From Flavobacteriales bacterium (lineage in GTDB: Bacteria; Bacteroidota; Bacteroidia; Flavobacteriales_D; Crocinitomicaceae): a DNA stretch of 47,359 nt. Each line of letters opens with the position of its first letter. The stretch's first letter is position 1. The notes beneath the pieces were generated by a model that saw only the letters and a program-made list of their open reading frames with translations, was not told the origin of the DNA and searched no databases. The stretch lies in assembly GCA_947463385.1 (NCBI GenBank), contig CANHSL010000010.1, forward strand, positions 1 to 47,359. Direction: 5' to 3'. Positions 1-47,359 of this stretch are shown piece after piece. The position numbers and the translations under genes were made by a program.

Positions 1-1883
1 CTTCCAGAAATTTGATTTGCATGAATTACATCTTGATCAAAATCATTCCATTCTTTGAAAAATGGAGCAAAATAAATGTTGTTCGATTTTAGATTCGTGC
101 TGATTTCTAATCGTTCTGGAGTAAGCTCCTGGATTTCCATTGCTCCGCATATATCCGCCCCGGCATTTCTAACGTTTAGGGAAGGGAAAGAAAGGGTTCT
201 TCCACTGATTAGCACAGGACCCGAAACTTGCTCAAACGTATGATTTTCATAGGTAATACTCTGCGCATTTAAATTGATGCGGCCATTAATGTTATTCGGC
301 AGCACAAAGGATTTTCCTTTAGATTCCTTTTTCTCTGCTTTAGTCGTTTTCCCTAGGTCTTCAACTAATATTTGGTGACTACTCACGGAACAATTTACCG
401 TTAAATCCCCTGAATTAGCGACGTAATTAAACACGTTCTCAAAGGTGCCATTCATTTGCAAATCACTGCGATTAATCGCAAGCGTCGCGCCCTCTATCGT
501 TAAATTGCTTCCTTTGAGTGTGAATTTCCCATTGATATCCTCAAAGGTTCTATGGTCGTTAAGGGCCTTGAACCAAACATTGTACAGGCTAATGTCTCCG
601 TTCATTTTTTTAACATCCACTTGATCTTCAACAACAAGAGCAAACTCTGAGTTGATTTTTGCAATCCCGTCCATGCGATGAATAAGGTCGTTTTTAAGGA
701 TTCGATTGGCAATACTCAAATCAATCGTACCCTTGGCCTTTCCTGTCACTTTAGGTATATTAAAGTTTAAAATGTCCAATGCACCATAAAATGGCCCTGC
801 GGGAGTTTCAAACGCAAGATGATCCATAATCAAATGGTCGTTTACAGGATTCCCATCACTGCTGAAAGACCCCTTCATTCTTAAGTTTTTTATTTGCGTG
901 TGTTTAACGGGTTCAATTAAGTGGCCATTGGCTATATTAAAGTTACAAGCAATATTCGGCGCAGATTGATCCTGTGTGCTGCCATAAACAAGTAAATCGA
1001 ATCCCACATTTCCAGATCCTTTGTAACGGCTTAATTCTTTTTCAGCTTCATCTAACGAGAGGTTATTAACTAAATCTGTCAATGTTAACGCTTCCGCTTT
1101 AACATCAAACCGCATACTATCGACGCCATAATCTCCTGATACTGTAAACGGTATTTTAGCGAGTTTAAAACTTGTTTTCGGCAGTGAAAACGTTCCCTCT
1201 TTGGTGTTTACACTCATTAACAAATCCATGGTAACGGGTTTGTTTTGTAGCAATGCAACTTTTCCTGATTGCAAGCGATTAATCAACATATTACCCCGTG
1301 CATTTAGTTTGAATGCATCTTGATTGAAGTCGCCAGAGAACAACATGTCAGATAAATTCGTAGTGTAATATTGGTCGGATTTACTGTTTAGGTAATTCAC
1401 TTGAAAATCTTTGGTGCTAACAGAAGATATTTTAACATCATATTCCGACTCCTCTTTTTCCGTGGAGGCATTTAAAATTAAGTAATTAACATCTCCGTTT
1501 TTAGCGGTGCGCACATTCAACTCACCTGTCCCTATTTCAATTACTTTAATATGATAATTTTCTCTCCAAAGATCAATCGGGTTAAAGACTAGTCGAATTC
1601 GGTCAGACTGCAACAAGAGCTTTTTAGATTCTTTGGTTTTGAACGCATCATGCACTTTTACGTCATGCACGTTGATCGAAAGGTTTGGAAACGTACTCCA
1701 AAAGGTTAAATCAACCGTTGAAAAATATACGGGTTCTCGAAATTCTTTTCCTAACTCGCTTAAAACGAGGTTACAAATTTTATCTTGAAAAATATAGAGC
1801 AGGGACGATATTAAAATCACGAGCCCCGTAATAATTCCCAATGACCATTTGAGTACTTTAATAAATTTTGCTTTGAATTGCAT
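1..1883 (-). CDS. AsmA-like membrane-anchored protein (C-terminus outside window)
   Basis: The frame is open from an ATG at 1883 to the window edge, giving 627 visible residues with no stop. Residues about 8-34 form one hydrophobic N-terminal helix (KWSLGIITGLVILISSLLY) after a basic start. The rest is a long beta-rich region with many short repeating strands, typical of AsmA/TamB-like proteins that anchor in the inner membrane and project into the periplasm. AsmA-like proteins are linked to lipid transport and outer-membrane homeostasis; that role is inferred from the family. The gene is divergent from the kelch operon, with 121 bp between starts. No good -7 box is visible upstream of it. 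The assignment rests on overall architecture rather than a catalytic motif. Confidence 0.78.
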   Translation of the reverse strand, partial: MQFKAKFIKVLKWSLGIITGLVILISSLLYIFQDKICNLVLSELGKEFREPVYFSTVDLTFWSTFPNLSINVHDVKVHDAFKTKESKKLLLQSDRIRLVFNPIDLWRENYHIKVIEIGTGELNVRTAKNGDVNYLILNASTEKEESEYDVKISSVSTKDFQVNYLNSKSDQYYTTNLSDMLFSGDFNQDAFKLNARGNMLINRLQSGKVALLQNKPVTMDLLMSVNTKEGTFSLPKTSFKLAKIPFTVSGDYGVDSMRFDVKAEALTLTDLVNNLSLDEAEKELSRYKGSGNVGFDLLVYGSTQDQSAPNIACNFNIANGHLIEPVKHTQIKNLRMKGSFSSDGNPVNDHLIMDHLAFETPAGPFYGALDILNFNIPKVTGKAKGTIDLSIANRILKNDLIHRMDGIAKINSEFALVVEDQVDVKKMNGDISLYNVWFKALNDHRTFEDINGKFTLKGSNLTIEGATLAINRSDLQMNGTFENVFNYVANSGDLTVNCSVSSHQILVEDLGKTTKAEKKESKGKSFVLPNNINGRINLNAQSITYENHTFEQVSGPVLISGRTLSFPSLNVRNAGADICGAMEIQELTPERLEISTNLKSNNIYFAPFFKEWNDFDQDVIHANQISG

Positions 1884-1926
1884 CTGTTTGCTGTTGTGGG
1901 AAGGGTTAACGAAGCAAACACACAGA

Positions 1927-1955
1927 AGGTTACAAGTGGTAACCTAGAATTCTAG
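1927..1955. promoter_or_regulatory. Two adjacent perfect dyads in a divergent intergenic region (candidate operator)
   Basis: Two symmetric elements lie next to each other between the AsmA-like gene and the kelch operon. The first is an inverted repeat with 7-bp arms, AGGTTAC at 1927-1933 and GTAACCT at 1939-1945, around a 5-bp spacer. The second is the 12-bp palindrome CTAGAATTCTAG at 1944-1955. They sit 50-78 bp upstream of the kelch-operon start. No U-tract follows, so a terminator is unlikely. A regulator-binding site is an inference. Confidence 0.35.
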
Positions 1956-2004
1956 TAATTAGATTAATTTTTTGTTAATTTACCATAAATACAGGCTTGT
2001 TTAT

Positions 2005-3138
2005 ATGAGAATACTGAACTTATTTCTTTGGGTTATATTCGGAGGGATAACTACTTACGGACAATATTGCACACTTGGCGGACCGACTTCTAATGTGGAT
2101 TCTAATGTGGAATCTGTAATATTTACAGGTGTTTCGGGGGGCATAAACCATATAGGCTGTCCAAGTCAAATCGGTGTAGAAGTTTACCTAAACGAATCAA
2201 CCACCTTAAGTGCTGGATCAAGTTATTCGCTCCAAGTTGATTTTGGGACCTGCGGAGGGAATTTCGCCGGTGCAGGTGCGGTGTGGATTGATTTTGATCA
2301 AAGTCAGACCTTTACCCAAAATGAAATTGTTGGAACTTGGGTTGGGACACCTCCCGCCTTACCGGTTCTATTTAATGTTTCTGTTCCCAACAATGCGCAT
2401 AATGGGGCAACTAGAATGCGTGTAACGCAACAAGAGGCCGCTACGCTCCCATTAAATCCCTGCGCAACATTTCAATGGGGTTCAGTAATGGATTTTGGTA
2501 TAACCATTATTAATGGGCTTGATTGTGGTGCATTCGCAGGGGATGATCTTGCGAATGCCATTGAGGTTTCTTCTTTACCGTATCAAGATACCGTGGATTT
2601 GGCATATTGCTATGGCAATCAAAATCTAGTCTATGATTCACCTGATGTTTTTTATAAACTCCTACTAAATCCGACAATGCAACAGGTTAGTGTAAATACC
2701 TGTGGTTCTGATTTCGATACGTATTTAACCGTTTTAAACCCACAAGGTGTAGTAATTACATATAATGATGACCATGACATCTGTGCGCCTTCTTCCATGC
2801 TAAGTTTTGACGTCAATGATCTTGGGTATGTTTACATAGTCGTTGAAGGTTGGGGAAATGAGTCCGGGATAGCGCATCTTGAAATCACATCATCATATGC
2901 TGGTATGAGTATATTAGAACAAAGCAAGATTACTTTATACCCAAATCCTGTAAGCGAAGTACTTTCAATAAGCAAAGAAGTTGAGCATGTTGAAATCACG
3001 AATCTTATAGGTAAATCCATGATTACCTCCTATGGTAAAACAACCCAACTAAATGTTTCTGAACTTGAACCGGGAGTCTACACCTTACATTTCCAAATAA
3101 ATGGCATAGCACATTCCAAGCGATTTATTAAACTATGA
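2005..3138 (+). CDS. Secreted GEVED-domain protein with T9SS type A sorting domain
   Basis: The protein has 377 residues when started at the ATG at 2005, which places the signal peptide (MRILNLFLWVIFGGITTYGQ) at the N-terminus; an upstream TTG at 1972 would add 11 non-signal residues. Residues about 21-170 match the GEVED fold: an 'AVWIDFDQ' core and a 'GATRMRV' strand, with the namesake motif degenerate (GSVMDF). Residues about 175-295 resemble a pre-peptidase C-terminal (PPC-like) beta-sandwich, including CGSDFDTYL and a NDDHDIC stretch. The last ~75 residues are a type A sorting domain (TLYPNP ... GVYTLHF ... RFIKL). It is therefore predicted to be exported by Sec, then T9SS, to the surface or medium. 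It is first in a five-gene operon and its TGA stop overlaps the next ATG (ATGA). Ligand and function are unknown. Confidence 0.85.
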   Translation: MRILNLFLWVIFGGITTYGQYCTLGGPTSNVDSNVESVIFTGVSGGINHIGCPSQIGVEVYLNESTTLSAGSSYSLQVDFGTCGGNFAGAGAVWIDFDQSQTFTQNEIVGTWVGTPPALPVLFNVSVPNNAHNGATRMRVTQQEAATLPLNPCATFQWGSVMDFGITIINGLDCGAFAGDDLANAIEVSSLPYQDTVDLAYCYGNQNLVYDSPDVFYKLLLNPTMQQVSVNTCGSDFDTYLTVLNPQGVVITYNDDHDICAPSSMLSFDVNDLGYVYIVVEGWGNESGIAHLEITSSYAGMSILEQSKITLYPNPVSEVLSISKEVEHVEITNLIGKSMITSYGKTTQLNVSELEPGVYTLHFQINGIAHSKRFIKL

Positions 3139-4256
3139 AACATTTAATCTTAATATCATTATGTGTTTTTTCACACGCGTTGGGTTCAACTTGCTGGGGT
3201 GGGATTTGGAATAAAAAAACCAGTATTGGTGGAACGGGAAGACACCGAGGGATTGGTGGAAACGCATACCAATTTGGGTATATGGGGTTAGGACATGTCA
3301 ATGGAGCAGGCGCGGATATCTCATTTAGGGATTGGTGGCAATATAACCCGGCAACAGACAGTTGGACACAAAAATCAGACTTTCCTGTAGCAAATCACGG
3401 GGCGGTTTGTTTTAATTTAAATGACCGTGTTTATGTTGGAGGCGGGTCTTCACTCACCAATGAATTCTATGCATTTAACCCCTTATTAAATCAGTGGACT
3501 CCAATCGCCAATTGTCCATTATCGCCGGGTGACGTGCAAGGGTTCAGTGCAGGGAATAAGGGGTATATAATCTACACCAATCAGCTTGCTGAGTACAATC
3601 CCAACACGGATTCCTGGAGTTTGAAGGCAAATGTCCCAATAAATGCAAGCAATTGGTCCTGCACCTTTTCGAATGGCACGAGTGGGTTTTTAAAAGTAGG
3701 ACATTCCTTGCTAGAGTATAAACCCAGTCAAGATTTATGGATAGCTAGAGCCAATCACCCCGGACTTAGCACCGGAGGAAGTTATGGGTTTTCGATCAAT
3801 GGGATAGGGTATGTTGCATCTGGATACGTAGGAGGTTTATCCACCGTTACGGAAGAAGTATGGTCCTTTAATCCTGCAAATAACACATGGACAAGGGAAG
3901 CAGATTTACCAGGATCATCGCGGCGATTCTTTGCCTCGTTTTCCATTGCAGAAAAAGGATATATCGGACTAGGAACAAATGGTATCAATTTGAATGATGT
4001 TTGGGAATACGACCCTTCTCAAACGCTTAATACAACGGATAATAAACCAATAGATATTTCACTTTATCCAAATCCTTGTTCGAAAGAACTGAAGATTAAT
4101 GGCATATATGATCAACTTGAATACAGCATCTATTCATATACAGGAGTAAAAGTGCTTGGGGGTGAAACAAGCGGGAGAATTGATGTTGACCACTTACCTC
4201 AAGGGACCTATTTTATTTTAATAAATAATATAAAATATGTTTTCACTAAAGTGTAG
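3135..4256 (+). CDS. Kelch-repeat secreted protein with T9SS type A sorting domain (copy 1)
   Basis: This 373-residue protein starts with a Sec signal peptide (about residues 1-18). It then carries roughly five or six kelch blades, each with a glycine pair, a 'Y.fnP..n.W' segment and a basic or hydrophobic turn (e.g. WWQYNPATDSWTQK, EVWSFNPANNTWTRE). This predicts a beta-propeller, which usually binds proteins or glycans. The C-terminus (about 300-373) is a T9SS sorting domain (SLYPNP ... LPQGTYFI). The start overlaps the previous stop (ATGA) and the 3' end overlaps the next gene by 20 bp, so translation is probably coupled. Copies 2 and 3 follow directly and share blade and sorting-domain wording, which suggests tandem duplication. 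The binding partner is unknown. Confidence 0.88.
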   Translation: MKHLILISLCVFSHALGSTCWGGIWNKKTSIGGTGRHRGIGGNAYQFGYMGLGHVNGAGADISFRDWWQYNPATDSWTQKSDFPVANHGAVCFNLNDRVYVGGGSSLTNEFYAFNPLLNQWTPIANCPLSPGDVQGFSAGNKGYIIYTNQLAEYNPNTDSWSLKANVPINASNWSCTFSNGTSGFLKVGHSLLEYKPSQDLWIARANHPGLSTGGSYGFSINGIGYVASGYVGGLSTVTEEVWSFNPANNTWTREADLPGSSRRFFASFSIAEKGYIGLGTNGINLNDVWEYDPSQTLNTTDNKPIDISLYPNPCSKELKINGIYDQLEYSIYSYTGVKVLGGETSGRIDVDHLPQGTYFILINNIKYVFTKV

Positions 4257-5466
4257 GCGCTTCGTCGGTATTATTGTGTTTTTATGTGCATGTTCTCCCG
4301 CATTGGGCCAGGAGAATGTGTGGGTTAAACTCAATGACTTTATTGGTGGAAAGCGAGAGCGGGCGGTTGCGTTTAGTATCAATGGATATGGATATGTAGG
4401 CACGGGAACAGATACGGCAGAAGTAGTACGTTCAGATTTTTGGAGGTATGACCCAAGCTCCGATTCTTGGACGCAAATTGCACCCATACCTGGACCAGCA
4501 CGAAGAGATGCTGTCGCATTTGACCTGAATGGATTTGGATATGTTGGTACCGGAATGAGCGACCATGTTTCTGCAAATGGAAATATACTATCAGACTTTT
4601 GGCGATATAATGCTGTAATGAATGAATGGGATTCTATTGCCCCTTTTCCCGGAAACCAAGGCGGTGGCGTTTATTTCTCCACCGGTTTTAGTGTGGGAGG
4701 TAAAGGCTATGTTTGCGGTGGGAAAACAGGGAACAGCACCTATACCAGCGAATTATGGGAATATAAGCCAGCCAACGACACGTGGTTTCAACGGGCATCC
4801 TTTCCAACCGGAATTCGCTACATGTTAAGTTCCTTTGCCATTGGAAACTTCGCTTATGTTGGTTTTGGAGCTACACAAGATGTATATAAACGGGATTTAT
4901 ATCGATACAATCCTGGAAATAACCAATGGGACCAAATGCCTGATCTGCCCGGAAACGTAAGAGGTGCCGCAACTACATTTGTACTGCAAGATAAAGGATA
5001 TGTTTGTGGAGGGAATGATGGCGGCTTGCTTGATGATTTGTGGGAATTCAATCCCGTGAATGAAGAATGGACCTTAAAAGCATATTTTGGTGGCTCAGAA
5101 CGAAAAAACGCCATCGCATTTAGTGTAAATAATGAATTTGCCATAGTGGGATTAGGGAAAGGATATTCTGGTAAAAAAGAAAGTATATACGTTTATTATC
5201 CTTCCTCCTACGTTGGATTGCATCCAAATATTGCCGAAGAAATTCAAATTTTTCCAAACCCGGGTAGAACCAACATACAACTCCGAAATCTTCCTGCTGA
5301 CTATGACCGCATTGAATGCGTAAATTTTCAAGGATTAACTGTGTTTTCGACGAATAATATCCCCACTACCGATGCATTTGAATCCTTGCCGTCGGGGTTA
5401 TATTACCTTAAAGTGTACCGTGAAAACCAAGATTTAATTGCCGTTAAACCTCTTTTAATAAATTAA
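4237..5466 (+). CDS. Kelch-repeat secreted protein with T9SS type A sorting domain (copy 2)
   Basis: This 409-residue protein has a signal peptide at residues 1-25 (cleavage near SPALGQ). About six kelch blades follow at ~50-residue spacing, with repeated elements such as GYGYVGTG, DFWRYDP, GYVCGG and ELWEYKP. The final ~75 residues are a sorting domain (IFPNPGRTNIQLR ... LPSGLYYLKV). The ATG at 4237 lies inside the 3' end of copy 1, and the stop shares a base with the start of copy 3 (TAATG at 5464-5468). The blades are more regular than in copy 1. It is predicted to be a surface or released beta-propeller adhesin or binding protein; no enzymatic motif is seen. Confidence 0.88.
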   Translation: MFSLKCRRFVGIIVFLCACSPALGQENVWVKLNDFIGGKRERAVAFSINGYGYVGTGTDTAEVVRSDFWRYDPSSDSWTQIAPIPGPARRDAVAFDLNGFGYVGTGMSDHVSANGNILSDFWRYNAVMNEWDSIAPFPGNQGGGVYFSTGFSVGGKGYVCGGKTGNSTYTSELWEYKPANDTWFQRASFPTGIRYMLSSFAIGNFAYVGFGATQDVYKRDLYRYNPGNNQWDQMPDLPGNVRGAATTFVLQDKGYVCGGNDGGLLDDLWEFNPVNEEWTLKAYFGGSERKNAIAFSVNNEFAIVGLGKGYSGKKESIYVYYPSSYVGLHPNIAEEIQIFPNPGRTNIQLRNLPADYDRIECVNFQGLTVFSTNNIPTTDAFESLPSGLYYLKVYRENQDLIAVKPLLIN

Positions 5467-6641
5467 TGAACGTTAGATTATTTCTTTTCTGTCTTTTAGT
5501 TTTCACTTCGTTTGGGCAAGATTATTGGGAAGTACGAGACTCTATAAAAGGTGCTCCGCGGGCCGGAATGGCCACGTTTGTTCTTGGAAATAGAGGATAT
5601 GCCGTAGGTGGAATTAAAGTGGATGGAAGCACAAGAAAAATGTACTCCTATTCCAAACCACAGAATGATTGGGACGATGAACTTTCCTTAGGCGGATTAA
5701 CTGGCGGTGGGTTGGAACGTAATTTGGCCTGCGGATTCTCGCTGCATGGAAAAGGCTATGTGTGCCTTGGGGAAGGACTCGGAAGCACATTTATGAACGA
5801 CCTTTGGGAGTTTGATAAAGCTAATCAAACATGGACGCAAAAGGCCGATTTTATTGGTACCCCAAGAAGAGGAGCAACGTCTTTTGTTATTAACAATATA
5901 GCCTATGTTGGAACAGGTGAAGATGAGCAAGGACTTTGCAATGATTTTTACACCTATTCGCCCATTGACAATAGCTGGGAAGCGATTGCAACCTTCCCCG
6001 GTGAGGCACGAAGACAAGCGGTTGGATTTGAATTAAATGGGTACGGGTGGATTGCAACAGGTGATGCCGGAGTACTCAAGAATGATTTATGGTCTTATAA
6101 CGTCGTAACAAATCAATGGCAAGAGAAAAGCAACTTGCCCGGTAATCCCCGATTAGGAGCCGTAGCATGGAGTACGTCGCCAAGCGCTTATATTGCAACC
6201 GGACAAGATCCAACCGGTGCATACTTGAACGATGTTTGGCAATATAATTACTATCAAAACGCGTGGACACAACGAAATATTTTTATCGGAGGAGGTAGGG
6301 TAAACGCAATTGCCATGGTAATCAATGGTTCAGTATACGTAGGGGGTGGTTATAATGGCACCTATTTAGATGACTTTTTCACCTACCATGGGATCGCTGA
6401 GTTACAAGAAGAGGATATATTATTAACCCTGTATCCGAACCCAAGCGAATCATGGGTCCAGATTGATGGAATAGAACACCCAACCTCCTATAGTATCTAT
6501 TCCGCGACAGGAATGGAACTGTTAAGGGGTAAAACATCAAGCCATGAAAGCATTTCCTTGGAAAACCTTCCAAGTGGAGCTTATATCATTAAGTTAACGA
6601 TACAAAACAGAACCATATGTCGCTCGTTTATAAAACGTTAA
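5466..6641 (+). CDS. Kelch-repeat secreted protein with T9SS type A sorting domain (copy 3)
   Basis: This 391-residue protein has a short signal peptide (MNVRLFLFCLLVFTSFGQ). About six kelch blades follow (DLWEFDKANQTWTQK, DLWSYNVVTNQWQEK, DVWQYNYYQNAWTQR and others). A sorting domain covers about residues 315-391 (LTLYPNPSESWVQ ... LPSGAYIIKL ... SFIKR). Its sorting domain resembles copy 1 most clearly: both contain a 'YSIYS.TG' strand. Translation is coupled to copy 2 through TAATG, and the 3' end overlaps the DUF4907 lipoprotein gene by 25 bp. The function is presumably shared with the other two propellers. Confidence 0.88.
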   Translation: MNVRLFLFCLLVFTSFGQDYWEVRDSIKGAPRAGMATFVLGNRGYAVGGIKVDGSTRKMYSYSKPQNDWDDELSLGGLTGGGLERNLACGFSLHGKGYVCLGEGLGSTFMNDLWEFDKANQTWTQKADFIGTPRRGATSFVINNIAYVGTGEDEQGLCNDFYTYSPIDNSWEAIATFPGEARRQAVGFELNGYGWIATGDAGVLKNDLWSYNVVTNQWQEKSNLPGNPRLGAVAWSTSPSAYIATGQDPTGAYLNDVWQYNYYQNAWTQRNIFIGGGRVNAIAMVINGSVYVGGGYNGTYLDDFFTYHGIAELQEEDILLTLYPNPSESWVQIDGIEHPTSYSIYSATGMELLRGKTSSHESISLENLPSGAYIIKLTIQNRTICRSFIKR

Positions 6642-6973
6642 TCCTATTTGGAATTCTACTCTTAGTTAATTGTAGCTCTTCGGAAAAGGAGGGGCAAAAA
6701 TCTGAAGATTCTAAGACAACAAAACAGACAGAACAAGTACTTTACGCTACTTTTCAGAACGCCGACGGGACCTGGGGTTATGATATATTATCTGCTGGAA
6801 AGGTGCTGATTCATCAACCAAATATCCCAGCAATCCCAGGAAATCAAGGGTTTGAATTAGAAACACAAGCCACGCAACTTGCACAATTAGTGGTGCGTAA
6901 AATTAACGCCGGTATTATGCCCCCAAGTGTTTCTAGCGAGGAGGTTCAAGGAATTATTGGGAATCCTAACTAA
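6617..6973 (+). CDS. DUF4907-family lipoprotein
   Basis: This 118-residue protein has a lipoprotein signal ending at Cys19 (LLLVNC), followed by a charged, low-complexity linker (about 20-40). A compact domain (about 42-110) contains GTWGYDIL, a 'HQPNIPAIPG' loop and an 'AGIMPPSVS' tail. These match my memory of the Bacteroidota family DUF4907. It overlaps kelch copy 3 by 25 bp and is the last gene of that operon, so it probably works with the secreted propellers, for example as an envelope anchor or partner. That role is inference from position only. The 3' end overlaps lpdA on the other strand by 4 bp. Confidence 0.8.
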   Translation: MSLVYKTLILFGILLLVNCSSSEKEGQKSEDSKTTKQTEQVLYATFQNADGTWGYDILSAGKVLIHQPNIPAIPGNQGFELETQATQLAQLVVRKINAGIMPPSVSSEEVQGIIGNPN

Positions 6974-8364
6974 ACGTGTAAGGCCCTGTTACCCGTAGCG
7001 CCTAAAGCCGCTTCTTTTAATGCTTCAGAATACGTAGGGTGCGGGTGGCAAATTCTAGCAATGTCCTCTGCTGATGCCCGGTACTCCATAGCCATAGCAG
7101 CTTCCATGATCAAATCGGCTGCTCTTGCCGAAATCATATGAACACCCAACACCTCATCGGTGGTTTTATCAGAAATCACTTTAATAAACCCGCTGGTATC
7201 CATAGACGCTCGAGCTCGTCCAAGCGCTTTGATTGGGAAATTCCCAATGTTCACTTCGATTCCTGCAGCTTTTAATTCTTCTTCTGTTTTGCCGACAGAG
7301 GCAACTTCTGGCCAGGTATAAATCACTCCCGGAATTAAATTATAGTTTATGTGTGGTTTTTGACCCGCAATGCATTCTGCGATAAAAACACCCTCCTCTT
7401 CGGCTTTGTGGGCTAACATCATGCCTTTAATCACATCCCCGATGGCATAAACATTGGGAACGATCGTTTGAAGACGTTCATTAACCTCAATTTGTCCTCT
7501 GTTATTCGGCGTAATTCCAAGTTTTTCAAGACCTAAGCCGTCTGTATACGCTTTTCTACCTACAGCAACCAAGCAATAATCAGATTCAAGTGTAACGGTA
7601 TTTCCTTTTTTATCCAAGGCAGTAACTATGGTTTTGTCTCCGGTATTTTTTACCCCTTGCACCTGGTGGTCAAAATGAAACTTTAACCCTTCTTTCTTAA
7701 GAATTTTTGCTAGTTCCTTTCCGATTGAACCATCCATCATCCCCAACAAGGTGGAAGAATTTTCAATTACTTCTACCTCCGAACCAAGTCGCGCATAAAC
7801 CGACCCTAATTCCAAGCCAATTACACCTCCTCCAATAACGATTAATTTCTTTGGGATTTCAGATAATGATAACGCTTCGGTTGATGTAATAATTCGTTTT
7901 TTATCCGGAATCATGCTCGGGAAAAAATTAGGCTTTGAGCCGGTGGCAATAATTACATGTTTTGCTTGAAGTTCTTTAACGCCTTCTGGGGAAGTTACCG
8001 ATACCGTGGTTGCGTTCACAAATGAACCGATTCCGTGAAAAACTTCAACTTTATTTTTATCCATTAAGTACTTAACTCCAGCGCTTGTTTGAGAAACCAC
8101 ATCGTTCTTACGCTGAATCATTTGAGTGAAATTAGCTTTCACCTCCTTAACCTCAATGCCATGCTCGGCAAAATGATGTGTCGCATTATAAAAATGCTCA
8201 GAAGAATCTAATAAGGCTTTGGAAGGAATACAACCTACATTTAAACAAGTGCCTCCAAGGGTATTATACTTTTCAATGATGGCTGTTTTCAACCCTAATT
8301 GCGCGCAACGGATTGCAGCAACATATCCTCCGGGACCTGAACCAATAATTACCACGTCATACAT
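6970..8364 (-). CDS. lpdA: Dihydrolipoyl dehydrogenase (E3)
   Basis: This 464-residue flavoprotein re-oxidises dihydrolipoamide in the pyruvate, 2-oxoglutarate or branched-chain dehydrogenase complexes (or the glycine cleavage system), passing electrons to FAD and then NAD+. Visible motifs are the FAD site GSGPGG at 8-13, the redox disulfide Cys40/Cys45 in GGTCLNVGC, a central NAD-binding IGGGVIGLELG, the second FAD motif AIGDV, and the dimer-interface pair His442/Glu447 in HPHPTYSEA. Length is normal for the family. The gene stands alone, without E1 or E2 genes nearby. A -7 box TAAATTTG at 8377-8370 ends only 5 nt before the ATG, with a TTG about 20 bp further upstream. Confidence 0.95.
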   Translation of the reverse strand: MYDVVIIGSGPGGYVAAIRCAQLGLKTAIIEKYNTLGGTCLNVGCIPSKALLDSSEHFYNATHHFAEHGIEVKEVKANFTQMIQRKNDVVSQTSAGVKYLMDKNKVEVFHGIGSFVNATTVSVTSPEGVKELQAKHVIIATGSKPNFFPSMIPDKKRIITSTEALSLSEIPKKLIVIGGGVIGLELGSVYARLGSEVEVIENSSTLLGMMDGSIGKELAKILKKEGLKFHFDHQVQGVKNTGDKTIVTALDKKGNTVTLESDYCLVAVGRKAYTDGLGLEKLGITPNNRGQIEVNERLQTIVPNVYAIGDVIKGMMLAHKAEEEGVFIAECIAGQKPHINYNLIPGVIYTWPEVASVGKTEEELKAAGIEVNIGNFPIKALGRARASMDTSGFIKVISDKTTDEVLGVHMISARAADLIMEAAMAMEYRASAEDIARICHPHPTYSEALKEAALGATGNRALHV

Positions 8365-8369
8365 AATGT

Positions 8370-8377
8370 CAAATTTA
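8370..8377 (-). promoter_or_regulatory. lpdA -7 box (TAAATTTG), start codon 5 nt downstream
   Basis: On the minus strand TAAATTTG is followed by ACATT and then the lpdA ATG. A -33-like TTG lies about 20 bp upstream. This fits the Bacteroidota TTTG/TAnnTTTG promoter and predicts a leaderless or nearly leaderless mRNA. A second match (TAATTTTG, 8390-8383) sits further upstream. Confidence 0.55.
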
Positions 8378-8468
8378 GATTACAAAATTACGACAAGCAA
8401 TCTTAAATGTTCCAAAAATCTATTAGAATTAAGCAACCGAATTGCATTCTCGTTGTTTATATCCTTGT

Positions 8469-9215
8469 ATGTCAAAAGAAATTGTGATCGCAGGAGCAGG
8501 TTGGCTCGGAGGTCCACTCGCACGGGTATTGAAGGAAAGCTATAAGCACGTTACAGTACTCAGTCGAAGTGATGAACAATTTGCATTTTTTAAGTCACAA
8601 CATATTTCGCTGATTAAGGTTGACTATTCACAAATAGAACAATCCATTATTAATTCTGAGACAACTAAAACGCTGATTATTTGTATACCTCCGGTACCTA
8701 ATTATTGTTCCATTATTAATGGGCTAGTAAAGGCTATAAACCCAAGTCACATCATTTTTACTAGCGCCACAAGTGTCTATTCACAAACGTCTGGAGAGGT
8801 GACCGAAACGTCTACGCTTGGAGGCAATCCATTGTTAGAAGAGGCAGAAACCTTGATTATTAATTCTGGAGTTCTATATAGTATTTTACGTCTGGGTGGA
8901 TTAATCGGTGAGGACAGGAATCCCTCGTCGCATTTTAGTGGAAAGCGTGACATTTCAAATGGAGGTGCACCCGTGAATTTAATACATCGAGAAGATATTA
9001 TTCAAATCATTACACAGGTTATTGATAAAAACATTCAAGGGATATTTAACATAGTTTATCCAAGCCATCCTACCCGCAAAGAATATTATGAAAAACAGTG
9101 TGTGCAGCGCGGCTTAGCACCCTGTGAATTCGATTCGAACGGAAACGGAAAAATTGTTAATGGTTCTAAAATTAGCGACATTTTGAATCGCCCTTATCGC
9201 TTTTCTATTGAATAA
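8469..9215 (+). CDS. NAD(P)-binding SDR-family protein, YeeZ-like
   Basis: The protein has 248 residues from the ATG at 8469; an in-frame TTG at 8442 would add nine unlikely residues. The N-terminus carries a Rossmann glycine motif (IVIAGAGWLGGPLA, residues 5-18). The central part has 'FTSATSVYSQTSGEVTE', like extended/atypical SDRs of the YeeZ type, and 'LRLGGLIGEDR' follows. The Ser-Tyr-Lys triad is incomplete: a Tyr is present without the usual YxxxK, so catalytic activity is uncertain. The substrate is unknown. A TATCCTTG sequence (8460-8467), one mismatch from the -7 consensus, ends 1 nt before the ATG. Confidence 0.75.
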   Translation: MSKEIVIAGAGWLGGPLARVLKESYKHVTVLSRSDEQFAFFKSQHISLIKVDYSQIEQSIINSETTKTLIICIPPVPNYCSIINGLVKAINPSHIIFTSATSVYSQTSGEVTETSTLGGNPLLEEAETLIINSGVLYSILRLGGLIGEDRNPSSHFSGKRDISNGGAPVNLIHREDIIQIITQVIDKNIQGIFNIVYPSHPTRKEYYEKQCVQRGLAPCEFDSNGNGKIVNGSKISDILNRPYRFSIE

Positions 9216-9239
9216 TTCACATAGTTTTCCCTACCTTTG
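9208..9239 (+). promoter_or_regulatory. Bacteroidota-type promoter: TTG (9208-9210), N21, TACCTTTG (9232-9239)
   Basis: A perfect -7 box TACCTTTG lies 11 nt upstream of the ATG at 9251, with a -33-like TTG 21 bp before it. The element straddles the stop codon of the preceding SDR gene, so the large surface protein probably has its own promoter. Confidence 0.55.
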
Positions 9240-9250
9240 ATTGACAAAAA

Positions 9251-11941
9251 ATGAAATGGATTCTTCCTTTCTTAGTCTTTATGCTTTTAACCCTTGAGGT
9301 TAATGCATCCCATATTATAGGTGGAGATATTTACTACGATTATTTAGGAAACAATCAATACCGATTTTATCTGACCTTGTATCGGGATTGTGCCTCCAGT
9401 GGCGCGGCTTATGACGACCCCTTACAATTAGCGATTTATAATGGGAACGGAACCTTGTTTCAAAATGTAAATGTGCCCTTTCCGGGAAGTACGCTGGTGC
9501 CCTTAAATTTTAATAATCCATGTGCCACTGCGCCTGGAGGAATCTGTGTTGAAAAAGCTACATATATCATAGTAGTTACCCTTCCCCCTACACCCCTTGG
9601 GTATGATGTTTCTTATCAACGCTGTTGCCGAGGTCCGAATGTAACGAACTTGATTAACCCAGACGATACGGGGATTACCTTGACCGCACATGTACCAGGA
9701 AGTAACTTAGGTAACGGGTCTATGTATCAAAACAGCTCGCCGCGATTTACAAATTATCCTCCGATATTACTATGCAATACAGAGTCTATTACGTTTAATC
9801 ATGGAGCTACAGATCCAGATGGTGATGTGTTAACTTATTCCTTAGTTACTCCGTACGCTGGTGCAAGCTCTGTAACGCCTTTACCTCCTCAAACTCCAGC
9901 GCCACCGTATGCGCCAGTGATGTGGAATCCAGGTTATAATGCCACTACGCCACTCGGTCCGGGCTCAGGAATTACCATTAATGCGAATACAGGAATGATG
10001 TTAGTTACCCCGCAAAATGTGGGCTTATTTGTAGTTGGAGTTAAAGTAACAGAAACACGAAATGGAATTGTAATCGGGTCTACCGTAAGAGACTTCTTAT
10101 TTAGAGTCTTTGATTGTAATATTACCCTACAAGCGTTATTACCTACCCAAGAACAACTTCCAACCTTTGTTTCTTATTGTCAAGGGCTAACCGTGAACTT
10201 TGTAAACAACTCCTACGGGGGAGCTTCCTACGCTTGGAATTTTGGGGTGCCTGGAGTAACGAATGACGTAAGTAGTCAAGCCCAACCTGGATTTACTTAT
10301 CCCTCGCCTGGAACTTACAATGTTTCACTTATTGTGAATCCTGGGCAGCCATGTACAGACACGGCTTATATGTCAGTTACCGTAAACAATCCATTTTCGG
10401 TGTCTTGGTCGAGCGAAGACTCTTTATGTATCGTAGGGAATCAATTTAATTTTATAGGAAATAGCAGTGCTCCTCCGGGGATTGGTACGTACACGTGGAC
10501 TCTTGACAACGCGGCTTCTATACAAAGCGCGAATGGATTAACGGTTCCTAATGTGACATTTGGAGCGGCGGGTTATCATTCCATCATGCTTACAGGAGAT
10601 AACGGGGACTGCATCACCTCATTTACTGACTCGATTTTTATTTTTGATGTACCCGTAGCACAAGCCTCGGCGCCACAAAACGTAAACTGTATTGGCCTTT
10701 CCATTCCATTTGGCAACACTTCCAGTAATGCGTTAACTACACATTGGAACTTTGGGGTAATTGGTCTATCGAATGATACCAGTAATACGCTCGCTCCAAC
10801 CTACACGTATGCAAGCGCGGGTACCTATCAAGTTATTTTAGATGTAAGTTCTGGTATGAATTGTAGCGATTCAGATACCCTAACAATCACAATAAATGAA
10901 CCCCTAGTGTTATCCTATTCAAATACCGATTCCCTGTGCATCAACGGCGGCTTATATACCTTTGATGGAACCGTCAGTGGTCCCCCTCCCGCCACCTATT
11001 GGTGGGATTTCGGTCCTCACGGAATTCCGCTAACCGCAAGTAGCGTTGATGTTTATCCGGTAGGCTTTATTCAAGCCGGGGTTCAGCCCATAACACTATA
11101 CGGCGCATTTGATAATTGCATAGATTCGATACAAGGCAGTGTGTATGTGTATTTTGAACCAAGCATTGGATTTACCATGATTCCGGGGCTACAATGTGTG
11201 CCGTTTTCAGCGACCTTTATCAATACCTCAACCTCTGACGGTCCGGCAACCTTTAATTGGGACTTTGGAGATGGGGCAACTTCCAGCAGCCTGAATGGAT
11301 TTCACGTGTATACCGTAGTTGGAAACTACAATGTTGGCCTTACAATGACCACACTTGAAGGGTGTATCGATACCCTCAATTTGCTTCAGCAAGATTTAAT
11401 TGCTGTTAATCCCTCACCAATCGCAGCATTTAGTGTGAACCCAAATCAAATAGATGTGTGTAATAATGAGGTTGTATTTACCGATCAATCCATTGGGGCA
11501 ACGACTTACTCCTATATTTTTGACCATCGGGGGTTCTATTCAGAATTACCATCGTTCACGCATGAATATCAAAATACGGGTACCGATTATCCGACACTCA
11601 CAGTGTCCAATGAGTTTGGCTGTAAAGATTCAACACGAGAAACCGTCATGGTGTTTCCATTTTCAATTTATATACCGAATACATTTATTCCAGACCAAGA
11701 CGGAAAAAATGATGTGTTTAAAGCAGAAACAACGTTTGAAATAAATGACTGGGAATTTATTATCTATAATCGGTGGGGGCAACGCGTGTTTGAAACAGAT
11801 AACTTAGCAGAGGGATGGGATGGAGCATATAATGGTAAGCCTGCTCAAGATGGTACATATACGTATAACATCAGGTATCGGGGCTGTGAATTCCCAAGTG
11901 CGTGGCAACAACTTACCGGTTCGGTTCGCTTATTACGATGA
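9251..11941 (+). CDS. Large PKD-domain surface protein with T9SS type B (gliding-motility-associated) C-terminal domain
   Basis: This 896-residue protein has a signal peptide (residues 1-19) followed by the 'SHIIGGDIYYDYLG' N-terminal module common in Bacteroidota surface proteins. It includes a CC pair (SYQRCCRG) and a cadherin-like 'GATDPDGDVLTYSL' segment (about 185-198). From about 305 to 790 there are several PKD-like modules with WNFG or WDFGDG cores and 'YPSPGTYNVSL'-type strands; two neighbouring modules (WNFGVPGVTNDV and WNFGVIGLSNDT) are clear internal duplicates. The last ~90 residues are a type B domain (YIPNTFIPDQDGKNDVF ... IYNRWGQRVF ... GTYTYNIRY). It is predicted to be T9SS-secreted, acting as an adhesin or matrix protein. 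The stop abuts the lptB stop on the other strand. Confidence 0.9.
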   Translation: MKWILPFLVFMLLTLEVNASHIIGGDIYYDYLGNNQYRFYLTLYRDCASSGAAYDDPLQLAIYNGNGTLFQNVNVPFPGSTLVPLNFNNPCATAPGGICVEKATYIIVVTLPPTPLGYDVSYQRCCRGPNVTNLINPDDTGITLTAHVPGSNLGNGSMYQNSSPRFTNYPPILLCNTESITFNHGATDPDGDVLTYSLVTPYAGASSVTPLPPQTPAPPYAPVMWNPGYNATTPLGPGSGITINANTGMMLVTPQNVGLFVVGVKVTETRNGIVIGSTVRDFLFRVFDCNITLQALLPTQEQLPTFVSYCQGLTVNFVNNSYGGASYAWNFGVPGVTNDVSSQAQPGFTYPSPGTYNVSLIVNPGQPCTDTAYMSVTVNNPFSVSWSSEDSLCIVGNQFNFIGNSSAPPGIGTYTWTLDNAASIQSANGLTVPNVTFGAAGYHSIMLTGDNGDCITSFTDSIFIFDVPVAQASAPQNVNCIGLSIPFGNTSSNALTTHWNFGVIGLSNDTSNTLAPTYTYASAGTYQVILDVSSGMNCSDSDTLTITINEPLVLSYSNTDSLCINGGLYTFDGTVSGPPPATYWWDFGPHGIPLTASSVDVYPVGFIQAGVQPITLYGAFDNCIDSIQGSVYVYFEPSIGFTMIPGLQCVPFSATFINTSTSDGPATFNWDFGDGATSSSLNGFHVYTVVGNYNVGLTMTTLEGCIDTLNLLQQDLIAVNPSPIAAFSVNPNQIDVCNNEVVFTDQSIGATTYSYIFDHRGFYSELPSFTHEYQNTGTDYPTLTVSNEFGCKDSTRETVMVFPFSIYIPNTFIPDQDGKNDVFKAETTFEINDWEFIIYNRWGQRVFETDNLAEGWDGAYNGKPAQDGTYTYNIRYRGCEFPSAWQQLTGSVRLLR

Positions 11942-12667
11942 TTACTTACGCAAAACGAAATTTTGTCCCAGGTAAACCTTCCTAACCTGTTCATCATTTG
12001 CCAAATCCTCAGCGGACCCGCTTTTAAGAATCTTTCCCTCAAACAACAAATACGCACGATCCGTAATGGAAAGGGTCTCTTGGACGTTATGATCTGTAAT
12101 GAGTACTCCGATATTTCGTTTTTTTAAATCGGCCACAATAGACTGAATATCTTCCACCGCAATGGGGTCTACCCCTGCAAATGGCTCATCTAAGAGCACA
12201 AACTTGGGGTCGGTGGCTAAGGCTCGAGCAATTTCTGTTCGGCGTTTTTCACCACCAGATAGGCGATTTCCTAGGTTCGTTCGGACATGATTTAAAGAAA
12301 ATTCCGAGAGTAACTTTTCTAATTTTTCTTCTCGTTGCGCCTTTGATAAATCGGTCATTTCTAAAATTGCGAGAATGTTGTCTTCCACGCTTAATTTACG
12401 AAAGACAGAGACTTCTTGCGGAAGATAACCAATGCCTAATTGAGCTCTTTTGTACATCGGTAATTTTGTGATGTCCGTCCCGTCCAAAAAAACTCTTCCT
12501 TCATCCGGTCGAACCAAACCAACAATCATGTAAAATGAGGTGGTTTTTCCTGCACCATTCGGACCAAGTAATCCAACAATTTCGCCTTGACTGACTTCAA
12601 TCGAAACGCCGTCAACCACACTTCGGTTCCGGTAAGTTTTTCGGATTTGTTCTGTGTAGAGTTTCAT
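11942..12667 (-). CDS. lptB: LPS export ABC transporter ATP-binding protein LptB
   Basis: This 241-residue cytoplasmic ATPase powers LPS extraction from the inner membrane with LptF/LptG. Visible motifs are Walker A GPNGAGKT (35-42), a Q-loop near YLPQE (81-85), signature LSGGE (136-140), Walker B FVLLDE (156-161) and H-loop His193 in ITDHN. The '[11 protein letters not shown]' and '[11 protein letters not shown]' wording is characteristic of LptB rather than a generic ABC ATPase. It lies downstream of the DUF5686 gene and tatC with only 12 bp separating it from the former. TAATTTCG at 12679-12672, a near match to the -7 box, ends 4 nt before the ATG, so it may also have its own promoter. Confidence 0.95.
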
Positions 12668-12679
12668 GGTTCGAAATTA

Positions 12680-15145
12680 CTAAAAATTGAAGGAGATTCG
12701 GCCCCTTACTCCAAAAGGACTGGTTCCTGGTACGTTGTGAGTTGCTCGCCACACAAAATCGACGCGTAGCACTTTGAATAAATTTTCCAATCCCGCTGAA
12801 CATTCCACATAGGGAACCTGACCAAACGATTTAACATAATCCGGTATGATTACATTGTCGGCATGTCGGCTTGAAAGCGTACCATATAAAACACGCGCAG
12901 TTGAGACGAACCTTAAGTTTAGTTTATTGATCCCCGGAATTTTATTAAAAAACAGGCCTTCCCAATGATTTTCGACAAAGGCACTGGCATATTTATCAGA
13001 AATAAATTCTAAAAAATTCATTTTATTATAGGCTGTAAGTAATAACCAATACGATTGATTTCCTTCATGAACTTTTAAAAATGGAAACGCCGTTGAACCA
13101 AAAACACACCCCATACTCGTGCCATATCTCAATCTTCCAAGTGCACCAAGCTGTGTATAATGTTCTAACTGAAACTCTAGTTTTTGATAATTGTACATAC
13201 TGCCTGCTATACCCTTCAAGCCAATTACACATTGTAAGGATAAAATAGGGAAAGATGACCCAACACTCGTTCTATCAAATTGTCCGGATAAAAACTCTTC
13301 GTCTTTTGTCCATCTTATTCTAGTAATTATTTCGGCCGTGGTTAAATTTCTTATGGTATCAAAACCACCAACACTGAGATTAGGACTTAAATACGTACTA
13401 ATTCCCAACGGGGTGTAGTCCTTCCAATCAAATCCCCCGAGGATTATTAAGTCTTTTCTAATGTCTTTTTCCAAATTAAATCCAATCTTCTTTACAAAGG
13501 TTAATTTATCAAAGGGTGCTGTATTTAATACCGTAGCGAAGGTATTTCCTAATTGTGCTGCAGTTGGTGATTGACCAATTTGCTCCAAATCATAAGAAAA
13601 ATAGGTGGACAACATTCCCCGTTTCTTAGGGGTGATATTAAACCTGATTAAACTGGAATATTTAAACCGATCGTCCCCTATACCATAACCTATTTTTCCC
13701 CCAAGCTCTAAACGCTTTGAGAAGGCATTGGACGTTCTGATAGCCAAAGAAAGCCGGGTATCTTCAACAGGATTTCTACTAATTAATGACGTGGCATTTC
13801 CTAATTCGATTTTTCCTAAAGGGTAGTATCCAGTCGAAGCAAAATAAGTTAAGGTTCTAAGGCTTTGGAAATACTTTGTTTTATTTAATGTATCTATCAT
13901 TTCTGAAATTCCACGTTCCGTTTTATTCAATGTTTCATGACGCAATGAATCCCACGCATCAAGGTCTTGGGTTTTTGAATTCTCCAGAAATTCAACCGTC
14001 GTTGATGTATTGTAAAAATCCTCAGGTTTCAGTTCATTGATGATAAAGCGTTTCCGGCTGCTCGTTTTTTTTCCAAGAAAACCATAGATTTTGGTCTTCT
14101 CTGTTAACCGAATATCCAACAAAAGAATTTCCTTTTTAAGCATCCAAACCTCTTGTTCTACCTGTTCGAATTCTTGTTCAACGTATAAATCTTGAATATA
14201 ATTTAAATTCGCGCCTTCCGATATGTTTGCTTTAATTGACTGAATTGCGTAGGTAGTATCATGCACCCACATTTCGCCGTAAAACGTCAAGTTACTTGTG
14301 TTTTTCGGTTCAAATCTTAATTTATAACAGAACTTATTACCAATGTAGGTTGAATCATCAAGATAAAACCGATACATGGAACGCGCATAATTTGCAAGTG
14401 GACTAATAAAGGATTTACCGAATAAGTCGATTACATTCTCATAGATATTAATATCTAAGTACATGTCTCCGAGAAACTGTGCGGCCTGAAGATTTTCAAC
14501 GCCGGTAATTCGGGATGCTTTAACAACTTCTCTTTTTCGTTTCGGGCGGTTCGCAAAATAAAAATCAGACACGGATTCGGCCAAAACGGCGGGTAATACC
14601 AATGTTTGATTCGTAGAAGTATCCAAATAATCGAGGACAACATTTAATCGTTTTACCGGGCCTAAAGCAGAAAACTCTGAACCGATATTATTAATATCCA
14701 CTTGAAACTTATTGTACGCTTCATATTGATAGGCCTGAAGTTTTTCTTTATTATTTACAGGTTTATGGGCAATAATTTTTTTGTGCAATTTAGTAGAAGG
14801 GAATTCATCCGGAGGTAAAACAACAATTTCATTAACCTCCCTTGATACGGGCCGAAGCGCTACATTAACCTCTTGTTGAACATCTTGTTTCAGCTTAATT
14901 CGTACGACCTTATAGCCTAAACTATATATCTGTAAGGAATCAACTGGATAATACGTTTCTAGTTTGTACCTACCGAGGCTATCTGTAATGGTAGAAATTT
15001 TGCTGCCGTAAAAGCTAACCTTAACAAAGGGTATCGGGGACTTTGATGCCTGTTCGGTAACTACGCCAAATACGGAGGTTTTTTGGGCACTGAGGACTCC
15101 CAAACCAAAGGCAATCATCAATACAGTAAAAATAAGCTTATTCAA
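12680..15145 (-). CDS. DUF5686 / carboxypeptidase-regulatory-like outer-membrane protein
   Basis: This 821-residue protein has a signal peptide (about 1-20, ending LSAQ). Residues about 22-100 form a carboxypeptidase-D regulatory-like beta-sandwich (VFGVVTEQASKSPIPFVKV ... LGRYKL ... LGYKVVRI), as at the N-terminus of TonB-linked receptors. The remainder matches DUF5686: periplasmic-type segments, then strands rich in aromatic residues ending in FNF*, suggesting an outer-membrane barrel. No TonB-dependent plug domain is recognisable. It overlaps tatC by 8 bp upstream and is followed by lptB, so it is probably co-transcribed with tatC. Its function is unknown. Confidence 0.82.
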   Translation of the reverse strand: MNKLIFTVLMIAFGLGVLSAQKTSVFGVVTEQASKSPIPFVKVSFYGSKISTITDSLGRYKLETYYPVDSLQIYSLGYKVVRIKLKQDVQQEVNVALRPVSREVNEIVVLPPDEFPSTKLHKKIIAHKPVNNKEKLQAYQYEAYNKFQVDINNIGSEFSALGPVKRLNVVLDYLDTSTNQTLVLPAVLAESVSDFYFANRPKRKREVVKASRITGVENLQAAQFLGDMYLDINIYENVIDLFGKSFISPLANYARSMYRFYLDDSTYIGNKFCYKLRFEPKNTSNLTFYGEMWVHDTTYAIQSIKANISEGANLNYIQDLYVEQEFEQVEQEVWMLKKEILLLDIRLTEKTKIYGFLGKKTSSRKRFIINELKPEDFYNTSTTVEFLENSKTQDLDAWDSLRHETLNKTERGISEMIDTLNKTKYFQSLRTLTYFASTGYYPLGKIELGNATSLISRNPVEDTRLSLAIRTSNAFSKRLELGGKIGYGIGDDRFKYSSLIRFNITPKKRGMLSTYFSYDLEQIGQSPTAAQLGNTFATVLNTAPFDKLTFVKKIGFNLEKDIRKDLIILGGFDWKDYTPLGISTYLSPNLSVGGFDTIRNLTTAEIITRIRWTKDEEFLSGQFDRTSVGSSFPILSLQCVIGLKGIAGSMYNYQKLEFQLEHYTQLGALGRLRYGTSMGCVFGSTAFPFLKVHEGNQSYWLLLTAYNKMNFLEFISDKYASAFVENHWEGLFFNKIPGINKLNLRFVSTARVLYGTLSSRHADNVIIPDYVKSFGQVPYVECSAGLENLFKVLRVDFVWRATHNVPGTSPFGVRGRISFNF

Positions 15146-15923
15146 TCGTATTCTTATTTGTACTTGTTCGCGTTGAAACCACTATGCCGATTTCGTAAAG
15201 AACAATAATAGGTATCGAAACAATGATTTGAGAAAGTATATCTGGAGGGGTGATCACTGCAGAAATGATTAAAATAACCACAATAGCATGTCTCCTATAT
15301 TTTTTTAAAAATTCTGGTCCGATCAATCCTATTTTTGTCAAAATATAACTTACGATAGGAAGTAAAAATAAAATCCCCGTGTAAAACACCGTGGAAATAA
15401 CCGTTCCCATATAAGAACCAACCGTAAAATTATTCTCAATTTCAGGACTAATCTGAAAGGACCCGAAAAACTGTACAGTGAGTGGCGCAACAACAAAATA
15501 ACCAAATAAGACCCCTAAGAAAAAACACAAACTCACATAAAAAACTAATCCTTTAGCTGCTCTTAATTCATTTTTTTTTAGACCTGGTTTAATAAAAGAC
15601 CATATTTGATAAAAAATATACGGGGCTGTAATAATCAATCCCCCCATGAGGCTCATCATCATGGCATAATTAAATTGTCCAGAAACTGTCATGCTTTGCA
15701 TTTTGACTGTTGTATCTGAGACACAAACCCCAAAATAGGCACACAGTAGTTTAAAGGTTATAAACTCTTTTTCTTTCAATACTAAAAACACATGATTCAT
15801 AACCCATTCTTGATAAATCCAAAGAACGACAGCAACGGATATTACAGCAATAGCAATCCGTACCAAACGCCACCTTAACTCATCCAGGTGTTGTAAAAAA
15901 CTCATTTGTTGATTTTCAGACAT
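15138..15923 (-). CDS. tatC: Sec-independent (twin-arginine) protein translocase subunit TatC
   Basis: This 261-residue inner-membrane protein is the receptor for twin-arginine signal peptides. The N-terminal motif SFLQHLDELRWRL (residues 8-20) is the family signature. About six transmembrane helices follow, with 'FYVSLCFFLGVLFGYFVVAP' in the middle and 'ITPPDILSQIIVSIPIIVLYE' near the C-terminus, both typical of TatC. No tatA/B gene is visible. The 3' end overlaps the DUF5686 gene. A perfect -7 box TAAATTTG (15935-15928) ends 4 nt before the ATG, so the mRNA may be leaderless. Confidence 0.96.
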   Translation of the reverse strand: MSENQQMSFLQHLDELRWRLVRIAIAVISVAVVLWIYQEWVMNHVFLVLKEKEFITFKLLCAYFGVCVSDTTVKMQSMTVSGQFNYAMMMSLMGGLIITAPYIFYQIWSFIKPGLKKNELRAAKGLVFYVSLCFFLGVLFGYFVVAPLTVQFFGSFQISPEIENNFTVGSYMGTVISTVFYTGILFLLPIVSYILTKIGLIGPEFLKKYRRHAIVVILIISAVITPPDILSQIIVSIPIIVLYEIGIVVSTRTSTNKNTIE

Positions 15924-15927
15924 CCCA

Positions 15928-15935
15928 CAAATTTA
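15928..15935 (-). promoter_or_regulatory. tatC -7 box (TAAATTTG), start codon 4 nt downstream
   Basis: Read on the minus strand, TAAATTTG-TGGG-ATG. A clear -33 TTTG is not visible at the expected distance. If the box is used, transcription would start at or next to the start codon. Confidence 0.45.
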
Positions 15936-16019
15936 GATAAAAATCACTGTTTATTTCGGATAATTATCACCACGTAAATTGATTACGTTCTACTGGTTGA
16001 ATCTTTGTAAAAACAAGCG

Positions 16020-16328
16020 ATGAAAACAATTAAAATCCGGAAAATTCAATTTAACAACTTTAGCAATAAAGTTCTTTGTTTCGGCGAACTCTGCATTAAT
16101 AATTTATGCATTGACAGTTATATTGAATTGAGCTTCAGTAGCTTAAACCGAATCGTGGGATTGCTAAACAGACAGCTAACTGAGGGTTCGGTATACGACT
16201 TAATTCAAGAAGAAATTTATGAAACCGAGAAACATTATAGCATTGATTTAAACAGCTATAAAACCCTCCCATTGTCTCTTGAAGAATTGGCTCCACAAGG
16301 ATACCCTTCCCTCAAAATCAGTGCTTAG
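16020..16328 (+). CDS. Small hypothetical protein (102 aa)
   Basis: I do not recognise this family. The product is 102 residues with no signal peptide or membrane helix. The N-terminus is basic (MKTIKIRKIQF), the middle has alternating hydrophobic residues suggesting a small alpha/beta fold, and the C-terminus is Pro/Leu-rich (LPLSLEELAPQGYPSL). AATCTTTG, one base off the -7 consensus, lies about 12 nt upstream. The stop abuts the stop of the convergent lipoprotein gene. It stands alone on the + strand, which makes co-function with neighbours unlikely. That it is coding is supported by the ATG, length and clean packing between neighbours. Confidence 0.55.
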   Translation: MKTIKIRKIQFNNFSNKVLCFGELCINNLCIDSYIELSFSSLNRIVGLLNRQLTEGSVYDLIQEEIYETEKHYSIDLNSYKTLPLSLEELAPQGYPSLKISA

Positions 16329-16700
16329 TTACGGTTGAATAATAACCGTTTCTTCATTGGTTTTTTCGGCCTCAATTTTAATAATTCCTTGGCCTTGACG
16401 GTTCCCTTTATATGCTTCAATATCTAATACAGCCACACCCGCTTGCCCAAGCTGGTAAATTTCGTTATAATTAAATGTAGCAATCCCCGCGGCGTTCGTA
16501 TATGCCGTATCATAAACCACTACCTGAGAAGGACAATTGCATGTTGATGTTCCGTGCAACACAACCATGGCCTGTTCAACCAACGCATTATTCTCATCAC
16601 GAACTTCAATTTTAGCAATGGTGTCTTCTTTTTTCACGCAAGCATTCAAGCCGATTAGAGCAATACTTAAAGCCGTGAATAACAATGTGTTCTTTCTCAT
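16329..16700 (-). CDS. Small lipoprotein with Ig-like / carboxypeptidase-regulatory-like domain
   Basis: This 123-residue protein has a lipobox ending at Cys21 (GLNAC). The sequence after the cysteine, CVKKED, resembles the Bacteroidota lipoprotein surface-export signal (Lys followed by two acidic residues). Residues about 28-123 look like one Ig-like or regulatory beta-sandwich (IEVRDENNALVEQAMVVLHG ... YTNAAGIATFNY), with a short CNC pair in the middle. It lies 20 bp downstream of a second lipoprotein of the same layout and is probably co-transcribed with it. It may be a cell-surface binding module; no ligand can be inferred. Confidence 0.72.
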   Translation of the reverse strand: MRKNTLLFTALSIALIGLNACVKKEDTIAKIEVRDENNALVEQAMVVLHGTSTCNCPSQVVVYDTAYTNAAGIATFNYNEIYQLGQAGVAVLDIEAYKGNRQGQGIIKIEAEKTNEETVIIQP

Positions 16701-16720
16701 TTCTTTGATAAATATAGCGA

Positions 16721-17092
16721 TTAATTAGGGAGATAAATAGTTTCTACTGCCGTGGTATGTACTCGACATCGTGTATAACCGGTTGCGGTTTTATTATTGT
16801 GCTTGACAATTATATCAAAATATCCTGTCGTATTATCTGGCCCTGAGGTGTTAAAGTACTGATCCATATCAACAGAAGTAAAACCAGAAGTATTGGTAAA
16901 CGTCGTGTCCACAAAAGAACCAGTAGGTGGGTTACTTTGCTGATCTCCAATAACAACCACCTTTGCTCCACTAATTAATTGATTAGAAGACGACCGAACA
17001 AATACTTTCAATATTGCGGGGTCCTTAGACTTACAGCCATTCGCGGTTAATAAAAAAGCTGCCGTAATTCCGAGAATAATTAGTTTTTTCAT
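16721..17092 (-). CDS. Small lipoprotein with Ig-like domain (paralogue of the downstream gene)
   Basis: The protein has 123 residues from the ATG at 17092, chosen because it places a normal lipoprotein signal (MKKLIILGITAAFLLTANGC) at the N-terminus; the ATG at 17107 would add MIVNC. After Cys20 the layout mirrors the next gene: 'LKVFVRSSSNQLISGAKVVV', then 'DTTFTNTSGFTSVDM', then a C-terminal strand ending 'VETIYLPN'. This suggests an old tandem duplication. TACTTTTG (17116-17109) is a perfect -7 box 16 nt upstream. The function is unknown. Confidence 0.72.
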   Translation of the reverse strand: MKKLIILGITAAFLLTANGCKSKDPAILKVFVRSSSNQLISGAKVVVIGDQQSNPPTGSFVDTTFTNTSGFTSVDMDQYFNTSGPDNTTGYFDIIVKHNNKTATGYTRCRVHTTAVETIYLPN

Positions 17093-17263
17093 ACAATTTA
17101 CAATCAATCAAAAGTAACACATAAATTAGTGAAACACAAAAATTTAGATAATTTTCAAATACAATTTCTTATTCGATTCAATGATTCACAAAGCAATTGC
17201 AAATAAAACCCTAATTTTGTTTAACTAACATTTAAACCAACTTCGCCCCTAAAAAGTTACACT

Positions 17264-18277
17264 ATGCGAGAAAGAATCGAACAAGTTCAACGCGAAATCT
17301 CAGGAATTGTTATTACTGACAATACTGAAGCTGAATCTTTTCGAATTAAATACTTAGGGGCTAAGGGCGTGTTAAAATCGCTCTATCAAGATTTTAAGAC
17401 GGTTCCAAACGAAGAAAAAAAGGTAATAGGGCAGCACTTAAACGAGCTCAAACAACAGTTAGAAAACCTAATCGAAGCCGCGAAATTAAATGAACAAGCA
17501 AAACAGCCAAAAAGCCTGTTGGATTTAACCCGGCCCGGGCGCAGCACCTCTTTAGGGAGCCTACATCCGCTGACACTGGTTCGCAATGAGATAACAAGTA
17601 TTTTTTCAACCATAGGTTTTTCTGTGTCTGAAGGACCTGAAATTGAAGACGATTGGCACAATTTCTCTGCGCTTAATTTTCCACCTGATCATCCAGCGCG
17701 AGACATGCAGGATACGTTCTTTATTGATTCATCTATTGATGGACTATCATTAAGAACACATACCAGCTCAGTACAAGTTCGGGTGATGGAAACACAAAAA
17801 CCTCCGATTCGAACGATTTCACCGGGTCGTGTATATCGTAACGAAGCCATTTCAGCCAGGGCGCATTGCTTTTTTCATCAAATTGAAGGCTTGTATATAG
17901 ATAAAAACGTATCATTCGCCGACCTTAAACAAACGATAGACTTTTTTGCGAAATCCTTTTTTGGAAGTTCAGCGAAGATTCGGCTTCGCCCTTCTTACTT
18001 TCCATTTACGGAGCCAAGTGCGGAAGTAGATGTTTCATGTTCGCTGTGCCAAGGCGATGGGTGTAACGTTTGCAAGTACACCGGTTGGCTTGAAATTCTT
18101 GGTTGTGGCATGGTAGACCCGAATGTCTTAGATGCTTGTGGCATAGATTCAAAAGAATATAGTGGATTTGCATTTGGTATGGGGGTTGAACGGATTGCCC
18201 AATTAAAATATCGCGTGAATGATTTGCGCTTGTATTCTGAAAATGATGTGCGTTTCCTCACACAATTTCATTTTTAA
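17264..18277 (+). CDS. pheS: Phenylalanine--tRNA ligase alpha subunit
   Basis: This 337-residue catalytic subunit charges tRNA-Phe together with PheT, which is not in the window. Residues about 1-80 form the N-terminal coiled coil that contacts tRNA. The catalytic domain runs from about 95 and includes 'EGPEIEDDWHNFSALNFP', the motif 2 region (ISPGRVYRNEAISARAH) and motif 3 GFAFGMGVERIAQL (about 301-313). A four-cysteine knuckle (Cys259, 262, 267, 270) is inserted in the catalytic domain, as in many bacterial PheS proteins, and may bind zinc. TAATTTTG (17212-17219) lies 44 nt upstream. Two genes follow closely, ytxJ and a glutaminyl cyclase. Confidence 0.97.
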   Translation: MRERIEQVQREISGIVITDNTEAESFRIKYLGAKGVLKSLYQDFKTVPNEEKKVIGQHLNELKQQLENLIEAAKLNEQAKQPKSLLDLTRPGRSTSLGSLHPLTLVRNEITSIFSTIGFSVSEGPEIEDDWHNFSALNFPPDHPARDMQDTFFIDSSIDGLSLRTHTSSVQVRVMETQKPPIRTISPGRVYRNEAISARAHCFFHQIEGLYIDKNVSFADLKQTIDFFAKSFFGSSAKIRLRPSYFPFTEPSAEVDVSCSLCQGDGCNVCKYTGWLEILGCGMVDPNVLDACGIDSKEYSGFAFGMGVERIAQLKYRVNDLRLYSENDVRFLTQFHF

Positions 18278-18280
18278 GTA

Positions 18281-18610
18281 ATGGATTTTAAAGACTTAGA
18301 CTCCGCCATCCAACTTGATCAAATCGAGCAGTTAAGCCATAAATCCACTCAACTCATTTTCAAACATTCTACCCGGTGTATCATATCATCTATGGCCCTC
18401 AAGCGCCTTAAGTCCTGCACAAGTATCGAGGCAGACTGTTGGGTCTTAGATTTGCTTGCTTTCCGTTCGATATCCAATGAAATCGCCCAAAGGTATCACA
18501 CCGAACATCAATCTCCACAATTATTCGTTATCCGAAATGGCCGAGTAATTGGCAGCGCTTCACATGAGGGTATTGACTGTGATTTTATTATTACATGCCA
18601 TGAAAAATAA
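18281..18610 (+). CDS. ytxJ: YtxJ-type monothiol bacilliredoxin (bacillithiol system)
   Basis: This 109-residue thioredoxin-fold protein has 'IFKHSTRCIISSMA' with a single cysteine, Cys33, at the position of the YtxJ/BrxC-type active site. Family members remove bacillithiol from S-bacillithiolated proteins in the cytoplasm, so its presence suggests the cell makes bacillithiol. The usual residue after the cysteine in firmicute members is proline (CPIS); here it is isoleucine. The cis-Pro strand is recognisable (SPQLFVIRNG). It begins 3 bp after the pheS stop and overlaps the glutaminyl cyclase by 11 bp, so it is very probably co-transcribed with pheS. Confidence 0.82.
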   Translation: MDFKDLDSAIQLDQIEQLSHKSTQLIFKHSTRCIISSMALKRLKSCTSIEADCWVLDLLAFRSISNEIAQRYHTEHQSPQLFVIRNGRVIGSASHEGIDCDFIITCHEK

Positions 18611-19688
18611 AAAAAACTTACTTATCCTTTTCTTCCTTTCGCTGATTGCTGGCGTATTTTTGTACAAAAGTTTTTCGCCCTCCTCAACGGAAGAAGATTT
18701 TGGCCCCTTGGCATATTTTGAAACAGAGGGGAGCCTAACCTGTGTTCTTGGATCGGACTATAACAACTCCTTTCTGGCTCAAGACGGCCAGGTTTCGGTA
18801 GCATTATATCTTGACGACAGCCTGATTATTACTTATAAAAATGTGCAAAAGAAAACGGCCCTTTCTATTCCAAAAGAGCTTTTAACGCTTGGCGCTCATC
18901 AATTAAAAATAAGCGCTAAACACCCTGCTCGGGGTATCAGCGAAGACGAACGAATTCTCTATGTACTGTCTGACATTACCCCCGCCTCTTGGTCCCTTGT
19001 TTTGAAAAATCAGTTCATCCACAATGATTCCTCATTTACCCAAGGACTGGCTTTTTCTGAAGGCAAACTCTTTGAAGGAACCGGAGATCCTAACGGTATT
19101 GGAGCCACCATAATTGGTGAAGTTGATCTAAATTCTGGTAAAATTATTAGAAAAAAGAGTGCTGCTGCACCCATCTTTGGCGAGGGAATTACGCTTGTTG
19201 GAAATGAACTATTTCAAATCACCTGGCAAAACAACACCTGCTTCGTATACGACAAAAAAACATTTGCGCCGCTTCGTCAATACACATATGCCGGTGAAGG
19301 CTGGGGGCTAACCTATGATGGCACCTACTTAATCATGTCTGACGGAAGTGAAACCCTTACATTTCGAGACCCAAAAACGTTTAAAGAGATAAAAACGATT
19401 CAAGTATATACAAATGAGGGTGCCATCACAAAATTGAATGAACTTGAATACATTGATGGGTTTATCTACGCGAACATTTGGACGAGCAACTTAATTGCAG
19501 TAATTGAACCATCAACTGGAAAAGTAATAGCAACCATTGACGCAACAGAAGCCGTTCAAAAAGGCAAAGGGAATGGAGAAGTCCTAAATGGTATCGCACA
19601 CAACCAAAAAACAGGTAAAACATACATTACCGGTAAGTTTTGGACAAGCCTTTTTGAAGTTGCCTTTACTAAGCCTAAGGGCGTATAA
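18600..19688 (+). CDS. Glutaminyl-peptide cyclotransferase (glutamine cyclotransferase)
   Basis: The protein has 362 residues from the ATG at 18600, chosen because it gives a basic N-terminus and one signal/anchor helix (MKNKKNLLILFFLSLIAGVFLY). From about residue 140 it matches the bacterial beta-propeller glutaminyl cyclase family: FTQGLAF ... LFEGTGDPNG ... IFGEGIT ... QITWQNNTCFVYD ... EGWGLTYDG ... NELEYIDG ... NGIAHNQKTGKTYITGK. These enzymes turn N-terminal Gln into pyroglutamate on exported proteins. The ~110-residue N-terminal part looks like an Ig-like periplasmic domain. In Bacteroidota many mature secreted proteins begin with Gln, and several signal peptides in this window end just before Gln, so those proteins are plausible substrates. 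The 3' end overlaps the GH16 gene by 14 bp. Confidence 0.88.
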   Translation: MKNKKNLLILFFLSLIAGVFLYKSFSPSSTEEDFGPLAYFETEGSLTCVLGSDYNNSFLAQDGQVSVALYLDDSLIITYKNVQKKTALSIPKELLTLGAHQLKISAKHPARGISEDERILYVLSDITPASWSLVLKNQFIHNDSSFTQGLAFSEGKLFEGTGDPNGIGATIIGEVDLNSGKIIRKKSAAAPIFGEGITLVGNELFQITWQNNTCFVYDKKTFAPLRQYTYAGEGWGLTYDGTYLIMSDGSETLTFRDPKTFKEIKTIQVYTNEGAITKLNELEYIDGFIYANIWTSNLIAVIEPSTGKVIATIDATEAVQKGKGNGEVLNGIAHNQKTGKTYITGKFWTSLFEVAFTKPKGV

Positions 19689-20832
19689 TAAATGGAACCT
19701 GTTTAGTTCTTGTTCCGTTGACAATTCGCAAATAATAAGTTCCTGGTGACCAAAAGGTATAATCAATGTATTGAATTGTTGCATTTAAATCCAGCTGCAT
19801 TACCGGGATAAAGTCAAGCTCCTTATTGGATTCAAGTGCTTCTTTTTCAATAAACACGCTGCACTTGGAAGAAATATTGGGCGAAAACTCAAACGTAACT
19901 TCCTGCGCCCCAGATGGCACCACCTTCACAAAGGACGCTTCGTTAAGCCGATTACACGCCATCACGTTATTCGTTAATTCAGGAATTTCCCACGCCCGAA
20001 TATAATCAATCAAATACTCCGCAGGAAATCCCGTCTTTCCATTTGGACCCGGGGAAAAAGGCCCCTTATCCATGGCCAAGGAAAAATTAGCAATCAAATT
20101 CATAGAGGTATTGAACGTCGCCTTATGCTGCGCAACAAGGCGGTCATTAAAATAGAACCATACCCCTTCAGGTGCCCACAAACCTGAAAAGGTCACCCAT
20201 TCTCCAGTTATCTTTTGCTTCGTCTTTACCCAATGGCCAAAAGGTTTGTCGATAATTCCAAACTGTTTTATACGATCACAGCGATTGGGGCAATGCACAT
20301 CCACATGATAGGAATTTGTTCGCTCGCCCTTTGCTTCCATGATATCAATTTCTTCATTCGGATTTCCACCGTAAAGCCAGAAAGCGGGCCAATATCCTCT
20401 ACCTTTTGGTAAAAAGCATCGCGCTTCAAAATATCCAAACCTAAATTGTTTTTTACTCCACGCAGCAGCAGTTAATCGATTAATCTGCACCTTCCCGTTT
20501 TGCATTAAGCTTGGCGTTTTACTGATTTTTTCTTGGTCGATCATCCAATCCGGAAACGACCGCCATTCATTAACGGTGTCAACGGAAAGTTTCAATACCC
20601 CGCCCGATTGTTCACACATAAGGGGGTCCGTATAGGTGTTTGCATCCAGGGACAATCCTCCCCATGGATAATAGCCAAACCAGGTTGATTCGTCTAACTG
20701 TCGGCCATTAAATTCATCAAACAACGAGGGGTTACCGCTGTAGATTCCTTCAGCATCAATCCATATTAATAAGGTGTCTTGACTGTAGAGGGTTTGCGTA
20801 AGAACGCAGAGAAGTATTAAGAGATATCTCAT
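19675..20832 (-). CDS. Secreted glycoside hydrolase family 16 (beta-glucanase-like)
   Basis: This 385-residue protein has a signal peptide (about 1-17, ending LYSQ). The GH16 jelly-roll spans about 38-290. The catalytic ExDxxE motif is visible as Glu161, Asp163 and Glu166 in NEEIDIMEAKGE, with the usual 'RGYWPAFWLYGG' just before and 'YLIDYIRAWEI' at the end. Substrates in the family are beta-1,3/1,4-glucans (laminarin-like), agar, carrageenan and others; I cannot choose among them. The C-terminal ~90 residues are a beta-rich extra domain without the YPNP-type start of a T9SS sorting domain, so its final location is unclear. TAATTTTG (20857-20850) lies 17 nt upstream. No SusC/D genes are nearby. 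Confidence 0.9.
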   Translation of the reverse strand: MRYLLILLCVLTQTLYSQDTLLIWIDAEGIYSGNPSLFDEFNGRQLDESTWFGYYPWGGLSLDANTYTDPLMCEQSGGVLKLSVDTVNEWRSFPDWMIDQEKISKTPSLMQNGKVQINRLTAAAWSKKQFRFGYFEARCFLPKGRGYWPAFWLYGGNPNEEIDIMEAKGERTNSYHVDVHCPNRCDRIKQFGIIDKPFGHWVKTKQKITGEWVTFSGLWAPEGVWFYFNDRLVAQHKATFNTSMNLIANFSLAMDKGPFSPGPNGKTGFPAEYLIDYIRAWEIPELTNNVMACNRLNEASFVKVVPSGAQEVTFEFSPNISSKCSVFIEKEALESNKELDFIPVMQLDLNATIQYIDYTFWSPGTYYLRIVNGTRTKQVPFIIRP

Positions 20833-20895
20833 TTACATTAAATTACAATCAAAATTAGCAAACCCCGTTAGTTTACATTGCGTAATTTCGTAAAA

Positions 20896-23800
20896 ATGAA
20901 GAATACTTGGTGCTTATGGATCCTGCTACTCCTTGGAGGGACGCTATTCGGGCAGTCAAGTTATCAATTTCGCGAACTTATTTCAAAAGCAACACCTCAG
21001 CCATTAGATTCCCTGTCGATTTTACCTGGAAGCGTTTATTGCATGCATGAAAACGATACGGTTTCAACTGAGCTCTTTGAGGTGAATTATATTGATAAAA
21101 CCATTGTGTTTAATCCTAAGATTACAGGTCTTATTCGGGTTTATTACCTGCGAATTAATTTAAACCTAACCCCTAAAAATCAATCATACGATTCTATTGC
21201 CTTGATTCCCAATATGGCAAACACGATGTTTTCAATCACAGATGAAAACCCATTGATAGAAGATCTTTTTGGTGGCAATGAGATCAATAAACGGGGGAGT
21301 ATTTCTCGAGGAGTTACCTTTGGAAATCGCCAAAGTCTTGGAATTAACTCAACGCTTAATCTAGAACTGAGTGGAAAATTATCGGAAGAACTGCACATTT
21401 TGGCTTCTGTTTCCGATGCAAACATTCCAATTCAACCCGACGGAAACACCAACAAATTACAAGAATTCGACCAGGTATTTATTCAGCTATATACGGATAA
21501 GCTCAAACTGACGGCGGGTGATTTCTGGATTAATCGTCCGGATGGATACTTCCTTAACTATAAAAAAAGAGGGCAAGGATTGACACTGACCAACACCTTT
21601 GATTTGAGTGCGAATCAACAACTAAAAATACAGTCAAGTGTTGGATTATCAAAAGGTAAGTTTCAACGACAAATCATCCCGGGTGTAGAAAACAATCAGG
21701 GTCCCTACAGGCTTGTTGGTGCAGAGAACGAGCCGTTCATTGTGGTGTTATCTGGAACTGAGCGGGTGTATATCGATGGCCGACTATTACAACGTGGACA
21801 AGAATTCGATTACACCATAGACTATAACAGTGCCGAACTTGTATTTACCTCCAGAAATCTTATCACGAAAGATGTTCGAATTGTGGTAGAATTCCAGTAT
21901 GCAGACCAGGCATATACGCGCGGGTTAATTCAGCAGCACCTTAGTTACCGCGTTAACAACACCACCAGTTGGGTAAATTACTATCAAGAACAAGACCTTA
22001 AAAACCAGCCCCTCCAACTAAGTTTGAATGAAACTACCAAACAACTCATTGCCGCAGCTGGAGATAGTTTAAGTAATGCCTTTATTGGTACCATCGATTC
22101 TGTCGGCTTTCAGCCAAACCAAAACCTGTATCGCTTAGTCGACACCTTAGGATATGACTCTGTGCTTGTTTTCTCTGTCCATCCGGACTCGGCAACCTAT
22201 CGGGCAACCTTTTTATTGGTTGGAATAAACAAAGGAAACTATGTGTTAGATAAAACCACGGCCTTTGGTCCTGTGTATAAATGGGTAAGCCCTATTGGAG
22301 GACTTCCTCAAGGTTCCTACATGCCCATACAGCGCGTGAATTCACCCAAAAGAAAGCGCATGATATCGGCAGGAATTCAACAAAAATTAGGTGACAAATG
22401 GGTGTTAGAAACCGAATTCTCCGCATCCGAAGAAGTAGTGAATTTATTTGCAAGCAAAGACCGCTCAAACGACTGGGGATTGGGAAACCGAACTAAAATT
22501 ATACGTCAAGGAAAAGTGGAACTTAATCGTTGGAATCATTCAACACTCGTTGAATCAGAATATTTAGGAAATAACTTCTCGTTTATTGAGCCCTATCGCG
22601 CTGTAGAGTTTGATCGTGATTGGAACATCAGAAATGCTAAGCTGTCGGGACCTCAATGGAATGGCAAATTATCTCACAAAATTCAGCACGATAAGGTTGG
22701 GTTTTTAAGCATTCAAGCGCAGCACTTTGCCGTTGGTAACGCGTTCAATGGCACTCGAATTTATTCAGACGGCGTCGTGAAAAAGAACGGGCTTTCTGTG
22801 ATATGGGACGGGAGTGCCTTAAGCAGCACTGGGATGGTGAATGCCCGATTTATACGTCACCGCTTAGACGCCTCACAAACTATACATCGGATAAAAATCG
22901 GGATTAAAGATGACCAAGAATTTAATCTTCGAGATCAGGTGCTCGGTATTAACTCCTCAAGCTATGCGTTTTACGACATTCAGGGCTATCTTCAAAATGC
23001 AGACAGCAGTAAAACGCTATTAAAAATTTTCTATCGAGAACGCTTTGATTGGAAGCCGGACAGCACGGGTTTTACTGTGGCGGCAAGAGGAACAACGATA
23101 GGTGGAGAGGTTCAGGTTAAAGATAAAAAAGGAGGGGCCTATGGGTTCGTTATCGGATTACGGAATCTAACACCTTTAGACAGCAGCTTACTGAATATTA
23201 CGCCAGACCAATCAATCGTGGGACGCATCAATGTATCTAAACGCATTCTAAAAGGAGCCCTCACCTTTGACACCTATTATGAAGTGGGTTCCGGATTGGA
23301 ACAAAGACGAAGTTTTATTTACTTAGAAGTTAATTCAGGACAAGGCGTGTATACGTGGGTTGATTACAACAATGACGGGGTCAAGGATTTAAATGAATTT
23401 GAAACCGCTACCTTTATAGATCAAGCAAATTATATTCGGATTTTCACGCCAAGCAATGCTTATCAAAAGACTTATTCAAATGAATACAATCAAAGTTTAT
23501 TCTGGCGTCCCGAATTAATTTGGAATAAAAAAACGGGTATTCTCAAATTGCTTTCATCCGTATCAAACCAACTTAGAATCCGCTCAACGAGGAAACTAAA
23601 CACCTTAGAAGTTGCCGAACTTTTAAATCCTCTAAACGCAGACGTTCTCGATAATGCGCTTATATCTTCAGCATATTCTGTGAGAAACTCACTCTACCTC
23701 TTTAGAACCTCAGCGAAGTTCAATGGCCATTATATCATCAATAAAAATCTAAATAAGTCTCTACTCGCAACAGGATTCGATGCGAAAGCAATTGAGTTCA

Positions 23801-24315
23801 ATGAGCTTATGCTTCGATGGAATATTGTTCCTTCATTTTCTATAAAAACCGAAGGACAACAAGGAAATAAAACCTCTTCAGTAGATTACACGCAAGGTAG
23901 AAATTACCAGGTACGCTACCAATTTGTCCGAATGGAATTGTCTTATCAACCGTCTACGAACTACCGCATGGCTATTGACGGTAAATTATCTTCAAAAGCA
24001 AATGAACCCATTTATGGGGCAGAGAAAAGCAATTCAAAAGAATTAGGCCTAGAATTTAAGTACAATACAACAGAAAAAGGCAGCATTCAAGGTTCCCTCA
24101 AATACCTTAATTTAACCTTTATTGGAAACCCGTCGTCACCTGTTGCTTTTGAAATGCTTGAGGCCTTACGTCCCGGGTCTAACTTTACTTGGTCCGTTAA
24201 TTGGCAACGGAATGTTGGGAAAAACCTACAATTAAACCTTGTGTATTCGGGAAGAAAGCCTGCCGATAACAAGGTTGTACACAACGGGGGGATGGAGCTT
24301 CGTGCTTTTTTCTAA
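20896..24315 (+). CDS. Large outer-membrane beta-barrel-like protein of unknown function (1139 aa)
   Basis: The protein starts at the ATG at 20896, which gives a signal peptide (MKNTWCLWILLLLGGTLFGQ); an upstream TTG would add six residues. About 100-250 is a conserved-looking region (RGSISRGVTFGNRQSLGINS, ILASVSDANIPIQPDGN). About 265-345 is an Ig-like module (ERVYIDGRLLQRGQEFDYTIDYNSAELVF). The rest consists of alternating amphipathic strands ending in a C-terminal phenylalanine (RAFF), typical of an outer-membrane barrel. A Ca-binding-like 'DYNNDGVKDLNEFE' loop lies near residue 830. I recall similar hypothetical proteins in other Bacteroidota but know no function. TAATTTCG (20883-20890) ends 5 nt before the ATG. 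Confidence 0.72.
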   Translation: MKNTWCLWILLLLGGTLFGQSSYQFRELISKATPQPLDSLSILPGSVYCMHENDTVSTELFEVNYIDKTIVFNPKITGLIRVYYLRINLNLTPKNQSYDSIALIPNMANTMFSITDENPLIEDLFGGNEINKRGSISRGVTFGNRQSLGINSTLNLELSGKLSEELHILASVSDANIPIQPDGNTNKLQEFDQVFIQLYTDKLKLTAGDFWINRPDGYFLNYKKRGQGLTLTNTFDLSANQQLKIQSSVGLSKGKFQRQIIPGVENNQGPYRLVGAENEPFIVVLSGTERVYIDGRLLQRGQEFDYTIDYNSAELVFTSRNLITKDVRIVVEFQYADQAYTRGLIQQHLSYRVNNTTSWVNYYQEQDLKNQPLQLSLNETTKQLIAAAGDSLSNAFIGTIDSVGFQPNQNLYRLVDTLGYDSVLVFSVHPDSATYRATFLLVGINKGNYVLDKTTAFGPVYKWVSPIGGLPQGSYMPIQRVNSPKRKRMISAGIQQKLGDKWVLETEFSASEEVVNLFASKDRSNDWGLGNRTKIIRQGKVELNRWNHSTLVESEYLGNNFSFIEPYRAVEFDRDWNIRNAKLSGPQWNGKLSHKIQHDKVGFLSIQAQHFAVGNAFNGTRIYSDGVVKKNGLSVIWDGSALSSTGMVNARFIRHRLDASQTIHRIKIGIKDDQEFNLRDQVLGINSSSYAFYDIQGYLQNADSSKTLLKIFYRERFDWKPDSTGFTVAARGTTIGGEVQVKDKKGGAYGFVIGLRNLTPLDSSLLNITPDQSIVGRINVSKRILKGALTFDTYYEVGSGLEQRRSFIYLEVNSGQGVYTWVDYNNDGVKDLNEFETATFIDQANYIRIFTPSNAYQKTYSNEYNQSLFWRPELIWNKKTGILKLLSSVSNQLRIRSTRKLNTLEVAELLNPLNADVLDNALISSAYSVRNSLYLFRTSAKFNGHYIINKNLNKSLLATGFDAKAIEFNELMLRWNIVPSFSIKTEGQQGNKTSSVDYTQGRNYQVRYQFVRMELSYQPSTNYRMAIDGKLSSKANEPIYGAEKSNSKELGLEFKYNTTEKGSIQGSLKYLNLTFIGNPSSPVAFEMLEALRPGSNFTWSVNWQRNVGKNLQLNLVYSGRKPADNKVVHNGGMELRAFF

Positions 24316-24320
24316 TTTTG
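24313..24320 (+). promoter_or_regulatory. -7 box (TAATTTTG) of the truncated haemoglobin gene, overlapping the upstream stop
   Basis: TAATTTTG is followed by AAC and the ATG at 24324. Its first three bases are the TAA stop of the 1139-residue protein gene. No -33 TTTG is visible at 19-21 bp. Confidence 0.4.
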
Positions 24321-24323
24321 AAC

Positions 24324-24683
24324 ATGAAGGAAGATATAAAAACCCCAGAAGACATTAATCTACTTGTTACTGACTTTTATGCCGAGGTCATGAAATCCGA
24401 GTCCCTTCGTCCTTTTTTTAGTACGTTAGATTGGGAGGCGCATCTTCCAAAAATGAAGAAATTTTGGCGATTTATACTTTTAGATGAGGCTGGATATACA
24501 GAAAACGTAACCAATAAGCACCTTCACATGCACTTGACCAACGAACTATTTGATGAATGGCTCTTGTTATTTCACCGTACGGTTGACCAACACTTTGAAG
24601 GACCAGTTGCGGAGCTTGCGAAAACCCGCGCTTCACTAATCGGTATTGGCATACAGAGCAAGATGAATCTACTTAAAGATTAA
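24324..24683 (+). CDS. Group III truncated haemoglobin
   Basis: This 119-residue haem protein has the features of group III (P-type) truncated haemoglobins: 'LVTDFYAEVM' (helix B region), 'DWEAHLPKMKKFWRFIL' (helix E), and 'HLHMHLTNELFDEWLLLF', in which His66 is positioned as the proximal haem ligand. Proposed roles in the family include oxygen, peroxide or nitric oxide chemistry; the role here is unknown. The start is the ATG at 24324; the TTG six bases upstream is unlikely. It begins 8 bp after the outer-membrane protein gene and overlaps the convergent rseP gene by 15 bp. Confidence 0.93.
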   Translation: MKEDIKTPEDINLLVTDFYAEVMKSESLRPFFSTLDWEAHLPKMKKFWRFILLDEAGYTENVTNKHLHMHLTNELFDEWLLLFHRTVDQHFEGPVAELAKTRASLIGIGIQSKMNLLKD

Positions 24684-26072
24684 CTGAATCAAATCGTTAC
24701 CGTTCGCGTAAATCATCAAGCCTAACAACAAGAAAAATCCGATATACTGCGCATACTCTAGAATTTTCTGAGGAGCCTCTTTTCCTGTAATCCATTCATA
24801 CAGTAAGAATACCACATGACCCCCGTCGAGTGCAGGTATCGGTAAGATATTCATGAATGCCAAGGCAAACGACAAGAACGCCGTATTGAACCAAAATACC
24901 TTCCAATCCCAAACAGGAGCAAACATGTCGCCTATTCGGGTGAAACCACCCACAGACGTAGCGCCTTTCTTGGTGAAAACAAATTTAAACTGAGCCACAT
25001 AGTCTCGCAACAACTGGGTGCCACCAACCACGCCTTTGGACATACTTTCACCCAGGCTATAGCGAACCTTCGACACGGCGAGCGTATCAGAAGTGAATTG
25101 GTTTTTAGATGCGAATCCAATGGTTCCCTCGGGAGTAACCTTGCTGTGAATCATGATTGAATCGTTTCCTCGAAGCACGAATATATCCGCCTTTTTATTT
25201 CGCTTGCCGTACAATGACAACTGGATATCGTCGAAATATTTCACTTCAGACCCGTTAATTGAGATGATTTTATCACCATTTTTCATGCCTGCTTTTTCTG
25301 CAAATCCACCAGGGGTAACCGTCTCTGCACTTTCGGCGATCACTCTAAACGAAGCAACAGACATCGCACCGTTTTGAAAAAGTTCTTGATCAATAGTTGC
25401 TGGTAATTTACGAACGAGGGTTTTACCGTCTCTGGTTAATGTCAAAATTGTTTTATTTCGCAAAAGAAGCCCTCGATTAATATCATCGAAAGAAGTTACC
25501 TCCTCCCCATTTACCTTAGTAATCACATCGCCTGAACGCACATCGTACTTCGCTAGATACGGATGAATTGCCATCCCTTGATTTAATTTAGATGTAGTCA
25601 AGGTAGCGCCTCCCCAATACCATGCGATGGCACCGTATATAATAAACCCAGCAATTAAATTAACGGTTACCCCGCCAATCATGATAATCAGTCGCTGCCA
25701 CGGTTTTTTGGTTCTAAATTCATAGGATTTAGCCGGTTGTGCCATTTGCTCTTTATCCATTGATTCATCAATCATTCCTGCAATTTTCACATACCCTCCG
25801 AGTGGCAACCAACCAATTCCCCACTCTGTTTTATCGCTCCCATCTTCCCAATCTTTTGGGGTTTCTTTGGTAAACCAAGAAAATCGCTTTATACCGTTTA
25901 CTTTTCTATACCTGAGCAGTGAAAACCAGGGATTAAAAAACAAATAAAATTTTTCAACTTTAGTTTTAAATAATCGTGCTGGGATAAAATGACCGAATTC
26001 ATGTATTGTAACTAAAAACGCCAAGGAGACAATCAATTGAGCTGCCTTAATTAATATTTCTTGAATATCCAT
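24669..26072 (-). CDS. rseP: RIP metalloprotease RseP (site-2 protease)
   Basis: The protein has 467 residues from the ATG at 26072, chosen because it places the first membrane helix and the zinc motif at the usual position. An open frame continues upstream but overlaps the divergent promoter region. The zinc-binding HEFGH is at residues 24-28. The second metal site NILPIPALDG (408-417, ligand Asp416) is near the C-terminus. Two PDZ-like regions lie between (one near 'VRSGDVITKVNGEEV', one near 'GMKNGDKIISINGSEV'). It cleaves transmembrane segments, classically anti-sigma factors, in regulated intramembrane proteolysis. TATCTTTG (26097-26090) is a perfect -7 box 17 nt upstream. Confidence 0.95.
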   Translation of the reverse strand: MDIQEILIKAAQLIVSLAFLVTIHEFGHFIPARLFKTKVEKFYLFFNPWFSLLRYRKVNGIKRFSWFTKETPKDWEDGSDKTEWGIGWLPLGGYVKIAGMIDESMDKEQMAQPAKSYEFRTKKPWQRLIIMIGGVTVNLIAGFIIYGAIAWYWGGATLTTSKLNQGMAIHPYLAKYDVRSGDVITKVNGEEVTSFDDINRGLLLRNKTILTLTRDGKTLVRKLPATIDQELFQNGAMSVASFRVIAESAETVTPGGFAEKAGMKNGDKIISINGSEVKYFDDIQLSLYGKRNKKADIFVLRGNDSIMIHSKVTPEGTIGFASKNQFTSDTLAVSKVRYSLGESMSKGVVGGTQLLRDYVAQFKFVFTKKGATSVGGFTRIGDMFAPVWDWKVFWFNTAFLSFALAFMNILPIPALDGGHVVFLLYEWITGKEAPQKILEYAQYIGFFLLLGLMIYANGNDLIQLIFK

Positions 26073-26089
26073 GTATAAAGTATATGACA

Positions 26090-26097
26090 CAAAGATA
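26090..26097 (-). promoter_or_regulatory. rseP -7 box (TATCTTTG)
   Basis: This perfect TAnnTTTG match lies 17 nt upstream of the preferred rseP start at 26072 on the minus strand, with a TTG about 17 bp further upstream. It supports the shorter start. Confidence 0.5.
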
Positions 26098-26226
26098 ACA
26101 AGGAATAATGGGTTCAAGGTGTTAATGTTTGTAAACACCATTCTTTTTAACCTCATTCCGTTAAAATTGATGGATTGTTTTAAGAACTGCATTCGTTTCC
26201 TTAATTTCGTTGACGAACAAAAACTC

Positions 26227-26937
26227 ATGTCAAACAGCATCGTCATAATTCCAACATACAACGAGCGTGAAAACGTTCAATTAATGACGGACGCGGTATT
26301 GGCGCTGGAAGAGCCTTTTGATATTTTATTTGTAGACGACAATTCTCCGGATGGAACAGCGGGAATTATAGCAAGCATTATATCAACTCACCCCGGGCGT
26401 GTACACGTGATTAATCGCCCCGGAAAATTAGGGTTAGGAACAGCATACATCACCGGTTTCAAATGGGCAATTTCCAAGGATTATGCTTATATTTTCGAGA
26501 TGGATTGTGATTTCTCGCACGATCCCGCTGATTTAATTCGACTTAAAAAAGCGTGTGTTGATGGCGCAGAACTGGCAATCGGTTCTCGGTATTGTAAGGG
26601 GGGTAAGATAGAAAACTGGCCTTTCAGTAGGTGGTTGTTATCATATTTCGCAAACCTATACGTACGTCTCGTCTTGTGGATTGGTGTACATGACTCTACC
26701 GCCGGATTTAAATGCTATACGAACAAAGCGCTTCGATCAATTAACTTAGATATCATTCATTTTAAAGGGTATGCCTTTCAAATATGCATGAAGTATGCTG
26801 TGCGAAAACATCGCTTGAAAATCACCGAAGTACCCATAACGTTTAAAGACCGCATATACGGGGAATCCAAAATGAGTACCGGTATTTTTAAAGAGGCCTT
26901 AATCGGCGTTTGGAAAATGAGAACCATGAAATTATGA
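26227..26937 (+). CDS. Polyprenol monophosphomannose synthase-like GT2 glycosyltransferase
   Basis: The protein has 236 residues from the ATG at 26227; an open frame upstream is non-homologous. It is a family 2 glycosyltransferase of the DPM1 type: 'IVIIPTYNERENV' at the N-terminus, 'ILFVDDNSPDGT', the acidic 'FEMDCDFSHDP' (metal/nucleotide-sugar site), then 'GSRYCKGG' and 'DSTAGFKCY'. There is no C-terminal transmembrane pair, as in short DPM1-like enzymes. It probably transfers mannose (or a related sugar) from a GDP-sugar to a polyprenyl phosphate on the cytoplasmic face of the membrane. TAATTTCG (26202-26209) lies 17 nt upstream. It overlaps pyrC by ATGA. Confidence 0.88.
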   Translation: MSNSIVIIPTYNERENVQLMTDAVLALEEPFDILFVDDNSPDGTAGIIASIISTHPGRVHVINRPGKLGLGTAYITGFKWAISKDYAYIFEMDCDFSHDPADLIRLKKACVDGAELAIGSRYCKGGKIENWPFSRWLLSYFANLYVRLVLWIGVHDSTAGFKCYTNKALRSINLDIIHFKGYAFQICMKYAVRKHRLKITEVPITFKDRIYGESKMSTGIFKEALIGVWKMRTMKL

Positions 26938-28271
26938 GTCGGATAATTCTAAGAAATGCACAGATTGTTAACGAAGGCCGCAGGTATTTTGCTGATTTAA
27001 GCATTCGGGATGAAATCATAGAGTCTATAGACGGGCAAATTGACCTACCTTACGATCAGGAAATTGATTTAAACGGAAACCTGTTGATTCCAGGATGCAT
27101 TGACGATCAAGTGCACTTCAGAGAGCCTGGTCTTACCCACAAAGCCGATATTTTTTCTGAATCTCGTGCGGCGGTTGCCGGAGGAATCACATCCTTCATG
27201 GAAATGCCAAACACGGTGCCTAACGCCTTAACTCAGGCCCTTTTGGAAGATAAATACGCCATAGCAGCGGAAAGATCCATTGGAAATTATTCCTTTTTCA
27301 TGGGCGTTTCAAACGATAATTACGATGAGGTGATGCGTACCAATTCGGAAAAGGTATGCGGAATTAAAATCTTTATGGGGTCCTCCACGGGCAATATGTT
27401 GGTGGATAATTACAATACCTTGGAGCATGTGTTTGCAAATGCGCCAACGCTAATCGCTACGCATTGCGAAGATGAGACCACCATAAAGAATAACCTTGCC
27501 AGAGCAAAAGAATCTTTTGGATTGGAAATTCCGATTGAAATGCACCCCCTTATTCGCAGTGAAGAAGCGTGTTACCTCTCGTCCTCTTTTGCGGTTGAAC
27601 TCGCAAAAAAAACCGGGGCTAGGCTGCATGTATTGCATATTTCAACGGCAAAAGAAACGGGGCTTTTCACCAATACCCAACCCTTAAAAGAAAAGAAAAT
27701 TACAGCAGAAGCATGTGTTCATCATTTATGGTTTAGTGATGAAGATTACGCCATGAAAGGCAATCTAATCAAATGGAATCCTGCTGTAAAAACACGTGTG
27801 GATCGAGAAATGATTTGGAGCGCCGTACTTGATAATAGAATCGATGTAATTGCTACTGATCATGCACCGCATACCCTAGATGAAAAGGGTCAGAACTACC
27901 TTAACGCGCCATCGGGTGGTCCACTCGTTCAACATGCGTTACTTGCCATGCTTGAGAAATCCATTCAAGGAGTAATCACAATAGAGCGCATTGTAGAAAA
28001 AATGGCCCATGCGCCGGCAGATTTATTTCGCATTAATAATCGTGGCTATATCAAAGAAGGATACTTTGCTGATTTGGTGGAAATTAATCCAACGCATAAA
28101 ACAGCTGTAAACAGAAACAACCTGTTATATAAATGTGGTTGGTCGCCTTTTGAGGGAATCACGTTCAACCATGAAGTACGCCGTACCTTTGTTAATGGTC
28201 GTTTAGTCTATGAAGACGGTAAAATTATTGAGGGTAGCAACGGGAAACGCCTTGTGTTTAATCGATTATGA
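26934..28271 (+). CDS. pyrC: Dihydroorotase (Bacteroidota type)
   Basis: This 445-residue amidohydrolase catalyses the third step of pyrimidine synthesis (carbamoyl-aspartate to dihydroorotate). The ATG at 26934 is chosen from the ATGA overlap with the previous gene. Visible features are PGCIDDQVHFREPG (55-66), GIKIFMG with Lys145 as a candidate carboxylated lysine, His177 in HCED, His235 in LHVLHIST, and Asp309 in TDHAPHT. The first histidine of the usual DxHxH metal motif is glutamine here (Gln59). I believe this is shared with other Bacteroidota dihydroorotases, so loss of function is not implied. A DUF4296 lipoprotein gene follows, again with ATGA overlap. Confidence 0.92.
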   Translation: MSRIILRNAQIVNEGRRYFADLSIRDEIIESIDGQIDLPYDQEIDLNGNLLIPGCIDDQVHFREPGLTHKADIFSESRAAVAGGITSFMEMPNTVPNALTQALLEDKYAIAAERSIGNYSFFMGVSNDNYDEVMRTNSEKVCGIKIFMGSSTGNMLVDNYNTLEHVFANAPTLIATHCEDETTIKNNLARAKESFGLEIPIEMHPLIRSEEACYLSSSFAVELAKKTGARLHVLHISTAKETGLFTNTQPLKEKKITAEACVHHLWFSDEDYAMKGNLIKWNPAVKTRVDREMIWSAVLDNRIDVIATDHAPHTLDEKGQNYLNAPSGGPLVQHALLAMLEKSIQGVITIERIVEKMAHAPADLFRINNRGYIKEGYFADLVEINPTHKTAVNRNNLLYKCGWSPFEGITFNHEVRRTFVNGRLVYEDGKIIEGSNGKRLVFNRL

Positions 28272-28597
28272 GACTAGCCCTAAGTATATTTTGCTTTTTC
28301 ATGTTATTCGCTTGTCAATCCACGAGTAATCAAACCCAAGTGATTGCGGAAAACAAAATGATTGAAATTATGGCTGATGTCTACGTATTAGAAATGCATT
28401 ATCAAAAAACCTATGGGGCGCCCACACAATATAAGAAACACTTGGACCGGGCATTAAAAACCCTATTTGCATCCCACGGAATTAGCCGTGCTTCCTATGA
28501 GAAAAGTTTTACTTTTTATGCCTCTAAACACGAGCAGTTTATTCATATGAATGAAGAGGTGATTCAACGATATAATGCGGTTTTACTCGAAAAATAA
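28268..28597 (+). CDS. DUF4296 lipoprotein
   Basis: This 109-residue protein has a lipobox at Cys16 (MLFAC). The helical domain (about 28-105) fits DUF4296: 'KMIEIMADVYVLEMHYQK', then 'FASHGISRASYEKSFTFYASK', then a final helix 'NEEVIQRYNAVLLEK'. In flavobacteria this family commonly sits beside dihydroorotase and a DPM1-like transferase, as here (recalled, not checked). The function is unknown. It starts in ATGA overlap with pyrC, and its last 15 bp overlap the convergent helical-repeat gene. Confidence 0.8.
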   Translation: MRLALSIFCFFMLFACQSTSNQTQVIAENKMIEIMADVYVLEMHYQKTYGAPTQYKKHLDRALKTLFASHGISRASYEKSFTFYASKHEQFIHMNEEVIQRYNAVLLEK

Positions 28598-29131
28598 ATC
28601 GTGATCTTCTTGCATTTTCAATTGTTCAAGATGTTGAACTAAGCTAAAAATTAACTGTTGTTTTTGTGCCCCTTCATCCACTTGTTTCTTCACATATTCC
28701 TTTAATATAAGTTCTGATTCAAGCAATTGTTGCTCTTGAAAAGGACCTTCCATGTTCTCAATTAATGTCAAACACTCTAAGGTTCCTAGATAATCCAACT
28801 GCACGGCCAACTGAACAAAACGCTCCAATTCTGCACTAAAATCCAATCGAGTGTTCCAAAGAATATTTACAATTTGTGCATTAACCTGGGTGAATTCAGG
28901 CATTGAAAGCAGGGCAATCCACGCTTCCTTTGCGCCTTTAATAGTAATGGAGGACAGCAATTCATACAGTGCTTTTTTATGCGGCAATTCGGTATGTGTT
29001 AAATAGCACCTAAATAATTCGGGTAATTGAGTGGGTTTTCCTTTTTCTTCAATTAATTCCACACCATTTAATACCGTTTCCAAGTCGGCAGATTGCAGCA
29101 TTTCCAGTGGGGTGAGTTTACGCGTTGACAT
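28583..29131 (-). CDS. Helical-repeat-like hypothetical protein (182 aa)
   Basis: I do not recognise a named family. The 182 residues are almost all alpha-helical, in roughly 35-40-residue units resembling HEAT-like pairs ('KKALYELLSSITIKGAKEAW', 'NAQIVNILWNTRLDFSAELE', 'LDYLGTLECLTLIENME'). There is no signal peptide, so it is probably cytoplasmic. It overlaps rsmA by 14 bp and is the last gene of a four-gene operon (unknown TM protein, DUF4286, rsmA, this gene). It may be an interaction scaffold; that is inference. Confidence 0.68.
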   Translation of the reverse strand: MSTRKLTPLEMLQSADLETVLNGVELIEEKGKPTQLPELFRCYLTHTELPHKKALYELLSSITIKGAKEAWIALLSMPEFTQVNAQIVNILWNTRLDFSAELERFVQLAVQLDYLGTLECLTLIENMEGPFQEQQLLESELILKEYVKKQVDEGAQKQQLIFSLVQHLEQLKMQEDHDLFFE

Positions 29132-29897
29132 AGGGTTGAATTAAATTTGTTAATTGAATAAAAGATTCTACGTTGAGTTGCTCGGGACGTCGTGATTCAA
29201 ACTCCTCCGTTAATATTGCGTTGGGAAAAACGGCCCTGATTGAGTTTCGTAAGGTTTTTCGACGTTGGTTAAATGCCGCTTTTACTACCTTAACAAACAG
29301 CTTCTCATCGCAGCCTAATACGGTTCGGTTGTTTCTTACGCAGCGAATTACGCCAGATTTTACTTTTGGTGGGGGGTAAAAAGACCCTGGTTCTACGGTA
29401 AACAAATAACTTACCTCATAGTATGCTTGCATCAATACGCTTAATATGCCGTATTCTTTACTTCCTGGGGGCTCTGCAATTCGTCGCGCTACCTCTTTTT
29501 GAAACATGCCGAGAATGATCGGGATTTGATGTTTTGATTCCAGGCATTTAAATAAAATTTGAGAAGAAATATTATATGGAAAATTACCTACCACACAGAA
29601 CTGATCTTCTTGAAAGTACTCACTAAAGTTTGCCTCTAAGAAATCTTGACTATATACCTTATTGAATTCAGGATGTGCTTTTTTTAGATACAGGATTGAT
29701 TCTAAATCTACTTCAAATGCGCAAAAATCCAAGTCTGTTCGCTTGAGGAAAAAATCAGTAATCGCGCCCTTGCCTGGACCAATCTCAACCACTTTCATCG
29801 GCGTGTCAAATACCGGCAATGCCTCCGTGATTTTCTCACAAATGGCCGTATTTATTAAAAAATGTTGCCCTAAGTGCTTTTTTGCTTTAACATTCAT
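29118..29897 (-). CDS. rsmA: 16S rRNA (adenine1518-N6/adenine1519-N6)-dimethyltransferase
   Basis: This 259-residue SAM-dependent enzyme (KsgA) dimethylates two adjacent adenines in the 3' terminal hairpin of 16S rRNA late in 30S assembly. The N-terminus 'KKHLGQHFL' is the family signature. SAM motif I is VEIGPGKG (37-44) and the catalytic NFPY is at 105-108. 'EPGSFYPPPKVKSGV' and 'AFNQRRKTLRN' follow in the C-terminal half. Length is normal. The start overlaps the DUF4286 gene by 4 bp (ATGA) and the end overlaps the helical-repeat gene. Confidence 0.97.
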   Translation of the reverse strand: MNVKAKKHLGQHFLINTAICEKITEALPVFDTPMKVVEIGPGKGAITDFFLKRTDLDFCAFEVDLESILYLKKAHPEFNKVYSQDFLEANFSEYFQEDQFCVVGNFPYNISSQILFKCLESKHQIPIILGMFQKEVARRIAEPPGSKEYGILSVLMQAYYEVSYLFTVEPGSFYPPPKVKSGVIRCVRNNRTVLGCDEKLFVKVVKAAFNQRRKTLRNSIRAVFPNAILTEEFESRRPEQLNVESFIQLTNLIQPYVNA

Positions 29898-30205
29898 GGG
29901 TTGAGTTCCGAGATTAAGTCCATGGTGGTTCTAAAGGCCACGAATTTACCTTCGTAACGCGTGGAATGTTCCATCTGTAAGGTTAACGCGTGGGTAGAAA
30001 GATACTGTTCAAAATCCTGTTTACTGATCGCCCAATAAAGCACGGAAAACGTACATTCACCAGCTTCGTTACCATGTACTTTAGAAAGTACGCATTTGGT
30101 AAAACACTTGGTTTGAAGGACGGCTGGAATATGAACGTTTTGCATCCAATGAACCCAATCGGTTTCAATGGATGGGTCAATACTCACGGTTACATTATAC
30201 AACAT
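29894..30205 (-). CDS. DUF4286 family protein
   Basis: This 103-residue cytoplasmic protein reads like a small ferredoxin-like dimeric alpha/beta-barrel domain: 'YNVTVSIDPSIETDWVHWM', 'HIPAVLQT', 'CTFSVLYWAISKQDFEQYLS', and 'LQMEHSTRYEGKFVAFRT'. These match DUF4286, which I recall as commonly adjacent to ksgA/rsmA in flavobacteria. The biochemical role is unknown. It lies 2 bp after the unknown TM protein and overlaps rsmA by 4 bp. Confidence 0.82.
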   Translation of the reverse strand: MLYNVTVSIDPSIETDWVHWMQNVHIPAVLQTKCFTKCVLSKVHGNEAGECTFSVLYWAISKQDFEQYLSTHALTLQMEHSTRYEGKFVAFRTTMDLISELNP

Positions 30206-30207
30206 AA

Positions 30208-31614
30208 TTACGGATTCAATTTAAAACATTGGTATGGATTGGTAAATGAGAACTCTTCTCCCCAATCTCCGCGAAACACAACGGCAAAGGATAAACCTCC
30301 GCTAAAGGTATACACCTGCTGCATTGCTTGGTCGAAATTATAGTCCCACACATTAAAGGGGATTTTATTCGAACCGGCAAACTGTTTTCCTGGCAGAATA
30401 AGAATTTTTGCGCCTTTTGTTAGCTTAAATGTTTGTGTCGTTCCTGATCGAACCAAGCGGCTGTAAACGGGCGAACCGGTAAGGTCGTTAAAGGCAATTA
30501 AAAGCACATCATAAGCCGAGGAATTTTTACACTTTATGCTTGATTTTCCGTTAAATTCAGTGAGCGAAGCGGTGCCCTCCATGGTGTTTTCGGTGGTGCT
30601 GTCCCCAAGCGGTGTTGGATTATAGTAAAAATCGTTTAATGCATTGGTTAATGAACTATATAGCGCTTCTGCCTTTTTATTCACAAACGCTTGCCGGATT
30701 TGATAGCTAAGCCCTCCGGAACTTGAACTTAACGAAACGGTTGATCTAATTGGTTTTTCATTTCTTAAGGTGGTATCAATGTATATTCGTTCCCGTGGTG
30801 TAAAATAAATTAATGATGAATTCGGCGGAACGGCTAATACCGCATCTTCGACTGAAAACACCCAATTAAATAGAAAAAAGAAGGAAAGGATTCCCATTAC
30901 ACCAAGCGCTAGGCGAACCTTTAATGACCTGCTTATTTTAAGCTTCTTTGGTTCTTTTTTTTGAATGTTTAACTGGCCCTTTTGAAAACCATGCCACGCT
31001 TCATTAACGGAATGTTTTACCGCCTCCGGCAAATCTATGGACCTTAACTTAGACAGGATAAATCCTGCAGAAACAGCTGAGCAATGCGTATTCTGAATCA
31101 AGCGAAGCGCTTGTTCGATGAATTGAATACGTAAGACTTCCCATTCTTTTGGGAACATACTGTAAGCTGATATTTTTTCTGGAGAGAGAAATGCATGAAT
31201 TACTTGGTTAAATGACTCAACAGAGGTGACATTTAAAGAAAGTTCTAGGTTGTTTTGCCGCGCAACTTGACTTGAAATATATGGCAATGTGGCTTTAACT
31301 GCAGCAGCATCCACCACACAAAAATAACTCATGTAAGCTGTTAAGGCATCCCAAAAGTCATCTTCCCGCGGTTCGAATTCCGGTAAAAAATGTCCGGTAT
31401 AGCGTTTAAAATCGGGCAACAATGCGTTTTTAAGAAGCATCGAAGAATCTTTAAACCGGGTGATAACTTTGCCTTGTAAAAAGGATAACAAGGTTGAATT
31501 CGATTCAATCCACGCGTTAAAAAGTGCCGTTTGTTCAGATTGAATCTGCTCAAAACCAATCACTTCATCCAGTGTACTCAAAGATTTCCGTTCAGACTGA
31601 GTATAAAAACGCAT
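30208..31614 (-). CDS. Unknown single-TM protein (468 aa), cytoplasmic helical half and extracytoplasmic beta-rich half
   Basis: I do not recognise this protein. The ATG at 31614 is preferred over a TTG two codons upstream because it follows the -7 box. Residues about 1-225 are soluble and helical. Residues about 226-238 are very basic (KKEPKKLKISRSLKVR), followed by one transmembrane helix (LALGVMGILSFFFLFNWVF, about 239-257). About 258-468 is beta-rich and contains a Ser-rich stretch ('STVSLSSSSGGLSYQ'). By the positive-inside rule the N-terminal half is cytoplasmic. This layout resembles anti-sigma-factor or transmembrane signalling proteins, but no anti-sigma or kinase motif is visible. 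It is first in an operon with DUF4286 and rsmA. Confidence 0.62.
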   Translation of the reverse strand: MRFYTQSERKSLSTLDEVIGFEQIQSEQTALFNAWIESNSTLLSFLQGKVITRFKDSSMLLKNALLPDFKRYTGHFLPEFEPREDDFWDALTAYMSYFCVVDAAAVKATLPYISSQVARQNNLELSLNVTSVESFNQVIHAFLSPEKISAYSMFPKEWEVLRIQFIEQALRLIQNTHCSAVSAGFILSKLRSIDLPEAVKHSVNEAWHGFQKGQLNIQKKEPKKLKISRSLKVRLALGVMGILSFFFLFNWVFSVEDAVLAVPPNSSLIYFTPRERIYIDTTLRNEKPIRSTVSLSSSSGGLSYQIRQAFVNKKAEALYSSLTNALNDFYYNPTPLGDSTTENTMEGTASLTEFNGKSSIKCKNSSAYDVLLIAFNDLTGSPVYSRLVRSGTTQTFKLTKGAKILILPGKQFAGSNKIPFNVWDYNFDQAMQQVYTFSGGLSFAVVFRGDWGEEFSFTNPYQCFKLNP

Positions 31615-31617
31615 GGT

Positions 31618-31625
31618 CAAAGGTA
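31618..31625 (-). promoter_or_regulatory. -7 box (TACCTTTG) 3 nt before the ATG of the unknown TM protein
   Basis: Minus strand: TACCTTTG-ACC-ATG. It lies back to back with the plus-strand box at 31653-31660 in a 69-bp divergent region. No clear -33 element is visible. Confidence 0.45.
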
Positions 31626-31652
31626 CTGATTTTTAATTCCATGTCTTTTTGT

Positions 31653-31660
31653 TATCTTTG
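31653..31660 (+). promoter_or_regulatory. -7 box (TATCTTTG) of the T9SS protein gene at 31684
   Basis: This perfect TAnnTTTG match lies 23 nt upstream of the ATG, with an A-rich leader (AACGATCAACT). A -33 TTTG is not obvious. Confidence 0.5.
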
Positions 31661-31683
31661 ATTAAATTCTTAAACGATCAACT

Positions 31684-32427
31684 ATGAAAAAACTGTTACT
31701 TTCTTTTGCTGCAATCGGACTTATAGCATTGTCGGTTGACGCACAATCATGTACCCCAGGTGCAAATTATGTGGATTCTACATACGGTGTATGGCCTGAT
31801 ACCACACAAAATTTTCCTCCAGCAGCGGCAAACGTTGCGTATTCTACAGACTTGAACTTTAAAGTGCCCGCAACGGTATCAGCTGAATTAGATGCCTCAG
31901 GACAATTTGTTGGTTCACCAATTCAAGGATTTACAGTAACCGGCGTTTTAGGATTGCCAAGTGGTTACAACTATGCGTGTAACATCGCAAGCTGTACCTA
32001 TGCGGGTGGAGCTAATGGATGCGCCAATGTATACGGAACTACAGCGAATACAGGAACGTATCCGATTACGATTGAAGTAGATGCAACGGTAATGGTTACC
32101 TTAATCCCTGGTTTGCCAGCTACACCAGTTACACAAAGTGTTTCTTTTGGTGGATATAAAATCAATGTTGGTACTGCGGGATTGATTACATCCGTAGTAG
32201 AGCCCTTATCTATTTATCCTAATCCTTCAAACGGACAAGTTTCTATCAAAGGAATTGTTGCAGATGAACTTACCATTACAAACTTAAATGGCCAAGTGAT
32301 TTTGACTAAAAATGTATCTGGTCAAACACAAGCAACCCTTGATTTATCTTCACTAAACGCTGGCGTTTACTTTGTAAACACACTGGGCTCTTTAGGTAAA
32401 GAAACGATTCGATTTATTAAGAACTAA
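31684..32427 (+). CDS. Small secreted T9SS type A cargo protein
   Basis: This 247-residue protein has a clear signal peptide (MKKLLLSFAAIGLIALSVDAQ). Its beta-rich domain (about 22-165) is poor in charged residues and rich in Gly/Thr/Ala, with a four-cysteine segment (CNIASC ... GCANV). The final ~75 residues are a T9SS type A sorting domain (SIYPNPSNGQVSIKG ... LNAGVYFVNT ... IRFIKN). It is monocistronic, with its own -7 box and a strong palindromic terminator, a layout typical of a well-expressed secreted product. The N-terminal domain is not one I recognise. Confidence 0.85.
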   Translation: MKKLLLSFAAIGLIALSVDAQSCTPGANYVDSTYGVWPDTTQNFPPAAANVAYSTDLNFKVPATVSAELDASGQFVGSPIQGFTVTGVLGLPSGYNYACNIASCTYAGGANGCANVYGTTANTGTYPITIEVDATVMVTLIPGLPATPVTQSVSFGGYKINVGTAGLITSVVEPLSIYPNPSNGQVSIKGIVADELTITNLNGQVILTKNVSGQTQATLDLSSLNAGVYFVNTLGSLGKETIRFIKN

Positions 32428-32445
32428 GGTTCTAATACCACATTT

Positions 32446-32470
32446 AAAAGGCCGCAATTGCGGCCTTTTT
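32446..32470. terminator. Bidirectional intrinsic terminator
   Basis: A perfect palindrome (AAAAGGCCGCAA / TTGCGGCCTTTT, 32446-32469) forms a GGCCGC/GCGGCC stem around an AATT loop, followed by a long T-run on the plus strand and flanked by A's for the minus strand. It serves both the T9SS gene (+) and the Omp28-like gene (-). Confidence 0.92.
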
Positions 32471-32472
32471 TT

Positions 32473-33405
32473 TTATTCAATAGCTTGTTTTATCACCTGA
32501 TATATTTCCCATGTGGTTTTATCATAAACGTAAACCAAGACATGCATATTAGATGCATTGTGGGTTCCATTCAGTTGATTTGGAACAGCGAAACTATAAT
32601 TCACATAGTACTTATCCCCGATTAGATCAGCGCTAATAAGTGTGCGGCCAAACGGCGTATTATTCAAATTACCCCGATGGATATCGCGGTGGATGTAGGA
32701 TGAATTGTGTGAGTTGTCACTCATTTTTTGATCACCAACTAAGGAGTCTTCAACCAAACAAGCAACAATGCCTAATTCTGAAGATATTGTTTGATCTATT
32801 TTTTCTACTTCCACGTGCAAAAATGCGCCTTTCGTACTCGGGTAATAATTAAGGGCTGATTGTATATTAACTTTTAACTCATTTTGTGCTAGTACATTCG
32901 AAACCATTCCGGTCCATGCCCCTGGACTTTGGAAAATCACACCGCCGTTATTAATTCTTGACACGGTTCCACGTGGGTTTCCAACAAAGCCGCCATCATT
33001 AATCCCAAAATACTGTGCAATTGCCAAGCCATCTGTTGTAGTGAAATCTAAAGGGTATTCTGGAAGGGTTATCGTTTGAAAATCACCAATCCCGGTTGGA
33101 CCGGCATGAATGGACAAAGGAAAAACACGGCCCGGATTTGCTTCGTATAAGGCATGCGCAAGGTCAGCGGCGGCAGGACAATAAATACACTTATGCCCTG
33201 TGAAATCTTCTAACAGGATATTTCTATTCACATTCGTGTTTAGCGAAAATTGTGGCCACTCATTGGCTAGATAATCCGACCAATTACCGGGATACAGTGT
33301 GGTATCCAATCCATTCGTGGACCCTGGTGGATATGGATTAGTAACGTGATCGCAACTGTAGCTCACAATAAGTAGCGCCAAAAAACACCATAACAATCGA
33401 TTCAT
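32473..33405 (-). CDS. Omp28-related lipoprotein with thioredoxin-like CxxC
   Basis: This 310-residue protein has a lipoprotein-type signal with Cys18 (IVSYSC). From about residue 62 it matches the Omp28-like family, whose core is thioredoxin-like: 'ILLEDFTGHKCIYCPAAA' carries the Cys73-x-x-Cys76 pair, followed by 'FPLSIHAG', a cis-Pro-type 'GNPRGTVSRI' and a C-terminal beta-sandwich. It is likely at the outer membrane. It starts 3 bp after the DUF6029 gene, downstream of a TlpA-like thioredoxin, so the operon combines two thiol proteins with a predicted barrel. The bidirectional terminator at 32446-32470 follows it. Confidence 0.88.
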   Translation of the reverse strand: MNRLLWCFLALLIVSYSCDHVTNPYPPGSTNGLDTTLYPGNWSDYLANEWPQFSLNTNVNRNILLEDFTGHKCIYCPAAADLAHALYEANPGRVFPLSIHAGPTGIGDFQTITLPEYPLDFTTTDGLAIAQYFGINDGGFVGNPRGTVSRINNGGVIFQSPGAWTGMVSNVLAQNELKVNIQSALNYYPSTKGAFLHVEVEKIDQTISSELGIVACLVEDSLVGDQKMSDNSHNSSYIHRDIHRGNLNNTPFGRTLISADLIGDKYYVNYSFAVPNQLNGTHNASNMHVLVYVYDKTTWEIYQVIKQAIE

Positions 33406-33408
33406 TTC

Positions 33409-35100
33409 TTAAAAACTTTGAGTGAAACTTAAGGTAAGGCCATTGTTGGCGGGTACAAAACGACAAACGCCACCTACACAAAACAATCCGGCCCGTTGAC
33501 GCCCATAGGAAAGCATAACACGTGTCGATTCATGAATATAACCGCAGGTGAGGTTTGGATAATTTACACGCTTATTTGCGTCTGGATTACCATAATTATA
33601 TTGGTTGATGAAACTTACAAAATAGCTTGGTGAAACCGTATATTCTATTAATGCTGTAGCCCAATTCCCTTTATCATTAATCGCTCCATCATCTTTCTTG
33701 TTTACAAACATTCCTTGAAGTTCAACGCGAATGTTGTGTTTTGAATTGATTTTATAGGACGCTTCTACCACACCAATATGAGACGAAATAATACCCGTTG
33801 CATCATTGGAAACTTTAGCGATATCATTATTAATGGTAATATTAAAATAAGACACTAAAAGGAGGAGTTTCTTGTTAATTCTTCGCGTGATGTTTACATT
33901 AATGTCTCTCCAATATAAACTATCGCTTTTGTCGAATAGATGGGTTTCATATGCTACACGGCTAGAATCAAACTGATTAATACCACTGGTATGCTGCACT
34001 GGGCGATACGTTGTGGATGCATTAACTCCGAGCGTAGTTCCGTATTTTCCACCCAGTTTGGAACCTTTCTTAATGGTGTATAAAAAATCTGCTTGATATG
34101 CCACCTCTCCCAATGGTTGTGTTGCATAGGGATACAGTGTAGCCACCAAATTGTAGGTATGGGTTTTATTGAGTGCAGGAAGGTAATTGATAAAAACGTC
34201 TTGAAGTTCTTTATTCCGGTCTGAGCGATAGCTCATGTTATCGACTGATTTTGCAGATAGACTAAAGCCAATACCTTTCTTAGAATAGCCAAAGTTTACT
34301 ACCGCCGCGTGGCCAAAATTGTAGATTTTACCATTATCCAACGAAGGGTCTTGTTCTTTTTGAATGTACTCCCCATCTAAACGAAAGTTCTTATACTGTA
34401 ATTTCATTCGTCCACCGTAAGCACCAACATTCTCAGGTAAAACCAATTGATCATCGTCATCTATTTGGTATTTACTGACGAAACTTCCTCCTAGAATTAC
34501 ATCTAATGGAAATGCGCTGAGTTTAGCAAAGGTTTCATTTAAATGAATATCGGCATCTATACCGCGCACAATTCCATCTGAATTAACAACACGACCCGCT
34601 TCAAATGAAAGCCGTTGTTGACCATATACTCCCTTGATTTGAATTCCCTTGAATGGTTTGAAAATAATGCGGGCGCCGTCTAAAACATTATCATAGCCTA
34701 ATGCGCGGTCTTCATAAGCTCTAAGTGCTAGGCCATTACCAAACTGCTCATAAAAATGTCCAAGGGTGACATCCACTTTTGAATTCGAGTAGCCCACATA
34801 ACGCATACCGAGTCCCGTTCCGTCAAAGCGATTTGGATACCCTTGAATTCGGGGCAAATAACTCTCTAAGCGCATCCCTGCTTTAAAGCCCGCATTCGTG
34901 TAAAAAACATTCATATACGAATTCACCAATCCTTTTGATGGAGGTTGAATGGCATTAATAACGGGGTCGTCATTCAAATACTGAAACGTAGATTCAATAT
35001 TCCCGGTAAAATTGCCTTGCGACCATATAAACTGTCCGAAAAAAACAGTTATAAGTAAAAGTACCCCGCTATTCGATGGTAAGTTTTTTAATTTCTTCAT
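33409..35100 (-). CDS. DUF6029 outer-membrane protein
   Basis: The protein has 563 residues from the ATG at 35100, chosen for the signal peptide (MKKLKNLPSNSGVLLLITVF, cleavage near WSQ) and the A-rich upstream sequence; an ATG at 35115 is also possible. The mature protein begins 'GNFTGNIESTFQYLNDD' and has alternating aromatic strands throughout, ending 'LTLSFTQSF' with a C-terminal Phe, as expected for an outer-membrane barrel. Regions such as 'VTLGHFYEQFGNGLALRAYEDR' and 'DNVLDGARI' match what I recall of DUF6029. It overlaps the TlpA-like gene by 32 bp. The function is unknown. Confidence 0.8.
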   Translation of the reverse strand: MKKLKNLPSNSGVLLLITVFFGQFIWSQGNFTGNIESTFQYLNDDPVINAIQPPSKGLVNSYMNVFYTNAGFKAGMRLESYLPRIQGYPNRFDGTGLGMRYVGYSNSKVDVTLGHFYEQFGNGLALRAYEDRALGYDNVLDGARIIFKPFKGIQIKGVYGQQRLSFEAGRVVNSDGIVRGIDADIHLNETFAKLSAFPLDVILGGSFVSKYQIDDDDQLVLPENVGAYGGRMKLQYKNFRLDGEYIQKEQDPSLDNGKIYNFGHAAVVNFGYSKKGIGFSLSAKSVDNMSYRSDRNKELQDVFINYLPALNKTHTYNLVATLYPYATQPLGEVAYQADFLYTIKKGSKLGGKYGTTLGVNASTTYRPVQHTSGINQFDSSRVAYETHLFDKSDSLYWRDINVNITRRINKKLLLLVSYFNITINNDIAKVSNDATGIISSHIGVVEASYKINSKHNIRVELQGMFVNKKDDGAINDKGNWATALIEYTVSPSYFVSFINQYNYGNPDANKRVNYPNLTCGYIHESTRVMLSYGRQRAGLFCVGGVCRFVPANNGLTLSFTQSF

Positions 35101-35581
35101 ATAGTTTTTCTTCATCCCCTGGCGCGTAATTGTTGTGTGTGTACACAATGTTTCCGTTTTTGTCTAGTAAAAACGTATGAGGAACATTATTAACACCCAT
35201 GCTTCGCTTGAAATCGCCGTTAGGATCTAACAATACCGTATAATCCCATGCCTTACCATTCACATAGGTAATTACATCGCGCTTTGTTTTTTCATCATCT
35301 ATAGATACCGCCACTAAGTTTACACCGGTTTCTGTTTGCCATTCTTCATAAAGGTCATGAATTGCCATTAATTCTTTTTTACATGGCGCACACCATGTTG
35401 CCCAAAAACTAATAACCACGGGTCCGGTAAAACCAAAAGCAGCGGTATTAACCTCTTTTCCATTGATGTCCTTCAACAGCACGGAAGGGACTTTTTTCAC
35501 GTCCAAAGAATCTGATTTTATAAGTTGCGTTTTAGCAAGAAAAGGTAAGCTTATCAAAAATGCTATTAATAAATGTTTCAT
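35069..35581 (-). CDS. TlpA-like secreted thioredoxin-fold oxidoreductase
   Basis: This 170-residue protein has a signal peptide (about 1-18). Its thioredoxin fold follows the TlpA/ResA pattern: 'FTGPVVISFWATWCAPCKKE' with active-site Cys64 and Cys67, 'VAVSIDDEKTKRDV', and the cis-proline loop 'VNNVPHTFLLDKNG'. Such proteins act outside the cytoplasm, usually reducing disulfides in cytochrome c biogenesis or in other envelope proteins. As the first gene of the TlpA-DUF6029-Omp28 operon it may serve its own neighbours, in particular the CxxC of the Omp28-like lipoprotein. Confidence 0.9.
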   Translation of the reverse strand: MKHLLIAFLISLPFLAKTQLIKSDSLDVKKVPSVLLKDINGKEVNTAAFGFTGPVVISFWATWCAPCKKELMAIHDLYEEWQTETGVNLVAVSIDDEKTKRDVITYVNGKAWDYTVLLDPNGDFKRSMGVNNVPHTFLLDKNGNIVYTHNNYAPGDEEKLYEEIKKLTIE

Positions 35582-35662
35582 ACGTTGTTAAATTTTCGTG
35601 TGCTTAGCAAATACTTTGCCATTCCAAATTTACACGAAAAAAGAATATTTCTATGTTATGCA

Positions 35663-35693
35663 TTTGGAAACCATCGTATTTTTCTTAACTTTG
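35663..35693 (+). promoter_or_regulatory. Complete Bacteroidota promoter: TTTG (35663-35666), N19, TAACTTTG (35686-35693)
   Basis: This is the best promoter match in the window, with both consensus elements exact and 19 bp between them. The ATG of the T9SS gene at 35714 lies 20 nt downstream, which also supports that start over upstream in-frame codons. Confidence 0.75.
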
Positions 35694-35713
35694 ATAAGAA
35701 TGAAATTCACTAT

Positions 35714-36475
35714 ATGACAAAAATTTACTCCCTCCTTTTTACTTTGTTTTTCATATCGTCTTTCTTTGCACAAGACAATCTTGTAATATATCTTGACGGA
35801 CAAACCACGGACCTTTCATCTGGCGGCGGACCTCACATGGTTGCGGCACCATCTGCAGCAGCATTTGACGTTACCTTCAACGTATACAACAATGCGGCAA
35901 ATACTCAAAAATGGAGAATTACTAGATCACACATATCTGTTCCAGCAGGCTGGGCAGACGGTTTATGTTGGGGGCATGCAACCGATCCGTTTGGCGGTTC
36001 TTGTTACTCAAGTACTCAAATGAACTCCTCGCCATGGACTTCACCAGGTGGTGCAGCCGTACTTTTTGATCTTTTACCCGGAGAGTATGGAAAAATGAAA
36101 CCTGATTTTAATCCTGCTGACGGAATAAGCGGAACGGGTCATTATCGCTATTATATTACAAATGCATCGGGCACGACGTATTTAGATTCCGTGGATGTAA
36201 TTGTTGATTATGTAGCGGATGTGAAGCCTCTAAAAGACCCAGTAACGGTTACCTTGGTTCCGAATCCTGCGGATGATTATATTAATATTACTGTAAGTGG
36301 TGCAGAATCTTTTCAGTTTAAAATATTGGATGCGATGGGTTCCACCATCATGCGCGACCAAGTGAGTTCAACAAAAAAAATAAATACGTCTGAATTCAAA
36401 AGTGGCGTTTACTTTATTTCTTTTGAAGGGCAATCAACTAAACCGTTCACTAGAAAAGTAATCATTCGCCATTAA
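35714..36475 (+). CDS. Small secreted T9SS type A cargo protein
   Basis: The protein has 253 residues from the ATG at 35714, giving the signal peptide MTKIYSLLFTLFFISSFFAQ. The N-terminal domain (about 21-165) is a single beta-sandwich-like unit ('AFDVTFNVYNNAANTQKWRI', 'ISVPAGWADGLCWGH', 'LLPGEYGKMKPDFNP') with a Cys pair (DGLCWGH, GGSCYSS) that could form a disulfide. The C-terminal ~70 residues are a T9SS sorting domain (TLVPNPADDYINITVSG ... FKSGVYFISF ... KVIIRH). It is transcribed from the consensus promoter at 35663-35693; rnr begins 11 bp downstream and could be read through. The function is unknown. Confidence 0.85.
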   Translation: MTKIYSLLFTLFFISSFFAQDNLVIYLDGQTTDLSSGGGPHMVAAPSAAAFDVTFNVYNNAANTQKWRITRSHISVPAGWADGLCWGHATDPFGGSCYSSTQMNSSPWTSPGGAAVLFDLLPGEYGKMKPDFNPADGISGTGHYRYYITNASGTTYLDSVDVIVDYVADVKPLKDPVTVTLVPNPADDYINITVSGAESFQFKILDAMGSTIMRDQVSSTKKINTSEFKSGVYFISFEGQSTKPFTRKVIIRH

Positions 36476-36486
36476 TTGGCCTTATA

Positions 36487-38637
36487 ATGGCTAAAAACAA
36501 GCACCGTGGTTCGCATCATAAAAAATCAGAGCGAAAATCTAGCGGAGGATATAGGACTCTTGTGCTCAATGTTTTTGCAAAAAACCAAGGTGCGTCCTTA
36601 ACCCACAAGCAACTGTGTTCTTTACTGTCCGCAAATGCCCCCAATGAACGTCAACATATATTTGACGCCCTCATGGCCTTAGTTGAAAAGCGGCAGCTAA
36701 ATCAATTAAATCATCACAGCTTTACCCTCCCGATTCAAACCCCTGAAGAGGGAATCCTTGAAATGAATCCCAAAGGATTTGGATTTGTTCGAATTGAAGG
36801 ATCAACGAATGACGTAATGATTCGCGAGGAAAACAAAGGAATGGCCATTGATGGAGACCGGGTGCAATTCACTGTGATTAAGGACAGAAACGGCAAGCGA
36901 GAGGGGGTCATCTTGAATGTACTGGATCGCGCTCGAATGCAGTTAGTTGGTACCATTCAAGTCCGAAACCATAAGGCTATATTATATCCTGACTCTGCAA
37001 AATTTGGGGTGCCTGTAGAAATTCCAGAAAGCAAACTGAATGGAGCGCAGCAAGGAATGCGCGCCGTTGTAAAAATAACCGTTTGGCCTGAACAACGAAA
37101 AATGCCTTACGGTGAAGTTGTTGCGATTCTCGGTTATGCCGGAACGAACGATGCTGAAATGATTTCGATCTTAATTAATCAAGGATTTGATCCCTTTTTT
37201 CCTGACGAAGTTTTACGAGAAGCCAGTTTAATTTCAACAGAAATCACGAACGAAGAAATAGCAAAAAGACTTGATTTAAGAACCATAACAACCTTTACAA
37301 TTGACCCTGTAGATGCTAAAGATTTTGACGATGCGATTTCTTATGAGCCATTAGAAAACGGGAACCTGAAAATTGGCGTTCACATTGCGGATGTGGGACA
37401 CTATATACAAGAAGGTTCCGCTTTAGATAAAGAAGCATTAAAGCGTTCGAATTCGGTTTATTTAGTTGATCGGGTAATGCCGATGTTGCCGGAACAACTT
37501 TCAAATGTGCTTTGTTCGTTGAGGCCTAATGAAGATAAGTTGGCATTCTCCGCGATTTTTGAATTCAATGAGCAGCATGAAGTTATAAATTCTTGGTATG
37601 GTAAAAGTGTTATTCATTCAAATCGAAGATATACCTATGAAGAGGTTCAAGAAATTATTGAAGGAACGAAGGATCAATATGCACAGGAATTACATACCAT
37701 AAATAAAATCGCTAAACTCCTTCGTGCTAACCGCTTTAAAAAAGGTGCATTAAACATCGTCTCTGAAGAACTTCGGTTTGTGTTATCTGAAACGGGTGTG
37801 CCCATTGGCACACTTCTTAAAACCTCAAAAGAATCACATCAGCTTATTGAAGAGTTTATGCTATTAGCCAATCGGTCCATCGCCGCTTATTTGACTCCGA
37901 AAAAAGAGAAAGCGGAAACACACACTACCGTTTACCGGGTGCATGATTTACCTGATTTAGAAAAACTTGGTTTACTGACCCTGTTTTGTGAAAAATTTGG
38001 GCTAGAATTACATATTGATCAAATCCAAGAGGCCGCGTTTAAGCTTAATAAGTTATTAAAAGATATAGAAAACGAACCCTACTTCTCACTCATTCAGGGC
38101 ATGGTGGTTAGGTCCATGGCAAAGGCTGTTTATAGCACGAATAATAAAGGGCATTTTGGACTGGCATTCAAGGAATATACACATTTTACATCGCCGATAC
38201 GACGATATGCTGACCTCATTGTACATCGGCAACTTTTTGAAAAAACGGAAACAGGCAGTGTAAAACATAGAACTAATCTTGAAGAAGTTTGTAAACGAAT
38301 TTCTGCGAATGAGCGCAAAGCCATTGAGGCAGAACGGGAATCCGTGAAGTACTTTCAAACACTCATGTTAATTGACCATATCGGAGAAACGTTTGAAGGT
38401 ATTGTTTCAGGAATTTCAGAATATGGAATCTTTGTACGATTAACAGCGAATAATTGCGAAGGAATGGTTGCAATTTCCTCAATTACAGCAGATCGGTATT
38501 TATTTGACCCTGAACGCTATGCTGTGGTTGGTAAACGAAGTGGTAAAACTATTAATCTCGGGGATATCGTTTCAGTTACCGTTGACGAAGTAAGTCCCAG
38601 AAAACGCCAAATAGATTTAATTCTAACCTCGCACTAA
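36487..38637 (+). CDS. rnr: Ribonuclease R
   Basis: This 716-residue processive 3'-5' exoribonuclease degrades structured RNA. The order is a basic N-terminal tail (about 1-20), a winged-helix-like segment (about 25-80), cold-shock domains (about 85-215), the RNB catalytic domain (about 262-600) with metal-binding aspartates Asp273, Asp279, Asp281 and Asp282 in 'TIDPVDAKDFDDA', and a C-terminal S1 domain (about 625-714: 'GETFEGIVSGISEYGIFVRL'). Length is typical of Bacteroidota RNase R. It begins 11 bp after the T9SS protein gene and no separate -7 box is evident. It is convergent with the MORN gene, 3 bp apart. Confidence 0.96.
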   Translation: MAKNKHRGSHHKKSERKSSGGYRTLVLNVFAKNQGASLTHKQLCSLLSANAPNERQHIFDALMALVEKRQLNQLNHHSFTLPIQTPEEGILEMNPKGFGFVRIEGSTNDVMIREENKGMAIDGDRVQFTVIKDRNGKREGVILNVLDRARMQLVGTIQVRNHKAILYPDSAKFGVPVEIPESKLNGAQQGMRAVVKITVWPEQRKMPYGEVVAILGYAGTNDAEMISILINQGFDPFFPDEVLREASLISTEITNEEIAKRLDLRTITTFTIDPVDAKDFDDAISYEPLENGNLKIGVHIADVGHYIQEGSALDKEALKRSNSVYLVDRVMPMLPEQLSNVLCSLRPNEDKLAFSAIFEFNEQHEVINSWYGKSVIHSNRRYTYEEVQEIIEGTKDQYAQELHTINKIAKLLRANRFKKGALNIVSEELRFVLSETGVPIGTLLKTSKESHQLIEEFMLLANRSIAAYLTPKKEKAETHTTVYRVHDLPDLEKLGLLTLFCEKFGLELHIDQIQEAAFKLNKLLKDIENEPYFSLIQGMVVRSMAKAVYSTNNKGHFGLAFKEYTHFTSPIRRYADLIVHRQLFEKTETGSVKHRTNLEEVCKRISANERKAIEAERESVKYFQTLMLIDHIGETFEGIVSGISEYGIFVRLTANNCEGMVAISSITADRYLFDPERYAVVGKRSGKTINLGDIVSVTVDEVSPRKRQIDLILTSH

Positions 38638-38640
38638 TCA

Positions 38641-40347
38641 TTATTCAGGAGAAAATGGATTACCACTGGAAACACGCTGTAATTCGTGTCCTTTTCTGAA
38701 CATTTTTTGTGTTATTGGCTTTCCGTTGCTGCCATAAACAATGAATAACCCATCTTTCAACCCGTTCTTATAGTGGATTTCATTCATTTTATTTCCCCGA
38801 CGATCATTTTGATAAAATTCACCATGAAGCAGTCCATTTTTAAATGTTGAAACCACGGCGGGTACAACTCCTCCAGGATAAAAATTAATCCACTTACCAA
38901 CCTTCTTTCCTAAATGATATTTTCCCGACTCTTTAATTGCAAAGTCAAGCTGAGAATATGCTTTATAGAACCCGTGCTCTACGCTTTGTTTTTCTTTAAA
39001 CCCTAAGGCAACGACATCTTGTGACGCATTTTTTAGCGTTTTAACCTTGTAAGAAACCTCTTCTTTTTTCCTTCCATTGTTATAGAATTCGGTCCATTTC
39101 CCCGTCTTATTACCGTGCTTATAGCGACCAAATAACAGTAATTTTCCTTCTGGACTAAACGAATACCATGCGCCATGAAGTTTACCTTCCTTATAGAAGG
39201 ACGTATTCTTAACCCTCCCATTTGGCCAAAAATTCTTCCACTCCCCCTCTTCTTCCCCGCGATTATACGCCCCTTGAAGCAATATCGTACCGTCTTCATA
39301 CCATGTCTGCCAAAGGCCTTGTTTCAAATCGGATTCATATTTCCCTTTTTTAAAGGGCGTACCATCCTTGTAATAATAATTCCACTCACCCGCCTTTAAT
39401 CCATTATCAAACGATGCAGTATAAGAAAGTTCCCCAGAGGAATAATAATAAGTCCAAACACCCTGTTGTAAATTAGATTTGAACATTCCCTTCATGTCTT
39501 CACCACCATCCAATCTTCTCCAAATCCAAGTCCCTTCCTTTTTACCCAATTGATAACTTCCTTCCGTTTGCAACACCCCGTTTTCAAAATACACTTGATA
39601 GGATCCGTCTAATGAATCTTGAATGAAACTTTGCTGTTTTTCGATGTTCCCATTCGGAAAATAGAACAGCCACTTGCCCTGTTTTTTACCACCAGAAAAC
39701 GCGCCTTCAATCGACGGTCTTCCGGAGGCCAGTAATTCAAAAAAGGGGCCATCTCTTAATCCATTATTAAACGTATATGATTCTTTAATCCCACCATACG
39801 TATAATATGTATTCACCTGTCCTTTGCCGGCAACAACCGTCTGCGTGTGCAACGAATCATTCTCAAAATAATCCAACAAATACGTGGTGTCATTTCTGAC
39901 TAATTCAGTTTTCCATCTTGACGCATCGCTGTAGTTATAATTCCATATGCCCTCAGGGGAGCCCAACTGATAATTACCTTGAATTAGCAAGATGCCTTTT
40001 TCATTATATTCTTTAAAGGTAGAATCGGGCACATTAAATTGAGCAAAATACTGTTGTTTAATTTGTTTGTTTGGAAAGTAGGTGGTTTGTTTGCCATGCA
40101 TACGATTTCGATAAAAAAACCGCTCCTCTTCGATTGAACCATCAAGGGCATAGAATGTCCATTTTCCGTGTTTTTCGGTAGTTGTTGGATTGATTTCGTC
40201 CAAGTAATAGGATCCTGTAGAATGAATTCTTTTGTTATTAGCATCCCAAAACACCTTTGCTTTGGGGCCCAGATTTTCAGGTAAAACCCTTTGAGCGTGT
40301 AAGGCTTGGCTCAGGGACACAAGAAAAAAGAGCCACAAATACTTCAT
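38641..40347 (-). CDS. Secreted MORN-2 repeat protein
   Basis: The protein has 568 residues from the ATG at 40347, which gives the signal peptide MKYLWLFFLVSLSQALHAQ; an ATG at 40374 would add nine residues. Nearly the whole mature protein is about 20 repeats of ~23 residues of the MORN-2 type ('GKWTFYALDGSIEEE', 'GVWTYYYSSGELSYTASFDN', 'GEWNYYYKDGTPFKKGKYES'). Automatic annotation often names such proteins 'YwqK family antitoxin', but there is no toxin partner here and the protein is secreted. It is probably a periplasmic or outer-membrane-associated beta-repeat scaffold. It follows the LysE-type gene by 34 bp on the same strand. Confidence 0.85.
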   Translation of the reverse strand: MKYLWLFFLVSLSQALHAQRVLPENLGPKAKVFWDANNKRIHSTGSYYLDEINPTTTEKHGKWTFYALDGSIEEERFFYRNRMHGKQTTYFPNKQIKQQYFAQFNVPDSTFKEYNEKGILLIQGNYQLGSPEGIWNYNYSDASRWKTELVRNDTTYLLDYFENDSLHTQTVVAGKGQVNTYYTYGGIKESYTFNNGLRDGPFFELLASGRPSIEGAFSGGKKQGKWLFYFPNGNIEKQQSFIQDSLDGSYQVYFENGVLQTEGSYQLGKKEGTWIWRRLDGGEDMKGMFKSNLQQGVWTYYYSSGELSYTASFDNGLKAGEWNYYYKDGTPFKKGKYESDLKQGLWQTWYEDGTILLQGAYNRGEEEGEWKNFWPNGRVKNTSFYKEGKLHGAWYSFSPEGKLLLFGRYKHGNKTGKWTEFYNNGRKKEEVSYKVKTLKNASQDVVALGFKEKQSVEHGFYKAYSQLDFAIKESGKYHLGKKVGKWINFYPGGVVPAVVSTFKNGLLHGEFYQNDRRGNKMNEIHYKNGLKDGLFIVYGSNGKPITQKMFRKGHELQRVSSGNPFSPE

Positions 40348-40381
40348 AAAAACAAAACGGAGAGGCTTATACATGTTACAT

Positions 40382-41047
40382 CTATATTAACTGCCGAAGG
40401 ATTAGGAAAACACCAGTGCCAGAAAAAATAACGCCGATAAGTACATTCAGGGCTTTCAATAAATTAACGGTGACTAATGGTTTTAGTTTGTTTGCCACAT
40501 ATGCCTTTAAACAATCAATCCCAAAAAAGGTAATTAATATAATCGCTAAATAAATAGAAATGTGGATGTCGCTTTCATATTTTGCCACTAAGTCGAACCC
40601 TTTTGCTACGATAGCCAACCAATAAATCACAACGCCCGGATTAAGCAGGTTCAAGGTAAATCCTTTGAGAACCAGCATCGTATTATCTTTTTTTCTATTG
40701 GGTTTGGCTTGTTGTTCTGGTACGTCAATCAATTCTTGTTCTAAATCTACTGGAGCCAACTGGACCTTTTTAAAAAACAGATTATACACCCCAAATGCAA
40801 TAAACAAGGATCCTCCTACAAGGCTCAGTGCTAAGTTATTTTTAACATCACCAAGCCCTTTTAATTGATAAGCAAAAAACAAGGAAATGACGATATAAAA
40901 CAAATCACTCAACAAAACACCCAAGTCAAAAATCAAGGCCGATTTGAATCCTTTTGTAATGCTAATCTCTAACAAAACAAAAAATACCGGACCAATCATA
41001 ATACTCAACAGAAATCCTATTCCGATGGCTTGGAAAACATACTCCAT
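40382..41047 (-). CDS. LysE/RhtB-type amino-acid exporter family protein
   Basis: The protein has 221 residues from the ATG at 41047, preferred over an in-frame codon at 41065 because it follows a -7 box by 5 nt. About six transmembrane helices are visible. The N-terminal 'GFLLSIMIGPVFFVLLEISITKGF' matches the LysE family helix 1-2 region (GP motif), and 'KGFTLNLLNPGVVIYWLAI' matches the central NP motif. A charged cytoplasmic loop lies in between (about 100-128). The family exports amino acids or related small solutes; the substrate is unknown. TATTTTTG (41060-41053) is the likely -7 box. Confidence 0.85.
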   Translation of the reverse strand: MEYVFQAIGIGFLLSIMIGPVFFVLLEISITKGFKSALIFDLGVLLSDLFYIVISLFFAYQLKGLGDVKNNLALSLVGGSLFIAFGVYNLFFKKVQLAPVDLEQELIDVPEQQAKPNRKKDNTMLVLKGFTLNLLNPGVVIYWLAIVAKGFDLVAKYESDIHISIYLAIILITFFGIDCLKAYVANKLKPLVTVNLLKALNVLIGVIFSGTGVFLILRQLI

Positions 41048-41052
41048 ACCTA

Positions 41053-41060
41053 CAAAAATA
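41053..41060 (-). promoter_or_regulatory. -7 box (TATTTTTG) of the LysE-type gene, start codon 5 nt downstream
   Basis: Minus strand: TATTTTTG-TAGGT-ATG. It supports the ATG at 41047. No clear -33 element is visible. Confidence 0.45.
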
Positions 41061-41122
41061 ATCAAAAGGTTCGGGTATGGTTAAATCTATTAGGTGCAAT
41101 GAAATAAAAGTGGAATAATCCT

Positions 41123-41130
41123 TATCTTTG
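41123..41130 (+). promoter_or_regulatory. -7 box (TATCTTTG) of the small acidic protein gene
   Basis: This perfect TAnnTTTG match lies 18 nt upstream of the ATG at 41149. No clear -33 element is visible. Confidence 0.5.
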
Positions 41131-41148
41131 CGTAATTAAATCAGATTC

Positions 41149-41508
41149 ATGAGAACGAAATTGGCCAATGATAAGCTAGATGCTATTATTAAAATGGTAG
41201 AAAAAGAGGGTGTAAACGCCCCAAAATTAATTGATGAATTAAAGTCACTGCGGGTTAAGGCCTTAGAAGAGAAAGACCCTTTAGTAGTAAAAATACTTCG
41301 GTTAACGTATGAGTATTTAGGTGAAAACGAGTCTTTTGGTGTTGAAGGTCAATTTGAAGAAGACGAAGAAGGCAATGAATATCCGCTTGAAATCGATGAG
41401 AAAGAGAACTTATTATATCTGTTGTCATTACTTCAAAATGCAGAACAAAAAGTAAATCGGGAAGAATTAAAAGATTACCGAGATGCGTTAAAATCAGAAT
41501 TATATTAA
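41149..41508 (+). CDS. Small acidic helical hypothetical protein (119 aa)
   Basis: I do not recognise a named family. The 119-residue protein is cytoplasmic (no signal or TM) and largely helical, with a basic N-terminus (MRTKLANDKL) and a very acidic middle ('EGQFEEDEEGNEYPLEIDEKEN'). A C-terminal helical pair ('LLYLLSLLQNAEQKVNREEL') follows. It is monocistronic with its own -7 box and a hairpin terminator downstream, so it is very probably a real, independently regulated gene. It may be a protein-binding regulator; that is only a guess. Confidence 0.65.
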   Translation: MRTKLANDKLDAIIKMVEKEGVNAPKLIDELKSLRVKALEEKDPLVVKILRLTYEYLGENESFGVEGQFEEDEEGNEYPLEIDEKENLLYLLSLLQNAEQKVNREELKDYRDALKSELY

Positions 41509-41589
41509 TCAAGAGGCAACGTGTCTTAACATCTTTACGTCTTTTACATACTCATAGGCGTAAGCTTAGATTTATTTAACTTGCAGAGA

Positions 41590-41620
41590 AAGCCGAAAAA
41601 CCACCTTTTTCGGCTTTTTT
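41590..41620. terminator. Bidirectional intrinsic terminator
   Basis: AAGCCGAAAAA (41590-41600), loop CCACC, TTTTTCGGCTT (41606-41616) and then T's. It has an 11-bp stem with a T-run on the plus strand and A's upstream, so it can serve both the small acidic gene (+) and the AddB-like gene (-). Confidence 0.92.
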
Positions 41621-41622
41621 AT

Positions 41623-44424
41623 TTAACAATACCCACAATACTTAGCGGTTGTTGTATGAGTAAACGGAATGGTTTCATCAAATATTTGGGTAACAACTTC
41701 ATTCATTAATTCCTGAAAATCTGATAAAAACTCAACCGTGCTTAGGCCATTTATATCAAGCGGGAAAAAAGCTTCTGTTTTACGTTGGATCGCATAAATC
41801 CCCATAGATTCAGGTAATTTATCGTAATTATAATTAAATAAATAGGTATAAACTGCAAGTTGTAGGGCATGTTTACAGCCTTTAAAAGATTCTTCAATGG
41901 TATCCTTGCGTTTATACGTCACGTCTTCCGTTTTAACTTTGCCGCTCTTATAATCAACCAGTCGAAATGAATCCCCAATTCGATCTATTCTGTCCACAAA
42001 GCCAACCCACTGTACGACCTTTTCTTCTTCACCAATCATTAGGCTCATTGGAGCCATTAGTTTTGCTTCTACGCGATGAATATAAACCGGCTCCGCTTGG
42101 TTTTTAATATACACCACATCGTTTTTTAATAGGTTTATTGTTAATTCTTTAGCCACGTTAAATGTGAGCCAATTCTTACCGGATTCAATCAGTTTTTCAT
42201 CGTTATTTAAAAAAGACAAAAACTCTTGTTTTAATATTGCGGGAGCAATTAACAACATATTTTCTACATCCTGCACCGAAATTGCAGGAGGCGGTGGAGT
42301 TACTGGTTCACCGTGTTTGTCTACTTCAACAAATGGGGTGAAAAGTTTTTCTAGGGTATTGTGTATAAATCTACCCATGCTGCTGGTTTCAAGCTCTTCC
42401 TCAACGGAATCTTCTTCTCCAAATTCCGCTAAATACCGATAATAAAAGTCAAGCGGACAGGTTAAATACTTACCGATCGCGCTGGCTGAAATGCATTTTG
42501 AAAAATAATTTTCAAGTAAGAAATGAATTTGTGGGCGTTTCACAACAACAGCGGAATCAAATTCATTATTTTCGGGAAACGCGGTAGTATAAAAGTGTTT
42601 TTGAATGGAGCAATTTTTATTAATACGCGCCAATTCCATTTCAAGTTGAGCGATATATCGGCTTGACTCCGATGAGCCTAAGGAATCATTAGAAATTCCG
42701 TAGGTAATAATTACATCTTCAGCAGTATGCAATAAGCGATAAAAATGATGCGCAAAAAGACCTTGTTTCTCCCGGGCTGTGGGCAATCCAAGACCTCTGC
42801 GTAAATCCATTGGAATAATTGAGTCTATTGGGTTTGTTGGCGGAAGCATGCCCTCATTCATCCCAAGTACAATTAACTGTTTAAAGTCTAACATCCGGCT
42901 TTCAAGAAGACCCATAATTTGAAGACCTTGTGTTGGGTTTCCATGAAATGCGATGGCTTTTTTGTTCCAATGTTGATTAAAAAACGTTCTGAATGTTTTT
43001 ATGTTCATTGGCGGTAAACCCTCTGATGCGAGTGCTGACATGGTTACTAATGCCTCTTGAAAAACAATTATTTGTTGATGCTCCAACTCAAATCCTTGCT
43101 GCATTTGTTGTTCTAATAAACTCATTACCTGTTGCATTAACGATATGCCAACTTGATAATTTGATTTCCATGTTGTAAACGCAAGCGCTGTTAGTTCATC
43201 TAACAGTGGATTAAACGATACGCGTTCCGTATTTTGAAATACTTTGTTTTGTTGTATTGTTTTGCGCTCCCATTCATTAATTTTATTGATTGTTGGTTTA
43301 TCTAACCAGACTGAAATTAATGGATGCTGAAACAAGAGCATCAAATCTTTATAATACGCTGCCTTTGTATTAAATCTGATGTGGTTTTCTTGAATTGAAA
43401 AGAGTAAATCAATCAAAGACTTTATGGACGTTTGTTTTAAAGGCAATCCAATGGTTATGTTTGCTCGCTGAACGCTTGCCGGGATATTTTTCATTAACGG
43501 AACAATTAGCGTTTCATCGGCCAATAAAACCAACGTTTCGTTGAGTTCCGCTTCTGTTTTATTAGCCAACTCCGTAGCAGCTAACTTCACTTGCCCTGTA
43601 ATTTGAGAACATGCAACAACGCGAATGTTCATTGCCTTTTCCAATAAGGTGTTATTCGTAAAAGGCGTCTCTTTTAAGCCGAAAAAGGCAAGGTTCTTTC
43701 GAATAAACGTTCCCGCTTCATGAAGGGGATTATTTAAATAATAATCATCTGCATCTACCCAATATGTTGCTTGTTTTCTCTGTTTTAAGGCATTAATCAC
43801 AGTAAGTTCTCCTAACGAAAGGGCGTTAAACCCAATAAAATAGTAGTGTTTGTCATCTGTAATTAAGTCCGTGGTATTTTCTGCAAGATACTTAAGGGCT
43901 TGTCCCGAAGTTGATTTATTTAGGGCGCTCAACGCCTTATTAAACGCCAGATGAATGGCTGGGAGTTCATCCCAAAACTCCATAAACTTACGTTGGCTTT
44001 CCGAAAGCTCTTGAGATTCCTCAAGATTCCAACTTTCTAACTCTTTAATCGCGATTAAATTCGAAAATACTTGATTCGCATTTAGCAAATACCGATTTAT
44101 GTCTTCAAAATCATCTATCAACATGGGACCCCAATTCAAAAACTCCTCAAACGACAAGCTTTGGAACTTTTCGGTATCTTTAATTACCTTGAATAATAAG
44201 AATAATTGTCTTGTTTTATCAATAATGGGCAGGTCATTCCAGCGGGAAGTAAACTCTTCTATGGTATAAATCGTAGGCAGAAAAATTGGTTTTTTATATG
44301 CCTTGGCCAAGGCTTCTAGAACATATTTTTTAGCACGCTTTGATGGGATAACAAGTACATAACTCGCACTATCGGCGTGAAGTGATACCAATTCTGTAGC
44401 GCATTGTTGAATAAAAGTTTTCAT
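41623..44424 (-). CDS. AddB-like PD-(D/E)XK nuclease / inactivated-helicase family protein
   Basis: This 933-residue cytoplasmic DNA-repair protein is like the B subunit of AddAB-type end-processing complexes. The N-terminus 'YVLVIPSKRAKKYVLEAL' replaces a true Walker A, so ATPase activity is not expected from it. The middle has helicase-like text ('LIVLGMNEGMLPP'). The C-terminal RecB-type nuclease core is intact: Asp811 in GFVDRID, Asp824-Tyr-Lys826 in DYKSG, and a Gln855 motif (LQLAVYTY). Cysteines of an Fe-S staple are visible at Cys656 (LTCPLDFYY) and at the very end, Cys930 and Cys933 (YCGYC), but a fourth is missing. No addA/recB-like gene is adjacent. Confidence 0.85.
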   Translation of the reverse strand: MKTFIQQCATELVSLHADSASYVLVIPSKRAKKYVLEALAKAYKKPIFLPTIYTIEEFTSRWNDLPIIDKTRQLFLLFKVIKDTEKFQSLSFEEFLNWGPMLIDDFEDINRYLLNANQVFSNLIAIKELESWNLEESQELSESQRKFMEFWDELPAIHLAFNKALSALNKSTSGQALKYLAENTTDLITDDKHYYFIGFNALSLGELTVINALKQRKQATYWVDADDYYLNNPLHEAGTFIRKNLAFFGLKETPFTNNTLLEKAMNIRVVACSQITGQVKLAATELANKTEAELNETLVLLADETLIVPLMKNIPASVQRANITIGLPLKQTSIKSLIDLLFSIQENHIRFNTKAAYYKDLMLLFQHPLISVWLDKPTINKINEWERKTIQQNKVFQNTERVSFNPLLDELTALAFTTWKSNYQVGISLMQQVMSLLEQQMQQGFELEHQQIIVFQEALVTMSALASEGLPPMNIKTFRTFFNQHWNKKAIAFHGNPTQGLQIMGLLESRMLDFKQLIVLGMNEGMLPPTNPIDSIIPMDLRRGLGLPTAREKQGLFAHHFYRLLHTAEDVIITYGISNDSLGSSESSRYIAQLEMELARINKNCSIQKHFYTTAFPENNEFDSAVVVKRPQIHFLLENYFSKCISASAIGKYLTCPLDFYYRYLAEFGEEDSVEEELETSSMGRFIHNTLEKLFTPFVEVDKHGEPVTPPPPAISVQDVENMLLIAPAILKQEFLSFLNNDEKLIESGKNWLTFNVAKELTINLLKNDVVYIKNQAEPVYIHRVEAKLMAPMSLMIGEEEKVVQWVGFVDRIDRIGDSFRLVDYKSGKVKTEDVTYKRKDTIEESFKGCKHALQLAVYTYLFNYNYDKLPESMGIYAIQRKTEAFFPLDINGLSTVEFLSDFQELMNEVVTQIFDETIPFTHTTTAKYCGYC

Positions 44425-44520
44425 GTTAATTCAGTAGATATGACCAATAAAAATTAATGTACATCCTGGGACGAGATAAATCCAAATGCATAACGGTTCG
44501 TTCCGCACAATACTGCCAAA

Positions 44521-45738
44521 TCATTCAAGCAGTATATTATTGAAAAAGCGACGCGGTCGATCCGAATTCATAAATTTATTTCCTCCGGAGCAACTTGCAA
44601 CTAATACATAGGTTTCATTTATTAATATCCTTGTCCATTTTAACCCTTCGGGATAGGCGTCACTTAAACCTTGGGTGAATTCGGTACCGTCATCCAAGAC
44701 CCCGAAAACATAGGGGCTTTGGGGAGGGCTTGCGATTAGAATTTCAGAATACTCCAATAAAGAAAGGCTTGTGTCGCGCTCAAAATACCTAACCTCATAC
44801 GTGTTGCCTTGGCCCAATTCTTTATACGTTAAAATCGTCTCGACTTCTGTTGCACTTTGTGTTTCTCTGGGACGACCGGGAACAGAAAACTTAATCCATG
44901 AGTTTCCAAGTTCGCGCGAAAAATCATACGAACGTATTGATTTTATTTTTCGTTCAGAAGCGGAGGGGATGTCTCCTTTAGTTAGTTGAATTACCCTTAA
45001 TTTATATCCTTTTTCACGCAAAAGACTTAATAAGCCCTTCTCTCCATATAGGTGTCCTGCACCAACGGCAAAAAACACAGGGCCATCCAAAGAATAACGT
45101 GCTATATTTGCCGCGATGGCGATATTTCTGTTTTCAATAAGCTTAATATAAGCTTCTTTATTGCCCGATAAGCCCCCTTTTATCAGGCGATCAATAAGGT
45201 CTATTCGTCCGTCTAGATAAAGTTCATGCAAGACTTGATTATCAGAACGTGCCAAGGAAATGCTGTTTTCTTTTTCTACATAAGGGATTTCTTCTATCGC
45301 TTTTGTTTGTTGTGCAATAGACTCTAAGGCAATTATTTCTTTATTCAGAAGTTCTGCTTTTTCTTGAAACCACGCATCCATAAACTGAGGCATTCCATCT
45401 TCATTTCCGTAATAGGTAAGAGTCGGTTCTTCGTTAGAGGTATACAGTTTGCCGCGTTTATCAAGTAAAAGTAAGGACCTGTTAGGGATCGGGTCCTTAT
45501 CCATAAATAAATCAAATACGTTTACTTCAACCGCAAGTTTTTTGCAACTTAAAAAAGACTCGTAGACTGAATCAGGAAATTCAAAAAGCCTTTTATCGTT
45601 TGAGTGTAAGGTGCCAAATAAATACGAAATCCCATGTGGTGTACTAATTTCCCACAATAAATTCCCTTTCACATTATATGATTGTGAACATAGGGATAGG
45701 CTTATTCCTAGAATAAGCAAGGTGTGGAAATACTTCAT
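44521..45738 (-). CDS. TraB/GumN-family protein with C-terminal extension
   Basis: This 405-residue protein has a signal peptide (about 1-18). Residues about 25-265 match the TraB/GumN (Tiki-like) family: the 'YLFGTLHSND' motif (GTLH 42-45), 'KLAVEVN', and 'FFAVGAGHLYGEKGLLSLL' near the domain end. Some family members are metalloproteases; GxxH and GAGH carry the expected histidines. A further ~130 residues ('SWIKFSVPGRPRETQSATEV' to 'RPRRFFNNILL') form a separate beta-rich domain ending in an 'FFNN' motif, which is not part of the basic family. It begins 3 bp after hutI, so the two are probably co-transcribed. Confidence 0.85.
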   Translation of the reverse strand: MKYFHTLLILGISLSLCSQSYNVKGNLLWEISTPHGISYLFGTLHSNDKRLFEFPDSVYESFLSCKKLAVEVNVFDLFMDKDPIPNRSLLLLDKRGKLYTSNEEPTLTYYGNEDGMPQFMDAWFQEKAELLNKEIIALESIAQQTKAIEEIPYVEKENSISLARSDNQVLHELYLDGRIDLIDRLIKGGLSGNKEAYIKLIENRNIAIAANIARYSLDGPVFFAVGAGHLYGEKGLLSLLREKGYKLRVIQLTKGDIPSASERKIKSIRSYDFSRELGNSWIKFSVPGRPRETQSATEVETILTYKELGQGNTYEVRYFERDTSLSLLEYSEILIASPPQSPYVFGVLDDGTEFTQGLSDAYPEGLKWTRILINETYVLVASCSGGNKFMNSDRPRRFFNNILLE

Positions 45739-45741
45739 TGG

Positions 45742-46971
45742 TTAATTTATCAAATTATATATATGATTGGTTGCAAATGCATAGGGGAAAAATGCCAAGG
45801 AAGGAACGGGGTTTGTAACGATTAGTTTGCCTTTATACCCCTTGAATATACATCCATGAGTCGATTCTATTCCCATCGCAAAAGCCGCGTTAATCGTTAA
45901 AGCATTTAAAGCCTCTTCAGGTGTTAACTTCATTTTTATACATGCTAAAGACCAAACAAAAAACAAATTTGACGTCGGCGATGAACCTGGATTATAATCA
46001 CTGGCCAAGGCAATAGGAATTCCTTCGTTCATTAAATCCCTCGCCGGTGAAAAGGGAATATTTAAATAGAATGAACAGGCTGGCAATAGGGTTGCAATCG
46101 TTTTTCCTGATTTTAACGCATCGATATCTTTTGCGTCTAACACTTCCAAATGATCAACCGTTAATGCATTGTTTTTTACCGCCTCTTCAATCCCCCCAAT
46201 CGCAGTGAATTGATTTACATGCACCTTTAGTTTCATGTGGGTGCCTTGAATAGCTTGAGCAATTAGTTCAATATCTACCGCATCAAAGTAACCTGTTTCG
46301 CAAAACAAATCTATATAATCTGCCAGGCCTTCCGATATTACCTTGGGAATCCACTGATCCACTACTGTTTGAATAAAGCCCTGTTTATTCGATCTAAACT
46401 CATCCGGTAAGGCGTGGGCAGCTAAAAACGTAGTTTTAATCGGTATATCAACTTGTGCTTTGATTCGTTTTATTACCCGTAGCATTTTTAATTCATCAGA
46501 CAGTGTGAGGCCATAACCGCTTTTAATCTCCAACGCTCCTGTACCGCCAGCAATCAATGCTTGAACTCTAGGAAGGGAAATCTCAAACAGTTCATCTTCA
46601 GAAAGTGCTTGTATATGTCGCGCACTATTTAATATTCCCCCACCCTTTGCTGCAATTTCTTGATAACTTAAGCCCTTAATTTTATCTACAAATTCTGTCT
46701 CCCTTGGCCGAGCAAATACTGCATGTGTATGAGAATCACAAAATGCAGGTAAGACAAAACTGCCCGACACATCGATTAAATCATGGGCAGGATACAAGGC
46801 CTTGTCAAAAGAATCCATGTTTCCAAAATCAATCACCGTGTTGTCCTCAATAACCAAAAAGGCATTAGGTATTGAGGGTACCATTTGAAATTCATGTCCT
46901 GTGAGCGGAGTTAAGGCGGGCTGTCTAACTTGAACCAGTTCCTTAATATTTATATACACCTGTTTTGTCAT
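45742..46971 (-). CDS. hutI: Imidazolonepropionase
   Basis: This 409-residue amidohydrolase hydrolyses imidazolone-5-propionate to N-formimino-glutamate, the third step of histidine degradation. The ATG at 46971 is used because it follows a -7 box and matches the family length; the frame is open to 47016. Metal ligands His81 and His83 are in 'CDSHTHAVFARPRE'. The motifs 'GGGILNSARHIQ', 'EIKSGYGL', 'TTFLAAHALP', 'VDHLEVL' and 'ASDYNPGSSPT' are characteristic. hutH and hutU are not in the window. A TraB/GumN gene follows 3 bp downstream. Confidence 0.95.
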   Translation of the reverse strand: MTKQVYINIKELVQVRQPALTPLTGHEFQMVPSIPNAFLVIEDNTVIDFGNMDSFDKALYPAHDLIDVSGSFVLPAFCDSHTHAVFARPRETEFVDKIKGLSYQEIAAKGGGILNSARHIQALSEDELFEISLPRVQALIAGGTGALEIKSGYGLTLSDELKMLRVIKRIKAQVDIPIKTTFLAAHALPDEFRSNKQGFIQTVVDQWIPKVISEGLADYIDLFCETGYFDAVDIELIAQAIQGTHMKLKVHVNQFTAIGGIEEAVKNNALTVDHLEVLDAKDIDALKSGKTIATLLPACSFYLNIPFSPARDLMNEGIPIALASDYNPGSSPTSNLFFVWSLACIKMKLTPEEALNALTINAAFAMGIESTHGCIFKGYKGKLIVTNPVPSLAFFPYAFATNHIYNLIN

Positions 46972-46977
46972 CACAAT

Positions 46978-46985
46978 CAAAGGTA
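46978..46985 (-). promoter_or_regulatory. hutI -7 box (TACCTTTG), start codon 6 nt downstream
   Basis: Minus strand: TACCTTTG-ATTGTG-ATG. It supports the start at 46971 over the longer frame to 47016. No clear -33 element is visible. Confidence 0.45.
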
Positions 46986-47224
46986 ATATTAATAGCCCAA
47001 GCGTGGGATAGCCCATTAGAAAATACCTTTAAAAAAAGCAATTAATGCTGACGTTGGCGTAGCGTAGAGGAAAACAAAATAACAACAGAAAGCGTATGAT
47101 GCGAGAACAGAAGAGTACTGGAACAACTCGCTCTACACGAACTGTTGCTCATGCTGGTTTTTAGTACCAGTTAGGTTTCCGTTTGAGTTACAATAATTAT
47201 TCGAGTGCGGGAATCAGAATGAAG
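46986..47224. other. Noncoding stretch between hutI and the tRNA terminator
   Basis: This is part of the 306-bp gap between the hutI start and tRNA-Leu. Apart from the hutI promoter edge, I see only a small hairpin (CTGGT 47154-47158 / ACCAG 47166-47170) and an imperfect 7-bp inverted repeat near 47120-47150. There is no convincing gene, riboswitch or repeat. Confidence 0.4.
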
Positions 47225-47276
47225 AAAAAAAGCAGAGTCGTGTTTCGCTTTCGTTCTCACACTCACTCTGCTTTTT
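47225..47276 (-). terminator. Terminator of the tRNA-Leu transcript
   Basis: A 12-bp stem, AAAAAGCAGAGT (47276-47265 on the minus strand) with ACTCTGCTTTTT (47238-47227), encloses a 26-nt loop and is followed by T's. It lies directly after the tRNA 3' end. A's on the other side make it usable from either direction. Confidence 0.8.
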
Positions 47277-47277
47277 G

Positions 47278-47359
47278 TACCCCGGGCCGGAATCGAACCG
47301 GCACTCCCGAAAGAACAGGATTTTGAATCCAGCGCGTCTACCAGTTCCGCCACCGGGGC
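47278..47359 (-). tRNA. tRNA-Leu (anticodon CAA)
   Basis: This 82-nt class II tRNA on the minus strand has its 5' end at the window edge. The acceptor GCCCCGG pairs with CCGGGGT (terminal G-T). T8-G9 and a D-arm (GCGGAACTGGTAGACGC) follow. The anticodon loop is TTCAAAA (CAA). A long variable arm (TCT-TTCG-GGA) identifies Leu. The T-arm is GCCGG-TTCGATT-CCGGC and the discriminator is A; a full CCA is not encoded. The anticodon stem CTGGA/TCCTG has one T-T mismatch. An overlapping open frame is the usual tRNA shadow, not a gene. Confidence 0.93.

Follow-up and report, generated by a model that had tools for sequence, protein, structure and literature searches.

A conserved TlpA, DUF6029 and Omp28 gene trio in Bacteroidota suggests disulfide handling at the outer membrane

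Genes and features of the locus

The window analyzed here, the whole stretch of 47,359 nucleotides, carries three minus-strand ORFs at positions 32473-35581, encoding a TlpA-like thioredoxin, a DUF6029 barrel, and an Omp28 protein. The ORFs and the profile searches confirmed the gene content given in an earlier note on this DNA, which had described a TlpA with Cys64/Cys67, a barrel, and an Omp28 protein with Cys73/Cys76, the first two genes overlapping by 32 bp and DUF6029 being separated from omp28 by a 3-bp gap. The overlap results from the ATG taken as the DUF6029 start; possible alternative starts are the ATG at 35115, which is in frame, and the TTG at 35148. The following features were identified.

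35069..35581, minus strand: tlpA, secreted TlpA/ResA-like thioredoxin, 170 aa
35381..35392, minus strand: TlpA CAPC active site, Cys64-Cys67, from the ORF translation and the homologue alignment
33409..35100, minus strand: DUF6029 outer-membrane barrel, 563 aa (PF19494, E=3.3e-178)
33463..33480, minus strand: CX4C pair of the barrel (C541-V-G-G-V-C546) in a loop of the last hairpin predicted to be extracellular
32473..33405, minus strand: omp28, HBP35-like thioredoxin-plus-Ig lipoprotein, 310 aa (PF11551)
33352..33354, minus strand: Omp28 lipobox Cys18, with the family consensus CD[HKR][VI][ED] after/at the cysteine
33178..33189, minus strand: Omp28 CIYC, Cys73-Cys76, where helix 76-89 of the model begins
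32446..32469, no strand assigned: palindromic hairpin resembling a terminator, located downstream of omp28 and before the convergent gene

Three terminator-like sites were observed in the region, with 3.1 expected in shuffles, and a single such site, with a stem of 5 pairs, lies inside the trio genes on their own strand. No sigma-70-like promoter was found on the minus strand of the region.

TlpA matches the AhpC-TSA family (81.9 bits; cut-off 26), and its WCAPC motif conforms to the thioredoxin pattern WCxPC. The best NCBIfam match is ResA (NF002854) with 81.5 bits, and since this score is below the cut-off of 170, TlpA is not ResA itself. The nearest solved structure is 2m72 (138 bits). The genome also encodes a DsbD-type protein; a search of it for VKOR, a candidate oxidative supply, found none.

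The DUF6029 protein matches PF19494 with 594.1 bits (cut-off 27) over domain positions 14-538 of 538. By our count, about 24 strands are predicted, and the AlphaFold2 model has a mean pLDDT of 86.6. Comparison of the barrel with the PDB by Foldseek and VIA-align gave generic large barrels among the matches listed, AlgE being one of them, with 6-16% identity.

The Omp28 protein matches PF11551 with 55.3 bits (cut-off 34.9) over residues 142-309 only, and the thioredoxin part with the CxxC precedes this match. It is related to the Omp28 family outer membrane lipoproteins (NF033782) but is a non-member by rule, scoring 106.7 bits with a cut-off of 150. In its model (mean pLDDT 92.0), the CxxC begins the active-site helix of a predicted thioredoxin fold, and the best PDB match is HBP35 (5y1a; Z 23.2, rmsd 2.6, 225 aligned, model range 57-310). 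The modeled protein is HBP35-like in having a CxxC thioredoxin domain followed by an Ig-like domain. No Por_Secre_tail match, the mark of a type IX tail, was found at E 0.1 in the window protein.

Conservation and linkage of the trio

The phylum sample comprised 296 genomes, 79 of which encode DUF6029. A 644-aa match with an E-value of 7.6e-4, below the cut-off and lacking the cysteine tail, was dropped as false, and one genome with a sub-cut-off score was retained on the strength of its tail match (1e-20). In 71/79 DUF6029 genomes, TlpA is fused to the barrel or encoded no more than 3 kb from it, and a second CxxC thioredoxin-like partner, with the CxxC counted anywhere in the matching protein, lies within 3 kb in 71/79 as well. 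Both partners are near the barrel in 65/79 genomes. The trio is strongly conserved, a point on which the earlier note had made its proposal depend. A second operon in one genome was left out of this tally, and in two genomes a downstream thioredoxin was counted as TlpA because it was nearer, which leaves the tallies unchanged. In one genome, TlpA and DUF6029 are fused in a single 667-aa frame with omp28 94 bp away.

The subfamily of the window TlpA scores at least 158 bits in 79 of the 296 genomes, exactly those with DUF6029, and the best scores in the rest do not exceed 123 bits (both families in 79 genomes, neither in 217; up to 12 candidates scored per genome). The 8 DUF6029 genomes without an adjoining TlpA encode a subfamily member elsewhere. 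Some of the search profiles were partly trained on genomes later scored with them; the TlpA profile contains rows from sample genomes, and the 8 unlinked TlpAs are outside that profile. Since the 2.6-Mb genome of the window contains 16 AhpC/TSA-family places, a linkage of 71/79 is far beyond chance; together with co-occurrence in 79/79 genomes, this led us to reject chance adjacency.

All three proteins were matched by blastp in 46/46 related loci (at least 13 kb, barrel less than 75% identical, a match anywhere in the locus being counted). Among the flanking genes, ksgA, the DUF4286 gene, and the gene of the convergent type IX protein were each found in 5 loci, the MORN gene in 7, rnr in 15, and the 470-aa gene in none, so that a few neighbours are also kept in part of the set. 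The divergent type IX protein was matched in 30/46 loci, a figure for which its common tail domain may account.

Cysteine pairs and the anchored partner

The alignments of all three families exclude incomplete proteins and identical ones. The active-site pair of TlpA is invariant in 128/128 homologues upstream of the barrel. The CxxC of Omp28, whose conservation the earlier note had also treated as decisive, is present in 113/113 downstream homologues and is predicted to sit at the start of the active-site helix. Pro144, at the cis-proline position before strand 145-148 in the model, is invariant (44/44), as are C18 and D19 (44/44).

The barrel carries a CX4C motif in its last hairpin in 143/145 sequences. 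The two exceptions are broken copies, one truncated and one with an ambiguous base, whose tail is matched in another reading frame. In the model, the two cysteines have cross-strand positions in strands 538-542 and 545-549 about a GG turn, with a loop pLDDT of about 60, and the pair is predicted to be on the extracellular side. Such a motif might be expected as a general feature of barrels. This was rejected, since all strong matches of a 54-position tail profile in the 296 genomes are DUF6029 genes; with up to 22 candidates scored per genome, the tail was not found in another barrel family, and five of the seven weak matches are in frames with stops. A strict CX4C DNA pattern occurs at four other places in the window genome. 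Three of these fall in short frames (5, 12, and 36 residues), and the fourth is in a 354-residue frame with more cysteines, taken as ferredoxin-like.

Downstream Omp28 proteins have a lipobox cysteine without a type IX tail in 100/113 cases. By pattern, 11 of the other 13 carry a type IX tail, exclusive of the lipobox cysteine, and such tails were confirmed by Pfam on the members tested. SprA_N is found in 78/79 DUF6029 genomes vs 228/296 overall (Fisher p about 1e-9), an association confounded by descent because SprA-negative genomes cluster in few families. The one DUF6029 genome without SprA_N has an Omp28 partner of 689 aa with a lipobox-like start. In about 20 genomes a Redoxin-type thioredoxin occupies the place of Omp28, and a Redoxin-type CxxC protein was present in 12/12 scanned loci without Omp28 near the barrel.

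The published signal for surface-lipoprotein export is C-X-K-(D/E)2, Q-A-(D/E)2, or S-(D/E)n-type after the lipobox cysteine (PMC5080379). A pattern search found it in 0/100 operon Omp28 lipoproteins, most of which share CD[HKR][VI][ED] instead; in 45/100 the net charge at +2 to +6 is -2 or lower. The export signal may differ in this clade. As a lipoprotein without the published signal, the Omp28 of the window genome may face the periplasm.

A putative thiol-disulfide module, its alternatives, and known systems

The earlier note had proposed a redox system at the outer membrane, with two thioredoxin-like partners flanking a barrel, and this is supported by the conservation and linkage described above. 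Features that the note had not seen strengthen it: the barrel's own invariant cysteine pair, the TlpA-barrel fusion, the co-occurrence of the TlpA subfamily with the barrel, the Redoxin-type substitutes for Omp28, and the alternation of lipobox and type IX tail in the partner. The sequences are compatible with both readings that the note offered, electron relay and redox-controlled maturation. The likeliest explanation, at about even odds, is a thiol-disulfide module at the outer membrane that has the barrel disulfide for a hub. In such a module, the three proteins would react with each other. TlpA would be kept reduced in the periplasm, presumably by a DsbD-type supply, and would act on the barrel, whose only conserved cysteines would make up, within the last hairpin, a reversible cross-strand disulfide facing either outward or the lumen. 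An outer-membrane-anchored thioredoxin, Omp28 here and a type IX cargo or Redoxin-type thioredoxin in other lineages, would exchange thiols with the hairpin and hand redox equivalents to surface clients, including tailed Omp28/HBP35-type proteins. We infer that electrons would cross the outer membrane in a reductive, outward direction; the flow could also be oxidative, because HBP35 complements an E. coli dsbA mutant (PMC2907840).

Omp28-domain matches fall in DUF6029 genomes in 138/144 cases, and 23 of 25 unlinked Omp28 frames have a CxxC. The Omp28 search was lossy, missing a second Omp28 of the window genome and one in a sample genome, so that its counts are lower bounds. Some observations count against the module. 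One genome has three Omp28 matches and no DUF6029, in two others the only Omp28 next to the barrel lacks the CxxC, and the hairpin disulfide can be purely structural. The absence of the published export signal and the lack of a positive result for HBP35 in oxidative stress (PMC2907840) count on the same side. The more specific version of the module, in which TlpA reduces the hairpin via the lumen of the wide, about 24-strand barrel and the hairpin in turn reduces a surface-anchored thioredoxin, is put forward tentatively, as something we doubt more than we believe. If true, the cell pays reducing power to its outer-surface proteins, and the trio is an outer-membrane counterpart of DsbD that explains what reduces surface thioredoxins such as HBP35.

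The main alternative, though rather unlikely, is that the barrel has another job, such as transport or export, and that TlpA, on the periplasmic side, and Omp28, on the anchored side, are its private thiol enzymes, which form, repair, or switch the hairpin disulfide with no electron flow to other clients. The invariant CX4C, the co-occurrence of TlpA with the barrel in every DUF6029 genome, and the natural fusion of the two all agree with dedicated maturation, and LptD is a known barrel with disulfide-dependent assembly. TlpA, however, scores best with ResA/StoA-type enzymes rather than DsbA/DsbC, and maturation does not account for the near restriction of Omp28-domain proteins, even unlinked ones, to genomes with DUF6029.

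Uptake of heme, iron, or another ligand, with Omp28 binding at the surface like HBP35, the barrel conducting, and TlpA receiving or reducing the ligand, is improbable. Growth of an hbp35 mutant is poor when hemin is lacking (PMC2907840), and Muribaculaceae surface thioredoxins with a thioredoxin domain and an Ig-like fold have been proposed, in a 2026 preprint, to play a part related to iron (PMC13404670). Hemin is nevertheless bound by HBP35 lacking the CxxC cysteines (PMC2907840), so ligand binding would not explain an invariant CxxC; moreover, no TonB-receptor family of Pfam matches the barrel, and no iron gene was found among the eight flanking window proteins scanned. It is highly improbable that DUF6029 proteins are Wzi-like porins for polysaccharide export with thioredoxins as incidental neighbours: many plugless Wzi-like barrels resemble it in HHpred (PMC9603273) and AlgE is among its listed matches, but those matches are large barrels in general at low identity, the eight flanking proteins include no polysaccharide-export gene, and the linkage is to thioredoxins, in 79/79 genomes.

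An undescribed trio inherited together in many Bacteroidota, interpreted as the module above, suggests disulfide handling at or across the outer membrane. Descriptions of thiol chemistry in Gram-negative bacteria cover the periplasm, the inner membrane, and the cytoplasm. Bacteroidota place thioredoxins outside the cell, HBP35 being one with measured activity. The trio opens the question of their electron source to experiment, provides a functional hypothesis for DUF6029, and would establish outer-membrane disulfide control as a separate field.

The earlier note knew of no described pathway of this type, and the literature searched yielded none. DUF6029 was found in PMC9603273 only, in a search short of most subscription papers. 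Omp28 together with TlpA returned off-topic papers only, Omp28 together with selenoprotein returned none, and none of the papers listed in wider searches dealt with the transfer of thiols across the outer membrane. In Paraprevotella clara, trypsin degradation requires an Omp28-related protein, a role without stated thiol chemistry that speaks against the module (PMC9477747).

The Wzi-like porins linked to OPX proteins share with DUF6029 an outer-membrane barrel and the HHpred link (PMC9603273), whereas the DUF6029 locus has conserved thiol partners and no OPX/capsule gene among the flanking window proteins scanned. The Muribaculaceae surface thioredoxins, like Omp28, combine a thioredoxin domain with an Ig-like fold, in their case with a type IX tail, and an outer-membrane thioredoxin lipoprotein is a further common point; unlike the trio, they are proposed for oxidative protection and iron uptake, and the terms TlpA and Omp28 are absent from the text (PMC13404670). 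The Omp28-related selenoproteins (NF045500) are a related family, to which the window protein, at 28.4 bits and far below the cut-off of 200, does not belong; its CIYC has two cysteines instead. That the Omp28 family includes a selenoprotein may point to a catalytic role of the motif.

HBP35 of Porphyromonas gingivalis (5y1a) is an outer-membrane/surface protein with the same domain order as Omp28. It reduces insulin via its two cysteines, its authors' tests of an oxidative-stress role gave no positive result, the physiological role of the thioredoxin domain is called unknown, and the discussion names no electron source (PMC2907840). It differs in having a conserved C-terminal domain for surface export and in binding hemin (PMC2907840), whereas the window Omp28 has a lipobox cysteine, shows no match to a type IX tail, and shares its operon with TlpA and the barrel. 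The inner-membrane thiol relays are formed by DsbD/CcdA with TlpA, ResA, and CcmG. Like the trio, these relays pair a TlpA/ResA-type thioredoxin with a membrane protein carrying one cysteine pair, and the fusion of TlpA to the barrel is reminiscent of DsbD, which has a fused thioredoxin domain. The trio differs in having an outer-membrane beta-barrel in place of an inner-membrane helix bundle, with the cysteines in a predicted extracellular hairpin rather than in membrane helices.

Gene organization of the trio

The three genes lie together in the window, and their Pfam families were confirmed:

35069-35581, minus strand, tlpA
33409-35100, minus strand, DUF6029 barrel gene
32473-33405, minus strand, omp28

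The layout described in the earlier note is correct, with tlpA and the barrel gene overlapping by 32 bp and a 3-bp gap between the barrel gene and omp28, as are the cysteine positions it gave for the translated sequences (TlpA Cys64/Cys67; Omp28 Cys73/Cys76). The Pfam Omp28 match covers the C-terminal half of the protein only, and the thioredoxin part lies outside it. A terminator-like palindromic hairpin is located 3' of omp28. The nearest barrel relatives (92-96% identical) are from metagenome bins of Crocinitomicaceae, Cryomorphaceae, and other Flavobacteriales.

Both flanking genes encode proteins with a type IX tail (Por_Secre_tail-type C-terminal secretion domain). The convergent neighbour (31684-32427, plus strand) has four cysteines (23, 99, 104, 113) and is a conceivable disulfide client; of 51 long related loci, just 10 gave a match to it. 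The divergent neighbour (35573-36475, plus strand) has three cysteines and was matched in 35 of these 51 loci, perhaps via its tail. With the ATG listed for it, this gene would overlap tlpA at the latter's 5' end; a start at about 35714 seems preferable. The region 38641-40374 (minus strand) encodes a 577-aa protein with MORN-variant repeats.

Conservation and rearrangement of the trio in Bacteroidota

DUF6029 matches were found in 80 of 296 genomes drawn evenly from Bacteroidota; the match in G227 was taken as false, leaving 79 genomes. The Omp28 search, which misses some copies so that its counts are lower bounds, gave matches in at least 62 genomes. With G227 included, 58 genomes had both families, 22 DUF6029 only, 4 Omp28 only, and 212 neither (Fisher p 4e-38, kinship ignored). 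Frames of ≥70 aa around all 80 DUF6029 genes were scored with TlpA and Omp28 profiles made from related loci. TlpA lies within 3 kb of the barrel or is fused to it in 71/79 genomes, a second CxxC-bearing thioredoxin-like match lies within 3 kb in 71/79, and both are near the barrel in 65/79, bearing out the conservation that the earlier note had singled out for checking. All eight genomes lacking an adjacent TlpA encode one elsewhere (158-218 bits). The TlpA-barrel gap in G216 is due to contig ends: TlpA is at base 7 of one contig, with Omp28 matches beside it, and the barrel lies 203 bases short of another contig's end. The 79 DUF6029 genomes, and no others among the 296, have a best match to this TlpA subfamily of ≥158 bits; in every genome without DUF6029 it is ≤123 bits.

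Gene order and strand vary by lineage, and the trio genes remain close. The tlpA gene is divergent in loci L031 and L115, omp28 is divergent and beyond tlpA in L153, L154, and L164, and Omp28 genes lie upstream of the barrel in L116-L120 and L122-L125. A natural TlpA-DUF6029 fusion (L157:5939-7942, genome G292) forms one frame of 667 aa, in which the only signal-like stretch is at the N-terminus and the TlpA domain precedes the barrel; omp28 is 94 bp away. The N-terminus of outer-membrane barrels is on the periplasmic side. One genome, G180, carries two operon copies (L127, L128). In L117, L118, L119, L122, and L124, a short Omp28 paralogue (236-270 aa) that lacks CxxC adjoins tlpA on the upstream side, perhaps as a non-catalytic partner. 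The module seems to have decayed in some lineages: the barrel of G226 (L164) is truncated to 372 aa without the cysteine tail, and a barrel-tail match in G140 (C8:13648-13806) is interrupted by two stops.

Cysteine pairs of the barrel and its thioredoxin partners

Across 145 non-identical DUF6029 proteins, conserved cysteines occupy just two alignment columns, corresponding to Cys541 (144/145) and Cys546 (143/145) in the motif CxxGxC; the third-ranking column reaches 37/145. This CX4C pair falls within the final 45 residues in 143 barrels, the two exceptions being broken copies, and an alignment of 36 diverse tails has five invariant columns, two of them these cysteines. Strong matches to the tail profile among the 296 genomes were confined to DUF6029 genes. 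The AlphaFold2 model (mean pLDDT 86.6, about 60 in the cysteine-pair loop) shows 24 long strands by eye. Long and short loops mostly alternate, apart from the presumed periplasmic turns 186-199 and 343-355, which are longer than the scheme predicts. We read the pair, modelled on the long loop before the last strand, as facing the extracellular side; predicted strands 538-542 and 545-549 set the cysteines opposite each other around a GG turn. Whole-barrel PDB matches were generic (FimD pore, Z 17.7, rmsd 4.4 over 372; Occ/OprD channels; AlgE).

The Omp28 model (mean pLDDT 92.0) runs from strand 63-69 through CIYC to helix 76-89, with Pro144, present in 44/44 Omp28 sequences, just ahead of strand 145-148; the predicted arrangement is that of a thioredoxin with a cis-proline. 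The best VIA-align match was HBP35 (5y1a; Z 23.2, rmsd 2.6, 225 aligned), followed by 2axo (Z 18.1); the solved P. gingivalis Omp28 domain 2r2c scored Z 9.5. The Omp28 CxxC, whose conservation the earlier note had also made a test of the idea, is invariant in 113 non-identical, complete downstream proteins. A lipobox-column cysteine occurs in 100 of these, none with a type IX tail pattern; 11 of the other 13 bear that pattern. Pfam placed the tail over cut-off in 5/6 distant and 4/6 further operon Omp28 proteins; it was below cut-off in L133 (24.5 vs 27 bits), and no tail match was found in L138. Proteins taking the type IX route end up on the cell surface or outside the cell. The surface-export signal, as given in the available part of PMC5080379, was found by pattern in 0/100 operon lipoproteins, most of which have their own motif CD[HKR][VI][ED] in common; these lipoproteins may face either side of the membrane. 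NCBIfam also holds a curated Omp28-related selenoprotein family (NF045500).

All 21 DUF6029 genomes without an Omp28 match (G227 dropped) have a CxxC second protein within 3 kb. One of them, G123, proved to contain Omp28 on direct scan. Among the other 20, 14 partners from 12 genomes were scanned; all were of Redoxin/AhpC-TSA type, none matched Omp28, and six had a type IX tail over cut-off. Several such lineages pair an untailed protein of ~175 aa with a tailed one of ~270 aa. Overall, 33/79 genomes have a CxxC thioredoxin-like protein with a tail pattern within 3 kb of the barrel. Judged from sequence, the barrel's partner appears to be a thioredoxin that carries a signal for anchoring.

Outside the barrel loci, 20 fetched regions (one from G156) and L002 contained 25 Omp28-family frames at E 1e-6, 23 with CxxC and 16 longer than 600 aa. 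Ten of these long frames were scanned with Pfam and all had type IX tail matches, three over cut-off; many Omp28-type thioredoxins are probably surface cargo. L002 (G000:C9) holds the second Omp28-domain protein of the window's own genome (669 aa, CQWC at 340, type IX tail). Omp28-type thioredoxins appear to accompany the TlpA-barrel pair, since 138/144 Omp28-domain matches fall in DUF6029 genomes. G156 is the clear exception, with three Omp28 matches and no DUF6029; the other three Omp28-only genomes have weak matches (21-29 bits).

Possible function and comparison with known systems

The economical reading is a module built on the barrel disulfide, which would be a shared substrate of the periplasmic and the anchored thioredoxin. 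The own genome encodes a DsbD-type protein, a possible electron source; a search of this genome for VKOR found none. The module may move electrons outward, oxidise clients, or only mature the barrel. According to the available part of PMC2907840, HBP35 reduces insulin, an activity abolished by mutating two cysteines, and, citing others, can stand in for DsbA in an E. coli dsbA mutant, so that in the cell the direction may be reductive or oxidative. The same text calls the physiological role of the thioredoxin domain unknown, and an experiment described there on protection from oxidative stress had no positive result.

In the literature searched, DUF6029 appears in one paper, where it is a possible polysaccharide porin (available part of PMC9603273); this reading has a single HHpred remark behind it. 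Heme uptake, in line with iron roles proposed for similar surface thioredoxins in the available part of a preprint (PMC13404670), is less likely as the module's function because hemin binding by HBP35 persists without the CxxC cysteines (PMC2907840, part available). Trypsin degradation in Paraprevotella clara requires an Omp28-related protein (available part of PMC9477747); the Omp28 family therefore has other surface roles. The earlier suggestion of an undescribed pathway holds in the literature searched, which gives neither the trio nor thiol transfer across the outer membrane. The components are of known kinds; what this literature does not describe is such a set at the outer membrane, in which the barrel carries an invariant cysteine pair.
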